A DNA stretch of 64,000 nucleotides, taken from positions 62,001 to 126,000 of the forward strand of contig NZ_RHQM01000003.1 of assembly GCF_003935375.1 (NCBI RefSeq), given 5' to 3'. The stretch's first letter is position 1, and each line of letters opens with the position of its first letter. The translations under genes were made by a program, and so were the position numbers. Below are positions 1-64,000 of this stretch, piece after piece. The DNA is from Stutzerimonas xanthomarina. GTDB lineage: Bacteria > Pseudomonadota > Gammaproteobacteria > Pseudomonadales > Pseudomonadaceae. The notes under the pieces were generated by a model. It did not search any database. It was not told the DNA's origin and was given only the letters and a program-made list of their open reading frames with translations.

Positions 1-203
1 AATCAAGAAAAACCTGAACGTGGCAGTAGGGCTTTCTGGAGACCCTGCAGGAGGGACGCAAAGCCAGACGCCACGGGGGCTGCGGCGCGTTGCGGGTCAC
101 TGGCATGCATTTTCGGCGGGGTGACCGTGGCTATATGAGTGGCCCGCGCGGCGATCGCACGCAGGCACTGCCGACACCCGGATGGGCGCCGGCAGGCCGA
201 GAA
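1..203. other. non-coding left edge, downstream of nirH
   Basis: No gene is supported here. The bases AATCAAG at 1-7 look like the right half of an FNR/DNR box cut by the window edge, which would fit a denitrification promoter just outside. Hairpin arms CTGCCG (168-173) and CGGCAG (190-195), with an inner CCC/GGG pair, lie directly downstream of the nirH stop and may end the nir transcript. There is no clear T-run. Confidence 0.4.
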
Positions 204-707
204 TCAGGCGCGGCGTTGAGTCGCCAGGCGCAGGCCGGTCTTCTTCAGAATGCGGCTGGACACCAGCATCTCGTTGGCCCGGCAGGCGTTGCCCAGCAGC
301 GCACGAATCTGGTTGCGGTAGGCCTCGATATCACTGGCATCACGCCCATGCACCATGGCGAACAGGTTGTATGGCCAGCCTTCCTGCCGTGGTCGGCGAT
401 AGCAGTGACTGACGAAAGGCTGGGCACCGATCAGCGCGCCCAGTCGCGCGATCTCGGCATCGTCGACGTCCCAGACGGTCATGCCGTTGTGCCGATAGCC
501 GAGGCGGTAGTGGTTGGGTATCGCCGCGATACGCCGGATCGCGCCGTCCGCCTGCAGCCGCTGCAGCAGCGCCAGGGTGGCGTCGACGTCGATGCCCAGC
601 TCCCCGGCGAGCCAGGCCCAGGGATCGGCCACCAGCGGCAGCCCGGCCTCGGTCAGCTCGATCAGGCGGCGGGTCAGGCCGTCAGACGGGGAAGTGCAAA
701 CCGACAT
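204..707 (-). CDS. nirH: NirH, siroheme decarboxylase subunit
   Basis: This is one of four Lrp/AsnC-like proteins (NirD, L, G, H) that together decarboxylate siroheme to 12,18-didecarboxysiroheme, an early step of heme d1 synthesis in the cytoplasm. The 167-residue product has an N-terminal winged-helix-like part (about residues 8-62) and a ferredoxin-like half. It carries the NirL/NirH-type signatures HCYRRPR (101-107) and WPYNLFAMVHGR (111-122). It is the last gene of the minus-strand nir operon. Its ATG lies 26 nt inside the end of nirG, so translation is probably coupled. Identity rests on similarity to NirL and on position; the family call is firm. Confidence 0.93.
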   Translation of the reverse strand: MSVCTSPSDGLTRRLIELTEAGLPLVADPWAWLAGELGIDVDATLALLQRLQADGAIRRIAAIPNHYRLGYRHNGMTVWDVDDAEIARLGALIGAQPFVSHCYRRPRQEGWPYNLFAMVHGRDASDIEAYRNQIRALLGNACRANEMLVSSRILKKTGLRLATQRRA

Positions 708-1125
708 GGAAGGTTTCCTCTTTCGGCAGATTCAGCACCGCCAGGCCGGTCTTGGCCTCGATGCGGGCGATGCTCTCGGCGATGCCCTGCGGGGTCTCGC
801 AACCGAGCACGAACCACATGTTCCAGCGGTGTTCGCGGCGGTAGTTGTGTGCCACTTCGGGCATCGCCTCCAGCTGCGCGGCAACCTCGTCGAAGCGCGC
901 CTCCGGCACCGACAGCGCGGCCAGGGTAAAGGCGCCGCCAAGCCGGTCGATGTCGAACATTGGCCCGAAACGGGTCAGCGTGCCGTCGTCGAGCAATGCC
1001 TGGACCCGCTCGCGCAGGCCCTCGGACGTGCTGCCCAGCTCCTCCGCCAGCGCTTCCCAGGGGTGGCGCACCAGCGGCAGGCCATGTTGCAGACGATTGA
1101 TCAACAGCCTGTCGAATTCATCCAT
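682..1125 (-). CDS. nirG: NirG, siroheme decarboxylase subunit
   Basis: Lrp/AsnC-like subunit of siroheme decarboxylase in heme d1 synthesis. The start ATG at 1125 (MDEFDRLL) gives 147 residues, the usual size; an upstream in-frame extension runs into nirL and lacks family similarity. The NirD/NirG-type signature [14 protein letters not shown] lies at about residues 93-106. It differs from the LCYQRPR-type motif of NirL and NirH, so it pairs with NirD in sequence class. The gene overlaps the end of nirL by 8 nt and the start of nirH by 26 nt, typical of a translationally coupled run. Confidence 0.93.
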
Positions 1126-1630
1126 TGGCGACCTCGAGCAGCGGCGGGGCAAAACGGCCACCGCACTGTTTGAAAGCCCGCGTGCTGAACAGCAGCTGAT
1201 GCGGTACATCGCTCAGGCCGTTGTCCGCCAGCAGACGTTCGATCAGCTGGCAGACCTGCTCGCGCTCGCGGCCATGGACCATGCAGAACAGGTTGTAGGG
1301 CCACTGTGGCAGACGCCGCGGGCGCTGATAACAGAGGTTGACTCCTGCGGCCTGACCAAGGCGCCGCCCGACTTCGTCGACCTGCGCGTCGGGGATGTCC
1401 ATCACCAGCATGGCGTTGGCGCGAAAACCCAGCGCGCGGTGCTTGAGCACCAGGCCGAAGCGGCGGAACAGGCCTTCTTCCTGCCAGCGTTGAATCTGCT
1501 CCAGCACCCGCTCCTCGACGCTGCCGATCTGTTCGGCGAGTCGCTGGTAAGGCCGCGCGGCCAGCGGCAGGCCGCCCTCGAGCAGGCGGCGCAGCTGCAG
1601 CGCCTGCAGGTCATTGAGACAACCGGTCAT
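1118..1630 (-). CDS. nirL: NirL, siroheme decarboxylase subunit
   Basis: Lrp/AsnC-like subunit of siroheme decarboxylase for heme d1 formation. The 170 residues contain an N-terminal helix-turn-helix-like region (about 10-60) and the NirL/NirH signatures LCYQRPR (99-105) and [12 protein letters not shown] (110-121). These proteins keep the Lrp fold but act as enzymes rather than DNA-binding regulators, so a regulator annotation would be wrong. The ATG overlaps the nirD stop by 4 nt (ATGA) and the stop overlaps nirG by 8 nt. Confidence 0.93.
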
Positions 1631-2085
1631 GATGGATCTCCCAGCGGGAAGCCGAGGTCGATGCGAAAGGCCTGCTGCATCGGCAGGTCGAGCGGTGTCA
1701 GCCCGGTGTCGGCCTCGATCTCGGCCAGCAGCCGGTCGATGTGTGGCCGATCCGGCCCGGTCAGCACGAACCAGAGGTTGTAGCGATGCTCGCGCAGGTA
1801 GTTGTGGTTGACCTCGGGAAACGCATTGATGCGCGCCGCGACCTGCTCCAGCCGCGCCGCGGGCACGGCCAGCGCGACCAGGGTGCTGGCGCCGGCACGG
1901 CTGTGCTCGAACACCGGGCCGATGCGCGACAGGCCACCGCCCTCATGCAGTTGTTCGAGACAGGCGAGCACCTCGTCCTCGCTGCAGCCAAGCTCGTCGG
2001 CCATGGCGCGGTAGGGCTCGGCGCACAGCGGCATGCCGTGCTGGTAGCGGTCGATCAGGCGGCGACTGAGGGCGTCGATGTGCAT
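1627..2085 (-). CDS. nirD: NirD, siroheme decarboxylase subunit
   Basis: Lrp/AsnC-like subunit of siroheme decarboxylase. The 152-residue product has the NirD/NirG-class signature [14 protein letters not shown] at about 94-107 after a winged-helix-like N-terminus. It starts one base after the nirF stop region and overlaps nirL by 4 nt. The D-L-G-H order of separate genes is the pseudomonad arrangement; some other denitrifiers carry D and L fused. It is expected to act with NirL, NirG and NirH in the cytoplasm. Confidence 0.93.
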
Positions 2086-2086
2086 G

Positions 2087-3262
2087 TCACAACCCCGTCT
2101 CGTGGGCGCGGCTGCTGAAGAAGATGCCGCTCGGACTCTGCGCCGGCAGTCGCTTGAGCAGCTTCAGGGTGTAGGGATCCCAGACCTGGATTTCCTCGCC
2201 ATCGCGCACCGACAGCCAGAGCTGATCGCCGCGGGCGGTGAACTCCATGTGCAGCACGGCCGGGCCCGGTTCCAGATCGGCGATGACCTCGTGGGTCTCG
2301 CTGTCGATGACCTGGACCTTGCCGTTGTCGGGGTGGGCGAAGTTGACCCAGATCTGCCGCGCGTCCGGTCGCGCCATGACGAAGATCGGCTGGCCGGCCA
2401 CGTCGATGGCGTCGGTCTGCTGCCACTTCTCGGAATCCATCACCAGCACACGATGCTGGCCGACGGCGGGGACGAAGGTCTGGTTGCCGGCGACGGTCCA
2501 GCCTTCCAGGTGCGGCATCTTGTAGACCGGCAGTTTCTGCTGGCCGCGGCCGTAACCATCGAGAATGCGCTCGACACCACGCTCGGGATGCCAGAGGTCG
2601 ATCTTGGCCATGCCGTCCTCGCCGAACAGGCCGGCGATGTAATAGCGCCCTTCAGGAGTCAGCAGCGCATCGTAGGGTTGGCGGCCGATACCCTCGAAAC
2701 GGGTGATCCGCGGCTCGTTGCCCTGGCTGAAATCCAGCAGCCAGGTTTCATCGGTATCGAACAGGCTGTAGATGAAGCGCCGGCCGGGCACGTCGATCAC
2801 GCCGACCACCCGCGAATTGCGGCTGCCGTCGGCCAGCGGCGTCGCCGGTATGTCGGCGACCAGCTCCAGGGTCTTGGCATCGAATACCTTCACCCCGCCC
2901 GGCTCGTAGTTGCCGACCGCGATCAGCGTGCCGTCCTGGCTGATGGCGCCACCGATGCTGTTGCCACCCTGGATGACGCGACGATCGATGCGCTGGCGCA
3001 GCAGGTCGACCTTGGTCAGCCCACCGTCGCGGCCGAATACGTAGGCGTAGCGCTGATCGCGGGAAAACACCACCGAGGCATGAGACAGGTCGCCCAGCCC
3101 CTCGATGCGGGCGAGCTGGCTCTGGTTGCTGCTCTCGATGATCTGCAGGCTGCCGGTGGCGCGCTCCACCACCACGCCCAGGTCACCGGTGCCGCGCAGC
3201 GGTTGCTGTGCACAGGCCGCGAGCAGACCGGCCGCAGCCAGCAGCAGAAAAGGACGAATCAT
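2087..3262 (-). CDS. nirF: NirF, heme d1 biogenesis lipoprotein
   Basis: Periplasmic protein needed to make heme d1, with a fold related to the d1-binding beta-propeller of NirS and NirN. The 391-residue product begins with a short signal ending in a lipobox (LLAAC, Cys17), so it is probably anchored to the inner membrane facing the periplasm. Propeller-like repeats (YAYVFGRDG, YYIAGLFGEDGMAKIDLW) run through the protein. It lacks the cytochrome c domain of NirS and NirN. Family members bind d1-type heme and interact with NirS and NirN; the exact chemical step is still debated. The start overlaps the nirC stop by 4 nt. Confidence 0.94.
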   Translation of the reverse strand: MIRPFLLLAAAGLLAACAQQPLRGTGDLGVVVERATGSLQIIESSNQSQLARIEGLGDLSHASVVFSRDQRYAYVFGRDGGLTKVDLLRQRIDRRVIQGGNSIGGAISQDGTLIAVGNYEPGGVKVFDAKTLELVADIPATPLADGSRNSRVVGVIDVPGRRFIYSLFDTDETWLLDFSQGNEPRITRFEGIGRQPYDALLTPEGRYYIAGLFGEDGMAKIDLWHPERGVERILDGYGRGQQKLPVYKMPHLEGWTVAGNQTFVPAVGQHRVLVMDSEKWQQTDAIDVAGQPIFVMARPDARQIWVNFAHPDNGKVQVIDSETHEVIADLEPGPAVLHMEFTARGDQLWLSVRDGEEIQVWDPYTLKLLKRLPAQSPSGIFFSSRAHETGL

Positions 3263-3600
3263 GGCTTGGGATATCCTTCGAGCAGACGGTCGACCAGGTA
3301 GGCGATGTCCTGCTCGTCGAGCAGGGCATTCCAGCCGGGCATGGCCGTACCGGGGCGGCCGTGGGTAACGGTGGCGATCAGACTGTCACGGGGTTTGCCG
3401 GCTAGCGCCTCGCGGGTGAGCGCGGGGCCGAGACCGCCGGTCATGCGCAGGCCATGGCAGGAGCCACAGTCCTGAAGCAGCAGATGGTCGAGCTTCGCCT
3501 GGCGTTCGGCAGTGGGTGCCGCGGCCAGGGCGGTGGGAATCAGGAGGAAGGACGCCAGGGCCAGCCCCAGACGTGAAACGGCGTGTCGGGCAACTGTCAT
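3259..3600 (-). CDS. nirC: NirC, cytochrome c55X
   Basis: Small periplasmic monoheme cytochrome c that can donate electrons to NirS and is also linked to heme d1 maturation. The 113 residues start at the ATG at 3600, which has a good GGAGGA ribosome site 5 nt upstream. A 12-nt upstream extension would start at TTG within that ribosome site and is rejected. A signal peptide (about 1-27) precedes the heme motif CGSCH (45-49), and a later TAMPGW holds the likely Met ligand. It lies just downstream of nirM and overlaps nirF by 4 nt. Confidence 0.93.
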   Translation of the reverse strand: MTVARHAVSRLGLALASFLLIPTALAAAPTAERQAKLDHLLLQDCGSCHGLRMTGGLGPALTREALAGKPRDSLIATVTHGRPGTAMPGWNALLDEQDIAYLVDRLLEGYPKP

Positions 3601-3616
3601 GACGTCCTCCAAGGTG

Positions 3617-3931
3617 TTACTTCTGGCTAAGAACCCACTCGGCGAGGATCTTGGCTTCTTCTTCGGTTACCGGGTTTGGCGGCATCGGGATCGGACCCCA
3701 TACGCCCTGGCTGCCGTTCTTGATGTGGCCGGCCAGCAGATCGGCAGCGCCGTCCTGCCCTGCGTACTTGGCGGCGACTTCCTTGAACGCCGGGCCTACC
3801 AGCTTGGCATCGATGCTGTGGCAAGCTGCGCAAGGCTTGCTCTTGAACAGCGCCTCACCATCCTGCGCCAGTGCCGGCTGCAGGGTCAGCGCGCCGCCCA
3901 GGGCGAGCATCGGGATAAGGATTTTCTTCAT
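3617..3931 (-). CDS. nirM: NirM, cytochrome c551
   Basis: Soluble periplasmic electron donor to cytochrome cd1 nitrite reductase. The 104-residue precursor has a cleavable signal peptide (about 1-22, ending PALA), heme site CAACH (34-38) and an axial Met in IPMPPNP (Met83), all typical of Pseudomonas c551. It heads the nirM-C-F-D-L-G-H run. Its leader is long and structured and holds a perfect FNR/DNR box about 210 bp upstream, so this half of the cluster probably has its own anaerobic promoter separate from nirS. Confidence 0.97.
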
Positions 3932-4012
3932 TAGATCTTTTCCTCAAGGCTAAAGGGGAGAGCGTTACCGCCCACCCAAAGGGTGCTCAGCAAAACGCAC
4001 TGAGCAAGTGCA

Positions 4013-4026
4013 CGGTAAATTTACCG
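4013..4026. promoter_or_regulatory. 14-bp perfect palindrome in the nirM leader
   Basis: CGGTAAATTTACCG is fully self-complementary. On the minus strand it overlaps the -10 of a possible sigma-70 promoter: TTGCCT (4035-4040), a 17-nt spacer, then TACCGT (4012-4017). It could be an operator for a repressor or activator acting on nirM. The dyad is plain; its function is inferred. Confidence 0.4.
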
Positions 4027-4142
4027 CTTGTGCTAGGCAACCTTTTGTCCTTGGTCATTGTTTGTGGGTTCCGGGACTTCGAACGGCTGCTTCGCGACCG
4101 GTGCGGGCAGGCTCAGGATGAATGAGCCACCATGCCGGTTCC

Positions 4143-4156
4143 TTGATTGCAATCAA
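4143..4156 (-). promoter_or_regulatory. FNR/DNR box, probably for nirM
   Basis: TTGATTGCAATCAA is a perfect match to the FNR-type consensus TTGAT-N4-ATCAA. A weak xAxxxT hexamer, CATCCT (4115-4120, minus strand), sits 32 nt from the box centre. This predicts a start near 4108 and a leader of about 177 nt before nirM. No plus-strand gene lies nearby, so nirM is the likely target. Confidence 0.7.
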
Positions 4157-4217
4157 ATCATCCCATTGGCACGACTGTGCCGTCGCCGGCCGGTGGTCGG
4201 ACACCGGAAAAGCACAA

Positions 4218-4236
4218 GGCCGGCATTGCGCCGGCC
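4218..4236 (-). terminator. hairpin downstream of nirB
   Basis: A 7-bp stem, GGCCGGC (4218-4224) with GCCGGCC (4230-4236), loop ATTGC, lies 18 nt after the nirB stop on the minus strand and is followed by TTGTGCTTTTCC. It probably ends the nirSTB transcript. Confidence 0.6.
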
Positions 4237-4253
4237 CGTTGCTTGCCGCCTGG

Positions 4254-5129
4254 TTACTGCTTGGCGGCAGTGATATCGCCCTGGGCGTCGATACCCAGCG
4301 TGTAGCCGAGCGAAACGTGGTGGTAGCGCCCGGTGGCGTTGTCGTCATGAATGGCGAAGCCGAAGTTGTAGACGTTGCCCGCCGCCAGCGTCACGTCACC
4401 CTCGCCGCCCGCGAACTTGCGAGTGAACACGACCGTCCAGGTATCGCCATCGAGCTGGCCCTGGGCATCGACCAGCGCCTTGCCGCCCTCCATCACCCGC
4501 TCGGTCGCCACGTAGCCGTCGAAGGCCTTGTTCTCACCGCTGCGCCACTGGTTCAGGTCATAGAAGATCCCGTTGGCCAGCGAGCCGTCCTTGACGTACT
4601 TGGTCTTGGTGTCGGCTGCGCCCGGCATGGTCCGTGCATCGCCGTGGCAGCTGCCCCAGCAACCACCTGCCTCGGCCAGCTGGACCTTGGAACCACCTTC
4701 GAGCATGTAGGCGATCTTCACCGGGTTGTCGGCGTCCATCGGCGCCGCGCCGGATGCTGCGGGCTGTTTCCAGGTGAAGCGCAGGTAGAGGTTTTCGCCG
4801 TCGTTGGCGGCCTGCACCTTGGCATTGATGAACGGCGCCTTGCCATCGATCGGCGTGGGCTCGAGCTTCTGGCCGCTGGCCATCTTGCCGCCCATGTCCT
4901 CGACTTCCTCGGAGTGGCAGCCAGCGCAGGTTTCGCCTTTCTTCAGGGCCCGGGCACCACCGTGCTCGGTACCCTTGGTGATCCATTCCACCGGCGACAC
5001 GCCGGGGTAGAACAGAGTGACGTCGGTCGCTGCCACCGCGTTCCAGTCAGCCGGCGCCGCGGCCATTGCAGTCTGTGCGCCGAAGGCGATTACCGCCCCC
5101 ACCGCACTGGCCATCAGGGTCTTTTTCAT
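4254..5129 (-). CDS. nirB: NirB, diheme cytochrome c552
   Basis: Periplasmic cytochrome c552 of the nirSTB operon; its role in electron transfer to nitrite reduction is accessory. The start ATG at 5129 (MKKTLMAS) has an AGGA site upstream; longer forms lack a signal peptide. Cleavage after about residue 23 leaves about 268 residues. Heme site 1 is a normal CAGCH (68-72). Site 2 reads CWGSCH (157-162), with three residues between the cysteines (CxxxCH), which is atypical. The C-terminal half resembles ethylbenzene-dehydrogenase-like heme-binding domains by eye; this is a weak inference. A hairpin follows the stop. Confidence 0.9.
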   Translation of the reverse strand: MKKTLMASAVGAVIAFGAQTAMAAAPADWNAVAATDVTLFYPGVSPVEWITKGTEHGGARALKKGETCAGCHSEEVEDMGGKMASGQKLEPTPIDGKAPFINAKVQAANDGENLYLRFTWKQPAASGAAPMDADNPVKIAYMLEGGSKVQLAEAGGCWGSCHGDARTMPGAADTKTKYVKDGSLANGIFYDLNQWRSGENKAFDGYVATERVMEGGKALVDAQGQLDGDTWTVVFTRKFAGGEGDVTLAAGNVYNFGFAIHDDNATGRYHHVSLGYTLGIDAQGDITAAKQ

Positions 5130-5176
5130 AATCGGTTCCTCATCATCGATGGTTGGCTGGCCCGACGGACCGCAGT

Positions 5177-5782
5177 TCAGTCTTCGTCTTCTTCGGTCAT
5201 CCCTTCGGGCAGGTGGTGCGCGATGCCCTTGTGGCAAGCGATGCAGGTCAGGTTGTCTTCGCGAGCCATCTCATGCTGCTTGCGGGCTCGCTGCTTCTGC
5301 ATGTCGGAGCTCATGCTTTCCAGGCTGTGGCAGTTGCGGCATTCGCGGGAATCGGACGCCCGCATCCGCGCCCATTCGCGACGCGCCAGGGTCAGCCGCT
5401 TGGCCTCGAACTTTTCGGCGGTGTCGATGGTGCCGACGATCTTGCCCCACAGCTCCTTGGAGGCCTCGACCTTGCGCACCATCTTGTGCGTCCAGTCGCG
5501 CGGCACATGGCAGTCCGGGCAGGTCGCTCGCACGCCGGTACGGTTGGCGTAGTGAATGGTCTCCTTGTACTCGGGGTAAACGTTGTCACCCATCTCGTGA
5601 CAGGAGATGCAGAAGGTTTCGGTGTTGGTGGCCTCCAGCGCGGTGTTGAAGCCGCCCCAGAAGACGATACCGGCAACAATGCCCACCACTAGAATGCCGC
5701 CGAGCGAGTAGCGCGCGCTCGGCCGCCGCAGTAGCGCAAGGATGCCGCCCTTCTTTTGCTTGTTGCCGTCTTGATCTGTCAT
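5177..5782 (-). CDS. nirT: NirT, membrane tetraheme cytochrome c
   Basis: NapC/NirT-family quinol dehydrogenase that passes electrons from the quinol pool to periplasmic acceptors. The 201-residue product has one N-terminal membrane anchor (about 24-44) and four heme sites: CISCH (58-62), CPDCH (88-92), CRNCH (148-152) and CIACH (180-184). The C-terminus is acidic. The start ATG at 5782 has an AAGGGA site upstream. It lies between nirS and nirB, an arrangement characteristic of P. stutzeri and absent from the P. aeruginosa nir operon. Confidence 0.96.
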   Translation of the reverse strand: MTDQDGNKQKKGGILALLRRPSARYSLGGILVVGIVAGIVFWGGFNTALEATNTETFCISCHEMGDNVYPEYKETIHYANRTGVRATCPDCHVPRDWTHKMVRKVEASKELWGKIVGTIDTAEKFEAKRLTLARREWARMRASDSRECRNCHSLESMSSDMQKQRARKQHEMAREDNLTCIACHKGIAHHLPEGMTEEDED

Positions 5783-5803
5783 GGAATCTGTTCCCTTGCC
5801 AGA

Positions 5804-5826
5804 CCCACCGCGCCAGGCACGGTGGG
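5804..5826 (-). terminator. hairpin between nirS and nirT
   Basis: Stem CCCACCG (5804-5810) with CGGTGGG (5820-5826) and a 9-nt loop lies between the nirS stop and the nirT ribosome site. There is no T-run, so partial termination or protection of the nirS mRNA 3' end is more likely than full termination. Confidence 0.45.
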
Positions 5827-5851
5827 TGTTAACAGGCAATCCTCGGGCGGA

Positions 5852-7534
5852 TTAATACACGTCGTGCATGGTGTTGAAGACGTTGAACTTGCCGGTCGGC
5901 GTGACGATCGCCGGGTCGGTGATCACCTTCTTCAGCTTCAGCGTCTTGTCGTCGTAGATCACGATTGCGGACTGGTCGGTCTTGCCGCCCCACAGGGAGA
6001 TCCACACTTCGTCACCGGCCACGTTGTACTCGGGGTGGGTGGCGCGACGGATCGCCTTGCTTTCCGGCAGCCCGGAATCCTTGGCGACGTCGAGACGCTT
6101 GGGCTCCTTGCCCAGGTCGTTGAGGTCATAGACGTAGACGGACTCGGCGACTTCCCGCTCGGGGTTCATCGGCGCGTCGGCCCAGAGGTTCTTCGACTTC
6201 GGATGGGTCTTGACGAACAGGTTGCCGGCACCCGGCATCTTCAGTTCCTGCACCACCTTCCAGTTGTGCTCCTTGTACTTGGCGTACTTCGGATCGTCGG
6301 AAGCGGTGGAGATCAGCGAGACCACGTCATCGCCAAGGTGACCGGTGGTCCAGACCGGGCCGAACTGCGGATGGATGAAGTTGGCGCCGCGACCCGGGTG
6401 CGGGATCTTCGCGGTGTCGACCAGCGCGGCCAGCTTGCCGGTCTTGGTATCGACCGCAGCGACCTTGTTCGAGGCGTTGGCAGCAACCATGAAGTAGCGC
6501 TTGGAGTAGTCCCAGCCGCCGTCATGGAGGAACTTGGCCGACTCGATGGTGGTGGTCTTAAGGTTCTTCAGATCGGTGTAGTCGACCAGGATGATCTGCC
6601 CGGTTTCCTTCACGTTGACCACCCACTCCGGCTTGATGTGCGAAGCGACGATGGACGCCACGCGCGGCTCGGGGTGGTATTCGCCGTCGACGGTCTGACC
6701 GCGGGTGGACACGACCTTGATCGGCTCCAGGGTCTCGCCGTCCATGATCGAGTACTGCGGCGGCCAGTAGGTGCCACCGATCAGGTACTTGTCCTCGTAG
6801 CCCTTGAACTTGGAGGTGTCCACGGAACGGGCATCGGAGCCCAGACGCACGGTGGCGACGGTGGTCGGCTCTTCGTACCACATGTCGATGATGGTGGTCA
6901 GGCCGTCACGGCCCACGGTATAGACGTAGCGGCCGGAAGCGGACAGGCGCGAGATGTGTACCGCGTAGCCGGTGTCCAGCACCTTCCAGATGGTGTGGGT
7001 ATCGCCGTCCACCAGGGCCAGCTTGCCGGCATCGCGCAGAGTGATGGCGAATACGTTCTGCAGGTTGATCTTGTTCAGCTGCTTCTTCGGACGCTGATCA
7101 ACCGGAACGATCAGCTTCCAGCTGTCCTTCATGTCCTGCAGAGAGAACTCTGGCGGCACATCCGGAGTGTTCTGGATGTAGCGCGCCATCATGTTGATCT
7201 CTTCCTTGGTGAGGATGTCGTCATAGTTGACCATCCCGCCCTCGGTGCCATAGGCAATGATGTTCTCCAGGCGCTTGGTGCCCAGATTGAGGGTGCCGCC
7301 CTCGGTCTTCTTGCCATCCGCGTCGGTCTTGCTCCAGTGCGGCTCGAGGTTCTTGCCCGTGGCTCCTTTACGCAGAACGCCGTGGCAACCGGCACAGCGT
7401 TCGAAATAGATCTGCTTGGCCGCTTCCTTTTCTTCGGCGGTCATCTCTGGGGCAGCAGCCTGGGCGACGGCCAGACCAAGCAACGAAAGGCCGGCGATCA
7501 GGCCAGCCAGAATAGGTTTACCGACATTGCTCAT
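5852..7534 (-). CDS. nirS: NirS, cytochrome cd1 nitrite reductase
   Basis: Periplasmic enzyme reducing nitrite to nitric oxide, the step that commits nitrogen to gas. The 560-residue precursor has a signal peptide (about 1-27), an N-terminal cytochrome c domain with CAGCH (47-51), and an eight-bladed propeller that binds heme d1. Histidines in YAVHISR, HPGRGANFIH and TTGHLGDD match the d1 proximal and active-site positions of the family. It needs the products of nirF, D, L, G, H, J, E and N for its d1 heme. An FNR/DNR-type box with a -10 element at canonical spacing lies upstream. Length and sequence match the P. stutzeri type. Confidence 0.99.
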   Translation of the reverse strand: MSNVGKPILAGLIAGLSLLGLAVAQAAAPEMTAEEKEAAKQIYFERCAGCHGVLRKGATGKNLEPHWSKTDADGKKTEGGTLNLGTKRLENIIAYGTEGGMVNYDDILTKEEINMMARYIQNTPDVPPEFSLQDMKDSWKLIVPVDQRPKKQLNKINLQNVFAITLRDAGKLALVDGDTHTIWKVLDTGYAVHISRLSASGRYVYTVGRDGLTTIIDMWYEEPTTVATVRLGSDARSVDTSKFKGYEDKYLIGGTYWPPQYSIMDGETLEPIKVVSTRGQTVDGEYHPEPRVASIVASHIKPEWVVNVKETGQIILVDYTDLKNLKTTTIESAKFLHDGGWDYSKRYFMVAANASNKVAAVDTKTGKLAALVDTAKIPHPGRGANFIHPQFGPVWTTGHLGDDVVSLISTASDDPKYAKYKEHNWKVVQELKMPGAGNLFVKTHPKSKNLWADAPMNPEREVAESVYVYDLNDLGKEPKRLDVAKDSGLPESKAIRRATHPEYNVAGDEVWISLWGGKTDQSAIVIYDDKTLKLKKVITDPAIVTPTGKFNVFNTMHDVY

Positions 7535-7651
7535 CCTTCTCTCCTATGGGAGCGCTTCTGGCGACTCCTGCTAGTTACGGCGGTGTGGCAGTTCCCGGGG
7601 ACTTCTTCTTTTTGCGATTTGGATGCTATGAGAGCGCCGTTGCGAAGACGC

Positions 7652-7665
7652 TTGACGACAATCAA
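7652..7665 (-). promoter_or_regulatory. FNR/DNR-type box of the nirS promoter
   Basis: TTGACGACAATCAA differs from TTGAT-N4-ATCAA at one base. On the minus strand TAGCAT (7623-7628) is centred 33 nt from the box centre, as in class II FNR-type promoters. The predicted start is near 7617, giving a leader of about 83 nt. Confidence 0.75.
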
Positions 7666-7764
7666 GAGAGCCCCCGGCACCCCCTCAGCGTGACGCCTTG
7701 TCGCGGGCGCAATGGGCCGAAACGTCTGGAATCGGCTTCGATTGGTCGGCATCAGGTGCGGGAC

Positions 7765-7778
7765 TTGATCGCAATCAA
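7765..7778 (+). promoter_or_regulatory. FNR/DNR box, probably for nirQ
   Basis: TTGATCGCAATCAA is a perfect match to the consensus, 73 bp upstream of the nirQ start. No good -10 hexamer is seen at class II spacing on the plus strand, so the exact promoter geometry is unclear. Confidence 0.7.
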
Positions 7779-7851
7779 GCTTTGCCGGCGGATGGCTTGA
7801 GAGGGGTCGGTGGGGCCGGTAGCTTGGCGATGGAAATAACCAACTGCTGCC

Positions 7852-8679
7852 GTGAGGTACTTGCCTGTGAATGCGATTGAAATCCCGACTGCCGCCGGCA
7901 CGCCTGACGCGCCCTTCTACCAACCGCTGGGCAACGAGGAGCAGCTGTTCCAGCAGGCCTGGCAGCACGGCATGCCGGTGCTGATCAAGGGCCCGACCGG
8001 CTGCGGCAAGACCCGCTTCGTGCAGCACATGGCGCATCGGCTGAATCTGCCGCTGTACACCGTGGCCTGCCATGACGACCTCTCCGCCGCCGACCTGGTC
8101 GGTCGTCACCTGATCGGCGCCCAGGGCACCTGGTGGCAGGACGGCCCGCTGACCCGTGCGGTACGCGAAGGCGGCATCTGCTATCTGGACGAAGTGGTCG
8201 AGGCGCGGCAGGACACCGCCGTGGTACTGCACCCGCTGGCCGACGACCGCCGCGAGCTGTTCATCGAGCGCACCGGCGAGGCGCTCAAGGCGCCGCCGGG
8301 CTTCATGCTGGTGGTGTCCTACAACCCCGGTTACCAGAACCTGCTCAAGGGCATGAAGCCAAGTACGCGCCAACGCTTCGTGGCGATGCGCTTCGATTAC
8401 CCGCCGGCCGCCGAGGAGGTGCGCATCGTCGCCAACGAGGCGCAGGTGGATGACGAACTCGCCGCCCAGGTGGTCAAGCTCGGCCAAGCGCTGCGCCGGT
8501 TGGAGCAGCATGATCTGGAGGAAATTGCCTCGACCCGCCTGCTGATCTTCACCGCGCGGATGATTCGCTCCGGCATGACGCCGCGTCAGGCCTGCCTGGC
8601 GTGCCTCGCCGAGCCGCTGTCGGATGACCCGCAGACGGTCGCCGCGCTGATGGATGTGGTCGATGTCCACTTCGCCTGA
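7852..8679 (+). CDS. nirQ: NirQ, MoxR-type AAA+ ATPase
   Basis: Cytoplasmic AAA+ ATPase of the MoxR/NorQ/CbbQ group, needed for active nitric oxide reductase in pseudomonads. The product (275 residues from the GTG at 7852) has Walker A GPTGCGKT, Walker B ICYLDEV and the conserved LLKGMKPSTRQRF segment. A second GTG at 7867 has a better GAGG site upstream and would give 270 residues; the start is uncertain. It is transcribed divergently from nirS and its end overlaps nirO. norCB and norD are not in this window. Confidence 0.95.
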   Translation: MRYLPVNAIEIPTAAGTPDAPFYQPLGNEEQLFQQAWQHGMPVLIKGPTGCGKTRFVQHMAHRLNLPLYTVACHDDLSAADLVGRHLIGAQGTWWQDGPLTRAVREGGICYLDEVVEARQDTAVVLHPLADDRRELFIERTGEALKAPPGFMLVVSYNPGYQNLLKGMKPSTRQRFVAMRFDYPPAAEEVRIVANEAQVDDELAAQVVKLGQALRRLEQHDLEEIASTRLLIFTARMIRSGMTPRQACLACLAEPLSDDPQTVAALMDVVDVHFA

Positions 8680-9250
8680 AGCCACCAGCCAACTGTCCCG
8701 GCGCCTGCCGGGTGACTTGGCGATGTGGTTCTTCATCCTCGCCGAGCTGACCGTCTTCGCCATCCTGATCCTGGCGTTCGCCGCCACGCAGATGCTCAAT
8801 CCGCAGCTGTTCAGCGAGAGCCGCGCAGCGCTGGACAGCTCCATCGGCCTGGCGCTGACCCTGAGCCTGCTGACCTCAGGCCTGTTCGCCGCCCTGGCGG
8901 TGGAACAGGTGCGCGAGGCCCGGTCCGGGCGCGCGATGCTGTTGCTGCTCGCCGCGCTGGGCTCGTCCTGCGTCTACGTGGTGCTCAAGCTCAACGAGTA
9001 CAGCCACCTGGCCGGGCTCGGCCTGGGCATGGAACACAACACCTTCTTCACCCTGTACTGGATTCTGACGGGCTTTCATTTCCTGCATGTGCTGCTGGGC
9101 ATGGTGATCCTCGGCTGGCTGGCCATGCGCTGCCGCCGCGGCGCCTACGGGCCGGACGAGCACAGCGGCCTGGAGTCCGGTGTGCTCTACTGGCACATGG
9201 TGGATATGGTCTGGGTGCTGCTGTTCCCGCTGGTCTACGTGCTGAGGTAA
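8663..9250 (+). CDS. nirO: NirO, NorE-like oxidase subunit III homologue
   Basis: Integral membrane protein of the heme-copper oxidase subunit III family, known as NirO in P. stutzeri and NorE elsewhere. It is accessory to nitrite and nitric oxide respiration. The 195 residues from ATG 8663 hold five predicted membrane helices with family motifs LNEYSHL, EHNTFFTLYWILTGFHFLH and YWHMVDMVWV. An alternative ATG at 8654 adds three residues. The start lies inside the end of nirQ, and nirP follows after 3 nt, so nirQOP is one transcription unit. Confidence 0.9.
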   Translation: MSTSPEATSQLSRRLPGDLAMWFFILAELTVFAILILAFAATQMLNPQLFSESRAALDSSIGLALTLSLLTSGLFAALAVEQVREARSGRAMLLLLAALGSSCVYVVLKLNEYSHLAGLGLGMEHNTFFTLYWILTGFHFLHVLLGMVILGWLAMRCRRGAYGPDEHSGLESGVLYWHMVDMVWVLLFPLVYVLR

Positions 9251-9253
9251 GTC

Positions 9254-9502
9254 ATGTCTGCTTCGAAGATTCTGGTGGCCTGCTGGCTCGGTCTGGCACT
9301 GCTGTCGGTTTCCACCGTGCTGCTGGGTAATGCCGGCGCCACGCTGGCATTGGCTGGTGCCGTTCTGCTCACGGCGTTCGGCAAGGCCTGGCTGATCACC
9401 GACGGTTTCATGGAGCTGCGCCACGCTCCGCGGGCGTGGCGTCTGCTGCTGCTCGCCTGGCCGCTGGTACTGGTGCTCGGCGTGCTGCTGACCCTGCTCT
9501 GA
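9254..9502 (+). CDS. nirP: NirP, NorF-like small membrane protein
   Basis: An 82-residue membrane protein with three hydrophobic segments, matching the NorF/cytochrome oxidase subunit IV-like proteins that accompany NorE. The motif KAWLITDGFMELRHAPRAWR (43-62) between helices two and three is typical. It starts 3 nt after nirO. Its function is accessory to nitric oxide metabolism in the membrane and is not well defined. Confidence 0.85.
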   Translation: MSASKILVACWLGLALLSVSTVLLGNAGATLALAGAVLLTAFGKAWLITDGFMELRHAPRAWRLLLLAWPLVLVLGVLLTLL

Positions 9503-9561
9503 CCAACGGTACACCGCCGCAAGAAGCTGACGATGCGGTCAGCCACGCCCCGCGACTTTTA

Positions 9562-9575
9562 TTGTTTCCGATCAA
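9562..9575 (+). promoter_or_regulatory. FNR/DNR-type box upstream of nirJ
   Basis: TTGTTTCCGATCAA has one mismatch to TTGAT-N4-ATCAA and lies 97 bp upstream of nirJ. A weak GATCCT hexamer (9598-9603) is centred 32 nt downstream of the box centre, the same geometry as at nirM. It suggests that nirJEN has its own anaerobic promoter. Confidence 0.6.
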
Positions 9576-9671
9576 GGCCAGCCCTACCCCGCTCGTTGAT
9601 CCTGCTGCTCAAGGAACGGGCGCCCGAGACGGCGCGCCCGGTGAGATACGCTGCCGAAGCGGAGCCGCCCC

Positions 9672-10853
9672 ATGTTGAGAATCAGCCATTACCTGCGCGC
9701 CCTGGCCCAACCGGCCACCAAGGTGCTCGGTGCCCGCAGCGCCAGCGGCAAGCGCCCACCCGTGGTGATCTGGAACCTGCTCAGGCGCTGCAACCTGACC
9801 TGCAAGCACTGTTACGCGACCTCCGCCGACAGCGAGTTCCGCGACGAACTGGATACCGTCGAGGCGCTGAAGGTGATCGACGATCTGCACGAGGCCGGTG
9901 TGCGCGTGCTGATACTCTCCGGCGGCGAACCGCTGCTGCGGGCCGACATCTTCCAGCTGGCCGATTACGCCCGTGAAAAAGGTTTCTTCGTTGCGCTGTC
10001 CACCAACGGCACGCTGATCGACGAGAGCAACATCGAGCGTATCGCCGCGGCGCAGTTCGACTACGTGGGCATCAGCATCGACGGCCTGGAGGCGGTGCAT
10101 GACGAATGGCGCCAGCTCAAGGGCAGCTTCGCCGCGTCCATGCATGCCATCGACCTGTGCCGCCAGCGCGACATCCGCGTCGGCCTGCGTACCACCCTGA
10201 CGCAGAACAACTACCCGCAGCTGCCGGCGCTGCTGGCGCTGATGCGCGAACACGACGTGCAGAAGTTCTACCTCTCGCACCTCAACTACAGCGGCCGCGG
10301 CAAGCGCAGCAGCAAGGCCGACGCCCATCACCAGATGACCCGCGACGCCATGCGTCAGCTCTTCGAGCAGGCCTGGGACGACGTCCAGCACGGCCGCGAG
10401 ACCGATTTCGTCAGCGGCAACAACGACGCCGACGCGGTCCTGCTGCTGCAGTGGGTCGAGGAGCGCCTGCCTGAGCATCGCAACCGCCTGGAAGGCATGC
10501 TGCGCGCATGGGGCGGCAACGCCTCCGGCAGCGGCATCGCCAACATCGACAACATCGGCGACGTGCACCCGGACACCTACTGGTGGCAGCACACCGTCGG
10601 CAACGTGCGCCGCCAGCGCTTCAGCGACATCTGGCTGAACGAGCCGGCGCCGCTGCTACAGGAGCTGCGCCAGCATCCACGCGCGGTCGGCGGTCGCTGT
10701 GCCGACTGCCGCTGGCTGGCGATCTGCAACGGCAACACCCGTACCCGCGCCTGGGCGCAGGGCGATCTGTGGGCCGAAGACCCGGGCTGCTACCTCTCCG
10801 ACGAGGAGATCGGCCTACCCGCCGCCGAGCGCATTCCCAGCATCGCCATCTGA
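9672..10853 (+). CDS. nirJ: NirJ, radical SAM heme d1 synthase
   Basis: Cytoplasmic radical SAM enzyme that removes propionate side chains from didecarboxysiroheme during heme d1 synthesis. The 393 residues hold the radical SAM cluster motif CNLTCKHC (Cys40, Cys44, Cys47), a SAM-binding LSGGEPLL, and a C-terminal SPASM-like cysteine set in [15 protein letters not shown] followed by a further Cys, suggesting a second iron-sulfur cluster. It is the first gene of nirJEN; an FNR/DNR-type box lies upstream. Confidence 0.97.
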
Positions 10854-10923
10854 CCGATCGAGCGGCCGACCAAGCGCCGCAGCAACGCACTCCGTAAGCC
10901 CGATGAGAATTCAGGAGCACCGC

Positions 10924-11760
10924 ATGGACCAGCCACTCACATTTCCCGCCTCGCTGAGCGCCGCGTTCGCCCCTGGCGAAGTCGCTCTGGTCGGCGCCGG
11001 ACCGGGCGACCCCGGCCTGCTCACCCTGCGTGCCTGGAGCCTGTTGCAACAGGCCGACGCGGTGGTCTACGACCGCCTGGTCAGCGACGGGTTGATGGCG
11101 TTGCTGCCGGCCGACTGCAGCCGCCATTACGTCGGCAAGACCAGTGGCTACCACAGCCTGCCGCAGCCGGAGATCAACCAGCTGCTGGCCGACCTGGCCC
11201 TGCAGAACAAGCGCGTGGTGCGACTCAAGGGCGGCGACCCGTTCATCTTCGGCCGCGGTGCCGAGGAACTGGAATTCCTTCTGCAGCGCGGTATCGACTG
11301 CCAGGTGGTGCCGGGCATCACCGCCGCGGCCGGCTGCAGCGCCTATGCCGGCATCCCGCTGACCCACCGCGATCTGGCGCATTCCTGCCAGTTCATCACC
11401 GGCCACCTGCAGACCAACGGCGAGCTGCACCTGCCCTGGGACGCCCTGGCTCAGGGCGGACAGACGTTGGTGTTCTACATGGGGCTGGCCAGCCTCGGCG
11501 AGATCTCGCGCAACCTGATCTCCGCCGGCCTGCCGGTGGACACGCCCGCCGCACTGATCGGTAACGGCACCCGGGAGAACCAGCAAGTGGTGCGCTGCAC
11601 GCTGCGCCAGCTGCCGAGCATGGCCGACGAGCAGCACCTCACGCCGCCAACCCTGACCGTGATCGGCCGGGTGGTCGGCCTGTTCGCCGAGCGCCAGGTC
11701 CAGCACCCGGCGCGGCTGCACGGTGATCCAGCCGCGCAAACGGAGGCCTTATGCAACTGA
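10924..11760 (+). CDS. nirE: NirE, uroporphyrinogen-III C-methyltransferase
   Basis: SAM-dependent methyltransferase that makes precorrin-2 from uroporphyrinogen III, the entry to siroheme and heme d1. The start ATG at 10924 follows a GGAG site; the open frame upstream has no family similarity. The 278 residues show the class III methyltransferase motifs [28 protein letters not shown] and VPGITAA. The end overlaps nirN by 10 nt. The dedicated copy inside nir distinguishes it from housekeeping CobA/CysG enzymes. Confidence 0.96.
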
Positions 11761-13274
11761 TACCCGCCCTGCTGCTGGCCGCCGCGCTGCCGGCGGCCAC
11801 CTTCGTTGCCCTCGACCTGGCCATACCGCGGGCTGCCGCGGCGACCGAGCCAGCCGACAGTCAGGCGCTGTACGAACAGCACTGTCAGAGCTGCCACGGC
11901 GTCAATCGTCTCGGCGGCGCCGGCCCGGCGCTGTTGCCGGAAAGCCTCAGCCGCATCAAGCCGGCCGAAGCCCAGGCGGTGATTCGCGACGGCCGTCCGG
12001 CGAGCCAGATGGGCGCCTACTCCCAGGTGCTGAACGACGCGCAGATCGCCGGGCTGGTCGACTATCTGTACCAGCCCTCAGCCGTGCCGCCGACCTGGAG
12101 CGACGCCGACATCCGTGCCAGCCACCGCATTCTCAAGGACGTCGCCACGCTGCCAACGACCCCGCAGCACGGCGCCGACCCGCTCAACCTGTTCGTGGTG
12201 GTGGAAGCCGGCAATCACCACGTCCGGGTGCTGGACGGCGATCGTTTCGAGGAGCTGGCGAACTTCCAGTCGCACTTCGCCCTGCACGGCGGGCCGAAGT
12301 TCTCGCCGGACGGTCGCTTCGTCTACTTCGCCTCCCGCGACGGCTGGGTCAGCGTCTACGACCTGCACAACCTGAGCATGATCGCCGAGGTTCGCGCCGG
12401 GCTGAACACGCGCAACCTGGCGGTCAGCAACGATGGCCGCTGGGTGCTGGTGGGCAACTACCTGCCGGGCAATCTGGTGCTGCTCGATGCCCGCGACCTG
12501 TCGCTGGTCAAGCACATCCCCACCGTCGGCCAGGATGGCACGCCGTCACGGGTCAGCGCCGTATACACCGCGCCGCCGCGCGACAGCTTCGTGGTCGCGC
12601 TGAAGGACGTGAAAGAGGCCTGGGAGCTCTCCTACGCCGGCGAGCCGACCTTCGAACCCCGGCGCATCGAGGCCGCCGACTTCCTCGACGACTTCTCCTT
12701 CACCCCCGACTACCGCCACCTGCTGGCCACCTCGCGCAAGGCCCACGGCGGCCAGGTGATCGACCTGGATACTGGCAAGGCGGTCACCGATATCCCGCTG
12801 CCAGGCATGCCGCACCTGGGCTCGGGTATCTACTGGAAACGCGACGGCAAGTGGGTGTTCGCCACGCCCAACGTCAGCAAGGGGCTGATCTCGGTGCTGG
12901 ACCTGGAAACCTGGAAGCTGATCAAGGAGATTCCCACCGAAGGCCCAGGCTTCTTCATGCGCAGCCAGGCCAACTCGCCCTACGCCTGGACCGACGTGTT
13001 CTTCGGCCCGAACAACGACGCCGTGCACCTCATCGACAAGCAGACCCTGGACGTCGCCCACACCCTGCGCCCGATGCCGGGCAAGAACGCCGCCCACGTC
13101 GAGTTCACCAATGACGGCCGCTACGCCCTGCTCAGCGTCTGGGACACCGACGGCGCCCTGCTCGTCTACGACGCCAAGACGCTGGAAGAGGTCAAACGCA
13201 TCCCGATGAACAAGCCCTCCGGCAAGTACAACGTCGGCAACAAGATCGAGTTCGCCGAAGGCACCTCGCACTGA
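11751..13274 (+). CDS. nirN: NirN, dihydro-heme d1 dehydrogenase
   Basis: Periplasmic paralogue of NirS that carries out the last oxidation in heme d1 synthesis and hands the cofactor to NirS. The 507-residue product has a signal peptide (about 1-31), a cytochrome c domain with CQSCH (45-49) and a C-terminal d1-type propeller. Compared with NirS the N-terminal cytochrome domain is shorter. The start overlaps nirE by 10 nt; a hairpin follows the stop. Confidence 0.96.
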
Positions 13275-13287
13275 TCGTGAGCGGATC

Positions 13288-13308
13288 GCCCACCGATTCA
13301 AGGTGGGC
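13288..13308 (+). terminator. hairpin after nirN
   Basis: Stem GCCCACC (13288-13294) with GGTGGGC (13302-13308), 7-nt loop, 13 nt after the nirN stop. The bases after it are C-rich rather than T-rich, so termination strength is uncertain. Confidence 0.5.
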
Positions 13309-13376
13309 GCCCCCACGACGGTCACAACCGCCTACAATCATCGGTTCCGTCACGTTCACTGCATTTAAGGTCGACC

Positions 13377-14237
13377 ATGGATATTGATCTCGCCCGCACC
13401 TTTCTCGAGATCATTCGCAGCGGCAGCTTCATCGCCACGGCTGAGCGCCTGCACATTACCCAGACGGCCGTCACCGCGCGCATACAGAACCTGGAAAACC
13501 AGCTGAGCTGCCGGCTGTTCGTGCGCAATCGCGCCGGGGCGCGGCTGACGGCCGATGGCGAGCGCTTTGCCGCCTATGCCCGCCAGCTGGTGCAGACCTG
13601 GGAGGCCGCGCGGCGCGACCTGCCGCTGCCACGCGGTTATGGCGAACTGCTCACGCTCGGCGCCGAGGTGAGCCTGTGCAACCCGCTGATGCTGGCCTGG
13701 GTCCAGCGCCTGCGGCAAGCGCTGCCGGGCCACGCCGTGCGACTGGAAGTGGGCAGCGGCGAAGAATTGCAGAAGAAGCTCGATCTCGGCGTGCTCGACG
13801 CCGCGCTGGTACACCAGCCGGAGTACCTGCCCGGTCTGCAGGTCGAACAGCTGCTGGAGGAAAAGCTGATCCAGGTGGTGCAGGCGCAGAATCCAACGCC
13901 GTATCTGTACGTGGATTGGGGGCCGGCATTTCGCAAGCAGCATAACCAGGCGCTGCCCGAATACACCCGCGCCGCGCTGTCATTCAGCCTCGGGCCGCTG
14001 GCCTTGCAGTATCTGGTGCAATGCGGCGGCCGCGGCTACTTTCGCACCCGCGTGGTCCAGCGCTATCTGGAAGAAGGCGTTCTCAAGCGAGTGGAGCAGG
14101 CGCCGGAGTTCAGCTATCCGGTTTACCTGGTGCATGCTCGCGCCAGCGAATCGCCCGCGTTGCTCAAGGCCGTCGAACTGCTGCGCGAAGTAGCCCTCGA
14201 CGATTACGACTGGTCACGCTGGTACTACGATATCTGA
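13377..14237 (+). CDS. LysR-family transcription regulator
   Basis: A LysR-type regulator of 286 residues. The N-terminal winged helix-turn-helix (about 1-60, with GSFIATAERLHITQTAVTAR as recognition region) is standard, followed by a LysR substrate-binding domain. The ligand and target are unknown. It sits between nirN and the convergent HPP-CBS gene, so it may control the ccoN/HPP-CBS pair; inverted repeats upstream of ccoN are candidate operators. This link is inference. Confidence 0.9.
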   Translation: MDIDLARTFLEIIRSGSFIATAERLHITQTAVTARIQNLENQLSCRLFVRNRAGARLTADGERFAAYARQLVQTWEAARRDLPLPRGYGELLTLGAEVSLCNPLMLAWVQRLRQALPGHAVRLEVGSGEELQKKLDLGVLDAALVHQPEYLPGLQVEQLLEEKLIQVVQAQNPTPYLYVDWGPAFRKQHNQALPEYTRAALSFSLGPLALQYLVQCGGRGYFRTRVVQRYLEEGVLKRVEQAPEFSYPVYLVHARASESPALLKAVELLREVALDDYDWSRWYYDI

Positions 14238-14261
14238 GCGTCGCGCCGGACTCGTGGCCGC

Positions 14262-15401
14262 TCAGTCCGGCAGCTGCTTGAGCCAGTTGCGGTACAGCGC
14301 GGCGATCAGATCCGTCTGGGTAATCATGCCAACCAGCCGCTGTTGCTCATCGACCACCGGCAGGCAGTGCAGGCCGCGATCCGAGAGTAGATAAACCAGT
14401 TCGACCATGTGCGTATCGGCGGTCACCGAGACTACTGGCGAACTCATGATCGCGCGCAGCTTGGTGCCGCGCAGGAAGTTCAGCTGACCGAAACTGAGCC
14501 GCCCTGGCCGCGGGTGGAAGTGCTTGAGCAGGTCCACCTGGGTGACGATGCCGACCAGTCGATGGTCGTCGCCCTGCACCACCGGCAGCGAGCGCAGCCG
14601 GTGCACCTGCAGGGTCTGCCAGGCCTGCTCGATGAAGGTATCCGGCGTGTGCCAGTACAGATCGCGTGACATCACGTGCGCCGCGGTGATCTCGCCCATG
14701 CTGCGCCGCAGGGCGTGCTTCTCGGTCTGCTTGATCAGCCGCTCGAGGTCGTCACGGGTGACGTCGACGTACTCGCCGAATTCCTGCAGCGCCCGGTCAA
14801 CGTCGTCATGGGTGAAGCTCATGCGCTCGCCCGGCGGCAGGTCGCGGGTGTGATGACTGTTCTCGCGGCTCAGCCGCGGCTTCGGATAGGGATGCCCGGT
14901 CAGGTTGTTGTAGACCAGCGCGACCGCCACCAGGAGCGCCGAATAGAACAGCACCGGCCCGACCAGCGCGTAACCCAGCTGATGCAGCTCCGGGCTGCCC
15001 ACCGCCGCCACCAGCGCCAGCGCGATGCTCGGCGGATGCAGGCAGCGCAGATAGAACAGACAGAGCAGCGACAGGCAAGCCGCCAGCGCCAGCGAGGCGA
15101 TACTGGGCAAGCCGCTCATGCCCAGACTGATGCCGATCAGCGCCGCCAGGAGATTGCCAACCAGAACCGCCCATGGCTGGGCGAACGGGCTGGACGAGGC
15201 GACGAAGACCAGCACCGCCGAGGCGCCGGCTGGCCCCATGATCTGCAGGGTCAGCGAACTGCCGACCAGCATATAGCCGCTGCAGAACACCAGCGGCATG
15301 ACGATGGCAACGCCGAGGGCGGCGCGCAACCACTCCTTCGGCGAAGCATTCAGCGGGGCGGGAAGGAACGAGCGAATCCAGAGGGCGAAAGAGTCGTGCA
15401 T
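14262..15401 (-). CDS. HPP-family membrane protein with tandem CBS domains
   Basis: The 379 residues combine an N-terminal HPP membrane domain (about 20-170, several helices, signature CLHPPS at 120-125) with two C-terminal CBS domains (about 243-292 and 319-368). CBS pairs usually bind adenine nucleotides. HPP proteins of cyanobacteria and chloroplasts were reported to transport nitrite, so a nucleotide-gated nitrite or other anion transporter is possible next to the nir genes; this is inference. The start ATG at 15401 (MHDSFALW) is chosen because upstream sequence is non-homologous. It lies downstream of ccoN on the same strand, with two hairpins between. Confidence 0.88.
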   Translation of the reverse strand: MHDSFALWIRSFLPAPLNASPKEWLRAALGVAIVMPLVFCSGYMLVGSSLTLQIMGPAGASAVLVFVASSSPFAQPWAVLVGNLLAALIGISLGMSGLPSIASLALAACLSLLCLFYLRCLHPPSIALALVAAVGSPELHQLGYALVGPVLFYSALLVAVALVYNNLTGHPYPKPRLSRENSHHTRDLPPGERMSFTHDDVDRALQEFGEYVDVTRDDLERLIKQTEKHALRRSMGEITAAHVMSRDLYWHTPDTFIEQAWQTLQVHRLRSLPVVQGDDHRLVGIVTQVDLLKHFHPRPGRLSFGQLNFLRGTKLRAIMSSPVVSVTADTHMVELVYLLSDRGLHCLPVVDEQQRLVGMITQTDLIAALYRNWLKQLPD

Positions 15402-15430
15402 TGGTCCTGCTTGTGTCGAAATCGGAGAGG

Positions 15431-15467
15431 CCGCCCGACGGGCGGTGGAGCGGTCCGTCCCTGGACC
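15431..15467 (-). terminator. two hairpins between ccoN and the HPP-CBS gene
   Basis: CCGCCC (15431-15436) pairs with GGGCGG (15440-15445), and GGTCC (15452-15456) pairs with GGACC (15463-15467). They lie in the 95-nt gap after the ccoN stop. No T-run follows, so attenuation or mRNA end protection is more likely than strong termination. Confidence 0.4.
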
Positions 15468-15496
15468 TGTTTTGAGCGAGATAGCTGCCCGGGCGT

Positions 15497-16939
15497 TCAG
15501 CTGGCCAGCAGGGGCGCTGCCTGCGGCACGCGCTCGTCGCGGCGGGCGCGGACGGTCAGCCAGGTGTTCAGCGCCATCAGCAGCATGCCGCTGGCGAAGA
15601 TGGCGCCGCCGGCCATGCGCACGATGTAGCCGGGATGGCTGGCTTCCAGCGCCTCGACGAAGGAATAGGTCAGCGTGCCGTCTTCGTTGATCGCCCGCCA
15701 CATCAGGCCCTGAGTGATGCCGTTGACCCACATCGAGGCGATGTAGAGCACCGTGCCTATGGTCGCCAGCCAGAAGTGCGCATTGATCAGGCCGATGCTG
15801 TGCATCTGCTCGCGCCCCCACAGCCGCGGAATCAGGTGGTACAGCGAGCCGATGGAGATCATCGCCACCCAGCCCAGCGCCCCGGCGTGTACGTGGCCGA
15901 TGGTCCAGTCGGTGTAGTGCGACAGCGCGTTGACCGTCTTGATCGCCATCATCGGGCCTTCGAAGGTCGACATGCCGTAGAACGCCAGCGAGACCACCAG
16001 GAAGCGCAGAATCGGGTCGGTGCGCAACTTATGCCAGGCACCGGAAAGGGTCATCATGCCGTTGATCATGCCGCCCCAGCTCGGCGCCAGCAGGATGATC
16101 GACATCACCATGCCCAGGCTCTGCGCCCAGTCCGGCAGCGCGGTGTAGTGCAGATGATGCGGGCCGGCCCAGATGTAGATCGAGATGATCGCCCAGAAAT
16201 GCACGATGGACAGACGGTATGAGTAGATCGGCCGCCCCGCCTGTTTGGGCACGAAGTAGTACATCATCCCGAGAAAGCCGACCGAGAGGATGAAGCCCAC
16301 CACGCTGTGCCCGTACCACCACTGCACCATCGCATCGGTGGCGCCCGAATACATCGAATAGGACTTGAGCAAGCTCACCGGCACCAGCGCGTGATTGATG
16401 ATGTGCACCATCCCAGTGACGATGATGAAGGCGCCAAAGAACCAGTTGCCGACGTAGATGTGCCGGATCCGCCGGCGGGCGATGGTGCCGAAGAACAGAT
16501 AGGCGTAGAGCACCCAGATCAGCGTCACCCAGAGTGCGATCGGCCACTCCATCTCGGCGTATTCCTTGGAGGTGGTGTAGCCCAGTGCGTAGCTGATCGG
16601 CATTGCCACGCAGGCTGCCTGCCAGCCCCAGAACACCAGTGCCGCCAGCCGATCGGAAATCAGCCGGGCATGGCTGGTGCGCTGAACGATGTAGAAGGAC
16701 GAGGCGAACAGCGCGCCGCCACCGAAGGCGAAGATCACCAGATTGGTGTGGATCGGTCGCAGCCGGCCGAAGCTGGTCCAGGGCAGGTCGAAGTTCAGCT
16801 GCGGCCACACCAGCTGAGCGGCGATGAATACGCCGAGGCCCATGCCGAGCACACCCCAGACCAGCGTCATCAGGGTGAACTGGCGCACCACGTGGTAGTT
16901 GTAGGCAATCGGTTCGGGACTGTTGTGCAGTTCGCTCAT
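15497..16939 (-). CDS. ccoN: orphan CcoN, cbb3-type oxidase catalytic subunit
   Basis: Catalytic subunit I of a cbb3-type cytochrome c oxidase, 480 residues from the ATG at 16939 (MSELHNSP). Longer in-frame starts add a non-homologous tail. About 12 membrane helices are present, with heme and copper ligands visible: IHTNLV (His64), WWYGHS (His211), the helix VII tyrosine region [16 protein letters not shown] (His261-262) and HVHAG (His349, His351). No ccoO, ccoQ or ccoP lies nearby, so it is an orphan CcoN of the kind P. aeruginosa uses to build alternative oxidase isoforms. Its place between nir and nos suggests use under low oxygen or in the presence of nitrite or NO. Confidence 0.92.
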
Positions 16940-17211
16940 GCTCGCCAGGCGGCCGACGCGGGCGCCAGGGAACGAACATCGAGATCTGCCAGCGCAGCGC
17001 AGGCAATGGTCGACGGACCGGCACGCCGCATCCGCTCGCCGCTCCTCCTGGGATCGGTTCATATCGAGCGCGGCGGATTGCCGCGCAGACGGAATGCGTG
17101 CGCATTGTCTGCGGCGCTTTAAATGTTATCTAACGAATAGTATTGCTCGATAAGCGCAATATTTTTGCACTAAAGGCAATTCATGCGTGAAGCGCGCGGG
17201 CGTCTGTACCA
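16940..17211. other. ccoN upstream region with inverted repeats
   Basis: No gene. Two dyads lie close together: ATTGC-N9-GCAAT (17142-17160) and TTGC-N7-GCAA (17165-17179). The second half of the region is more AT-rich than its surroundings, as expected for a promoter. The region lies downstream of the chemoreceptor gene and upstream of ccoN, both on the minus strand. Confidence 0.5.
17142..17179 (-). promoter_or_regulatory. paired inverted repeats upstream of ccoN
   Basis: ATTGC-N9-GCAAT at 17142-17160 and TTGC-N7-GCAA at 17165-17179 share the half-site TTGC/GCAA. They lie about 200 bp before the ccoN start. Such dyads fit a LysR-type or similar dimeric regulator, but they do not match the FNR/DNR box. 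Confidence 0.35.
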
Positions 17212-18321
17212 TTAGGCCGCGCGACTCGCCCCTTTCTCGTACTGATCGACCACGGCGGTGACGATACGCATCACCTCCAGGTTGGCTTCCTCCATCTGGC
17301 CCAGGTGGCGCAACGCGCTTTCCAGGGCGTCCTGAGCGAATGCATCCAGCGCCGCCTGCCCCTGGGCATGCACCGCCGTGTGGGGCCGCTCGATCTGCCG
17401 GAAGCAGTCCAGCGCCTGGATGTCTCGGTTGCCTTCGCCGTAATACCAGCGGCCGAAACGACAGTCGCGCTCGCTCGGCAGCTGCGGAATCGGCTGTGCC
17501 TGGTCGCTCAGCAGGTGGTTGTACACCACGAACTTCAGTGACAGCTCGTCGAGATTGGCCAGCTCGATGCCGGCACGGAAGGAAGACGCGGCGCTGCTGG
17601 CACGCATCGCCCCGGCCAGCTGGTAGAGCGTACGCATCGCCTCGACCGCCACCTCGGTGGTTCGACTGAAGCCCTTGGCGTGGCTGCCCTGCAGCTGTAT
17701 GTAGTCATGCACATTGCGGATTTCGGCCTGCACTTCGCCAATCTTGCGCACGATGTCATCGGTCGCCAGCGCGGTCTTTTCCGCCAGGCTGCGAATCTCC
17801 CCGGCGACAACCGCGAAACCACGCCCGGCCTCGCCGGCACGCGCCGCCTCGATCGCGGCATTCAGCGCCAGCAGATTGGTCTGGCTGGCGATGCCGCTGA
17901 TGAGATCGACGATGCCGTTGATCTCCTGCGAGCGCTCGGCAAGGGTATCGACCTTGCGCGAGGCCAGGCCGAGGCCGTCCTCCATCTCGGCGGCCTTGCC
18001 CTGCAGCTCGCCGAAATGCTTCTGGTTGCTCAGCGCCGCGGCGGCGACCTCGCCGGCACGGGCCTTGTTGTCGCCCAACTGCCCGGTGAGAAACTCGAAC
18101 GACTCGCCGAGATGGGCCACGGAGGTGCTGAAGCGAATCAGCCTTTCCGACACGCCCCGGTAATAGTCGAGCTGTCGCTGGCGCTGCTGGCTGGCAGCTT
18201 CGGCCGCCTGCAGCTGTTGCTCCAGCGCAGCGACGCGCGCCGCCTGTTCGGCGTGACTGGCCTGCAGCGCATTCAGCTCCTGCTCCAGGCGCGTCGCGCT
18301 GTGCTTCCACTTGAACCACAT
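17212..18321 (-). CDS. cytoplasmic methyl-accepting chemotaxis protein with CZB domain
   Basis: Soluble chemoreceptor of 369 residues. A coiled coil (about 8-55) is followed by a short methyl-accepting signalling domain whose hairpin tip is at about 136-182 ([20 protein letters not shown]). A C-terminal chemoreceptor zinc-binding (CZB) domain follows, with the expected ligands His269, Cys287 (CRFGRWYY), His314 and His318. There is no membrane segment or periplasmic domain. CZB receptors have been linked to zinc, oxidant (HOCl) and energy sensing. The gene starts 10 nt after the dehydrogenase stop, so the two are co-transcribed. Confidence 0.92.
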
Positions 18322-18331
18322 GCGCTACACC

Positions 18332-19075
18332 TCAGCTGATGGTGTAACCGTTGTCCACCACCCAATCCTGGCCGAACACGCCGCGCGCGCCCTGGGACAG
18401 CTGGAACAGGATGACGTTGGCCACCGCCGCCGACTCGAGGAAATGCCCCGGCAACAGACGCTTGGTGACGCCCTCGGCGACCGCTTCGAGCTGATCGTCG
18501 TTGAGCCCCAGCGAGCCCCAGATGGCGGTGGCGGTCGGGCCGGGCGAAACCATGTTGATGCGTACATCCAGCGCCGCGAACTCCACTGCCAGCGTGCGCG
18601 CCTGCGCCGCCAACGCCGCCTTGCTGGCGATGTAGGCCGCCAGCCCGGGGAAGGTCGAGCGGATCAGGAAGGTGCCGATGAAGACCACCGAGGCCGGCTT
18701 GGCCAGCTCGGTGCGCAACGCAGCGAAGGTGTTCAGCGCACCGGCGCCATTGACCGCCCACTGCCGATCGAAGGCGGCCATGTCCAGGCCATCGGCCAGC
18801 TCGGCGATACCGGCGTTGGGCACCAGGTAGTGCACCGGTCCCATCTGCGCGGCACGGCGCGCCAGCTGGGCCAGATCTTCAGCCGAGGTGACATCGCCGC
18901 TCAGCCACTGCAGCTGGTCGGCGTGGGTTTCCAGCAGCGGTTCGAGACCGCCGATGCTGCGCGACATCGCCAGCACCCGGGCACCGCGCTGCAGCAGGGC
19001 TGCGCACAACGCCAGACCGATTCCGGAACTGGCGCCGGTGACGACAGCCAGACGATCCTGAAACTCGCTTTTCAT
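18332..19075 (-). CDS. short-chain dehydrogenase/reductase
   Basis: NAD(P)-dependent oxidoreductase of the SDR family, 247 residues. The cofactor motif TGASSGIG is near the N-terminus and the catalytic YIASK is present. The residue 13 before the Tyr, normally Ser, is Thr (FIGTF), a conservative but notable change. Three ATGs lie in a row; the one at 19075 is best spaced from GGAG. A hairpin (19089-19104) sits just before the ribosome site. The substrate is unknown. It lies between nnrS and the CZB chemoreceptor on the same strand. Confidence 0.85.
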   Translation of the reverse strand: MKSEFQDRLAVVTGASSGIGLALCAALLQRGARVLAMSRSIGGLEPLLETHADQLQWLSGDVTSAEDLAQLARRAAQMGPVHYLVPNAGIAELADGLDMAAFDRQWAVNGAGALNTFAALRTELAKPASVVFIGTFLIRSTFPGLAAYIASKAALAAQARTLAVEFAALDVRINMVSPGPTATAIWGSLGLNDDQLEAVAEGVTKRLLPGHFLESAAVANVILFQLSQGARGVFGQDWVVDNGYTIS

Positions 19076-19148
19076 CATCATCTCCGAGCTCGGCGCACGC
19101 CGAGTCACAAGCCGCCTCGCGGCAGCGGTTCTAAGGCTTGGTATTGAC

Positions 19149-19173
19149 GGGCAGGCGCGACGGGCACCTGCCC
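19149..19173 (-). terminator. hairpin after nnrS
   Basis: Stem GGGCAGG (19149-19155) with CCTGCCC (19167-19173), 11-nt loop, 20 nt after the nnrS stop. No T-run follows, so nnrS transcription may continue into the dehydrogenase and chemoreceptor genes. Confidence 0.4.
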
Positions 19174-19192
19174 CGGTGAAACGATTCGGTGC

Positions 19193-20383
19193 TCAGCCCG
19201 GATGGCCGTCGACCCGCGGTGCGACCAGCATCGGCGCGTAGCGCCAGACATACAGGGCGAAGGCCGCCGCCCAGCAGGCCGCCGCCAGCCACAGACCGCC
19301 GACCGGCCAGATGACAGAGAGGAATACCCGCGCGGCCGTGCCCAGATTGAACAGCACGAAGGCGCCGATGATGCCCGCCGGCAACTGCAGCGGCCGGCCG
19401 GTGTGGCCGAGGGTCACGCGGGCGATCATCGCCAGGATCAATCCGCCCATGGAGCCGACGCTCAGCGCATGCAGCGAAGGGCTGGACTGCGCCAGCAGAC
19501 CAAAATGCCAGAGCGCCAGGCCGAATGCCGCGACCACCAGCCAGAGCATCGCCAGGTGCAGCGACCAGAGCAGGCCGACCTTCCAGATACCGTGGTCGTA
19601 CCAGCGCGCCAGGCGCAGCAGATGGCCGACGCCGATGGCGACGAACAGCAGGCCCAGCAGCGGATGCGGCTGCAGGGCGACGCCGAAGGCGTGCAGCAGT
19701 GCGACAATCCCGGTGCCCACCAGCAGGGCGACATCCAGCCAGACCCAGGGCTTGACCGCCTCGACCTTGCCCAGGCCGCGCTGAGTGAAGAAAGGAATCA
19801 CCCGGCCGCCGATCAGCGCCATCAGCGCCGCGACCAGCCACAGCCCGGCGAGCACGCCCTGGCGCTGCAGCGCATCGTTGTCCTGCAGCAGGCCGACCAA
19901 GATCAGCACGTCCGCACCAAACATCAGCGTCAGTACCACCACGATCGGGTAATTACGCTTCTGCCGTACGGCCCAGAGCATCCGCGCCATCATCCAGACC
20001 AGCGCCAGCAGGAACAGCAGGTCGAGCGGAGCCAGCCAAGCGGCCGGCAGGCCGAACAGCCAGCACAGGCGCGCGGCCAGCCAGAGCATCGCCAACCCCA
20101 TTAGGCGATTGCCGGACGGCGCCGTCTGGCCGGTCCAGGTCTGCACCGCGGTGAGCAGAAAGCCGGCGACGATTGCCATGGCGAAACCGAACAGCATTTC
20201 GTGACGGTGCCAGGCCAGCCAGCCACCGGTGGGCTGAAAGCCCGGCCAGAGCCCGGTCCACGCGGCGACCCAGAGCGGAATCGCCAGCAGCGCGAACAGG
20301 CTGCCGGCGAGAAAGAAGGGGCGAAAGGCGAGCCGCCAGATAGGCGGAACACTCAGGGCTTTTCGCCGATCGATAACTTGCAC
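19193..20383 (-). CDS. nnrS: NnrS family membrane protein
   Basis: Multi-pass membrane protein of 396 residues with about 12 helices, of the NnrS family found beside denitrification genes. Family members bind heme and copper and reduce damage from nitric oxide. Conserved features are the N-terminal RLAFRPFFLAG, WHRHEMLFGF and the C-terminal MIARVTLGHTGRPL. A near-perfect FNR/DNR box with a spaced -10 element lies about 118 bp upstream, so expression with the nir and nos genes is likely. Confidence 0.95.
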   Translation of the reverse strand: MQVIDRRKALSVPPIWRLAFRPFFLAGSLFALLAIPLWVAAWTGLWPGFQPTGGWLAWHRHEMLFGFAMAIVAGFLLTAVQTWTGQTAPSGNRLMGLAMLWLAARLCWLFGLPAAWLAPLDLLFLLALVWMMARMLWAVRQKRNYPIVVVLTLMFGADVLILVGLLQDNDALQRQGVLAGLWLVAALMALIGGRVIPFFTQRGLGKVEAVKPWVWLDVALLVGTGIVALLHAFGVALQPHPLLGLLFVAIGVGHLLRLARWYDHGIWKVGLLWSLHLAMLWLVVAAFGLALWHFGLLAQSSPSLHALSVGSMGGLILAMIARVTLGHTGRPLQLPAGIIGAFVLFNLGTAARVFLSVIWPVGGLWLAAACWAAAFALYVWRYAPMLVAPRVDGHPG

Positions 20384-20500
20384 GGAAGGGCCTCCAGACT
20401 TTCTATGTCCGACAGCACAACGAACGCGCGCCGGACGAATGATCGCTCCCGTTTACAGGAGCCAGGATTACTTTCTACAGGGTAGGCGCCATCAACAGAC

Positions 20501-20514
20501 TTGATTGCGATCAG
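20501..20514 (-). promoter_or_regulatory. FNR/DNR-type box of the nnrS promoter
   Basis: TTGATTGCGATCAG differs from the palindromic consensus at one base. On the minus strand TAGAAA (20472-20477) is centred 33 nt from the box centre, the same spacing as at nirS and nosR. The predicted start is near 20466. Confidence 0.7.
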
Positions 20515-20648
20515 ATTTTCGCGGAGGCGGCGGGAAAGTGACGGTCGGCGCCCGGAGAGCGCCTGCAGACGCACCGTTGCGGTGCGAAATAGCCACGATT
20601 ATCGAGCATTGGAGCCGCTTGGGCGGCTCTCAACGGCGGCGGGCATGC

Positions 20649-20687
20649 GCCTCCCCGGCAGAGCGCAAGCGCCGTGTTAGGGGAGGC
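20649..20687 (-). terminator. hairpin downstream of tatE (end of nos operon)
   Basis: Arms GCCTCCCC (20649-20656) and GGGGAGGC (20680-20687) pair perfectly, with an inner GCGC/GCGC stem. It lies 26 nt after the tatE stop and probably marks the 3' end of the nos transcript. Confidence 0.5.
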
Positions 20688-20712
20688 TGGCCGAGCGAAG
20701 TGGACGCTTTGC

Positions 20713-20895
20713 TTACTTGATTTCCTGCTTGACCGTCTCGGCCTGGGTGACGCTGTCGCCATCACTGACCGACTTGCGGAAGCCGCTGATCGCGCTGCCC
20801 AGGTCGGAGCCCAGGCCACGCAGGCGCTTGGTGCCGAACAGCATGACGACGATCAGAAGAATGATCAGAAGTTGCCAGACGCTGATACCCATCAT
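20713..20895 (-). CDS. tatE: TatA/E family protein of the nos operon
   Basis: A 60-residue TatA/TatE-type component of the twin-arginine export system: a short N-terminal membrane helix (about 5-18), the FG hinge ([11 protein letters not shown]), an amphipathic helix and a charged tail. It ends the nos operon after nosL. NosZ carries a Tat signal, so a dedicated TatE could help its export as a folded or apo-enzyme; this arrangement is known in P. stutzeri. Two adjacent ATGs are possible starts (20895 or 20892). Confidence 0.92.
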
Positions 20896-20946
20896 TGTGC
20901 TTACCTCGAATGTGTCGGAAGAGTGGTTGCGGCCACTAAGTACGCC

Positions 20947-21519
20947 TCAGTGCCCCTGGTGTGCGTTGTGTGCATCGCTGGGCATGTGCTCGTGCATGCC
21001 GCCGTGCTGCATGCTCGCTGCTTCCTGCAGCAGCGCCTGATCGATCTGTTCGAAACGCAATACCCGGCCACCGTGTTCCTCGGCGAGGCGCATGGCGGCC
21101 TGCTCTTCGGCGAAGGTTGCCAGCGACGCACCCATGGCGCCCTTGAGCGACGTACCGATCACATAGTAGGCGCTGGTTGCGTCGATCAGGTGACTGTCAT
21201 CCGGCTTGTCCCAAACGCTACGGCCCATATCGTGTACATACAGCCTGACATCGAGCAAACGGTTCTCCGGCTGCAGCCACCAACCGAGCATCTCGGCCGT
21301 GGAACAGAACTTCTTCACGCTGCCCTTCTCCACCGCCTGACCCTTGGGCCCGGGGAAGTCGCTGATGATCATGCCGCACACGTGACACTCGTCGGAGTCA
21401 TGGAAGGCCACCGGCTCGAGCGATTGCTGGACCTCCTCCTTCTCGCCGCAGCCGGCCAGGCCGAAGGCGAGCAACATGGCCAGGAGCGTTCCGGCGCCGA
21501 TGCGATGCAGTGCGTTCAT
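20947..21519 (-). CDS. nosL: NosL, copper-binding lipoprotein
   Basis: Outer- or inner-membrane lipoprotein facing the periplasm that binds Cu(I) and supplies copper to NosZ maturation. The 190 residues from ATG 21519 have a lipobox LAGC (about 21-24), the metal-binding motif ECHVCGMIIS, and a His/Met-rich tail (MQHGGMHEHMP). An upstream in-frame extension is not homologous. It lies between nosY and tatE. The C-terminal His-rich extension may add copper affinity. Confidence 0.95.
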   Translation of the reverse strand: MNALHRIGAGTLLAMLLAFGLAGCGEKEEVQQSLEPVAFHDSDECHVCGMIISDFPGPKGQAVEKGSVKKFCSTAEMLGWWLQPENRLLDVRLYVHDMGRSVWDKPDDSHLIDATSAYYVIGTSLKGAMGASLATFAEEQAAMRLAEEHGGRVLRFEQIDQALLQEAASMQHGGMHEHMPSDAHNAHQGH

Positions 21520-21548
21520 AGAGGGATTTCCTTTTCGATTCATGGAAT

Positions 21549-22379
21549 TCAGGTCAGGCGCCGGCGAAAGATGCCGTACGCCAGCAGCAGCGACACGCCG
21601 ATCCAGGCCAGCAGACACAGCCAGAGCACCGAGGCCGGCACCGGCAGATCGGCGCCCAGCGACAGCACACCCATGGCACTGCCGCTGCCTTCGAAGCCGG
21701 ACAGGTTGATCAGGCGGTAGATGTCGGTGGGGTTTAGCAGCAGCAGCCAGGGCAGCAGTTCCGGGTTGAACTTGCCTTCGCTGAGCACCAGCAGCGCAAG
21801 CAGGACCAGATCGAACACCAGCACGAAGAGAAACCACACCCCGAGCGCCAGCCCGGCGGCGCTGGACTTCTCATTGACCTTGCCGCTGAGCACGTAGGCG
21901 AAGGCGAGGAACACCCAGCCGAGCAGCGTCGAGGAGATCATGAAGCGGCCGAACGCCCAGAACAGCATGCCGAGCTCGACGCCTTCGACCAGCACCGCGA
22001 TGGCCAGCGCCGCGCAGCCGAAGCCGATCAGCACCGCCAGGGCGAGGATCAGCCCGTGGCCGACGAACTTGCCGAGCAGGATCTGCCCGCGCCCCAACGG
22101 ATAGGTCAGCAGCAGCATCAGCGTGCCGCCCTCGTCCTCGCCGACGATGGCGTCATAGGCCAGCAGCAGCGCGATCAGCGGCATGAGGAAGGTGGCCAGA
22201 CTGGCCAGGCTTGCTATGGTCGCCGGAATCGAGGTGAAGCCAAGCTGGCCGGAGGCCGCGGCGCCCAGCCAGGCGATACCCACCGCCAGCACCGCGAAGA
22301 GCAGGCTGATGGCGAGCAGCCAGCGGTTGCGCAGCCCGTCGCTGAGTTCCTTGCGGGCGATGTTCCAGACCTGGTTCAT
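21549..22379 (-). CDS. nosY: NosY, ABC transporter permease
   Basis: Membrane subunit of the NosDFY complex needed to assemble the CuZ sulfide-copper centre of nitrous oxide reductase. The 276 residues from ATG 22379 contain about six helices and the conserved [13 protein letters not shown] segment. The start overlaps nosF by 4 nt. Family length is matched exactly. Confidence 0.96.
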
Positions 22380-23302
22380 GGGCGACCCTCCTGAGCGCGC
22401 ACGTCGCCGGCGCGCTCCATGTAATAGCGATAGAGGTCTTCCAGCGACGGCTGGTGGATCTCGATGTCCTCCGGCTCGCTCTCGCCCAGCAGCTGGCGCA
22501 GCAGCACCAGCTTGTGGCCGTTGACCGCAACCACTTCCAGACTCGATTCGCTGAGACCGCGGGCGCTGTGCCCGGCATCGGTCCAACGCTGCAGCCAGCT
22601 GTCGCGCTCGCTGACACCACTGGCACGGATGCGCACCGGCAGCCCGGCCTCGGCACGCAGTTGCGACAGGCTACCGACGGCCTGCAGGCGGCCCTTGGCG
22701 AGGATCGCCGCGCGGTTGATGTGCGCCTCGACGCCCGGCAGCACGTGGGAGCAGAGAATGATGCTGGTGCCGCGCTGACGCAGGCGGTCGATCAGCAGGT
22801 AGAGGTCCTGGGTAGCGATCGGATCGAGGCCCACGGTCGGCTCGTCGAGCAGCAGCAGCTTCGGTTCGCCAAGCAGCGCCTGGGCCAGGCCGAGACGCTG
22901 GCGCATGCCCTTGGAATAGGTCTTCACCCGGCGATCGGCGGCATGGGCCAGGCCGACCTGCTCGAGCAGCTCATCCACCTGGCTCAGCGCGGCGCCCTTC
23001 AGGCGGGCGAAATGGCGGAGGGTTTCGCGGCCGCTCAACTGCGGATAGAAGGTCACGTTCTCCGGCAGGTAGCCAAGCTGGCGACGCACCTGCGGATCGT
23101 TCGGCGCACGGCCCAGGACTTTCACCTGGCCCTCGCTCGGCGCGAGCAGGCCGAGAATCAGCTTCATGCTGGTGGTCTTGCCCGCACCGTTATGGCCGAA
23201 CAGCCCCAGCACTTCGCCTTCACCGAGGTTCAGGTTCAGATCGTGCAGCACGGTCATGCTGCCGTAACGCTGGCTTACGCCCTGGATCTCGACGGCGTTC
23301 AT
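22376..23302 (-). CDS. nosF: NosF, ABC transporter ATPase
   Basis: ATP-binding subunit of NosDFY. The 308 residues show Walker A GHNGAGKT, signature YSKGMRQ, Walker B LLLLDEP and a switch histidine in CSHVL. The C-terminal extension of about 90 residues is typical. It powers NosDFY, which is thought to act as a mechanotransmitter or sulfur/copper handling unit for CuZ maturation. The start overlaps nosD by 4 nt. Confidence 0.96.
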
Positions 23303-24612
23303 GACGTTGGTTCCTGCTTGTCAGTAAGGAGTTTTTCAGTGGGCAGCTTCATCAGCGGATGGCTGTCCTGTACGCCCGGCGACTTGACCACCGGGAAGGC
23401 CCGCTGCACCCAGCGCAGCACTTCGATGCTCGGGCTGTTCATCAGCAGGCGCACCTGCGGATACAGCCAGAGCAGGCGATCGACGTTGTCGTTGGGTTCG
23501 TAGGCGACATCGCCCAGCCCGTCGTCATTGCGGTCCCAGCCCAGGTAGTCGCTCCAGTAGTTGCCACGACCGTCTACCGACCATTCCTGAGTACGGGTCG
23601 CCACGTACTTGACCTGCTGCTGGTTGCCGACGAAGGCGTTGCCGGAAATGCGGTTGTCTTCCGAGCCGGCGGTCAGGTGGATACCCAGCGAGCTTTTCTC
23701 GAAATGGTTGTTCTCGATGGTGTTGAACAGCGAGTTGTAGATGAACAGCGCCTTGCCCTCACCACCGCTGATCATGCTGTCGCCACCGGTATCGCCACGC
23801 TGCACGTCGCTGACGAAGTTGCCGGTGATGGTGGAATAGGTGATGTAGTTCATCAGGATGCCGTAGTTCTGATCCTGCTCGGAGCGGTTCCCCGTGACGA
23901 TCAGCTTGCGGCTCTGCATCAACGCGTAACCGGTGCGGGTACGGCGGGTGATGTTGTCGATCACACTGTTGTCGTTGGCGAACATGTAGTGCACGCCGTA
24001 ACGCAGATCCTCGAGGACATTGGCCTCCAGATGATTGCCGTTGGAGGTATCGATGTAGATGCCGTCGCGCGAGTTGCGCACGTGATTGCCGACGATGCGT
24101 GCGCCTTTTACCGCAAACAGGTGGATGCCGTTGCCGCGATCCTGCGAGCGAATGTTCACTTCGCCGTCGATCTCGTTGCCGATCACCTGCACATCGGCGG
24201 CGCCATCGACGAAAACGCCGAAGCCCGGCCCCTGCATGCGGTTGTTCCGAATCAGCACCCGAGGCGCGGCCGGCAGGACGAACACCGCCGAGTCCATCGC
24301 GGTGAGATCGGAACCCCAGTCGCGCAGCGTGCAGCCTTCGACGACGACGTCGGGCGCACTGATGAGCAGGCTGCTGCCCTGGCCCTGGGATCGGATTACG
24401 GCACCCGGCTCGCAACGCAGCTGCATTGATTGCGCGATGCTGAACTGACCCTGATATTCCCCGGCAGGCAGGCGCCAGCGATTTTCACCGTCGGGCTGCA
24501 GCGGCAGGGTTGTGATGGATTGTGGTGCCGCCTGAGCCGCACCACTCAAAAAAAGCAACAGCGTGACTGCTGCGGGGTATCGCGAAAAAAAACCAGCCTG
24601 AGCTTTGAACAC
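23299..24612 (-). CDS. nosD: NosD, periplasmic NosZ maturation protein
   Basis: Periplasmic protein of 437 residues with a signal peptide (about 1-28) and a right-handed beta-helix of CASH-type repeats ([32 protein letters not shown]). It docks onto the NosFY transporter and delivers material for the CuZ site of NosZ. The gene is separated from nosZ by 127 nt containing a strong hairpin, and overlaps nosF by 4 nt. Confidence 0.96.
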
Positions 24613-24701
24613 TGCGTTTTGACCTTCTTCAGCTTGCAGGCGAAATGCGGCTGCCGGAAGGGCCGCGGCAGCATGCCGAAGCCCTTCGCGAAATCACGAC
24701 A

Positions 24702-24729
24702 CCATCGCCCGACCGCAAACGGGCGATGG
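24702..24729 (-). terminator. hairpin between nosZ and nosD
   Basis: A perfect 10-bp stem, CCATCGCCCG (24702-24711) with CGGGCGATGG (24720-24729), loop ACCGCAAA, lies 10 nt after the nosZ stop. No T-run follows. It could stabilise the nosZ message or partly end transcription, lowering nosDFYL output relative to nosZ. Confidence 0.6.
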
Positions 24730-24739
24730 CTGGAGCAGC

Positions 24740-26653
24740 TTACGCCGGCTCGACCATCATGCGGCCGACCATTTCCATGTGCAGCGCGTGGCAGAACCAG
24801 CTGCAGTAGTACCAGTGCAGCCCCGGCTTGTCAGCGACAAAAGTGATGGAAGAGGTCTGCTGCGGGCTGATCTCCATGCTCACGCCATGGTTGACCATGA
24901 CGAAGCCGTGGGACACGTCTTCGATCTGGTCGATGTTGGTGATGACCACGGTGACTTCGTCGCCCTGCTTGACGGTGAATTCCTGCACACCGTACGCCGG
25001 CGCCATGGAGGTCATGTACACGCGCACCTTGTTGCCGTCGCGGATGACCTTGTTGTCGGCTGTCAGGTTGATGCCATCTTTCTCGGCCATCTTGACTGTC
25101 GGCGCGAAGAACGGATCGTTGCGGTCCCAGATCTTCTTGGTCTTGATCTGGTCGCGGCGGGCCATAATGCAGTCATGCGGTTCAGCGAAGGTCGGGCCGT
25201 CATGCACCAACTTCATCTCGTCACCGGAAATGTCGATCAGCTGATCGTTTTCCGGGTGCAGCGGGCCGGTTGGCAGGAAGCGGTCCTTGGAGAATTTGGA
25301 CAGCGCCACCAACCACTTGCCGTCGGCTTCGTTGGTTTCGCAGAGCGACGCATGCAGGTGACCAGGCTGGTAGTGCACGTCGAGCTTCTGCTTGATGTAG
25401 TTGACCTTCTCGCCCTTGTAGGCACGCACCGCTTCTTCCATGTTCCACTTGACCACCTGGCTGTCGATGAACAGCGTGGTGTAAGCGTTGCCGCGACCGT
25501 CGAAGGTGGTGTGCAGCGGACCGAGGCCCAGCTCCGGCTCACCAACCACCACGTCACGTGGATCGGCCAGCTTGCCGGCGAACAGGTCGGGCAGCTTGTC
25601 GATGGCGATCATCGAGCAGGTTGGCGACAGCTTGCCGGCAGCGATGAAGTACTTGCCGTCGGACGAGGTGTTGCAGCCGTGCGGGTTCTTCGGCACCGGG
25701 ATGTAACGGGTGAATTCGCTGTCCTTGTCGCCCTTCTTGCGACCATCGAGCACCGGAGACTTGGAATCGCCGAGGGTAATGAACTTGCCGGCCTTGATGG
25801 CCTTCTCGATGGCGTGGATGTCGAACACCACCACCCAGTCGCGCTCGTTGCGCATCATGCCGCCCAGATCGAAGGCCTTCTCCGAGTTGTAGCAGGTGGC
25901 TGCGGCGAAACGGCCGGTGTAGTCGGCGTCGGTGTTGTCGAGGTTGCCGTCGACAATCACCTGGAAGGCCATTTCCATGCTTTCCGCATCAATGGCGTTG
26001 TACATGGTGTAGCTGTTTTCATCCTGCAGGTCGAAGACCTTGCCATCGTTGGGGTGCGGGATGACGAACTCGGCGTTGGCAAACACGTACTTGGTGTGCG
26101 GCACCTTCTGCAGACGCAGACCGTGGATCGCTTGCACGTTCGGCACGGTGATCATCTTGTCGCACTTCATGATGTCCAGACGGATACGTGCAACGCGGCT
26201 GTTGGCCTTGTCGTTGATGAACAGGTACTTGCCGTCGTACTTGCCGTCGGTCATGGAGATATGCGGGTGGTGGCAGTCGCCGTTCAGGAACTTGGCGCTT
26301 TCGCCCATGATGGCGCGGCTTTCGTTGGTCAGACCCCAGCCGGTAGCCGAGTCGACGTTGAATACCGGAATACGCATCAGCTCGCGCATGGACGGCACGC
26401 CCAGTACACGCACTTCACCCTGGTGACCGCCCGACCAGAAGCCGTAGTAGTCGTCCAGCTCGCCTGGGCCGACCTGGATCTTCTGCTGCGCGTCCTTGAC
26501 GGCTGCCGCGAAGGACTCGCGGGTCATGACGGAGGTGCCCAGGGCGGTGGCGGCAACGGCCGCGCCGGTCATGGCGGTTGCACCGAGGAAGCCGCGGCGA
26601 CTGAGGCCACCCTTCTCCAGCGTTTCGGGATTGTTCTTGCTCTTGTCACTCAT
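24740..26653 (-). CDS. nosZ: NosZ, nitrous oxide reductase (clade I)
   Basis: Periplasmic copper enzyme that reduces N2O to N2. The 637 residues from ATG 26653 (AAGGAG site 8 nt upstream) begin with a Tat signal (SRRGFLG at 18-24), which marks clade I. A seven-bladed propeller follows; GDCHHPH carries the first CuZ histidines. The C-terminal cupredoxin domain holds the CuA site: Cys617, Cys621, His625 and Met628 in [12 protein letters not shown]. It is co-directional with nosR upstream. Length and ligand spacing agree with the P. stutzeri enzyme. Confidence 0.99.
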
Positions 26654-26728
26654 GGGGGTCTTGCTCCTTATCGCTTTCACACTCAGGTCAGACGACCAGT
26701 TTTGAGCGGCGCGCCCGCGGGCGGTCAC

Positions 26729-28906
26729 TCAGGGTTCCACCACTTGCACTACGGGAATCAACGACGGGTTGGCCGGTGCCTTTTTGCCACGCTTGGCTCG
26801 CTTGTTCTTCAGAATCAGCGGCGGGCACTTGTTCTCATTGTGATAAGTCATTTGGCAGTCCAGGCAGTAGTGGCACTCGTTGTGGTTGATGTGCCCATCC
26901 GGATGGATGGCCTGGATCTCGCATTCCTTAGCGCACAGCTGGCAGGGGCTGCCGCATTCCGGACGGCGCTTGAGCCAGTCGAACAGGCGGACCTTGCTGC
27001 TGATCGACAGCGCCGCACCCAGCGGGCAGACGTAGCGGCAGTACACCTTGCGGGTGAAGATGTTGATGACCAGCAGGAACACCGCGTAGGCGACGAACCA
27101 CCACTGGCGGTCGAACTTGAGGGTGATGGCGGTCTTGAACGGCTCAACCTCGGCGGCCTTCTCGGCCATCATCATCGACTCGAGCGAGAGCCCGAACAGC
27201 ACCAGCAGGACGATGTACTTGATCGCCCAGAGCCGCTCGTGCACCGCGAAGGGCAGCTCGTACTGCGGAACCTTCAGCTTGCGTGCCGCCTCGTTGATCA
27301 GCTCCTGCAGCGCACCGAACGGGCACAGCCAGCCGCAGAACACGCCACGGCCCCAGAGCAGAATGCTGGCGGCGGTGAAGGTCCAGATGATGAAGATCAC
27401 CGGATCGGAGAGGAACAGCTCCCAGCGGAAGTCCTGAAACAGCGCATGGGTGAAGGTCAGCACGTTGACCACCGACAGCTGACCGAGGGCATACCAGCCG
27501 ATGAACACCACGGTGAACACCAGGTAGCCACGGCGCAGCCAGTGCAGGAACTCCGGCCGCTGGGTGAACTTGTCCTGCAGGAACAGGATGACCGTCAGCA
27601 GGCCCAGCGCCGCGAGGATCACGCCGATCTGGAACGACTTCTGGTACCAGATGTTGACCCACACCGGGCGGTTGGCTTCCTCGATGGCAGCCAGTTCCTC
27701 GGCGGTCGGCAGTGGCCGCTCGATGTACTGCTCGGGCATCTGATACGGCAGCTCGAAGCTGGTGAACATGCCGCTGATCGGGCCGATCTGGCGGCGCACC
27801 AGCAGCTCCAGCGTCCAGGGCGAACCTGGATCGAACGCGGCGTGCTCACGGACGATGAACACCGCCATCTCGCTGAAATCCGGAATGCCGTCGGCATACA
27901 CGTCGTCCAGGCGCTGGAAGTCCATGTCGCGGAAGCTGATGACGTTGCCGAACTGGCGCAGCTGCACCCGATCGAAGATGCCGCCGCGCACATAGCCCGA
28001 GCCTTTGAACGAGTATTCGCCGCTGCCCATCACCGCGACGGCGTGCTCGCCTGGCTTGAGCTCGTCCATCAGGGTGCGGTAGTGCGCGTCGCCGAGCAGC
28101 GCGCGGCCGATGGTCGGCGGATTCAGATGGGTGGCGTAGAGGTCGATGAAGGTGTCCTGCACTTCATCCGCCGCAGCCTCGTCGATGCCTTCGCCCTCGG
28201 TGCCCTTGAACGCCTCGTCGATGTCGCCCTTGGTCAGGTGCAGGCGGCGGATCGCGCCGTTGCCGGTCAGCTCGCTCCAGGTGGCCTCTTCGTAGTAATC
28301 CTGGCGGATGGTCGCCGGCTTCTGCGCGATGCCGGCGTTGTCTTCCACCAGCCCCAGCGACACCGCGACATCGTGGGCGGCGCGCATGACGATCTCGTTG
28401 ACCACCATCACCGTGACGGTGGCACCGGTGACGGCATCGATGGTGACTGCATTCTCGTCCCGGGAGCGACCGACCACGACGCGCTGATCGACCCGGATAC
28501 CCTGGTACTTGGCGTTGAATGCGTGCAGTTCTTCTTCGGGAATGCCGATCAGCAGGATCGGCTCATGGTGCTCAAGCACATAGGCATCGACGATCACACC
28601 CTGCGGATCGAGCAGCACCTGCATGTTGATGGGTTTGCCGGAATAGGCGGGAATGTCCACCACATTAATGGACTGAAAGGCGTAGCCGAGTACCTCGTCA
28701 CCCTTGGTGATCGTGCGGACCTGATAGTCGCCCTCGGCTGCCGAGAGACTGGCACCGGGGAAGAACTTGTCGAGGCGCTGCTGCTCGGCTGCATATTCTT
28801 TGGCCTGCAGCGACGATGCGCAGACGCTCAGGATCAGCAGAATGAAAAAGCCCTTGACCCAGGTACTGAACGTACCGGCCAGCGACCAGATTTCACGGGA
28901 AGCCAT
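26729..28906 (-). CDS. nosR: NosR, FMN-binding membrane iron-sulfur protein
   Basis: Membrane flavo-iron-sulfur protein that sustains N2O reduction and supports nos expression. The 725 residues begin with a signal/anchor, then a periplasmic FMN-binding domain (flavinylation-type TGAT in DAVTGATVT), about six membrane helices with two CxxxCP motifs (CGWLCPFG, CRYVCPLG), and a cytoplasmic pair of ferredoxin clusters (CGSPCQLCAKEC and CHYCLDC). It is the first gene of the operon, with a perfect FNR/DNR box upstream. Confidence 0.98.
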   Translation of the reverse strand: MASREIWSLAGTFSTWVKGFFILLILSVCASSLQAKEYAAEQQRLDKFFPGASLSAAEGDYQVRTITKGDEVLGYAFQSINVVDIPAYSGKPINMQVLLDPQGVIVDAYVLEHHEPILLIGIPEEELHAFNAKYQGIRVDQRVVVGRSRDENAVTIDAVTGATVTVMVVNEIVMRAAHDVAVSLGLVEDNAGIAQKPATIRQDYYEEATWSELTGNGAIRRLHLTKGDIDEAFKGTEGEGIDEAAADEVQDTFIDLYATHLNPPTIGRALLGDAHYRTLMDELKPGEHAVAVMGSGEYSFKGSGYVRGGIFDRVQLRQFGNVISFRDMDFQRLDDVYADGIPDFSEMAVFIVREHAAFDPGSPWTLELLVRRQIGPISGMFTSFELPYQMPEQYIERPLPTAEELAAIEEANRPVWVNIWYQKSFQIGVILAALGLLTVILFLQDKFTQRPEFLHWLRRGYLVFTVVFIGWYALGQLSVVNVLTFTHALFQDFRWELFLSDPVIFIIWTFTAASILLWGRGVFCGWLCPFGALQELINEAARKLKVPQYELPFAVHERLWAIKYIVLLVLFGLSLESMMMAEKAAEVEPFKTAITLKFDRQWWFVAYAVFLLVINIFTRKVYCRYVCPLGAALSISSKVRLFDWLKRRPECGSPCQLCAKECEIQAIHPDGHINHNECHYCLDCQMTYHNENKCPPLILKNKRAKRGKKAPANPSLIPVVQVVEP

Positions 28907-28968
28907 CGAATTACCTGCTTGTACGGTTGGCGTAAGCGGATGGTAGGTGAGCGTCTACATCCCTCCCC

Positions 28969-28982
28969 TTGATTGCAATCAA
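28969..28982 (-). promoter_or_regulatory. FNR/DNR box of the nosR promoter
   Basis: TTGATTGCAATCAA is a perfect palindromic match, identical to the box upstream of nirM. On the minus strand TACCAT (28940-28945) is centred 33 nt from the box centre. The predicted start is near 28934, 28 nt before nosR. Confidence 0.8.
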
Positions 28983-29167
28983 GGACTCCCCCGGCGACTG
29001 TTTTCGTTGTCCCATGTCAAAGAACACCATGACCGTGAACAAAGACGTTGTTATGACTAGCCTAGGCCAGTAGGAGAGAGACGCAAGCTAGCGCACCAGG
29101 ACGGAGCATACACGAGAAGGGAGATAGGCCGCGCGCAGTGGCGTCGCGCGGCCAGCAGCAGTCACGA

Positions 29168-30418
29168 TCAGTGACGACCAGGCGGGGTGAGATAAGCCGC
29201 CGTGGCACCGCGGCTGGCTTCACTGGCCTTGATTTCCATCTTCGCAATGCTGCGCAGATGCACCTGATCCGGGCCGTCGGCAAAGCGCAGGGCGCGGCCA
29301 CCGGTCCACATGTCGGCCAGCGGCGTGTCCGGCGTCAGGCCCATGGCGCCGTAGACCTGGATCGCGCGGTCGACCACGTTGATGTGCATGCGCGGCACCA
29401 GCGCCTTGATCATCGAGATTTCCTTGCGCGCCGCCTTGGCGCCGACCTCGTCGATCATCCAGGCAGTCTTGAGCACCAGCAGTCGAGCCTGCTCGATCTC
29501 GATACGCGACTCGGCGATCCAGTCGGCGACATTGGAATACTGCTGCAGGTACTTGCCGAACGCCTTGCGCTCCTGGCAGCGCTCGACCATCAGTTCCAGC
29601 GCCAGCTCGGCCATGCCGATCGAGCGCATGCAGTGGTGAATGCGCCCTGGCCCCAGGCGCGCCTGCGCCATCATGAAGCCGTCGCCCTCCCTGCCCAACA
29701 GGTTGCTCGCCGGCACCCGCACATTGCGCAGCAGGAGTTCGCTGTGACCTTCCGGGGCGATGTGGTTCATCACCGGGATGTTACGCACCAGCTCGACACC
29801 GGGTGTGTCGAACGGCACCAGGATCATGCTCTGCTGCTGATGGGTCTCGGCGTTCGGGTCGGTCTTGCCCATCACGATCAGGAGCTTGCAGTTGGGATGC
29901 GAGGCATTGGTGATGAACCACTTGCGACCGTTGATCACGTAGTCGTCGCCGTCGCGACGGATCAGCGTCTGGATGTTGGTAGCGTCGGAAGACGGCACGT
30001 CCGGTTCGGTCATGGCGAAGGCCGAGCGGATCTCGCCTTCTAGCAACGGCGTGAGCCAGCGCTGACGCTGTTCGGGTGTGGCGAACATGTGCAGCAGCTC
30101 CATGTTGCCGGTGTCCGGTGCGTTGCAGTTGAACACTTCCGAAGCCCAGTGCACGCGCCCCATGATTTCCGCCAGCGGCGCGTACTCGAGATTGCTCAGT
30201 CCCATGCCCGGCTCGTCTTCGCCGAGCGACGGCAGGAACAGGTTCCACAGCCCTTCCGAACGGGCCAGCGCCTTGAGGTCGTCCATGAACGACACCGGGT
30301 ACTGCCCGGCCGCCACCTCCGCGTGCCAGGCCCCGATGCGCGGCACGATGTGCTGGTCCATGAAGGCGCGCAGCTGCTCGCGCAGCGCCTCGACGCGTGG
30401 GCTGTAGGCGAAATCCAT
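29168..30418 (-). CDS. acyl-CoA dehydrogenase family protein
   Basis: FAD-dependent acyl-CoA dehydrogenase of 416 residues from ATG 30418, with an AGGT site upstream. It has the family's N-terminal helical domain, central beta domain (FAMTEPDVPSSDATNI; NGRKWFITNA) and C-terminal helical domain (CQERKAFGKYL; IQVYGAMGLTPDTPL). It resembles the longer-chain or branched acyl-CoA subgroup; the catalytic base and substrate cannot be fixed by eye. The gene stands alone just upstream of the nos operon and shows no visible link to denitrification. Confidence 0.9.
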   Translation of the reverse strand: MDFAYSPRVEALREQLRAFMDQHIVPRIGAWHAEVAAGQYPVSFMDDLKALARSEGLWNLFLPSLGEDEPGMGLSNLEYAPLAEIMGRVHWASEVFNCNAPDTGNMELLHMFATPEQRQRWLTPLLEGEIRSAFAMTEPDVPSSDATNIQTLIRRDGDDYVINGRKWFITNASHPNCKLLIVMGKTDPNAETHQQQSMILVPFDTPGVELVRNIPVMNHIAPEGHSELLLRNVRVPASNLLGREGDGFMMAQARLGPGRIHHCMRSIGMAELALELMVERCQERKAFGKYLQQYSNVADWIAESRIEIEQARLLVLKTAWMIDEVGAKAARKEISMIKALVPRMHINVVDRAIQVYGAMGLTPDTPLADMWTGGRALRFADGPDQVHLRSIAKMEIKASEASRGATAAYLTPPGRH

Positions 30419-30585
30419 GGCTAACCTCTGCTGATCGGGAAACGATGCAGCCACCTTAGCCCCCGCTGCCGCTAAAGCAACGAGGCTACGGCGACTGAAT
30501 CAGGCCCGATAAGCACGGAGCGAAGCGCCAGCCGAATTGACCCTGATCATGACTGCGACTGGCAAAACTGGTATGCAGCGCAGCC

Positions 30586-31026
30586 TCACCAATGCAGGTA
30601 GAACATGCCCTTGGCGAGCAGCACGATACCGATCATCTGCAGCAGGATCGCCCAGTGGATGGCACGGTAGCGGGTGGGCGTCATGCGTCCCTTGCGCAGC
30701 AGGACGGCGACCAGGCCGAAGGTGATGAACACGCCGATCGCCAGCAGAATCTTCAGCGCCAGCAAGGTGGCGAAGCTGCTGGCAAACGGATCGGCCAGCG
30801 CCTCGCGGTGATACCAGCCCAGGCCGATGCCGGCACCGTAGACGAACAGCACCACCCAGTGCAGTACCACCCGCGAACGCGCCCCGACCGCACGCTCCAC
30901 CAGCGGCATGACTTGCTCGCCGACCTGCTGGCGGATGCGGCCGAGGATCATCACCTCGAAGAACAGCGTGCCGATGAAGAAGATCGCGGCCAGCAGATGC
31001 ACCACGTGCAGAACGGAATAACTCAT
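30586..31026 (-). CDS. CopD-like four-helix membrane protein
   Basis: Integral membrane protein of 146 residues with four hydrophobic helices. Histidines near the ends of helix 1 (LHVVHLL), helix 2 (LHWVVLF) and helix 4 (IHWAILL) resemble the CopD/DUF2269-like cytochrome-b-type membrane fold. Family members are often called copper-resistance or heme-binding proteins, but function here is unknown. It stands between the acyl-CoA dehydrogenase and a glycine-zipper protein on the same strand. Confidence 0.7.
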   Translation of the reverse strand: MSYSVLHVVHLLAAIFFIGTLFFEVMILGRIRQQVGEQVMPLVERAVGARSRVVLHWVVLFVYGAGIGLGWYHREALADPFASSFATLLALKILLAIGVFITFGLVAVLLRKGRMTPTRYRAIHWAILLQMIGIVLLAKGMFYLHW

Positions 31027-31096
31027 CAGCGCCTCCTCGGTGTCAGTCAGCCGCGATCATCCCCCAACAACCCGCCGCGGGACTACCTGCCCGCCG

Positions 31097-31450
31097 TCAT
31101 TTCGCCGCCGCGGTGATCCGCGCGCCGTCACGTTCTATGTGCTGCCCCTGCAGGAAGCGGTCATCAGATGTACGAATGCGAGCAACGCTGCCATCTTCGC
31201 GCTTGACCACATACAGCGTCTGTTCGAGACCGGCAGCCTGCTGCGCGCCCTGCCCCATCAGGTAGCCGATGCCGCCACCAACCAGCGCCCCGACCGGGCC
31301 ACCCGCCGCAGCTCCGAGCATGAAGCCACTGAGCCCACCGAAACCGCCGCCGACCGCGCGGTCCTCGTGAACTTCCAGAACCTCGTCTGCGCTGGCCAGA
31401 CCGCTTGCCAGAATCGCTGCTGCTGCCATCAGAACCATTGCCTTTTTCAT
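31097..31450 (-). CDS. exported glycine-zipper protein
   Basis: A 117-residue exported protein with a signal peptide (about 1-21, ending GLASA) and a glycine-zipper segment (about 33-70) rich in GxxxG motifs such as GGFGGLSGFMLGAAAGG. The tail is polar. Similar small outer-membrane or envelope proteins are annotated SlyB- or glycine-zipper-like. There is no lipobox. Function is unknown; envelope stress or structure is a guess. Confidence 0.75.
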   Translation of the reverse strand: MKKAMVLMAAAAILASGLASADEVLEVHEDRAVGGGFGGLSGFMLGAAAGGPVGALVGGGIGYLMGQGAQQAAGLEQTLYVVKREDGSVARIRTSDDRFLQGQHIERDGARITAAAK

Positions 31451-31658
31451 GTCACGCTCCTATCGAGTAATGAGTTGCACCCATTCTCTTCTTCACGAAG
31501 CGTGCCCAATATTTAACCCAATAAAATCAGATAGATAATAAATTACGGGTAGATATGACCAGCACGTTACAAGTCATAAAAACCATTCATAGAGTATTTT
31601 TTACCCTGGCGCTTCAGTATCTTTTACCTAGACTCAGAGGCAGGCTCCGGAGGTACTG
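31451..31658. other. AT-rich divergent intergenic region
   Basis: No gene. The stretch around 31490-31630 is strikingly AT-rich for this genome (runs such as AGATAGATAATAAATTA and AGTATTTTTTA), between the glycine-zipper gene and the DUF488 gene. It probably holds both promoters and may bind nucleoid proteins. No defined operator is seen. Confidence 0.4.
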
Positions 31659-32078
31659 ATGATCCAGTGCAAACGCGCATACGAACCGCCGTCGCTGGAA
31701 GACGGCCAGCGCATACTGGTCGACCGGTTGTGGCCAAGGGGTTGCCGCAAGGACAGCCTGGCGCTGCACGCATGGCTGCCGGACCTGGCGCCTTCCACGG
31801 CACTGCGCAAGGCGTTCAAGGGCGGGGAGATCGGGTTTGCGACGTTTCGCCAGCGCTATCGGGACGAACTGGCCGGCCACCCCGAACACTGGTGGGCGCT
31901 ACTGGAGATGGCCGGGCGCGGCACGCTGACGCTGATCTACGCCGCGCAGGACGAGCGGCAGAACAATGCCCGGGTGCTGGCCGAATGGCTGGAGGAGGAA
32001 ATGCAGCGACTGGAGCGTCCCAGCTCGCCGGCCTGCCTTGCCGGCGAACTGGACGGAAGGATCAACGGCGACGGTTGA
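31659..32078 (+). CDS. DUF488 family protein
   Basis: A 139-residue cytoplasmic protein of the DUF488 family, with the typical N-terminal VDRLWPRG, a middle FRQRYRDEL and C-terminal TLIYAAQDERQNNARVLAEWL. Biochemical function is unknown. Its end overlaps the convergent TRAP binding-protein gene by 17 nt. The start ATG follows a GGAGGT site. Confidence 0.85.
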   Translation: MIQCKRAYEPPSLEDGQRILVDRLWPRGCRKDSLALHAWLPDLAPSTALRKAFKGGEIGFATFRQRYRDELAGHPEHWWALLEMAGRGTLTLIYAAQDERQNNARVLAEWLEEEMQRLERPSSPACLAGELDGRINGDG

Positions 32079-33057
32079 CCGTCATGGCCGCGCGAATCAG
32101 GTCGGCGCCGATTTCCGCTTCGTAGGTTTTCCAGACCGGCAGCATCTGCTCGCGCCAGGCCTGGCGCTCTTCCGGCGTCAGGGTGATCAGCTGGCTGCTG
32201 CCGCTGGCGAGAATGCGCTCGCGATCGCGGCGATTCACGGCCGCGGCCTCTCGGTTCACCGCCTGGGTCACCTCGAGAATGATGCCCTCCAGCTCCGAGC
32301 GTATGGCGAAGGGCATGCTCAGCCAGAACTCGTTGTTGGTAATCAGCATGTAGTCGAGCACGCCATGGTTGCTCTCGGTGATGTACGGCTGAACGCTGTG
32401 CATGTTCTGGCTGAGGATGTTCGACCAGGGATTCTCGGCGCCCTGGACCACCCCCCCCTTGAGCGATTCATAGACCTTGGCGAACGGCAGCACGACCGGC
32501 TTGGCGCCGACGACGGCGAACTGCGACTCGAGCACCGGCGACGGCTGGATGCGGAAGGCCAGCCCACTGGCATCGCTCGGCTTGCGCAGCGGTGTGGTCG
32601 CGGATAGCTGCTTCAGGCCGTTGTTCCAGTAAGCCAGGCCGTAGACGCCATGGGCCGCCATCGAACGCAGCAGCTCACGCGCCGCCTCGCGCTTCTGGAA
32701 ACGCTGCAGCGCTTCGGCGTCATCGAACAGGAAGGGCAGGTCGAACAGCTGCAGTTTCTTGGTGTAGGGCGCGAACTTCGACATCGACGGCGCCAGCAGC
32801 TGCACCTTGTTGTCGAACAGTGCCTGCATCTCCTCGGCATCGCCGACCAGGGTCGAGTTCGGATAGACCTCGACCTTGATCTTGCCTGCCATGCGCTCCT
32901 CGACCAGTTGCTTGAGCAGCAGCGCGCCCTTGCCCTTGGGCGTATCGTCCGCCACCACGTGGGCGAACTTGATGACGATCGGCGCATCGGCGGCCATCGC
33001 CGGAGCACTCAACCAATACAGGGCTGCGATCAGCGCAGCGACACAAGACTTGTACAT
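32062..33057 (-). CDS. TRAP transporter substrate-binding protein (DctP family), copy A
   Basis: Periplasmic DctP-family binding protein, 331 residues from ATG 33057, with a signal peptide (about 1-23). TRAP systems use such proteins to capture organic acids such as C4-dicarboxylates. Family features include IKFAHVVADDTPKGKGA, the ligand-arginine segment LAFRIQPSPVLES and QGAENPWSNI. The neighbouring gene is a close paralogue of the same length. No small (DctQ) or large (DctM) membrane subunit lies in the window, so partners must be elsewhere or the protein serves another role such as sensing. Confidence 0.9.
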   Translation of the reverse strand: MYKSCVAALIAALYWLSAPAMAADAPIVIKFAHVVADDTPKGKGALLLKQLVEERMAGKIKVEVYPNSTLVGDAEEMQALFDNKVQLLAPSMSKFAPYTKKLQLFDLPFLFDDAEALQRFQKREAARELLRSMAAHGVYGLAYWNNGLKQLSATTPLRKPSDASGLAFRIQPSPVLESQFAVVGAKPVVLPFAKVYESLKGGVVQGAENPWSNILSQNMHSVQPYITESNHGVLDYMLITNNEFWLSMPFAIRSELEGIILEVTQAVNREAAAVNRRDRERILASGSSQLITLTPEERQAWREQMLPVWKTYEAEIGADLIRAAMTVNRRR

Positions 33058-33324
33058 CTGACCCCCAACGGGAAAAGCCCGAAGGCGCCTCGTGAGCACC
33101 GTTCGAGTAGTTGATCGATTTTGATAAGGCCTGGCCTGGCGCAGGCGCGCAGCCGGTCTTTTATCTGAGGCGGCCAGATCAGCGCGTGTGGCAGTCGCCG
33201 GCTGGCCTTTATTGGAATGTGGCTGGCGAGGAAAACGGCGCGAGAGCCGTCGCCAGCCAGTCGAAAGTCTTAGTGATCAACGCGTGCGGCACAAGGCCGA
33301 AAAAGCCCGACCAGCTCTCAAAAC
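32062..33324 (-). repeat. tandem duplication unit A (DctP gene plus leader)
   Basis: Unit A pairs with unit B at 33406-34674. Besides the coding region, the upstream DNA is similar: both have GGCGCCTCGTGAGC followed by CCGTTCGAGT, a CTTTATTGGAATG stretch, and CCGACCAGCTCTCAAAAC at the far end (33307-33324 and 34659-34676). The units are offset by about 1.35 kb. Confidence 0.7.
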
Positions 33325-33405
33325 GAGACTTTGGTCGTAATTCGGCAGGCTTTGCCACGGGGCCTGCGAGGGAGCGCTCCGGCAGCAGAGGCCGGAGCGG
33401 TCGGG
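33058..33405. other. leader of DctP copy A
   Basis: No gene. This 348-bp stretch between the two DctP genes is partly a copy of the region upstream of copy B and should hold the promoter of copy A. A TTGATCGATTTTGATAAGG string (33111-33129) resembles direct TTGAT repeats rather than a full FNR box. Confidence 0.5.
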
Positions 33406-34401
33406 TCAGCGACGATTGACGGTCAGTGCCGCACGCAGGATGTCACTGCCGATCTGCGCCTCGAACGACTTCCACACCGGCTGCATCTTCGCCCGCCAGG
33501 CCTGGCGCTGCTCCGGCGTCAGGGTGACCAGCGTGGTGCCGCCACTGGCGAGCAGTTGTTCGCGTTCACGCGCGTTGATCGAGGCGGCCTCGGCGTTCAC
33601 CGTCTGGGTGACCTCGAGCAGGATGCCGTCCAGCTCCGAGCGCACCGCAAAGGGAATGCTGGTCCAGAACCTGGAGTTGGTCACCAGCATGTAGTTGAGC
33701 ACGCCATGGTTGGTTTCGGTGACATAGCTCTGCTGGCTGCTGGCGCTCTGCCCGCGGATGTTCGACCAGGGCCCCTCGGTGCCCTGCACGGTGCCACTCT
33801 GCATCGCCTTGGACACCTCGGAGAACGGCAGGCGCACGGCTTTGGCATCCACCGCGGCGAACTGCGCCTCGAGCACCGGCGACGGCTGGATACGGAACGC
33901 CAGACCCGCCGCATCGGCCGGATTGCGCAGCGGCTGATTGGCCGACAGCTGCTTGAGACCGTTATTCCAGTAGGCCAGCCCGTAGATGCCCCGATCGGCC
34001 ATCGAGCGCAGCAGCTCGCGGCTGGTTTCGCGCTTCTGGAAACGGGCGACGGCCGCCTCGTCGTCGAACAGGAACGGCAGGTCGAACACTTCCAGCTTCG
34101 GCGAATACTCGATGAACTTGGACAGCGAGGGCGCCAGCATCTGCACCTTGTTGTCCAGCAGTGCCTGCATCTCGTCGGCGTCGCCGACCAGCGTCGAATT
34201 CGGGTACACCTCGACCTCGACCTGGCCGGCCAGGCGCTCGCGCACGAGCTTCTGGAACAGCAGCGCGCCCTTGCCCTTCGGCGTGTCGTCGCCGACCACG
34301 TGGGCGAACTTGATGACGATGGGTTCCGCGGCTTGCGTGATGACTGGCGACAGCAGCAGGAACAGCGCCGCACAGGGCGCAACAACCAGAGACTTGAACA
34401 A
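33406..34401 (-). CDS. TRAP transporter substrate-binding protein (DctP family), copy B
   Basis: Second DctP-family periplasmic binding protein, 331 residues, signal peptide about 1-24. It is highly similar along its length to copy A (shared IKFAHVV, DDTPKGKGALL, VYPNSTLVGDA, LAYWNNGLKQLSA, AFRIQPSPVLE), so a local gene duplication is clear. Differences cluster in the C-terminal half and in ligand-side segments (QGTEGPWSNIRGQ against QGAENPWSNILSQ), which suggests divergence in ligand. No TRAP membrane genes are adjacent. Confidence 0.9.
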   Translation of the reverse strand: MFKSLVVAPCAALFLLLSPVITQAAEPIVIKFAHVVGDDTPKGKGALLFQKLVRERLAGQVEVEVYPNSTLVGDADEMQALLDNKVQMLAPSLSKFIEYSPKLEVFDLPFLFDDEAAVARFQKRETSRELLRSMADRGIYGLAYWNNGLKQLSANQPLRNPADAAGLAFRIQPSPVLEAQFAAVDAKAVRLPFSEVSKAMQSGTVQGTEGPWSNIRGQSASSQQSYVTETNHGVLNYMLVTNSRFWTSIPFAVRSELDGILLEVTQTVNAEAASINAREREQLLASGGTTLVTLTPEQRQAWRAKMQPVWKSFEAQIGSDILRAALTVNRR

Positions 34402-34674
34402 CTTTTTACCCCCACGGGAAATGAGCTCGGCACGGCGCCTCGTGAGCTCCGTTCGAGTGGTTTTGCGATTGGATGTGGTTCAGCCCACGCCTGGTAGGGC
34501 GTTGCCGAGATGTGTAGCGCGGGATCAGCGCACGGCGAACGAATTCGCAGGCTGATCTTTATTGGAATGGCGGTGACTGTTCAGTATCGGTTGGATATGC
34601 ACGGTCATCGAGCCGCGAAGTGTTGGCCATCAGCGGCTCTGGCACAAGGCTCGAAGCTCCGACCAGCTCTCAAA
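33406..34674 (-). repeat. tandem duplication unit B (DctP gene plus leader)
   Basis: Partner of unit A at 32062-33324. Coding sequences are collinear without gaps in protein length, and the leader similarity extends about 270 bp upstream of the start codon. Confidence 0.7.
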
Positions 34675-34758
34675 ACCGAACATTGCGTCGTTCAACCTCG
34701 GCGAACTTTATCGCCGCCGCCGGCTTCTACTGGCAACGCCCCGCCACTGGCCAATGCA
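34402..34758. other. divergent leader of DctP copy B and the flavoprotein
   Basis: No supported gene. It contains the duplicated leader sequences described for the DctP repeats and should hold promoters for copy B (minus strand) and the flavoprotein (plus strand). Confidence 0.5.
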
Positions 34759-35706
34759 ATGACGCCCGCACAAACCGACCCGCAACCCATCGTGATCGAC
34801 TGCCTGATCGTCGGCGGCGGCCCCGCGGGCCTCACCGCGGCACTGTATCTGGCGCGCTTCCGACGCAGCTGCATGGTGGTGGACGCCGGCTCGAGCCGGG
34901 CTTCGTGGATTCCGCGCTCGCGCAACTACCCGGGCTTTCCACCGGGCATCAACGGCAACGACCTGCTGGCAAGGCTGCGCGAACAGGCCAGCGGCTATGG
35001 CGCCCGCCTCGAACAGGGCCACGTCGAGCACATCGAGCCCCACGCCGAAGGCTTCAGCGTGCGCTACGGCGATCGACTGTGCATAACGCGGCGGATCATT
35101 CTCGCCACTGGCATCGAGGACACGCTGCCGGACATGCCCGGCGTCGAAAAGGCCATCGACGAAGGCAAGGTGCGGCTGTGCGCGATCTGCGACGGCTACG
35201 AGGTCGATGGCGACAACGTCGCGGTCTACGGCGAGGCGGAAAGCGCCATCACCCACGCGGTGTTCCTGCGCACCTTCACCGACCGGGTCACCGTGATCGT
35301 GCATGGCGAGCAGGATGCCTGCGATCAGGCCATTGCCCTGGCCGAGCACTACGCCATCCGGCTGATCGGCGACCGCGTCGAGTCCCTGCACCCCTGCGAG
35401 ACCGGCATCGAACTGCTGACCTGTCGCGGCGAGCGGCACCACTTCGACATCATCTATCCCAGTCTCGGCGCGCGCTTTCGCTCCGAACTCGCCGTGCAGC
35501 TCGGCCTCGACTGCGACGAGTGCGGCGGCGTCAATGTGGACGAACATCGGCAGACTTCGCTACGAGGCCTCTATGCGATCGGTGACGTGACCATGGGCCT
35601 GAAGCAGATCAGCGTCGCCATCGGCCAGGCCGCGCAGGCCGCGACCGCCGTGCACAACAGCCTGGAAGCCAACCCCTGGGGTGGCTCGGTGGCTACCCGC
35701 ACCTAG
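34759..35706 (+). CDS. thioredoxin-reductase-like FAD oxidoreductase
   Basis: Flavoprotein of 315 residues from ATG 34759. It has the FAD motif GGGPAGL (19-25), a redox-type CAICDG (Cys141, Cys144) as in thioredoxin reductase, and a C-terminal YAIGDV FAD motif. The second nucleotide-binding motif, normally GGGxSA, reads GEAESA and is degenerate, so NADPH use is doubtful. It may take electrons from ferredoxin or another donor, or be a non-reductase relative. Upstream open frame is not homologous. Its neighbours are the DctP pair and sdaA. Confidence 0.82.
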
Positions 35707-35976
35707 AGCAGTTCGCGCAGAAGCCTCCTCCCGGCGAATCGCGCCGCGGCCGAACCCGGCAACATCCATGCGCCACCGAAGGTCCAGTGCCCTGTGCGGT
35801 GAGTTGGTTGAGGCAAGTTCGGATGAACATGGCTCCAAGACAGGGCGCTGCGACGAGTCATAGCGGCTATGGTAAGGAGCAGCAACGCAGTATCGGGCCC
35901 ATGGGCGCCGAAATTGACCAACTGAACTTACCAAACAGGCCACTAGACTTAGACAAGCCTCGCAGCGGAGCACCTC

Positions 35977-37353
<1,377 letters not shown>

Positions 37354-37478
37354 GCTTGATGCTGCACATGTGCAAGTGCGCCCCCAAGACCTGATGCCCC
37401 CGCCGGCATAGCGCGCGGGCTGCCCACGAATCAGCTTGGCGCGGCCAAACGGGCCCAGCCGAGACGGCGCGGCGTACC

Positions 37479-39038
37479 TCACCCCTCCGACTTGCCCACC
37501 CCATGCTCGCGCAGTTTGTTGGCGATGGTGGTGTGCGACACGCCGAGCCGCTTGCCCAGCTGGCGGCTGCTCGGGAACTGCTTGTACAGCCCTTCCAGCA
37601 CGGCCTTCTCGAAGCGCCCGACGATGCTCGCCAGATCGCCCTCCAGGGAGAAATCGCCCAGCGGCTGCGCCGCGCCGTAGCCCGGCAGGCGGATGTGCTC
37701 GGGCTTGATGGTGCCGCCCTCGCACAGCGAAACCGCCTGGAACAGGGTGTTCTCCAGCTGCCGCACGTTGCCCGGCCAGTAGTAGCCGGCCAGCCGCTCC
37801 AGCGCCTGCGGCGAGAGCGCCGGCAGCGAGCAGCCGATCTGCCGGCTGGCCTGGTCAATGAAGTGCAGCGCCAGCGGCTGCAGGCCGTCGAGGCAATCGC
37901 GCAGCGGCGGGATATGCAGCGACAGCACGTTGAGCCGGTGATAGAGATCCTGGCGAAACTGTCCGCTGGCGCAGAGCTCGGAGAGATCGAGCTGGGTCGC
38001 GCAGATCACCCGCACATCGAGATAGACCTCCTCGTCGCTGCCGACCCGACGAAAGCCGCCGTCCTGCAGAAAGCGCAGCAGCTTGGCCTGCAGCCGCGGG
38101 CTCATCTCGCCGACGCCATCGAGAAACAGCGTGCCGCCAGCCGTGAGTTCCAGCAGACCGAGCTTGCCTTCCGGCCGCGCACCCTCGAAGGCGCCGGGGC
38201 CGTAGCCGAACAGCTCGGTCTCGGCCATCGACTCGGGCAGGCCGGCGCAGTTGAGCGCCATGAACGGCGATTGCCCGCGCGGGCTGGACAAGTGACAGGC
38301 GCGCGCCAAAAGCTCCTTGCCGGTGCCGGTCTCGCCTTCGATCAGCAGCGGCGCATCCAGCGGTGCCATGCGCCGCGCCTCGCGCACCACCGCGGCCATC
38401 ACTTTCGAGCTCTGGAAGATGCTGTCGAATCCGCGCAGTTCCTGTTTGCGTACCTGGTAGATGCGTTCACCCACCCGGTCGGCGCGATGCAGGGTCAGCA
38501 CCGCGCCGGCCAGCGCCTCGCTGTCGTCGTGTTCGGATTGCAGCGGGGCGATGTCGGCGAGGAACACGTCGCCCTTGATCTTCACCCGCAGGCCGTTGAT
38601 CCGCGCCTTGTTGGCCCGCACCAGTTCGGGCAGGTCGAAGTCCTCGGCGTAGCGCGACAGGCTCATGCCCGGCACCTCGTCGACGCGCACGCCGAGCAGT
38701 TGCGCGGCGGCACGATTGGCGGCAACGATGGCACCGCTCATGTCGATGGAGAGGACGGGAAACTCCAGCGCACCGAGCAGTGCATTGAGCTCCAGGGAAT
38801 GCCGCTCGCTGGGCATCAGGCTGACCTTGCGCAGCTCGAATACGCCGGGCAGCGCCTCGATCTTCGGCCGCAGCGCCTGCAGCTGCAGGTTCATCAGGTT
38901 CGGGCAGTGCAAATAGATGGCGTTGCCCTGCTCGCCACCGACCTCGCCGCGGGCGACGTTGATGCCGTAGTCGACCAGCAGGTTGAGCATGTCGCGCAGG
39001 ATGCCGACGCGGTTCTGGCAGAGAATCTTGATACGCAT
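37479..39038 (-). CDS. phhR: PhhR, TyrR-family regulator of aromatic amino acid catabolism
   Basis: Transcription regulator of 519 residues, divergent from phhA. Domains: ACT-like N-terminus (about 1-75), PAS (about 80-190), AAA+ core (about 205-430; Walker A GETGTGKE, Walker [10 protein letters not shown]) and a C-terminal HTH ([20 protein letters not shown]). The sigma-54-contact motif GAFTGA is replaced by GAFEGA, as in TyrR-type proteins that need not work with sigma-54. It is expected to respond to phenylalanine and tyrosine and to control phhABC. Confidence 0.95.
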
Positions 39039-39288
39039 GGCGGAGCCCTGTTGTTTTGTTGTGGGGCTGACGACGCTTCGTTCGAGCGCCGCAAATTTCC
39101 GTCAAGATTATTTGCCAGATAAGCCGCTTGGCAATGCCGCCGATCCGGCCACTGACGAAAACGTCAGACTTTCCTTACAGACAACACACGGCAAGGTGCG
39201 ACATCGCGCCACAGCGGGACTCGCCGAGGGTACGTCTTCGCGTTCGAATGAGGGCAACAACAATATGCCCAAGCGGCCAGGAGTACCG
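39039..39288. other. phhR-phhA divergent promoter region
   Basis: No gene. Inverted repeats are visible: CTGACG-AAAA-CGTCAG (39152-39167) and TTGCCA-N11-TGGCAA (39112-39134). Either could be a PhhR operator. No clear TGTAAA-N6-TTTACA TyrR box or sigma-54 -24/-12 promoter was found. Confidence 0.45.
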
Positions 39289-40074
39289 ATGAAGACGACC
39301 CACTACGTAGCCCGCGAACCGGACGCGCAGGGGCACATTCATTACCCGGACGCCGAACACGCGGTGTGGCAGACGCTGGTCGAGCGGCAGCTGAAGCTGC
39401 TCGAAGGGCGCGCCTGCCAGGAATACCTCGACGGCCTCGACCAGCTCGCCCTGCCTCACGAGCGCATCCCGCAGCTGGGCGAGATCAATCGCGTGCTCGA
39501 GGCAACCACCGGCTGGCAGGTGGAGCGCGTACCGGCGCTGATCCCCTTCCAGCGCTTTTTCGAACTGCTGGCGAGCAAGCGCTTTCCCGTCGCCACCTTT
39601 ATCCGCACCCCGCAAGAGCTGGACTACCTGCAGGAGCCGGACATCTTCCACGAGATCTTTGGTCACTGCCCGCTGCTGACTAACCCGTGGTTCGCCGAAT
39701 TCACCCACACCTACGGCCAGCTCGGATTGAAAGCCAGCAAGGAGGAACGGGTGTTTCTCGCACGGCTGTACTGGATGACCGTCGAGTTCGGTCTGGTGGA
39801 AACCCCGGCCGGGCTGCGCATCTATGGCGGCGGCATCCTCTCCTCGCCGAAGGAGACGCTCTACAGCCTGTCCGCCGAGCCTGAGCGGCAGCCGTTCGAT
39901 GCCATGGAAGCCATGCGTACGCCCTATCGCATCGACATCCTGCAGCCGCTGTACTTTGTCCTGCCGGACCTCAAGCAGCTGTTCGACCTGGCCCAGCAGG
40001 ACATCATGGCCATGGTCCGCGAGGCGATGCGCCTGGGCCTGCACCAGCCGAAGTTTCCGCCAAAGGCGGCGTGA
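39289..40074 (+). CDS. phhA: PhhA, phenylalanine 4-monooxygenase
   Basis: Iron- and tetrahydrobiopterin-dependent hydroxylase turning phenylalanine into tyrosine. The 261 residues from ATG 39289 (GGAG site) carry the iron ligands His121 and His126 (FHEIFGHCP) and Glu166 (VEFG). The short, catalytic-domain-only form is typical of bacteria. It is first in phhABC, with phhB (cofactor recycling) 141 nt downstream. Confidence 0.97.
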   Translation: MKTTHYVAREPDAQGHIHYPDAEHAVWQTLVERQLKLLEGRACQEYLDGLDQLALPHERIPQLGEINRVLEATTGWQVERVPALIPFQRFFELLASKRFPVATFIRTPQELDYLQEPDIFHEIFGHCPLLTNPWFAEFTHTYGQLGLKASKEERVFLARLYWMTVEFGLVETPAGLRIYGGGILSSPKETLYSLSAEPERQPFDAMEAMRTPYRIDILQPLYFVLPDLKQLFDLAQQDIMAMVREAMRLGLHQPKFPPKAA

Positions 40075-40096
40075 TTCGGCGTCCTGAGTGATGCTC

Positions 40097-40160
40097 GTGG
40101 TGGGCTAAAGCCCACCCTACGGGCGCCATCTGTTCTGTAGGGTGGGCTTCAGCCCACCAC
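40097..40160. repeat. BIME-like pair of REP elements between phhA and phhB
   Basis: Two 24-nt elements, 40097-40120 and 40137-40160, are inverted copies with one mismatch. Each contains a hairpin TGGGCT/AGCCCA. They form a bacterial interspersed mosaic element of the Pseudomonas REP type and could fold into one long stem. Confidence 0.8.
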
Positions 40161-40215
40161 TTGCCTAAGCTTCAACCTTCAAACGACTTCAATCATCAAA
40201 AAAGGGACCTACACC

Positions 40216-40572
40216 ATGACCGCCCTCGCCCAAGCCCAGTGCGAAGCCTGCCGCGCCGATGCACCCAAAGTGTCCGATGAAGACCTGGCCGAGCTGATCC
40301 GCGAAATCCCCGACTGGAACATCGAGACGCGCGGCGACCACATGGAGCTGGAGCGTGTCTTCCTGTTCCGCAACTTCCGCCACGCCCTGGCCTTTACCAA
40401 CGCAGTCGGCGCCATCGCCGAGGAGGTCGGCCACCATCCCGCCCTGCTCACCGAGTGGGGCAAGGTCACCGTCACCTGGTGGAGCCACGAGATGCGCGGC
40501 CTGCACCGCAACGACTTCATCATGGCCGCCCGCACCGACCAGCTCGCCACCAGCGCGGAGGGCCGCAAGTAA
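40216..40572 (+). CDS. phhB: PhhB, pterin-4a-carbinolamine dehydratase
   Basis: Recycles the pterin cofactor used by PhhA. The 118 residues contain the family core [20 protein letters not shown] with the catalytic HH pair, plus DWNIE near the N-terminus. The stop overlaps the phhC start by 1 nt (TAATG), so phhB and phhC are translationally coupled. Confidence 0.96.
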
Positions 40573-41768
40573 TGCATTTCGGCCAGATTCCCCGCGTGCC
40601 CGGCGACCCGATCCTCGGCCTGATGGACCTGTATCGCGCCGACACCAACCCGGCCAAGCTCGACCTGGGCGTCGGCGTCTACAAGGACGCCCAGGGCCTG
40701 ACGCCGATCCCGCGCGCGGTGAAGCTGGCCGAGCAGCGCCTGGTGGACAGTGAGCAGACCAAGAGCTACATCGGCGGCCACGGCGACGCCCAGTTCGGCG
40801 CCCTCTTGCTGCGTCAGGTGCTCGGCAGCCGCGCCATTGCCCTTGGCGAGCAGCGCGCCGGCTGCACCCAGGCGCCGGGCGGCACCGGTGCACTGCGTCT
40901 GGCCGGCGAGTTCATCGCCAAGTGCCTGCCCGGGCGCAGCATCTGGCTGAGCGATCCCACCTGGCCGATCCACGAAACCCTGTTCGCCGCCGCCGGCCTG
41001 CGCGTGCAGCACTATCCCTACGTCGGTGCCGACAACCGCCTCGATGTCGACGGCATGCTCGCCGCACTGCAGCAGGTGCCGACCGGCGACATGGTGCTGC
41101 TGCACGCCTGCTGCCACAACCCCACCGGCTTCGACCTGAATCACGACGACTGGCTGCGGGTGCTGGAGGTGGTGCGTGCGCGCGAGCTGCTGCCACTGTT
41201 CGACTTCGCCTACCAGGGCTTCGGCGACGGACTCGAAGAGGACGCCTGGGCAGTTCGACTGTTCGCCGAAACGCTGCCGGAGATGCTCATCACCAGTTCC
41301 TGCTCGAAGAACTTCGGCCTCTACCGCGAGCGTACCGGCGCGCTGATCGCCGTCACCAGCGATGCCGAGCGCCTGCTCGACGTGCGCAGCCAGCTCGCGT
41401 CGCTGGCCCGCAACCTCTGGTCGACGCCACCGGCCCACGGCGCCGCGGTGGTGGCGACGATCCTGGCCGATGAGCCGCTGCGGCAGATCTGGCAGGACGA
41501 GGTGGAGCGCATGCGCCGGCGCATCGCCAGCCTGCGGCAGGGGCTGGTCGAGGCGCTGACGCCCTATGGGCTGGCCGAGCGCTTCGCGCACATCGCCCGG
41601 CAGCGGGGGATGTTCTCCTATACCGGCCTGACCGCCGAGCAGGTACGCCGGCTGCGTGCCGAAGATTCGGTGTATCTGGTGGAAAGCGGCCGCGCCAACG
41701 TCGCCGGGCTGGATGCCGAGCGCCTGGACGATCTGGCCAGGGCCATTGCACGGGTGGTGCAGGCCTGA
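40572..41768 (+). CDS. phhC: PhhC, aromatic amino acid aminotransferase
   Basis: Class I PLP-dependent aminotransferase of 398 residues that removes the amino group of tyrosine after PhhA. PLP contacts are visible: ACCHNPTGFD, DFAYQGFGDG and the lysine region SSCSKNFGLYRERTG. A conserved Arg for substrate carboxylate lies near the C-terminus (VESGRANVAGL). The start ATG at 40572 overlaps the phhB stop. Confidence 0.95.
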   Translation: MHFGQIPRVPGDPILGLMDLYRADTNPAKLDLGVGVYKDAQGLTPIPRAVKLAEQRLVDSEQTKSYIGGHGDAQFGALLLRQVLGSRAIALGEQRAGCTQAPGGTGALRLAGEFIAKCLPGRSIWLSDPTWPIHETLFAAAGLRVQHYPYVGADNRLDVDGMLAALQQVPTGDMVLLHACCHNPTGFDLNHDDWLRVLEVVRARELLPLFDFAYQGFGDGLEEDAWAVRLFAETLPEMLITSSCSKNFGLYRERTGALIAVTSDAERLLDVRSQLASLARNLWSTPPAHGAAVVATILADEPLRQIWQDEVERMRRRIASLRQGLVEALTPYGLAERFAHIARQRGMFSYTGLTAEQVRRLRAEDSVYLVESGRANVAGLDAERLDDLARAIARVVQA

Positions 41769-41971
41769 ACGATGTGAAGGTGCGCGCCGGTGACGCCGCT
41801 TCTGGCGACGCCGCCGGGTGCGCCGGAGCGAGAGAGCAGAGGCGCGGCTCGTGACCACGCGACTGGCTGCCGCAGCAGCGCCGGCACAGTAGCGCCGCAA
41901 GCTTTCAACCGGCTTTCAACGCGCGCCCGAGCTGCCTATGCTGGAGTCTGGCGCTCTACCCGGCCGATGCC

Positions 41972-42733
41972 ATGACCGACTCCGTCACCCTTCGGCAACA
42001 GCTCGCCGCCCTGCATCAGCAGGGCTTCGTGCTGCTGCCTGCCGTACTCGATCCCGCGGGCATCGCGGCGCTGCGCGAAGCCATCGATGGCCTCGAACCC
42101 ATCCACTGGGATTACCAGGGCCTGGTCGACGACCACTACAAGTGCGTCTTCAATCGCTCGCCGTTCTGGCTGCGCTTTCTTGATCTGCCCGGGGTGATCG
42201 AACTGGCCGAGGCGGCACTCGGGACGGACTGCCATATCATCGGCCAGACCGCCTGGCGCAGCCGCCCGGGCTTTATCGGCGGCGAGCTGCATGCCGACTA
42301 CCTGGCCATGGAGCTGCCGGAAAGCCTGCTGGCCGATCCCGCGTTCGAACTGCCGATGCAGATCTGCACCGCACACCTGTATCTGAATGACATCGACGCC
42401 GACCTCTGCCCGACGCTGGTGATCCCCGGCAGCCACCGCGCCGGGCGCAAACCGCAGCCGGGCGAAACCCAGTGGCACGGCCGCTCGGCCGAGCCCGTGC
42501 TGTGCAAGGCCGGCGACATGCTGCTGTTTCGCAGCGACCTCTGGCACGCGGGCAGCCGCAACCGCAGCGCCGAGCGCAGCCGCTACCTGCTGCAGATCCA
42601 CTATGGCCGGCGCATGGTGGCGCAGAAGTTCTCGCCCTACCTGCACTTTCGTTTCAATCCCGAGGTGCTGGCCGCCGCCACACCGCGCCAGCGCCGCCTG
42701 CTCGGTGAGCACGAGGCGGCCGAATACGACTGA
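41972..42733 (+). CDS. PhyH-family Fe(II)/2-oxoglutarate dioxygenase
   Basis: Probable iron- and 2-oxoglutarate-dependent oxygenase of the phytanoyl-CoA dioxygenase family, 253 residues. The metal triad is visible: His107 and Asp109 (LHADY) and His192 (LWHAG), followed by arginines suited to bind 2-oxoglutarate (RNRSAERSRY). The substrate is unknown. It lies about 200 bp after phhC and before cynS on the same strand but is probably a separate unit. Confidence 0.85.
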   Translation: MTDSVTLRQQLAALHQQGFVLLPAVLDPAGIAALREAIDGLEPIHWDYQGLVDDHYKCVFNRSPFWLRFLDLPGVIELAEAALGTDCHIIGQTAWRSRPGFIGGELHADYLAMELPESLLADPAFELPMQICTAHLYLNDIDADLCPTLVIPGSHRAGRKPQPGETQWHGRSAEPVLCKAGDMLLFRSDLWHAGSRNRSAERSRYLLQIHYGRRMVAQKFSPYLHFRFNPEVLAAATPRQRRLLGEHEAAEYD

Positions 42734-42817
42734 CCCCCCTGGCACCGAACCTGCATCGACCGAGGCCCGCCGCACCCGCGCGGCCATTGACTCGCATTCG
42801 CCAGATGAGGATTCGCC

Positions 42818-43267
42818 ATGATCAGCAGTCGTGAACAGGTCACCCAGATGATCGTCGCCGCCAAGGTGCGCAAGGGCCTGAAGTGGGCGCATGTCGCCGA
42901 AAGCATCGGTATGTCCAAGGAGTGGACCACCGCCGGTTGCCTCGGCCAGATGGCCTTCGACAAGGCCCAGGCCGAGACCCTGGGGCAGCTCTTCGAACTC
43001 TCCGACGAAGCCGTCGCCTGGCTGCAGATCGTCCCTTACAAGGGCTCCCTGCCCACCGCGGTGCCGACCGATCCGCTGATCTACCGCTGGTACGAGCTGG
43101 TCAACGTCTACGGCACCACCATCAAGGAACTGATCCACGAGGAGTTCGGTGACGGCATCATGAGCGCCATCGACTTTTCCATGGATATCCAGCGCCAGAG
43201 CGACCCCAAGGGCGATCGCGTCAACGTGGTGCTGTCCGGCAAGTTCCTGCCCTACAAGAGCTACTGA
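42818..43267 (+). CDS. cynS: CynS, cyanase
   Basis: Cytoplasmic enzyme that breaks down cyanate with bicarbonate to ammonia and carbon dioxide. The 149 residues match the family throughout; catalytic Arg90, Glu93 and Ser116 (YRWYE, MSAIDF) align with E. coli Arg96, Glu99 and Ser122. The usual partners cynT (carbonic anhydrase) and cynX are not adjacent. codBA follows after a gap with an ankyrin-gene remnant, giving a nitrogen-acquisition neighbourhood. Confidence 0.97.
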   Translation: MISSREQVTQMIVAAKVRKGLKWAHVAESIGMSKEWTTAGCLGQMAFDKAQAETLGQLFELSDEAVAWLQIVPYKGSLPTAVPTDPLIYRWYELVNVYGTTIKELIHEEFGDGIMSAIDFSMDIQRQSDPKGDRVNVVLSGKFLPYKSY

Positions 43268-43271
43268 GGGA

Positions 43272-43457
43272 TCAGCGGGTGCGGATCTCCCCGCGCGCCA
43301 GGCTTTCCACGCTGTTGCCCAACGGGTCCGCTGCATTGAGGTCCGCACCACGCTCGCGCAGCGCCTGGAGCAATGCCTCGCGCTGGAACAGCGCGGCGTA
43401 CATCGCGGGAGCCTGCCCGGCATCGCTGCGCTGGTCGGGATCGCACTCGGTGGCCAG
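43272..43457 (-). pseudogene. remnant of an ankyrin-repeat gene
   Basis: The minus strand reads 61 codons of typical ankyrin C-terminal sequence (QAPAMYAALFQREALLQALR, then ERGADLNAADPLGNSVESLA) ending in TGA at 43272. Directly upstream is an in-frame TAG (43458-43460) with no start codon or homologous upstream sequence. It is the tail of a lost gene. A REP-like hairpin begins 14 nt beyond the break. Confidence 0.75.
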
Positions 43458-43473
43458 CTAGGGAGAAAATGTC

Positions 43474-43490
43474 GCTCCGCTTGTGGGAGC
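43474..43490. repeat. REP-like hairpin
   Basis: GCTCC (43474-43478) and GGAGC (43486-43490) flank the loop GCTTGTG, resembling common Pseudomonas REP sequences. It lies next to the broken end of the ankyrin remnant. Confidence 0.5.
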
Positions 43491-43650
43491 TTCGCGCTAG
43501 GGCGCCATTCCGGTGCGCGCAGCCAGCTCGTTGCACCAGCAACGGCCAGCCTTGATGAAGGCGTCATCGCGTGCGCGCCGAGTTGGCCGATCGGTCAGCA
43601 ATGGCATGGCATCTGCAATCTGGCTGCATCCACCTTGCGGAGCATCCACC

Positions 43651-44928
43651 ATGAAACAGCCCGTCGATACCGACTACCCCCTGAGCGAAGTGCCAGCCGG
43701 CGCGCGCAAGGGGCTGTGGTCCACCTCCATCCTGCTGTTCGGCTTCACCTTCTTCACCGCCACCATGTTCGCCGGCGGCAAGATCGGCCTCGCCTTCGAC
43801 TTCAAGACCATGCTCTGGGCAGCGGTGATCGGCAATCTGCTGCTCGGCGCCTATGCCGCGGTGCTCGGGCTGATCGCCTGCCGCAGCGGGCTGAACTCGG
43901 TACTGATGGGACGCTTCTGCTTCGGCGAAGTCGGCAGCCGGCTCTCCGACTTCCTGCTCGGCTTCACCCAGATCGGCTGGTACGCCTGGGGCACGGCGAC
44001 CATCGCCATCGTCCTGGTGCGGCTGCTGGAGTTGCCGGAAAGCTGGACGCTGCCGTTGATGGTGCTGTTCGGTTTCGGCTTCTGCCTGACCGCCTTCGTC
44101 GGCTACAAGGGCCTCGACCTGCTCTCGCGCATCGCGGTGCCAGCGATGCTGATTCTGCTGATTGCCTCGCTGTGGACCGCCACCCGTGACGTCGGTGGGC
44201 TGGATGGTCTGCTGGCGGTAGAACCGGGCGACAGCCTGACCCTGGGCATGGCCATCACCATGATCTTCGGCACCTTCGTCAGCGGCGCGACCCAGGCCAC
44301 CAACTGGACGCGTTTCGCCCGCAGCAGCAAGGTCGCGGTGTGGGCCAGCCTGATCGGCTTCTTTATCGGCAACGGCCTGATGATCGTTGCCGGTGCCTAC
44401 GGAGCAATCGTCTACCAGCAGCCGGACATCGTCGAAGTGCTGGTGTTGCAGGGGTTGTCGATGGCCGCGGTGGTGATGCTTTTCCTCAACCTCTGGACCA
44501 CGCAGGACAACACCATCTACAACTTCGCCGCAGCCGGCTGCAACCTGCTGCGCACCGAGCGCCGCCGCCTGGTGACCTTGGGCGGCGCCTTCGTCGGCAC
44601 GCTGCTGGCGCTGGGCGGCATGTACGAACTGCTGATCCCCTTCCTGATCCTGCTCGGCTCGATCATCCCGCCCATCGGCGGCGTGATCATGGCGGACTAC
44701 TTCTACCGTCATCGCGGGCAATACCCGAAACTGGCCGAGGCGCGCCTGCCGAAATACAACAGCCTGGGCCTGGCGGCCTATGTGCTGGGCGCCGCCTGCG
44801 CGTATTTCTCGCCCTGGGTGGCGCCCATCGTCGGCATACTGGTGGCCGCCGCAGCCTATATTGTGCTGTACGAGGGTCAGCGCCTGGCCCTGTCGCGCAC
44901 GGTGCTGACGCAAACCGACGCACGCTGA
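43651..44928 (+). CDS. codB: CodB, cytosine permease
   Basis: Inner-membrane cytosine importer of the NCS1 family, 425 residues from ATG 43651 with about 12 helices. Conserved segments include LLFGFTFFTATMFAGGKIG, QIGWYAWGTA and NLWTTQDNTIYN. The open frame upstream is not homologous. codA follows 13 nt downstream, so the pair forms a cytosine uptake and deamination operon. Confidence 0.95.
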   Translation: MKQPVDTDYPLSEVPAGARKGLWSTSILLFGFTFFTATMFAGGKIGLAFDFKTMLWAAVIGNLLLGAYAAVLGLIACRSGLNSVLMGRFCFGEVGSRLSDFLLGFTQIGWYAWGTATIAIVLVRLLELPESWTLPLMVLFGFGFCLTAFVGYKGLDLLSRIAVPAMLILLIASLWTATRDVGGLDGLLAVEPGDSLTLGMAITMIFGTFVSGATQATNWTRFARSSKVAVWASLIGFFIGNGLMIVAGAYGAIVYQQPDIVEVLVLQGLSMAAVVMLFLNLWTTQDNTIYNFAAAGCNLLRTERRRLVTLGGAFVGTLLALGGMYELLIPFLILLGSIIPPIGGVIMADYFYRHRGQYPKLAEARLPKYNSLGLAAYVLGAACAYFSPWVAPIVGILVAAAAYIVLYEGQRLALSRTVLTQTDAR

Positions 44929-44941
44929 TCAAGGAGTCACC

Positions 44942-46177
44942 ATGAACATCCTCAACGCCCGCCTGCGCGGCCGCAGCGGCCTGTACCGCATCGAACTGGA
45001 CGGCGCGCGGATTGCCGCCATCAGCGCGCAGCAGGCACCAGCCGAAGCCAATGACGGCGATATCGACGCCGCCAGCAATCTGGTGGTGCCGCCCTTCATC
45101 GAGCCGCACATCCACCTCGACGCCACGCTGACCGCCGGCGAGCCGGCGTGGAACATGAGCGGCACGCTGTTCGAGGGCATCGAGCGCTGGGGCGAGCGCA
45201 AGGCGCTGGTCACCCACGAGGACACCAAGGCGCGGGCGAAGAAGACCATCGACATGCTGGTCGACCACGGTATCCAGCATGTGCGAACCCACGTCGACGT
45301 CACCGACCCGACGCTGTCGGCGCTGAAATCGATGCTCGAGGTGCGCGAGGAAACCCGCCACCTGATCGACCTGCAGATCGTCGCCTTCCCGCAGGAGGGC
45401 ATCGAGTCGTTCAAGGGCGGTCGCGAGCTGATGACCGAGGCGATCGCCATGGGCGCCGATGTGGTCGGCGGCATTCCGCACTTCGAGAACACCCGCGACC
45501 AGGGCGTCAGCTCGATCAAGTTCCTCATGGACCTGGCCGAGCGCTCGGGCTGTCTGGTGGACGTGCATTGCGACGAAACCGACGACCCACAGTCACGCTT
45601 TCTTGAAGTGCTCGCCGAGGAGGCGCGGGTGCGCGAGATGGGCGAGCGGGTCACCGCCAGCCACACCACGGCGATGGGCTCCTACGACAACGCCTACTGC
45701 TCCAAGCTGTTCCGTCTGCTCAAGATGTCGAAGATCAACTTCGTTTCCTGCCCGACCGAGAGCATCCACCTGCAGGGCCGCTTCGATACCTATCCCAAGC
45801 GTCGCGGCCTGACCCGTGTGGCCGAGATCGACCGCGCCGGGATGAACATCTGCTTCGGTCAGGATTCCATCGTCGACCCCTGGTATCCGCTGGGCAACGG
45901 CAACATCCTGCGCATCCTCGAAGCCGGGCTGCACATCTGTCACATGCTCGGCTACGAGGACCTGCAGCGCGGCCTGGACCTGATCACCGACAACAGCGCA
46001 CGGACGCTGAACCTGGGCGAGCGCTACGGACTGGAAGTGGGGCGCCCGGCGAACCTGCTGGTGCTGTCGGCGCCGGACGACTACGAGATGCTGCGCACCC
46101 AGGGCCACGCCCTGCTTTCGGTGCGCAATGGTGAGGTACTGATGCGCCGCACGCCGGCGCAGATTCAGCGCTATTGA
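44942..46177 (+). CDS. codA: CodA, cytosine deaminase
   Basis: Metal-dependent amidohydrolase converting cytosine to uracil and ammonia, 411 residues. Metal ligands are visible: HIHLD (His56, His58), the VHCDE histidine, SHTTAMGS and FGQDSI with the catalytic Asp. It lies 13 nt after codB. The stop overlaps by 7 nt the convergent diheme cytochrome gene. Confidence 0.96.
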   Translation: MNILNARLRGRSGLYRIELDGARIAAISAQQAPAEANDGDIDAASNLVVPPFIEPHIHLDATLTAGEPAWNMSGTLFEGIERWGERKALVTHEDTKARAKKTIDMLVDHGIQHVRTHVDVTDPTLSALKSMLEVREETRHLIDLQIVAFPQEGIESFKGGRELMTEAIAMGADVVGGIPHFENTRDQGVSSIKFLMDLAERSGCLVDVHCDETDDPQSRFLEVLAEEARVREMGERVTASHTTAMGSYDNAYCSKLFRLLKMSKINFVSCPTESIHLQGRFDTYPKRRGLTRVAEIDRAGMNICFGQDSIVDPWYPLGNGNILRILEAGLHICHMLGYEDLQRGLDLITDNSARTLNLGERYGLEVGRPANLLVLSAPDDYEMLRTQGHALLSVRNGEVLMRRTPAQIQRY

Positions 46178-46857
46178 GCGGCCGCGGTTGTCTTGCGCAA
46201 GCGGTTGATGTTGGCCATCTCTTCGGCCGGCGTCAGCTTCAGCTGCGATAGGTAGGCGGCCAGCGCCTCGACGTCAGCGGCAGAGAGGTGGCTTGCCACG
46301 CCGATCATCACAGAGCCGGCACGGCTGGGGTCGTTCTCGCGGAAGCGCGTCAGCGCCTTGCGGATGTATTCGTCCGGCTGTCCGGCCAGCCGCGGCATGG
46401 TCTCCATGCCCTCCGCATGCGCGCCATGGCAGCCAGTGCAGGTGGTCTGGAAGATCTTCTCGCCGGTATTGCGCAAGGCTGCATCCGTCGCACCTTCCGG
46501 CGGATTGACCTTCTGCTGGCTGAAGAACACCGCGATGTTCACCCGCTCCTCCATGCTGAGATTCTGCGCCAGCTTGGACATGACGAAGTCGGTGCGCTCG
46601 CCGCTGGCGAACTTCTCGAAGGCGTGGAACAGGTATCGCGGATTCTGCCCGGCAAGATTGGGAATGTGCTTGCGCTTGCTGTTGCCGGTTTCGCCGTGGC
46701 AGTAGGAACAGAACACGGCGCGTTCCTGACCGGCCAGGCTGGCCTGCTCGCGCCGTTGCTCATCGGCCATGACGTAATTGAAGCGCTCGACGACCGCCTC
46801 GCCGGCATGAGTCAGCGGAACGAAGCAGGCGAGCAGGGCAAGAGCGAGCGTACGCAT
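46171..46857 (-). CDS. diheme cytochrome c (c4-like)
   Basis: Exported cytochrome of 228 residues with a signal peptide (about 1-18) and two heme sites, CSYCH (about 50-54) and CTGCH (about 140-144). It resembles cytochrome c4 but has a longer lead before the first heme and a different C-terminal tail. It may carry electrons to an oxidase or reductase in the periplasm. No redox partner gene is adjacent. It is convergent with codA. Confidence 0.88.
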   Translation of the reverse strand: MRTLALALLACFVPLTHAGEAVVERFNYVMADEQRREQASLAGQERAVFCSYCHGETGNSKRKHIPNLAGQNPRYLFHAFEKFASGERTDFVMSKLAQNLSMEERVNIAVFFSQQKVNPPEGATDAALRNTGEKIFQTTCTGCHGAHAEGMETMPRLAGQPDEYIRKALTRFRENDPSRAGSVMIGVASHLSAADVEALAAYLSQLKLTPAEEMANINRLRKTTAAAQ

Positions 46858-47192
46858 GAGGAGGCATCCGTTACTGAAATAGTCAGGGATTTTGTGGGCA
46901 TCCGACTATAAGAAGCGCCAGGCCAGCGGACCCCGGCACAGGTCAACAAAAGTGCTGTTGTGCGAGGCGCCGGCGCCATCCGTGCGCCACGTCACAGATC
47001 GCTGCCGGCCCCGCCCAGGGAGCAGGACACTCATGCCGTAGCTGGCGCTTTTTCCGCCAAATGACAGAAGTGCGCGCCTTTGCCGCATTGACGATAGAAA
47101 AAATCGATGAAGCGTTTTGATGGAAACGCCAGACAGGAAGGAGGCATTCGACTAAAGTAGCAACCCTTCACCACCGAGGAGCCGTAACCCCC
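46858..47192. other. divergent promoter region
   Basis: No gene or clear operator. It lies between the cytochrome gene (minus strand) and the thioesterase gene (plus strand) and must hold both promoters. A GAGGAG site precedes the thioesterase ATG. Confidence 0.4.
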
Positions 47193-47696
47193 ATGCTAGA
47201 TGGACATGCAGAGCTGACCATGACCGTGCTGATGACGCCGGACAAAGCCAATTTTTCCGGCAACGTACATGGCGGCACGCTGCTCAAGTATCTCGACGAG
47301 GTCGCCTACGCCTGCGCCAGCCGCTACGCCGGGCAGTACGTCGTCACCCTCTCGGTGGATCAGGTGGTGTTCCGCCAGCCGGTGCATGTTGGCGAACTGG
47401 TCACCTTCCTCGCCTCGGTCAACTACACCGGTACGACTTCGATGGAGATCGGCATCAAGGTCGTCACCGAAGACATTCGCGAGAAAACCGTACGCCACAC
47501 CAACAGCTGCTTCTTCACCATGGTCGCCCTCGGCGAAGACGGCAAACCGGTACCGGTACCGCCGCTCAACCCGAAGACGCCTGAACAGCAGCGTCGTTTC
47601 GCCCAGGCCTACCAGCGCCGCGAAATCCGCCGCGAACTGGAACATCGCTACAGCGAGCTACGCGCTGGCAACGAGCGCCTCACCGCAGTGAAGTAA
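47193..47696 (+). CDS. hotdog-fold acyl-CoA thioesterase
   Basis: Cytoplasmic acyl-CoA thioesterase of the hotdog fold, YciA/ACOT type, 167 residues. The signature NVHGGTLLKYLDEVAYACASR and the strand VTLSVDQVVFRQPV are seen, and the C-terminal tail is polar. The start ATG follows GAGGAG. Acyl chain preference cannot be told from sequence. Confidence 0.9.
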   Translation: MLDGHAELTMTVLMTPDKANFSGNVHGGTLLKYLDEVAYACASRYAGQYVVTLSVDQVVFRQPVHVGELVTFLASVNYTGTTSMEIGIKVVTEDIREKTVRHTNSCFFTMVALGEDGKPVPVPPLNPKTPEQQRRFAQAYQRREIRRELEHRYSELRAGNERLTAVK

Positions 47697-47815
47697 GCGC
47701 TACTCCGTGAAGCCACGTGGAATCCGGCCAGCCTGGATTCCACGGCGGCCCCAAATTTGTAACAAAACCTTATATAATGCACGGCTTTCCGCATCCCGCC
47801 CCCTGAGGATCTGCC

Positions 47816-48160
47816 GTGAGCTCGCTGCCACCCTGCCCCAAATGCAACTCCGAATACACCTACGAAGACGGCCAGATGCTGGTCTGCCCCGAGTGCGCCC
47901 ATGAGTGGTCCGCCACCGACGGCGCGGCTGCCGCGAGCGAAAGCGACAAGGTGATCAAGGACTCGGTAGGCAACACGCTGCAGGATGGCGACACCATCAC
48001 GGTAATCAAGGACCTCAAGGTCAAGGGCTCGTCGCTGGTGGTCAAGGTCGGCACCAAGGTGAAGAACATCCGCCTGGTCGACGGCGACCACGATATCGAC
48101 TGCAAGATCGACGGCATCGGCGCGATGAAGCTGAAGTCCGAGTTCGTCAGAAAAGTCTGA
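47816..48160 (+). CDS. yjdM: zinc-ribbon PhnA/YjdM family protein
   Basis: Small protein of 114 residues with a GTG start (GAGGAT site). The N-terminal zinc ribbon CPKC...CPEC (9-12 and 30-33) is followed by the PhnA-type domain ([19 protein letters not shown]). The family was once linked to phosphonate use but its function is unsettled. It ends before a strong bidirectional terminator. Confidence 0.9.
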
Positions 48161-48176
48161 GCCGCGATGCTCGTCC

Positions 48177-48202
48177 GAAAGCCCGGCATTCGCCGGGCTT
48201 TC
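48177..48202. terminator. bidirectional intrinsic terminator
   Basis: A perfect 11-bp stem, GAAAGCCCGGC (48177-48187) with GCCGGGCTTTC (48192-48202), loop ATTC, lies between the convergent yjdM and cold-shock/DUF1294 genes. A/T ends on both arms suit termination in both directions. Confidence 0.8.
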
Positions 48203-48207
48203 GCGTT

Positions 48208-48936
48208 TCAGAGCAGCCGCAACAGCCAGTCCAGCCGCTCGCGGGTAAAGCCGCTACCAACGAACAGCAGATCGATCCAGAACGCCTGGTGCAGCATCAC
48301 GATCAGCCAGAAGGCCAGCTGATAGCTCAGCTTGCGGGTCTTGTGGCGAAACACTTGCTGCGCCACGAGCGCACCCGGCCAGCCGCCGGCCAGCTCGAAG
48401 AAATGCAGTGTGGTTTCCGGTGTGCGCCAGCGATCCTTCAGCGCGCTGTGCTTATCGCGCCAGTAGAGGACGAAGGTCAGCAGGCTGGCGACGGCATAGA
48501 TCGCCAACGGCAACACCGCACCGAGGCGCAGGAGGCTACCCGCCAACGGCAGCAGACAGAGCAGCCCGAACAGCACCAGTTTGAGGGGAAGCTGCTGGAT
48601 GTTGCCGGCGACCAACTGGCGCGCAGGCTTGCCTGCGGCCCGCGCCGTGGCGCGCGGGCGGTCCTGAGGATCGCTCTTCTGCCGCTGACTGCCCGGGCGC
48701 TGGCGAATCGCCGGCTGATCCAGCGTCAGCGGCGCATCGAGCCGCAGATGTTCGGCGCGCAGGCGGCCCTGAGGATCGCGCCCGGCCACGTAGAGCACCC
48801 GATCGCCGACTAGTGGCCGGCGCTCGCCATGCACGGCCGAGATGTGCGCGAAGACATCCTCACCGCCCTGCTCCGGGCGAATGAAGCCGAAGCCCTTCTG
48901 GTCGTTCCAGCTTTTCAGCGTGCCTCGCTGTTCCAT
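48208..48936 (-). CDS. cold-shock domain / DUF1294 fusion protein
   Basis: Membrane protein of 242 residues. The N-terminal cold-shock domain (about 1-66, with KGFGFIRPEQGGEDVFAHIS) is joined by a basic linker to a DUF1294 domain with several membrane helices (about 115-240; DKHSALKDRWRTPE). The fusion is common in proteobacteria; it could tether RNA binding to the membrane, but function is unknown. Confidence 0.9.
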   Translation of the reverse strand: MEQRGTLKSWNDQKGFGFIRPEQGGEDVFAHISAVHGERRPLVGDRVLYVAGRDPQGRLRAEHLRLDAPLTLDQPAIRQRPGSQRQKSDPQDRPRATARAAGKPARQLVAGNIQQLPLKLVLFGLLCLLPLAGSLLRLGAVLPLAIYAVASLLTFVLYWRDKHSALKDRWRTPETTLHFFELAGGWPGALVAQQVFRHKTRKLSYQLAFWLIVMLHQAFWIDLLFVGSGFTRERLDWLLRLL

Positions 48937-49063
48937 GCTTCAAATCCATGGGATCAAAGCCGCGCATGCTAACCGAGCAGGGTAAGCGTTGGCTGCACCT
49001 CGCTATGGCCACGGCATGGCGGTCGGCGTTATGGTCGGACGATCGACAGCCCAGGGATGAACC

Positions 49064-49894
49064 ATGGCCAGCAAGCCCAGCAGTGCGAACAAGCAGAAAC
49101 ACCTCGCCGTGCTGATCGACGCCGACAACGCGCCCGCCGCCATCGTCGAAGGGCTGTTCGAGGAAATCGCAAAATACGGCGTCGCCAGCGTCAAGCGCAT
49201 CTACGGCGACTGGACCAAACCCAACCTCGGCAGCTGGAAAAAGGTGCTGCTCGACTACTCGATCCAGCCGATCCAGCAGTTCGCCTACACCTCGGGCAAG
49301 AACGCCACCGACAGCTCGCTGATCATCGACGCCATGGACCTGCTCTACACGCGGCGTTTCGACGGCTTCTGCCTGGTTTCCAGCGACAGCGACTTCACTC
49401 GTCTGGCCGCACGCATCCGCGAAGAGGGCCTGACGGTGTATGGCTTTGGTGAGCAGAAGACGCCCTCGCCCTTCGTCTCTGCCTGCGACAAGTTCATCTA
49501 CACCGAAATCCTGCGCGCCGATGCCGCCAAAACGACATCCGAGCCACCGTCTTCGGAAAAGCTCGCCGCAGCCGCCGCTCAGGTGGAAGAAACCAGCAAG
49601 GCGCCGAAGGCCGGCGACAAGGGCGACACCATCAAATGTCAGCAGGTGCCGGTGGACTTCATCGCCAAGGTGCTCGACGACCTGTCCGAGGAGGACGACT
49701 GGATTCAGCTGGGCACCCTCGGACAGAACATCAGCAAGCTGCGTCCGGCCTTCGATCCGCGGCTGTATGGCTGCAAGAAGCTCAGCGACCTGATCGCCAA
49801 CCAGCCCAAGCGCTTCGACCTGGAATCACGGGGCAGCAGCGCCACCGGCGGCAAGGACCTCTACGTGCGCCTACGCAAGCCCGGCAAGCACTGA
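49064..49894 (+). CDS. NYN-domain protein with C-terminal OST-HTH/LOTUS domain
   Basis: A 276-residue protein. The N-terminal NYN (PIN-like) domain has acidic active-site residues in VLIDADNAP, DSSLIIDAMDLL and LVSSDSDFTRLA. A linker is followed by an OST-HTH/LOTUS-type RNA-binding domain (about 195-270, PRLYGCKKLSDLI). This is a probable RNase or RNA-handling protein. It stands alone, convergent with the GGDEF gene. Confidence 0.88.
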   Translation: MASKPSSANKQKHLAVLIDADNAPAAIVEGLFEEIAKYGVASVKRIYGDWTKPNLGSWKKVLLDYSIQPIQQFAYTSGKNATDSSLIIDAMDLLYTRRFDGFCLVSSDSDFTRLAARIREEGLTVYGFGEQKTPSPFVSACDKFIYTEILRADAAKTTSEPPSSEKLAAAAAQVEETSKAPKAGDKGDTIKCQQVPVDFIAKVLDDLSEEDDWIQLGTLGQNISKLRPAFDPRLYGCKKLSDLIANQPKRFDLESRGSSATGGKDLYVRLRKPGKH

Positions 49895-49904
49895 GCACCG
49901 CCAC

Positions 49905-51305
49905 TCAGCTTGCCTGCTCGTCCGGCGCATGGCAGCAGACGCGGTCCCGGCCCTCGTGCTTGGCCCGGTACAGCGCAGCGTCGGCACGACGCAGCAGGCT
50001 GTCCACCGTGTCCGTCGCGTTTAGCTCGGCGACACCGGCGCTGAGGGTCTGCGTCTGGCCAGTACTGAAAGACAGCGCCCGCGACTGCTCGCACAGGCGC
50101 TCGGCAAACGCTGCAGCCTGATGGCTGCTAGTTTCCGGGCACAGCAGAAGGAACTCCTCCCCACCCCAGCGGCCCACGGCGTCACTGTCGCGCAGACCGG
50201 ATACCAGCAGGTCGGCGAACTCCTTGAGGACGCGGTCCCCCATCTGATGGCCGAACTCGTCGTTGATGGATTTGAAATGGTCGATATCCAGCATGACGAT
50301 CGACAGCGGCCGGCTGTAACGCCGCGCCTGCTCCAGCGCCCTGGCGAAACGCCGATCCAGGGCGGCGCGGTTGGCCAGGCCGGTGAGCGGATCGGTCTGC
50401 GATTTGACCTGCAGCTGCTCGTTCAACCGGCGCAGCCGGCCGATCCAGAACAGGCTGGTCAGCAGCATCACCGAAAAGACCACGACGATCTGCACGACCA
50501 GACGGTAGTCGGTGCCCGACTCGACGCGAATCGGCGCATGCCTGTTGGCGATCTGGTTAAGCTCCCCCGGGGTGATCGTCGCAATCGCCTTGTTCAGAAT
50601 GTCGCGCAACACCGGCTCACTCTTCAGCACGCCGATGCGAAATTGATTGTCGAGACTCGTCAGCTGCCCGGCGATCTTCAGGTTGAACCAGCCTTCGCGG
50701 CGAATGGTGTAGGCAGCCACGGTCAGCGAGCGCACGGTGAGATCGGCCTTGCGCTCGTTCACCAGCGCCAGCGCCTGGGCATCCGTGTCGGTGCTGATGA
50801 CGCGCAACCGGGGGAAATCCCGCCGAACGCTTTCCTCGACGAACGTGCCCACCGGCAAAGCGACCGTCACATCTTCAAGGGCAGACAGGTCAGCCACATA
50901 GGGATGGTCTTCCCGTGCGATCACCACATTGGCGTCGGTGAACAGCGGCTGGGTGAAGATCAGCCAGGCATCACGCGCAGGCGTCTGGTTGAGAAAGCTG
51001 AGCAGCTGACAGCGGCCGGCCTGGGAAAACGCCACCGATTGGCCCCAGTCGCTGGTCGCCACGATATCAAGTTGCAGACCCGCCCGTTGCGCCACGAGAC
51101 GCAGCAGGTCGGCGGCGATTCCTTCGTGCTCACCACGGGCGTTGAGCGTCTCGAACGGCAGCCAGTCCGGATCGACACAGATGCTGACCGAGCGGTTGTC
51201 GGCCAGCCAGTCGCGCTCGACAGCGCTCAGGTCGAGCGTCACATCGACCGAAGCCGACACCGTGCCTGACAGGGCAAACAACGCGATGCACAGAAACCTT
51301 GTCAC
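49905..51305 (-). CDS. periplasmic-sensor diguanylate cyclase
   Basis: Membrane protein of 466 residues from a GTG at 51305, which gives a clean signal peptide; a GTG at 51344 is an alternative. A periplasmic SBP_bac_3-type sensor (about 20-250) is followed by one membrane helix (about 265-285) and a GGDEF domain with active GGEEF and an intact inhibitory site (RDSD five residues before). It should make cyclic di-GMP in response to a small periplasmic ligand, perhaps an amino acid. Confidence 0.9.
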   Translation of the reverse strand: MTRFLCIALFALSGTVSASVDVTLDLSAVERDWLADNRSVSICVDPDWLPFETLNARGEHEGIAADLLRLVAQRAGLQLDIVATSDWGQSVAFSQAGRCQLLSFLNQTPARDAWLIFTQPLFTDANVVIAREDHPYVADLSALEDVTVALPVGTFVEESVRRDFPRLRVISTDTDAQALALVNERKADLTVRSLTVAAYTIRREGWFNLKIAGQLTSLDNQFRIGVLKSEPVLRDILNKAIATITPGELNQIANRHAPIRVESGTDYRLVVQIVVVFSVMLLTSLFWIGRLRRLNEQLQVKSQTDPLTGLANRAALDRRFARALEQARRYSRPLSIVMLDIDHFKSINDEFGHQMGDRVLKEFADLLVSGLRDSDAVGRWGGEEFLLLCPETSSHQAAAFAERLCEQSRALSFSTGQTQTLSAGVAELNATDTVDSLLRRADAALYRAKHEGRDRVCCHAPDEQAS

Positions 51306-51521
51306 TTGAGCCACCCTCGCAAGGACCGCACGCAACCTTGGCACGGCTGGAGTTCAACACGGCACAACCGGCGCGGCAATACAGATCATGGCTTTGAGCC
51401 ATCATAAATCGTGCCAACCAATTTTTTGACGCCTTTAATCATTTGCAACCATTGACTGACGCAGCGATCGAACCGACCCGTGGCACGCGCTTCTAAAGGG
51501 CTGCAGATAGTGGAGGTTCCC

Positions 51522-51902
51522 ATGAGCAAGCATTCATTCCTCGCCGGCGGCCTGGCGCTCCTCGCCCCGCTGGTCTTCGCCCAAACGCGGCCGCCGGAAG
51601 TGGTCAGCCACCTCAACGGTCTCGATGTGGAGATCAGCCCGATGGGCGTGCCAGCCAAATCCGAAGGCGTTGAAGGTGAACTGCTCGGAGTGCGGGCAGT
51701 GAAGGTGATGAACCGTACCGGTGGGCAGATTACCTGCGAGTTCCATGTACCGAATGAGGCGCGCTCCGATACCTCGGCGTCGCCAGTTTTCACTGTCGCG
51801 CCAAATACCCAGCGCACCGAGCGGGTGCCTGGGGACTATTCGCCGGACGAGCCCTACGCGGAGATCACTTGCCGCTCCAGCGACCAGAGCCCGGCGCAAT
51901 AA
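51522..51902 (+). CDS. small exported protein of unknown function
   Basis: An exported protein of 126 residues from ATG 51522 (TGGAGG site). The signal peptide ends near LVFA (about 20). The mature part has two cysteines (TCEFH and TCRSS) that could form a disulfide. I do not recognise the family. It faces the ABC permease gene convergently with 12 nt between. Confidence 0.7.
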   Translation: MSKHSFLAGGLALLAPLVFAQTRPPEVVSHLNGLDVEISPMGVPAKSEGVEGELLGVRAVKVMNRTGGQITCEFHVPNEARSDTSASPVFTVAPNTQRTERVPGDYSPDEPYAEITCRSSDQSPAQ

Positions 51903-51914
51903 GCGCCGTGACCT

Positions 51915-52841
51915 TCAGCGACGCTCCTCGCGGATAAAGGGAATACCCAGTGCGCCCGGCTGATTGCCGGAAACGTTCTTGCCGCTGGCAACCCAGATCA
52001 TCACCGCCAGGGTCACGGCGTAGGGCGTCATCAGCACGAAGTACTGCGGCAGACGCACCCCGGCAGCGGCCAGATGCGGGATCAGCGCCTCGATGCAGCC
52101 GAACAGCAGCGCACCGGCCAGGGCCTTCCAGGGTGACCAGCGGGCGAAGATCACCAGCGCCACGGCGATCCAGCCGCGGCCGCCAGTCATATCGGCGATC
52201 CACAGCTTGGTGCTGAGCACCGAGATATAGCCGCCGGCCAGGCCGATCAGCGCGGCGCCGGCGAGAATCGCCGCCAGCCGATAGCCGAGCACGGAAATGC
52301 CCGCAGCGTCCGCCGCCTGCGGGTTCTCCCCCACCGCGCGCAAACGCAGGCCGGTGGTGGTGCGGGTAAGAAACCAGACCACGGCGAGAAAGATCAGCGG
52401 CGTCATGAACACCTGCGGGTTCTGCACGAAGACTTTGCCCACGAGCGGCAACTTCGACAGCGGCCACAGCTCGACCGCGCCCAACCCCTTGACCGGCTTG
52501 TTGGTCCAGTCCAGCAAGGTGCCGAGCAGGCCGGTCAGGCCCTGGCAGAAGAACACCAGCGCCAACCCGGCGATCACCTGGTTGATCCGTAGCACCAGCA
52601 CCATCAGTGCGAACAGCAGCGACACCACGGCAGCCGCGCCCATCGCCAGCAGCAGCGAAGTGCCGTGGCTGCCGAACGCCAGTTGCGCGCCAATCCCGGC
52701 CAGCGCGCCGACCAGCATCAGGCCCTCGGCGCCCAACGCCAGGACGCCTGCCCGTTCCGTGAGAATCAGCCCCAGCGCCGCGAGGGCGAAGGGCACGGCG
52801 AAGTCCGGTGTGTTGCCTAGCCAATTGGCGATCATGTCCAT
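51915..52841 (-). CDS. BMP-type ABC transporter permease (second)
   Basis: Inner-membrane permease of the BPD_transp_2 group, 308 residues from ATG 52841, with about eight helices and the loop GENPQAADAAGI. It ends the six-gene oxygenase/ABC operon, and its start overlaps the previous permease stop by 1 nt. With the other permease, the double ATPase and the BMP binding protein it forms a nucleoside-type importer. Confidence 0.92.
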   Translation of the reverse strand: MDMIANWLGNTPDFAVPFALAALGLILTERAGVLALGAEGLMLVGALAGIGAQLAFGSHGTSLLLAMGAAAVVSLLFALMVLVLRINQVIAGLALVFFCQGLTGLLGTLLDWTNKPVKGLGAVELWPLSKLPLVGKVFVQNPQVFMTPLIFLAVVWFLTRTTTGLRLRAVGENPQAADAAGISVLGYRLAAILAGAALIGLAGGYISVLSTKLWIADMTGGRGWIAVALVIFARWSPWKALAGALLFGCIEALIPHLAAAGVRLPQYFVLMTPYAVTLAVMIWVASGKNVSGNQPGALGIPFIREERR

Positions 52842-53977
52842 CAGCTTTCGCCTCCCTGAACGCGGCGGATACGGTGGCGGATAAAGAAATCCGAGGAGGC
52901 GACGCAGATCACCAGGATCGCCTGGATCAACTGCACCATGGAAAACGGGATCTGGTAGAACACCTGCAGGCTGCGCCCGGCGACGAAGAGCATCGCCATC
53001 AACAGCGCCACCACCAGCGCTGCCACCGGGTTGTTGCGCGCCAGAAAGGCGATGAGGATCCCGGAGAAGCCGTAGCCCTGATAGAACGACTGGGTCAGCC
53101 GCCCCTCCTGCCCGGCAGTGACGAGAAAGCCGGCGATCCCGGCCATGGCACCGGAAATCAGCACGGTGCCGATGATCATCTTCTGCACCGGCACCCCCAC
53201 GGCGCCCGCCACACGCGGATTGGCATCGACGAAGCGCAGGTAGAGCCCGGCGCGGGAAATGCCGAGAAACCATAGCGCCAGCAACGCGACGAACACGGCC
53301 AGCGGCACTGCCGCGCTGATGCCGTCGAACAGCTCGGGCAGGCGCTCGAACGGCTGGAATTGCGGTGAATAAGGGAACGAGCTTTTCGGGTCCTTCCAGC
53401 TTCCGTACAAAAGGTGCAGCAGGAAGTTGATCGCCAGGTAGTTGAGCATCAGCGTCGAGATGATCTCGTTGACCTTCAGCCGCAGCTTGAGCAACACCGG
53501 CGCCAGCGCCCAGAGCAGCCCGCAAAAGATCGCCGCTGCGATCATCAAGGGCAGACGCAGCGCCTGCGGGCCTATCTCGAACAGTGAGATTGCCGTGGCA
53601 CCGATAGCGCCCCAGATCATCTGGCCTTCGAGGCCTAGGTTCCAGAATTTGGCGCGAAACGCCATGCAGCCGGCCAGGCCGACGAGGATCATCGGCGATG
53701 CCTGAAACAAGACCGCTTTCAGGCTCTGTGCATCGAATACCGTGAGGATGACGAACTCGTTGAGCAGCTCACCGGCCGGTACGCCAGCGGCGATCAGGAT
53801 GGCGGCGGAAATACCCAGCCCCAGCAGCAGCGCGAGACCGATGATCACAGCCTGCCAATGCCAAGCCAGTTGCTGGCGGATCTCCAGAGCGTAACGCCGC
53901 GACAGCAGCGGCTGTTTCGGGCGCTCGGCCGCTTGCGTAGCCTGCTCGATCATCACGGGGCGTACCTGTTCATTCAT
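52841..53977 (-). CDS. BMP-type ABC transporter permease (first)
   Basis: Inner-membrane permease of the BPD_transp_2 group, 378 residues, with about ten helices and the loop DANPRVAGAVGV. It is longer at the N-terminus than its partner. The ATG overlaps the ATPase stop by 8 nt. It belongs to the importer of the oxygenase operon. Confidence 0.92.
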   Translation of the reverse strand: MNEQVRPVMIEQATQAAERPKQPLLSRRYALEIRQQLAWHWQAVIIGLALLLGLGISAAILIAAGVPAGELLNEFVILTVFDAQSLKAVLFQASPMILVGLAGCMAFRAKFWNLGLEGQMIWGAIGATAISLFEIGPQALRLPLMIAAAIFCGLLWALAPVLLKLRLKVNEIISTLMLNYLAINFLLHLLYGSWKDPKSSFPYSPQFQPFERLPELFDGISAAVPLAVFVALLALWFLGISRAGLYLRFVDANPRVAGAVGVPVQKMIIGTVLISGAMAGIAGFLVTAGQEGRLTQSFYQGYGFSGILIAFLARNNPVAALVVALLMAMLFVAGRSLQVFYQIPFSMVQLIQAILVICVASSDFFIRHRIRRVQGGES

Positions 53978-55547
53978 GGTTTACCCCTTCTGGATTCAAC
54001 TCGCCATGGCTCAGCTCCCCATGGCTGACCATCGCCCTACCAATGGCCTGGCGATCCGCGGGCCGGTCGAACTCGGCAACGATGCGCCCGGCGTTCATCA
54101 CGCCGATGCGGTCGGCCAGCGCCAGCACTTCGTCGAGGTCTTCACTGATCACCAGCACCGCCGCGCCGGCATCGCGCGCGGCGCGCAGGCGGCCATGCAC
54201 GGAGGCGGTGGCGCGTACGTCCAGCCCGCGACTGGGGCTGTGCACGAGCACCAGTTGCGGGTCGCGGGAAAACTCGCGGGCGATCACCAGCTTCTGTGCG
54301 TTGCCGCCGGAGAGCAGCGCGGCCTTCTGCTTCAGCGAGCGCACGCCCTGCACATCGAACCCGGCCACCGCCTCGGCGGCCTCTGCCTCCAGACGCTTGC
54401 GCCGGAGATTGAAGAACGAGCCATAGCGGCCGCTATGGATCTGCCCGACACCGAAGTTCTCCGCCACCGACAGCTCGCCCGCCAGCGCGGTGCCGTAGCG
54501 GTCAGCCGGAATCGAGGCGATGCGCAGCTCCCGGCGCTGTTCAGGGCTGGCCCGGCGCAAGTCACCGAAGCCGGTCAATTCCAACGCGCCTTCGCAGGAT
54601 TCGGGCAAGCCCATCAGCACGTTCGCCAACTCGCTCTGGCCGTTGCCGCCGACGCCAGCGATGCCGTAGATCTCGCCCGCGCGCAGGCTCAGGGTCACGC
54701 CATTGAGTGCGCCATGCCCGCCCGGGCCGGTCGATCTGAGATTACGCACCTGCAGCCGCACCTCGCCCGGTGTCGCCGGCTGATACTCGCTGGCCGGTGC
54801 GGACTCGCCCACGGTCAGACGCACCAGCTCCGGCACCGAGACCGATTGCGGGTCGAGGGTTTGAATCGTTCGCCCGGCGCGCATCACGGTCACGCGGTCG
54901 GCGAAGCGCTTCACATCGCTCATCTTGTGAGTGACCAGAATCACCGCCGCGCCCTGGCGGGCAAAGGCGCGCACGGTTTCCAGCAGGCGCTCGGCTTCCT
55001 GATCAGTGAGGACCGCCGTCGGCTCATCGAGGATCAGGATCCGCGCGCCGGCCAGCAGCACCTTGAGAATTTCCACCCGCTGCTGCTCGGCCACCGACAG
55101 CGACTCGGTGACCTTGCGCGGGTCGATGGTTAAGCCCAGCTCTGCCGCCTTGTCGCTGATCCGCTGTTCCAAAGCCGCCAGCCGTTGTCGGTGGCTGCCC
55201 GCGAAAGCATGATTGCCGGGCCCCACGGGCAGCCCTAGCTGGATGTTCTCAGCCACGGTAAAGGGCTTCACCAGCTTGAAATGCTGGTGAACCATGCCGA
55301 TGTGGTAGCGACCAGCATCCCGCGGGCCGCTCAAGCGCACCGGGTTGTCGTCGATCAACAGCGATCCGCTTTCCGGTGCGTACAAGCCAGCGGCGATATT
55401 CATCAGCGAGGATTTGCCTGCGCCGTTCTCGCCAAGCAGCGCGTGCACTTCGCCCCATTTGGCGGTGAAGTCCGCCTGGGACAGGGCCATGAAGCCGTCG
55501 AACGACTTGCTCACCCCGGTCAGCTGGATCGCGTTGAGGTTGCTCAT
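53970..55547 (-). CDS. BMP-type ABC transporter double ATPase
   Basis: Fused tandem ATP-binding protein of 525 residues from ATG 55547. The first half has Walker A GENGAGKS, signature LSVAEQQR and Walker B ILILDEP. The second half is degenerate (GVGGNGQSE, signature LSGGNAQK, LVLVHSPSRGLD), as in the sugar/nucleoside class of importers. It overlaps the binding-protein gene by 4 nt and the permease by 8 nt. Confidence 0.94.
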   Translation of the reverse strand: MSNLNAIQLTGVSKSFDGFMALSQADFTAKWGEVHALLGENGAGKSSLMNIAAGLYAPESGSLLIDDNPVRLSGPRDAGRYHIGMVHQHFKLVKPFTVAENIQLGLPVGPGNHAFAGSHRQRLAALEQRISDKAAELGLTIDPRKVTESLSVAEQQRVEILKVLLAGARILILDEPTAVLTDQEAERLLETVRAFARQGAAVILVTHKMSDVKRFADRVTVMRAGRTIQTLDPQSVSVPELVRLTVGESAPASEYQPATPGEVRLQVRNLRSTGPGGHGALNGVTLSLRAGEIYGIAGVGGNGQSELANVLMGLPESCEGALELTGFGDLRRASPEQRRELRIASIPADRYGTALAGELSVAENFGVGQIHSGRYGSFFNLRRKRLEAEAAEAVAGFDVQGVRSLKQKAALLSGGNAQKLVIAREFSRDPQLVLVHSPSRGLDVRATASVHGRLRAARDAGAAVLVISEDLDEVLALADRIGVMNAGRIVAEFDRPADRQAIGRAMVSHGELSHGELNPEGVNHE

Positions 55548-56650
55548 TGCTGCGTGATCACTCCCTTGACGAACCAGTCCATCTGCCACAGCGCAGGGTC
55601 GGCCATGACCTCGCCGGCGGCGATGCGCTCGGTGCCGTCACGGTCGACCATGGGCCCGGCATAGATCTTCTTCTCGCCTTTGAGCAGCTCTTCGCGGGCG
55701 GCCATGATCTTCGCCTTGTCTGCTTCGGAAACCGCCGGGCCGCAGCAGGCAGCATCGGTGCCGCCTTCAGCCATGGACAGCAGCGCGCCGTTCTCCGGTG
55801 GCATCCAGTTACCCGCACTGATCTTCTTCAGCTCCGGTGCAAGGAACTTGTCCCACACCCAGACTGATGAGCAGACGGTGGCGTCCGGGGCGAACTCGCG
55901 CATGTCTCGGTGGTGGCCGGTGCCGTGCACGCCGCGCTCCTGGGCGACGATCTGCGGTGTCGGGCTATCGACGTGTTGGCCGAGCACATCAGCGCCGGCG
56001 TCGATCAACGCCATGGCGGCGGCGCGTTCCTTGACCGGATCGTTCCAGGCGCCGGTGTAGACCACGGTGACGGTTGCGTCCGGGTTGATCTGCTGCGCGC
56101 CAAGGGCGAAGGCGTTGACCGTCCAGTTCACCTGACCGAAGGGATTGGCCGCGACAAAGCCGAGCTTGCCGGTCTTCGACGCCGCGCCCGCTGCCATGCC
56201 GCACAGATACTGGCTCTCGTATGTGCGCCCGTAGAAGGATTCGAGGTTGCCGCTGTTGGTGGTGCCCGAACCGTTGAGGAAGGCCACGTCCGGATACTTG
56301 TCGGCCAACTCCTTGAAGGTGTCCGAGTAGCCGAATGCGGTGCCAATGATCACGTTGGCGCCGCGCTGGATCAGCCGGTCCACGGCCGGGCGGATCGAGG
56401 AGGCATTCTCCGGCACGCTCTCGACGTACTGAATCTTTGTATCCAGCTCGGTTTCGAGCTTCTGCCGCGCTTCATCGAATGCCTGGGTCCAGCCGCCGTC
56501 ATTGCGCGGGCTGATGTAGAGCATGGCGATCTTCGCCGGTTTATCGAGCGTCAGCCCCTGCCCTTCCTGCGCCGAAGCCAGGCCCGCCGCGCCTGTCAGG
56601 CCGAGAGCCACCGCCGCACACAAGGTCCGTTTCATGAACTTATTCAGCAT
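55544..56650 (-). CDS. BMP-family substrate-binding protein
   Basis: Periplasmic binding protein of 368 residues with a signal peptide ending near LASA (about 27); no lipobox, so it is soluble. Family segments include IAMLYISPRNDGGWTQAFDE and NVIIGTAFGYSDTFKELA. Relatives bind nucleosides or purine bases; the ligand here is not established. It is the third gene of the operon, between the VOC gene and the ATPase. Confidence 0.92.
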   Translation of the reverse strand: MLNKFMKRTLCAAVALGLTGAAGLASAQEGQGLTLDKPAKIAMLYISPRNDGGWTQAFDEARQKLETELDTKIQYVESVPENASSIRPAVDRLIQRGANVIIGTAFGYSDTFKELADKYPDVAFLNGSGTTNSGNLESFYGRTYESQYLCGMAAGAASKTGKLGFVAANPFGQVNWTVNAFALGAQQINPDATVTVVYTGAWNDPVKERAAAMALIDAGADVLGQHVDSPTPQIVAQERGVHGTGHHRDMREFAPDATVCSSVWVWDKFLAPELKKISAGNWMPPENGALLSMAEGGTDAACCGPAVSEADKAKIMAAREELLKGEKKIYAGPMVDRDGTERIAAGEVMADPALWQMDWFVKGVITQQ

Positions 56651-56675
56651 TTTTGATTTCCTGATGGTGGGATCG

Positions 56676-57062
56676 TCAAAGCATGTGGTTGATGCGGAAC
56701 ACGTTGTTTTCCGGGTCCAGCAGCACGGCTTGGTACCAGTGGTAATAGGTTTCGTAAGGCGCCTTGATCAGCGTCGCGCCCATCGCGGCGGCAATGGGCA
56801 CCAGGCGGTCAACATCCTCTTTCGAGTCGACGTCGATGTTGAGCAGAAACTTGCAGCCGCGGGTGTCGGCGAACTCGTCCAGCTGCAGCAGTTCATAGGC
56901 TTCCGGCGCGTTGAAGCCGATGCAGCTCTTGCCAGTATCCAGCCCGCGAAAAATTGGCGAGGCGATTTCGGGAATGTTCCGGAAACCGAACAGCTCGCGG
57001 TAGAAGCCGCTCAGCGCTTCGATGTCGCGGGCGAACACGTTGACGTAGGAAAGCGTGCTCAT
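56676..57062 (-). CDS. VOC-fold metalloenzyme-like protein
   Basis: Glyoxalase/bleomycin-resistance/dioxygenase-fold protein of 128 residues from ATG 57062. The motifs YVNVFARDIEALSGFYRELFGF and LDPENNVFRIN are typical. Metal ligands are not certain by eye. Its ATG overlaps the oxygenase stop by 4 nt, so the two are made together and probably act in one pathway. Confidence 0.88.
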   Translation of the reverse strand: MSTLSYVNVFARDIEALSGFYRELFGFRNIPEIASPIFRGLDTGKSCIGFNAPEAYELLQLDEFADTRGCKFLLNIDVDSKEDVDRLVPIAAAMGATLIKAPYETYYHWYQAVLLDPENNVFRINHML

Positions 57063-58069
57063 GCGACCTCCAGGCCTTTGCCGAAGGTGGTCTGCTTGAC
57101 GAACTTGGAGAGCAGGTTGTCGCCGGAGGTGACCGGCGCGTGGCGTGGCGCTTCGCCCGCGGCTAGGCATCCCGGCAGGCACTCGATCAGCGCGTCGTAG
57201 TTCGGTTGGTGGAAGAACACCAGTGACTGTCGCCCGTTGTCAGCTGGGCTGTCGGCCGGCGGATTGACCACCCGATGCAGCGTGGAAATCCACTGATCGT
57301 TGGTCCACTGCATCATCAGGTCGCCGATGTTCACGGCGAAGCCGTTCTCCACGTAGGGCACATCCACCCATTCGCCCTGACGGTTGCGCGCCTGCAAACC
57401 GCCCAGCGCGTTGTCCGGCTTGACGATGGTCAGGCTGCCGTAATCAGTGTGGGCGCTGGCGCGCAATTGCCCGAGCTCCACCGCGCCCTTGACGTCCGGG
57501 TAGCTGAGGCTGCGGAACATGCTGATGTGCTTGTCGATCTTGTCGTCGAAGAAGGTTTCCGGCAGCTCCAGCGCCAGAGCGAAGATGCGCATCAGCGACT
57601 GCGCCAATTCGCTCATCGCGGCGAAATACTCGCGATAAGCCTGCTCGAAGCCTTCAATGCCGGCCGGCCAGACGTTCGGCGCGAAATGCGGGCCGGCTGC
57701 GGCGCAACGGTAGTAGTCCTCATCCGGCACAGCGCTGGGCCCGATGGAAAAGGATTCCTTGAGATCGCCCGGCGCCGCCTCTTCCAGTGAGTACGACAGG
57801 CTCTCCTCCGCCACCGCGCTGTAGCCGCGCACCATCTCGGGGCTGGGCCGGTCGACCTTGCGCTTTTCCGGCAACGGCGAGGCGAAGAACTGCCGCGTCA
57901 GCCGCGACACGCGCTCAATCAGTTCACTGGGGATCTGATGATTGGTGATGACCAGAAAGCCGATGTCGCGACAGGCCTGGTCCACGGCCTTGGCCACCTG
58001 GGCCTTGCCCTCCGGCGTGCCGGCGAAATACGGCGCCAGGTCGATGATGGGAACGTATTGCAGAGTCAT
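57059..58069 (-). CDS. Fe(II)/2-oxoglutarate-dependent oxygenase
   Basis: Oxygenase of the isopenicillin-N-synthase-like superfamily, 336 residues from ATG 58069. It has the DIOX_N part (VPIIDLAPYF) and the catalytic core with His207, Asp209 (SAHTDYGS), His265 (TLHRVVNP) and the 2-oxoglutarate-binding RQS (280-282). It is first in the six-gene operon with a VOC protein and a BMP-type importer, so it may hydroxylate the imported compound. The substrate is unknown. Confidence 0.92.
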   Translation of the reverse strand: MTLQYVPIIDLAPYFAGTPEGKAQVAKAVDQACRDIGFLVITNHQIPSELIERVSRLTRQFFASPLPEKRKVDRPSPEMVRGYSAVAEESLSYSLEEAAPGDLKESFSIGPSAVPDEDYYRCAAAGPHFAPNVWPAGIEGFEQAYREYFAAMSELAQSLMRIFALALELPETFFDDKIDKHISMFRSLSYPDVKGAVELGQLRASAHTDYGSLTIVKPDNALGGLQARNRQGEWVDVPYVENGFAVNIGDLMMQWTNDQWISTLHRVVNPPADSPADNGRQSLVFFHQPNYDALIECLPGCLAAGEAPRHAPVTSGDNLLSKFVKQTTFGKGLEVA

Positions 58070-58448
58070 GGGTGACGCACTCCTCTGACGCAGGGCGGAA
58101 ACTGAGCGCGTCGCCAGTGGCGCAGGCGCTTCTCTGTATGTGCGATGCCGCCGCCTTTGCACACGGGCGACTTTCGAGGAGAGAGCAGAAAGCGTGCCAC
58201 CGGATCGATTCGCTTTTGGATCAGTGACTTAGCGTTATGGCGGGGAAATAACGGATCAAATGGTCCGGTTCAGAGCACTTGGTTTGTGCATGAGGCACGA
58301 AAAGCGGGCGAGGGCTGCAGCAGCCGAGGTCAGCCCCGCCGCTCAGCGATAGGAGTGAACTAACGGCCCGACGACACGATCCCCTCTTAAGCACCTTCAG
58401 AGCGATCCGCGCCGCGCAGGGCTGGTCGAAAGCAATGAGGAGTTCCTT
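58070..58448. other. divergent promoter region of the oxygenase operon
   Basis: No supported gene in this stretch of about 379 bp. It should contain the promoter of the oxygenase/ABC operon (minus strand) and of the DUF2231 gene (plus strand). No clear operator was recognised. Confidence 0.45.
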
Positions 58449-58898
58449 GTGACCGTCATTACCCACCGCACCACAGAAACCACTCACAGCGTTTCCCGCC
58501 ATGTGCCGCATCCGCTGCACTCGATCCTACTGGCCGGAAGCGTGCCGTTGTTTCTCGGCGCACTGCTGAGCGACGTCGCCTACTTTCGCAGCTACCAGAT
58601 TCAATGGAGCAACTTCGCCTCCTGGCTGATCGCCGGCGGGCTGGTGTTCTGCGGACTGGCGATCCTGTTCGCGGTCGTCAACCTGATCAAGGCCAGGCAC
58701 AGGACGGGTCGGCCGCTGATCTATCTGCTGTTGCTCGTGGCGACCTGGGTACTCGGCTTCATCAATGCCCTGCAGCACGCCAAGGACGCCTGGGCGGTCA
58801 TGCCGGCCGGCCTGGTGCTGTCGGTGATCGTCACGCTGCTGGCCTGCGCCGCCGCGTGGATCGGCCTTTCCAACCTGCGTGACGGAGGTGAAGCATGA
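58449..58898 (+). CDS. DUF2231 family membrane protein
   Basis: Membrane protein of 149 residues with a GTG start (GAGGAG site) and four helices. The N-terminal HPLHSILLAGSVPLFLGALL is typical of DUF2231. Its last 4 nt overlap the start of the next gene, so it probably works with that dehydrogenase-like lipoprotein, perhaps in membrane electron transfer. This role is inference. Confidence 0.85.
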   Translation: MTVITHRTTETTHSVSRHVPHPLHSILLAGSVPLFLGALLSDVAYFRSYQIQWSNFASWLIAGGLVFCGLAILFAVVNLIKARHRTGRPLIYLLLLVATWVLGFINALQHAKDAWAVMPAGLVLSVIVTLLACAAAWIGLSNLRDGGEA

Positions 58899-60187
58899 AG
58901 CACACCAATGCACTCTCCGCACTGACCATCGCGTTGTTTCTTAGCGCCTGCGGTGGCGATGAGCAGGACGCCGCCAGCCTGTATGGCGCCAACCCCAAAC
59001 TGCCGGAACCCGACCGAGGAATGCTGCCCAGCATGAAGATCGCCGAGCCGACGCCCTGGGGCGATGCGACACCCACGGTGCCGGAAAACTACAGCGTGAC
59101 GGCGATCGCCACCGACCTGCAGATCCCGCGCCAGACCCTGGTGCTGCCCAACGGCGACATCCTTGTGGCCGAAGGTCGTGGCGGCAATGCAGCCAAGCTG
59201 AAACCGAAAGACGTGATCGCCGGTTACATCAAGGCGCAGGGCAACACGTCGGTCAAAAGCGGTAACCGGCTGACCCTGCTGAGAGATGCCGATGGCGACG
59301 GCCGCTACGAAATGCAGAACGTCTTCGCCGATGAACTTAATGCCCCCTATGGACTGGCCTTCCACGACGGCAACCTCTACGTCGCCAACCAGGACGAACT
59401 GGTGCGTTTCGAATACGAGGAAGGTCAGACCGAAGCCAGCGGTCCGCCGACCAAGGTCGTTGACCTGCCCTCGGAGATCAACCACCACTGGACCAAGGCG
59501 ATGACCATCAGCCCCGATGGCCAGTACCTCTACGTCGGCATCGGCTCGAACAGCAACATCACCGAGCGCGGAATGGAAGCCGAGGTCGACCGCGCCATGA
59601 TCTGGCAGATCAACACCGAAACCGGCGCTTACAAACCCTACGCAACCGGCCTGCGCAACCCCACGGCCCTGGCGATACTGCCCGGCACCAACCAGCTGTG
59701 GTCGGTGGTCAACGAGCGCGACGAGCTGGGCGAAAATCTGGTGCCGGACTACCTGACCTCGGTACAGGAGGGCGGTTTCTATGGCTGGCCCTACAGCTAC
59801 TGGGGGCAGAACGTCGACGATCGCGTCCGTCCGCAGGACCCGGACAAGGTCAAGCAGGCGATCACCCCGGATTACGCCTTGGGCGCCCACGTCGCCGCGC
59901 TGGGCCTGGACTTTTCCTCGGATGTCATGGGCGAGCAGTTCGCCGAAGGCGCATTCGTCGGCGAGCACGGCAGCTGGAACCGGGAAGATCCGTCCGGCTA
60001 CAAGGTGGTCTTCGTACCGTTCCGCGATGGCCGCCCGGCAGGCGAACCTGTCGACTTCATGACCGGCTTCCGCGAGGACGGCAAAACCCGCGGTCGTCCG
60101 GTGGGCGTGACCGTCGACCCGAGCGGTGCGCTGATCGTCGCGGACGACCTGGCCAATGTGGTCTGGCGGGTGACGCGCAACCAGTGA
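58895..60187 (+). CDS. PQQ-type sugar dehydrogenase-like lipoprotein
   Basis: Predicted lipoprotein of 430 residues (LSAC lipobox, about residue 19) with a six-bladed propeller of the sorbosone/glucose dehydrogenase (GSDH) family: LNAPYGLAFHDGNLYVAN, YVGIGSNSN, GLRNPTALA and GGFYGWPYSYWGQN. Such proteins oxidise sugars or related compounds in the periplasm with PQQ. It overlaps the DUF2231 gene by 4 nt and ends in a hairpin. Confidence 0.9.
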   Translation: MKHTNALSALTIALFLSACGGDEQDAASLYGANPKLPEPDRGMLPSMKIAEPTPWGDATPTVPENYSVTAIATDLQIPRQTLVLPNGDILVAEGRGGNAAKLKPKDVIAGYIKAQGNTSVKSGNRLTLLRDADGDGRYEMQNVFADELNAPYGLAFHDGNLYVANQDELVRFEYEEGQTEASGPPTKVVDLPSEINHHWTKAMTISPDGQYLYVGIGSNSNITERGMEAEVDRAMIWQINTETGAYKPYATGLRNPTALAILPGTNQLWSVVNERDELGENLVPDYLTSVQEGGFYGWPYSYWGQNVDDRVRPQDPDKVKQAITPDYALGAHVAALGLDFSSDVMGEQFAEGAFVGEHGSWNREDPSGYKVVFVPFRDGRPAGEPVDFMTGFREDGKTRGRPVGVTVDPSGALIVADDLANVVWRVTRNQ

Positions 60188-60230
60188 CGAGTAGCAGGCC
60201 GGTGACCGCGCGGTTACCGGCCTGCTCGTC
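60186..60230 (+). terminator. hairpin after the dehydrogenase-like gene
   Basis: Arms GCAGGCCGGT (60194-60203) and ACCGGCCTGC (60216-60225), extended by GACGAG and CTCGTC, directly follow the stop codon. No T-run, so it is a probable but not certain terminator. Confidence 0.6.
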
Positions 60231-60294
60231 ATGCGCCCCTACGGGCGCTGCAGGTTGGTCCCTTGCGGCTTTCTTGAAGGCATAGGATGACCTT

Positions 60295-61221
60295 ATGGCG
60301 CAGCGCTCGCCGCGAACAAATGGAAGAACTCAGGGGAAACCGGCAAGTCTGGGCGCGCTATTGGTGGTGCTTGCAGCACTTTGCTGGGGACTATCGGGTG
60401 GGATAGGCGGCATCCTCATCAGCGAGGGCTGGAGTCCCACCGTAGTCTCGCTCTACCGGGGCCTAATTGGCCTCGTGTGCGTGCTCATCTGGCTGGCATT
60501 ACGCCCGGCCGGCAGTGGAATGACGGGCCACAGGCTATGGTTCTGGTCGGTAATCGCCGGCATCGGCGTAGCGGGCAACTTCTCTTTTTACTTCTTGAGC
60601 ATCGCCGAGGGCAGCGTTGCGGTGGCAGCGACCCTGATGTACTCAGCGCCGGTGTTCGTCTACCTGGCATCCTTCGCATTCGGACTCGAAAGGCCGACGC
60701 TGTTCAAATGGGCAGCAATCGCAACGGTGATGCTCGGCGTCATCTTGCTGACCGGTATCCACGATGTCGGCGCGAGCGACATTACGCTCGTGGCAGTCGG
60801 AGCCGGCCTGCTATCCGGTTTGTCCTATGCGGCTTTCATTTTTGCGTTCAAGTACGCGGCGCCCCACGGCAGTCCTCAGGCGATTCTCGTCATAGCGTTC
60901 GCGGTGCTCGTTGGCATACTCGCCTCGATGAGCGACGCGCAACAGGCAGCGGCGGTGCCAGGCGCCCCGAGTTGGCCACTGTTCATCGTTCTGGGTGTGG
61001 TCGGTGCAGGGCTGTCCTTCATTCTCTACATCGTAGGGCTCAGACATACCGCACCGGCTGTGGCGTCCATCGTGGCGATGGTCGAGCCGGTAACCGCTTC
61101 GCTCTTCGGCGTCGTGGTACTGGATGAGAGTCTCGCAGCGCTGCAGATCCTGGGCATGGGGCTGATTCTATTGACGGTGACTGCGCTGGGCCTCCAGGGC
61201 AGAGAACCGAACGAGATGTAG
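60295..61221 (+). CDS. EamA-family (DMT) transporter
   Basis: Ten-helix drug/metabolite transporter of 308 residues with two EamA repeats (about 20-155 and 165-300; AALCWGLSGGIGG and VEPVTASLFGVVVLDE). Likely an exporter of amino acids or metabolites; the substrate is unknown. Its GC and AT use at wobble positions looks slightly less extreme than that of its neighbours, which could hint at transfer. Confidence 0.88.
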   Translation: MAQRSPRTNGRTQGKPASLGALLVVLAALCWGLSGGIGGILISEGWSPTVVSLYRGLIGLVCVLIWLALRPAGSGMTGHRLWFWSVIAGIGVAGNFSFYFLSIAEGSVAVAATLMYSAPVFVYLASFAFGLERPTLFKWAAIATVMLGVILLTGIHDVGASDITLVAVGAGLLSGLSYAAFIFAFKYAAPHGSPQAILVIAFAVLVGILASMSDAQQAAAVPGAPSWPLFIVLGVVGAGLSFILYIVGLRHTAPAVASIVAMVEPVTASLFGVVVLDESLAALQILGMGLILLTVTALGLQGREPNEM

Positions 61222-61290
61222 CGATCCGGCTCGTAGAACACTCGCCTTTCCTGACAGTCTCTACCCGACAATTCCCGCTGGACCTTGCGC

Positions 61291-61689
61291 ATGCTCCGCT
61301 CCATTCACCACGTCGCGATCATCTGCTCGGACTATGCCGTGTCGAAGCGCTTCTACACCGAGACGCTGGGGCTGACGGTGATCGCCGAGCATTACCGCGA
61401 GGCGTGTCGCTCCTACAAACTCGACCTCGCGCTGCCGGATGGCTCTCAGCTCGAGCTGTTCTCCTTTCCCGACGCGCCGCCGCGCCCTTCACGCCCGGAG
61501 GCGCAGGGATTGCGGCACCTGGCGTTTGCTGTGGACGACGTCGCACAGTGCAAGGCATGGCTGGAGCGTCAGGGCGTTGCGGTGGAAGCGATTCGGCTGG
61601 ATGAGTACACCGGTCGCCGATTCACCTTCTTCGCGGACCCGGACGACCTGCCGCTGGAGCTGTACGAAGCGGCGCCGGCCGTGGATTGA
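61291..61689 (+). CDS. VOC-family protein (GloA2/YaeR-like)
   Basis: Glyoxalase-fold protein of 132 residues from ATG 61291, with the start IHHVAIICSDYAVSKRFY and the end DPDDLPLELYE typical of the YaeR/GloA2 group. Putative metal ligands are His6 or His7, Glu in LELFSF, His in LRHLAF and Glu in LELYE. Reaction unknown. Confidence 0.88.
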   Translation: MLRSIHHVAIICSDYAVSKRFYTETLGLTVIAEHYREACRSYKLDLALPDGSQLELFSFPDAPPRPSRPEAQGLRHLAFAVDDVAQCKAWLERQGVAVEAIRLDEYTGRRFTFFADPDDLPLELYEAAPAVD

Positions 61690-61835
61690 GCCTGCACGGG
61701 TATCCGCCTGACAGCGGGACGAACCGGCTCCCCGCATCTCCTCCCGTAATGCTTGACCTCTTTGCCGTCACCGCCACGTAACAATCCGGCCCTAGCGTGT
61801 TCTGGCTGTCCCCCACACTGACCGCCGAGGCCCGC

Positions 61836-64000
61836 ATGAGAACTCCGACCCGCCTGACCCGCACCGTATTGTCCACTGCCCTGTCCTTGGCCTTGTTGCC
61901 GCTGGCCTCGCAGGCGGCACCTCTCCGCGCCGCAGACTACTTCGAGCGGGTCGCGACCTTCCCGGTCTTTCGCAACCTGGGTGCCGATGAGGATGCCACC
62001 CGGCAGACCGTGGCCGAGATCACCGCGGTGAGTCGCGACGGCCGCACGCTGATCTACACCGACAGTCCTGGCGAGCGCATCGGCCTGGTGGACATCCGCG
62101 ATCCGAGGTCGCCGCAGCCGGCGGGCTTTATCCAGCTGGAAGGCGAACCGACCTCGGTGGCTGTACATCGCCACTACGCGCTGGTCGCGGTGAACACCTC
62201 GCTCGGCTTCACCCAGCCCGATGGTGTACTGGCGGTGTTCGACATTCGCAATCCGGCGCAACCCAAACGCGTCGCCACGCTGCCCATGGGTGGCCAGCCG
62301 GATTCCATCGCCATCAGCCCGAGGGGCCGCTATGCCGCGGTGGCGATCGAGAACGAGCGCGACGAGGACCTCAACGACGGGCTGATCCCACAGCTGCCGG
62401 CCGGCTTTCTGCGCATCGTCGACCTCAAGGGTCAGCCGTCGCGCTGGCGCACGCGGGACGTCGACCTGACCGGCCTGGCCGAGGTCGCGCCGGGTGATCC
62501 GGAGCCTGAGTACGTCAGCATCAACGACCAGGACGTGGCCGCCGTAACCCTGCAGGAAAACAACCACATCGTGCTGGTCGACCTGCGTCGTGGCCGGGTG
62601 ATGCGCCACTTCAGCGCCGGCCAGGTGGATCTGCAAGGTGTGGACGTCGAGGAGAACGACCGCATCGAACCGGTCGGCGTGCTCGCTGGCAAGCGTCGTG
62701 AGCCGGATTCGATCGCCTGGGTCGGGCCGCTGCTGGCAACCGCCAACGAGGGCGACTACGAGGATGCCGAAGGCGCGGAAGGCGGCAGCCGCAGCTTCAC
62801 CCTGTTCGACTACAACGGCCACGTCTGGCACGAGGCCGGCGCCTCGCTGGAACACGCCTTCATCCGCGCCGGGCACTACCCGGAAAGCCGCTCGGAGAAC
62901 AAGGGCATCGAGCCGGAAGGCATCGCCGCGGCGCGTTTCCGCAAGCACAGCCTGCTGTTCGTCGGCAGCGAGCGCGGCAATGCGGTCGCCGTCTACGACG
63001 TGGCTCGCCCCTGGGCGCCGGTGATGCATCAGCTGCTGCCGACGGGCATGGGCCCCGAGGGCATCCTGCCGATACCATCGCGCAACCTGCTGGTGGTCAG
63101 CAGTGAAGAAGACTCGGCCGAGGACGGCTACCGGTCGACGCTCTCGATCTACCAGTACGGTGCCAAGACCGCACCTTACCCGGAGATCCGCTCCACTGAT
63201 CGCGACCTGATCTCCTGGGGCGCGCTGAGCGGTCTGGTCGCGGACCGCAGCCAGTCCGACCGCCTCTATGCGGTGCCGGACAGCTACTACAAGGCGTCGC
63301 GGATCTTCAGCATCGACACCAGCCAGACACCGGCACTGATCGACCGCCAGATCGAGCTGAGCAAGGCTGGCACGAGCGTCGACTACGATCTGGAAGGCAT
63401 CGCCCAGGCCAGCAATGGCGATTTCTGGCTGACTTCGGAAGGTAACGGCAAGGCCAGGCCGAACCTGCTGATCCACGCCAACGCCAGGGGCGAAGTACTG
63501 GATGAGTTCGCCCTGCCCGCGGAAGTCGCCGCCCAGCAGACCAGCAACGGTTTCGAGGGCGTCGCGGTGGTCGGCGAAGGCGCCAGCACCCGCGTCTACG
63601 TGGCCTTTCAACGCGAGTGGAAGAACGACCCCGCCGGGCGGGTGCGCATCGGCGTGTTCAACCCGGGCACTGGCGAATGGGGCTTCATCCACTACCCGCT
63701 CGACGCCGCAGCCGAGGGCGGCTGGGTCGGATTGTCCGAGCTCACTTCAATCGGCAACGGCCAGTTCCTGGTGATCGAGCGCGACAACCAGCAGGGCCCG
63801 GCGACACAGATCAAGCGCCTGTACCGCATCGACCTGAATGGCCTGCAGCCCGCCGCCGAAGGTCAGCGCTTCCCGCTCGCAAGCAAGCGTCTGGAGCGCG
63901 ATCTGCTACCTGACCTGAAGAGCACCGGTGGCTGGGTGCTGGACAAGGTCGAAGGTGCGGCGGTCGACAAGCAGGGGCGTCTGTTCGTCGTCACCGATAA
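61836..64000 (+). CDS. exported phytase-esterase-like propeller protein (partial)
   Basis: Starts at ATG 61836 and stays open to the window edge (721 codons visible). A signal peptide (about 1-27, ending ASQA) is followed by LVIVD-like propeller repeats (LIYTDSPGERIGLVDIRDP; PDSIAISPRGRYAAVAIENE) and a C-terminal region of the esterase-like activity of phytase family (YDLEGIAQASNGDFWLTSEG; GFEGVAVVGEG). The product is periplasmic or secreted. Its activity is not proven for the family. Confidence 0.85.
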   Translation, partial: MRTPTRLTRTVLSTALSLALLPLASQAAPLRAADYFERVATFPVFRNLGADEDATRQTVAEITAVSRDGRTLIYTDSPGERIGLVDIRDPRSPQPAGFIQLEGEPTSVAVHRHYALVAVNTSLGFTQPDGVLAVFDIRNPAQPKRVATLPMGGQPDSIAISPRGRYAAVAIENERDEDLNDGLIPQLPAGFLRIVDLKGQPSRWRTRDVDLTGLAEVAPGDPEPEYVSINDQDVAAVTLQENNHIVLVDLRRGRVMRHFSAGQVDLQGVDVEENDRIEPVGVLAGKRREPDSIAWVGPLLATANEGDYEDAEGAEGGSRSFTLFDYNGHVWHEAGASLEHAFIRAGHYPESRSENKGIEPEGIAAARFRKHSLLFVGSERGNAVAVYDVARPWAPVMHQLLPTGMGPEGILPIPSRNLLVVSSEEDSAEDGYRSTLSIYQYGAKTAPYPEIRSTDRDLISWGALSGLVADRSQSDRLYAVPDSYYKASRIFSIDTSQTPALIDRQIELSKAGTSVDYDLEGIAQASNGDFWLTSEGNGKARPNLLIHANARGEVLDEFALPAEVAAQQTSNGFEGVAVVGEGASTRVYVAFQREWKNDPAGRVRIGVFNPGTGEWGFIHYPLDAAAEGGWVGLSELTSIGNGQFLVIERDNQQGPATQIKRLYRIDLNGLQPAAEGQRFPLASKRLERDLLPDLKSTGGWVLDKVEGAAVDKQGRLFVVTD

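Follow-up and report, generated by a model that had tools for sequence, protein, structure and literature searches.

The characterised HPP protein of cyanobacteria and chloroplasts moves nitrite (Maeda et al. 2014, as cited in PMC4137279, PMC13170786 and PMC7438415), and two HPP genes of Kuenenia that rise under nitrite limitation were proposed to encode nitrite transporters (PMC7438415). On the side of respiration, denitrifying conditions and nitrite both induce the ccoN3Q3 genes of Pseudomonas aeruginosa, which contribute nitrite resistance (PMC5697931); that CcoN3 gives this resistance is stated in PMC5697931 and PMC12688703, both of which cite Hirai 2016.

Both domains of the protein described here, and nitrite transport by HPP proteins, are already known. 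To our knowledge, the characterised nitrite carriers of the HPP family are without CBS domains, pairs of which are often regulatory in other proteins. A term search of the literature, with most subscription journals outside its scope, returned no paper on a CBS-fused HPP protein tied to hmp, nsrR, norR, nnrS or ccoN3-type loci. For denitrification and nitrosative stress, two questions of practical weight are how the nitrite and nitrate formed in NO detoxification are cleared from the cytoplasm and how cbb3 respiration withstands nitrite. The HPP-CBS protein, a putative anion carrier joined to a putative adenosyl-type sensor and found recurrently with hmp, nsrR, norR, nnrS and a CcoN3-type subunit, offers a specific and easily deleted candidate.

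Gene, domains and locus

The window is the whole stretch of 64,000 nucleotides of Stutzerimonas xanthomarina DNA that was analysed. Its relevant features are listed below, with the basis of each assignment in brackets.

11751–13274, plus strand: nirN-like gene with a cd1 domain, separated from the HPP-CBS gene by the LysR gene (profile match)
13377–14237, plus strand: LysR-type regulator gene, convergent with the HPP-CBS gene and a frequent neighbour in the family (Pfam)
14262–15401, minus strand: HPP-CBS gene, ATG at 15401, stop codon ending at 14262, 379 aa (ORF call, translation, Pfam, AlphaFold model)
14286–14687, minus strand: CBS pair, about residues 239–372 (Pfam; nearest solved folds are CBS-pair proteins)
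14310–14330, minus strand: ribose-type motif GMITQTD of CBS2, residues 358–364 (alignment)
14532–14552, minus strand: ribose-type motif GIVTQVD of CBS1, residues 284–290 (alignment)
14883–15347, minus strand: TM_HPP membrane domain, residues 19–173 (Pfam; residues 1–178 modelled alone, pLDDT 96)
15030–15047, minus strand: RCLHPP signature, residues 119–124 (alignment)
15497–16942, minus strand: orphan ccoN, CcoN3-type by elimination (TIGR00780, tree)
17212–18321, minus strand: chemoreceptor signalling protein with CZB domain, same run (Pfam)
18332–19108, minus strand: short-chain dehydrogenase (SDR), same run (Pfam)
19193–20383, minus strand: nnrS, which opens the same-strand run (PF05940, E 2e-106)
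20501–20514, strand not assigned: FNR/ANR/DNR-type box with a single mismatch, located some 120 bp upstream of nnrS (motif scan)

The fusion of an HPP membrane domain to two CBS domains, as described in the first-pass annotation, was borne out by Pfam, in which TM_HPP (PF04982; E 2.7e-32, 112 bits against a cut-off of 27.2) and the two CBS stretches (E 6.9e-28 and 97.2 bits for the whole protein) all scored above the cut-offs. The protein was the sole PF04982 match found by profile search of the source genome; the family also scored above the cut-off in the control genome of S. elongatus. In alignment A2, the RCLHPP motif (R119 to P124) was invariant in all 56 homologue rows. The glycine and aspartate of each CBS motif (G284 and D290 in CBS1, G358 and D364 in CBS2) were likewise present in 56 of 56 rows, with T or S at position 287 in 54 of 56 and at position 361 in 54 of 56. 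Both repeats fit the pattern G-h-h-T/S-x-x-D, which we take to be the ribose-binding motif of CBS domains.

In most homologues from outside the genus, the two residues that follow HPP (window positions 15024–15029) are GG or SG; within the genus they have drifted (SI in the window; AA, GV, GA, SA, SC and others elsewhere). Tandem HPP-CBS pairs were seen in four genus members (L107, 9005–11390; L109, 8958–11297; L112, 8794–11166; L113, 9028–11437), the second copies having the common variant RCMHPPSCALAM and being of a paralogue type with 53–56% identity to the window protein.

Matches to HPP only and to CBS only, on the same strand and at most about 1 kb apart, were found by class search in six genomes (G055, G121, G232, G236, G247 and G330), and the annotation of Maritalea shows an HPP gene with a short CBS gene behind it. 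The adjacency of such separate genes supports regulation of the HPP domain by the CBS pair and says nothing on which ligand is involved.

The HPP-CBS gene is the last gene of a same-strand run headed by nnrS, with gaps of 84 bp (SDR/nnrS), 10 bp (chemoreceptor/SDR), 269 bp (ccoN/chemoreceptor) and 95 bp (HPP-CBS/ccoN). Its placement between nirN and nnrS was correctly annotated at first pass, with the amendment that the LysR gene intervenes on the nirN side, and ccoN, the chemoreceptor gene and the SDR gene on the nnrS side. All 16 nnrS genes examined (15 genus loci and the window) have an FNR/DNR-type box 78–137 bp upstream of the aligned nnrS start, against a background of about 0.05 per 430 bp across those loci overall. 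Co-transcription from nnrS to HPP-CBS is likely, but only inferred, from the lack of a box within 400 bp upstream of the own-genus ccoN genes (four examined). At the other ccoN loci (25 ccoN loci in all), a box at one mismatch was present in 8 of 21. Scans for sigma-70 promoters (0 promoter-like sites) and terminators (5 terminator-like sites against 3.1 in shuffles) were uninformative.

Over the whole window, TTGAT-N4-ATCAA with at most two mismatches was matched 32 times, against 9 expected. Perfect boxes were noted at 4143–4156, upstream of a cytochrome-like gene (3617–3931), at 7765–7778, between nirS and nirQ, and at 28969–28982, upstream of a gene at 26729–28906. The CZB (zinc-binding) chemoreceptor recurs in the nnrS run of several genus members and could couple the NO/nitrite response to taxis. 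A further gene (31659–32078) appeared DUF488-like by eye, and matches to a DUF488 seed were also seen near HPP-CBS in L108, L109, L114 and L124.

Predicted structure

The AlphaFold model of the full-length protein had a mean pLDDT of 91 and a pTM of 0.78. Its membrane part contains long helices at residues 21–46, 48–67, 76–95, 100–117 and 137–167, and a short helix (123–134) starts at the HPP motif in the models; the motif may lie where a half-helix opens, an arrangement found in some anion pathways. Knowledge of the family and its motifs suggests that the protein is membrane-placed, that the CBS pair faces the cytoplasm and that the pair binds a nucleotide. The titles of the nearest solved folds of the CBS part name AMP, ADP, ATP, Ap4A, SAM or c-di-AMP; because so many adenosyl-type ligands are named, no single ligand is predicted. 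The protein is probably regulated by an adenosyl ligand through the CBS pair.

Foldseek returned no significant match for the transmembrane domain. The best VIA-align rows for this domain were those of AtALMT1 (Z 8.2, 7.8 and 7.8; rmsd 6.4–6.7; 157–163 residues aligned), the Z 8.2 row having an rmsd of 6.5 over 163 residues. These Z scores are below the value of about 13 that is recommended for helical bundles; the next rows were at Z 7.0, and the Foldseek E was 0.85. The ALMT and RND rows were dropped as proof of fold kinship. A profile search of the membrane domain against the PDB gave nothing at E up to 10, and five HPP domains submitted to Pfam gave only PF04982 in four cases and an additional chance Sdh_cyt row (E 3.7) in the fifth; absence from these lists excludes nothing.

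Occurrence in the genus and family

A full-length HPP-CBS homologue was present in all 18 genomes sampled from the genus and in 90 of the 148 sampled from the family (hand tally), which speaks against a chance reading frame. At the 17 other genus loci, nnrS lay within 5 kb in 15 (exceptions L108 and L116), a cd1-domain gene lay within 2.5 kb in 10, and a full ccoN was found in only three (L100, L101 and L105); nnrS directly precedes HPP-CBS in L114 and L115. Five genus members without cd1 matches keep the HPP-CBS gene, which is close to nnrS in three of them (L109, L114 and L115) and not in the other two (L108 and L116). From the nnrS counts and the cd1-less members, the usual partner of HPP-CBS in the genus is concluded to be nnrS rather than the denitrification genes.

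Of the family genomes that have cd1-type genes, 30 of 40 contained HPP-CBS, against 60 of 108 of those that have none (Fisher p 0.037), and the association gave p 0.39 without the own genus; both values treat the genomes as independent despite their relatedness. Among the 90 HPP-CBS genomes, 60 were without cd1 matches, copper-type nitrite reductase being outside the search. The p value without the own genus and the five cd1-less genus members speak against the specific oxygen-to-nitrite switch proposed in the first-pass annotation. A purely denitrification-linked protein was rejected in view of the weak cd1 association and of its retention in genomes without a cd1 reductase. HPP-CBS is tied to tolerance of nitrite and NO, not to denitrification as such.

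The orphan CcoN subunit

The gene upstream of HPP-CBS had been described as encoding an orphan oxidase subunit, and rightly so: the window ccoN (TIGR00780, 713 bits against a cut-off of 583) adjoins the HPP-CBS and chemoreceptor genes and not ccoO or ccoP, and two further ccoN genes above the cut-off lie elsewhere in the source genome. In a CcoN tree of 48 rows (43 of them different), the 27 HPP-CBS-adjacent sequences, window included, formed one clade across the family with support of 99/100. A CcoN4-type clade of six rows (100/99) was separate from this clade and from the canonical CcoN1/N2. Since the HPP-CBS-linked clade stands apart from the canonical sequences and from the CcoN4 type, its members may provisionally be taken as CcoN3-type by elimination.

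Each of six genomes of a related genus contained four ccoN genes above the cut-off, of which two were separated by about 3.5 kb and the remaining two lay at other places. One separate ccoN of G493 lies beside genes named by eye as a GntR/MocR-type (MpaR-like) regulator and a nitrite/sulphite-reductase-like (NirA-like) protein. The counterpart of this orphan ccoN in the three other genomes inspected stands among different neighbours, yet it falls in the same CcoN4-type clade as that of G493.

Clustering grouped a short protein of 64–88 aa, ccoQ-like to judge from its context, from 14 loci, and in 13 loci its gene directly precedes HPP-CBS. On a plasmid of P. nitroreducens the order is ccoN, a short gene annotated as hypothetical, HPP-CBS and LysR. 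In P. aeruginosa PAO1, HPP-CBS presumably stands beside ccoN3 in the same gene order; a literature search by PAO1 locus tags found no paper. In L102 (10449–10772), a short ccoN-like remnant was observed between the chemoreceptor gene and HPP-CBS, which suggests that ccoN was once present there and then lost.

Neighbours outside the genus

Several loci place HPP-CBS beside genes of NO detoxification. In Ideonella, norR is divergent from hmpA, which is followed by HPP-CBS with an overlap of 4 bp, and the same norR-hmp-HPP-CBS order occurs without overlap in L060, L066, L068 and Azohydromonas (L149). In Pseudoroseomonas (L152), hmp is divergent and an Rrf2/NsrR-like gene, whose product has three cysteines, overlaps HPP-CBS by 11 bp. 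On plasmids, HPP-CBS is accompanied by an Rrf2 regulator gene and hmpA in Paracoccus marcusii, by ric (iron-sulphur repair) at 2.8 kb in Allorhizobium, and by a nos cluster and pseudoazurin in Jiella. Flavohaemoglobin-like genes of one cluster were seen on both sides of HPP-CBS in L060 (8076–11961).

Six markers (Hmp, NorR, NsrR/Rrf2, NnrS, RIC and truncated haemoglobin) were then counted. The first set comprised 160 loci with a match, from which 18 own-genus loci were removed, leaving 142 outside the genus and 92 after deduplication at 70% identity; the near-duplicates removed included two marker-bearing loci, L066 and L096. In the 92 loci, 17 marker matches in 10 loci lay at 0–3 kb (525 kb searched), two at 3–5 kb, both in L137, and none at 5–10 kb (616 kb searched). 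Were markers as likely far from HPP-CBS as close to it, the chance of all ten loci being near would be 4e-4, a value to be read with the caveat that the families and several seeds were chosen after the neighbours had been seen, that several seeds came from counted loci and that the truncated-haemoglobin family was added after being seen in loci. None of the six markers was found within 5 kb in 81 of the 92 loci, some contigs being shorter. The second set, examined after seeds and thresholds had been fixed, consisted of 40 loci picked by hand from the full-length matches to a search of the phylum, in which 103 of 398 genomes gave a match (counting HPP-only ones); already-used genomes and several close relatives had been left out. 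Rrf2/NsrR-type genes were found in three of the 40 loci, and each time the closest marker lay no more than 150 bp away. One of these (L238) also has a truncated haemoglobin gene at 645 bp, and its Rrf2/NsrR-type protein has a cysteine-rich stretch as in NsrR-like proteins; the Rrf2 matches in L251 and L259 are putative, as the genes were missed by the gene caller. No marker was found at 1–10 kb, and no Hmp, NorR, NnrS or RIC match occurred in this set; 37 of the 40 loci had none of the six markers within 5 kb (some contigs shorter).

Plasmid copies are numerous, with 344 records containing a match, 255 of which cover at least 80% of the query. Twelve annotated plasmid loci were viewed with flanks of 5 kb: four contained a globin gene or a gene related to nitrogen oxides, and eight contained none. 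Among seven other plasmid loci, three were linked, one had a haem-NO-binding gene about 3.8 kb off, two were unlinked and one was unannotated. When the 125 immediate neighbours from 91 loci (143 before deduplication) were run against Pfam, the tally counted FAD_binding_6 and NAD_binding_1 in seven, Globin in five, MCPsignal in four and NnrS in two; the HPP, LysR, ccoN and ccoQ-like clusters had been removed beforehand, as had proteins outside 75–650 aa and those at contig ends.

The first-pass annotation had made its reading depend on gene neighbourhoods that are not random. For nitrogen oxides this part stood, the markers being near HPP-CBS and absent at 5–10 kb; most loci surveyed outside the genus were without markers. 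Taken together, the first-pass proposal finds partial support and keeps the standing of a hypothesis.

Proposed role and alternatives

In this family, the HPP-CBS protein quite probably serves under nitrite/NO stress. A more specific proposal, put forward tentatively and held to be somewhat less likely than not, is that it belongs to the nitrogen-oxide stress response as a carrier or channel for anions, acts in nitrite/nitrate efflux and is regulated via its CBS pair. Located in the inner membrane, it would expel nitrite, or the nitrate that flavohaemoglobin produces, from the cytoplasm, and the cytoplasmic CBS pair would bind an adenosyl ligand and set the activity. In this organism, the protein would be expressed together with nnrS and the nitrite-tolerant CcoN3-type subunit under FNR/DNR-type control. 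Efflux is preferred because Hmp makes nitrate and nitrate reduction makes nitrite in the cytoplasm, and because the linked oxidase subunit appears to be of a nitrite-tolerant type; support for substrate, direction and gating is nonetheless slight. It is rather unlikely that the proposal holds in its widest form, that is, that HPP-CBS is a widespread proteobacterial effector of DNR/NorR/NsrR regulons, an adenylate-gated nitrite/nitrate exporter that clears the flavohaemoglobin product, protects cbb3 respiration and is a partner of the CcoN3 oxidase and NnrS.

Neighbours of a different kind recur in other lineages: a MarR-type regulator and a ClC channel in Burkholderia-like genomes, and an Lrp/AsnC regulator in Massilia/Duganella-type genomes. 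ClC-type genes, often with a MarR-like regulator gene, were seen to adjoin HPP-CBS or to overlap a stand-alone HPP gene in L123 (10230–12440), L161, L190 and L195, and further such loci are L214 (3277–5696), L231, L232, L235, L237 and L240. The protein could accordingly be one of general anion (chloride/nitrate) homeostasis beside ClC channels, for which nitrite/NO neighbours are one use among several and nitrite is no special substrate. A ClC gene lies within 1 kb of HPP-CBS in five loci (L123, L161, L190, L195 and L214) and beside it in 5 of the 40 second-set loci, all of one family (f191); a stand-alone HPP gene of Sphingomonas overlaps a ClC gene by 4 bp, and nitrogen-oxide markers are absent from most loci. 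The recurrent partners in the own family, however, are ccoN, nnrS, LysR and hmp, not ClC, and this reading is considered somewhat improbable. The ClC neighbours also fit an anion role of HPP-CBS as such. The ClC selectivity motif (glycine-serine/proline-glycine) was not found with the pattern used, so nothing was concluded on nitrate versus chloride.

The frequent position of HPP-CBS beside genes for LysR, NsrR/Rrf2, Lrp/AsnC and MarR regulators and chemoreceptors, together with the small size of the transmembrane domain and the often regulatory nature of CBS pairs, would suit a membrane-bound sensor or regulator in which HPP senses a small molecule or the state of the membrane and CBS signals to partners, with no transport at all. 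Such a protein is distinctly unlikely, in that it has no output domain besides CBS, transport has been reported for the HPP family, and HPP-only matches without CBS exist. A solute other than an inorganic anion that is needed in nitrosative stress, such as a thiol, a metal or a haem precursor, would equally be served by neighbours that point to the condition and not to the substrate, and no fold match names a substrate; nitrite transport in the HPP family and the ClC neighbours favour anions, and such a solute appears as improbable as the sensor. That HPP-CBS is a mobile or drifting passenger whose neighbourhoods hold no functional information, as the wide variation of neighbours among lineages and the many plasmid records might suggest, is very hard to reconcile with markers that fall off with distance, with a ccoN-HPP-CBS pairing that holds over a whole CcoN clade and with the proximity of nnrS in three of the five cd1-less genus members.

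Comparison with known systems

HPP-CBS and its locus may be set against several described systems. With the ccoN3Q3 partial operon of P. aeruginosa, loci of the same family share an orphan ccoN, a short protein gene before HPP-CBS and a LysR gene; the window differs in having no short gene, but a 95-bp gap. The PA4129–34 cluster concerns the other orphan type. The setting of the orphan ccoN in G493 resembles this cluster, which contains CcoN4, MpaR and NirA (PMC12688703).

The resemblance of the membrane domain to the ALMT anion channels (best Z 8.2) is a hint only. In MgtE, ClC, CNNM/CorB and OpuCA, a membrane or transporter protein is likewise combined with a cytoplasmic CBS pair, and it is the CBS part that matches; the HPP membrane domain, in contrast, had no convincing match among the other Pfam families and none among PDB sequences. 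The NITR2/HPP nitrite transporters have in common with HPP-CBS the PF04982 family, the HPP motif and a polytopic membrane domain, a likeness drawn from family and motif. HPP-CBS differs from them in its C-terminal CBS pair and in a setting of respiration and NO stress, not of assimilation.
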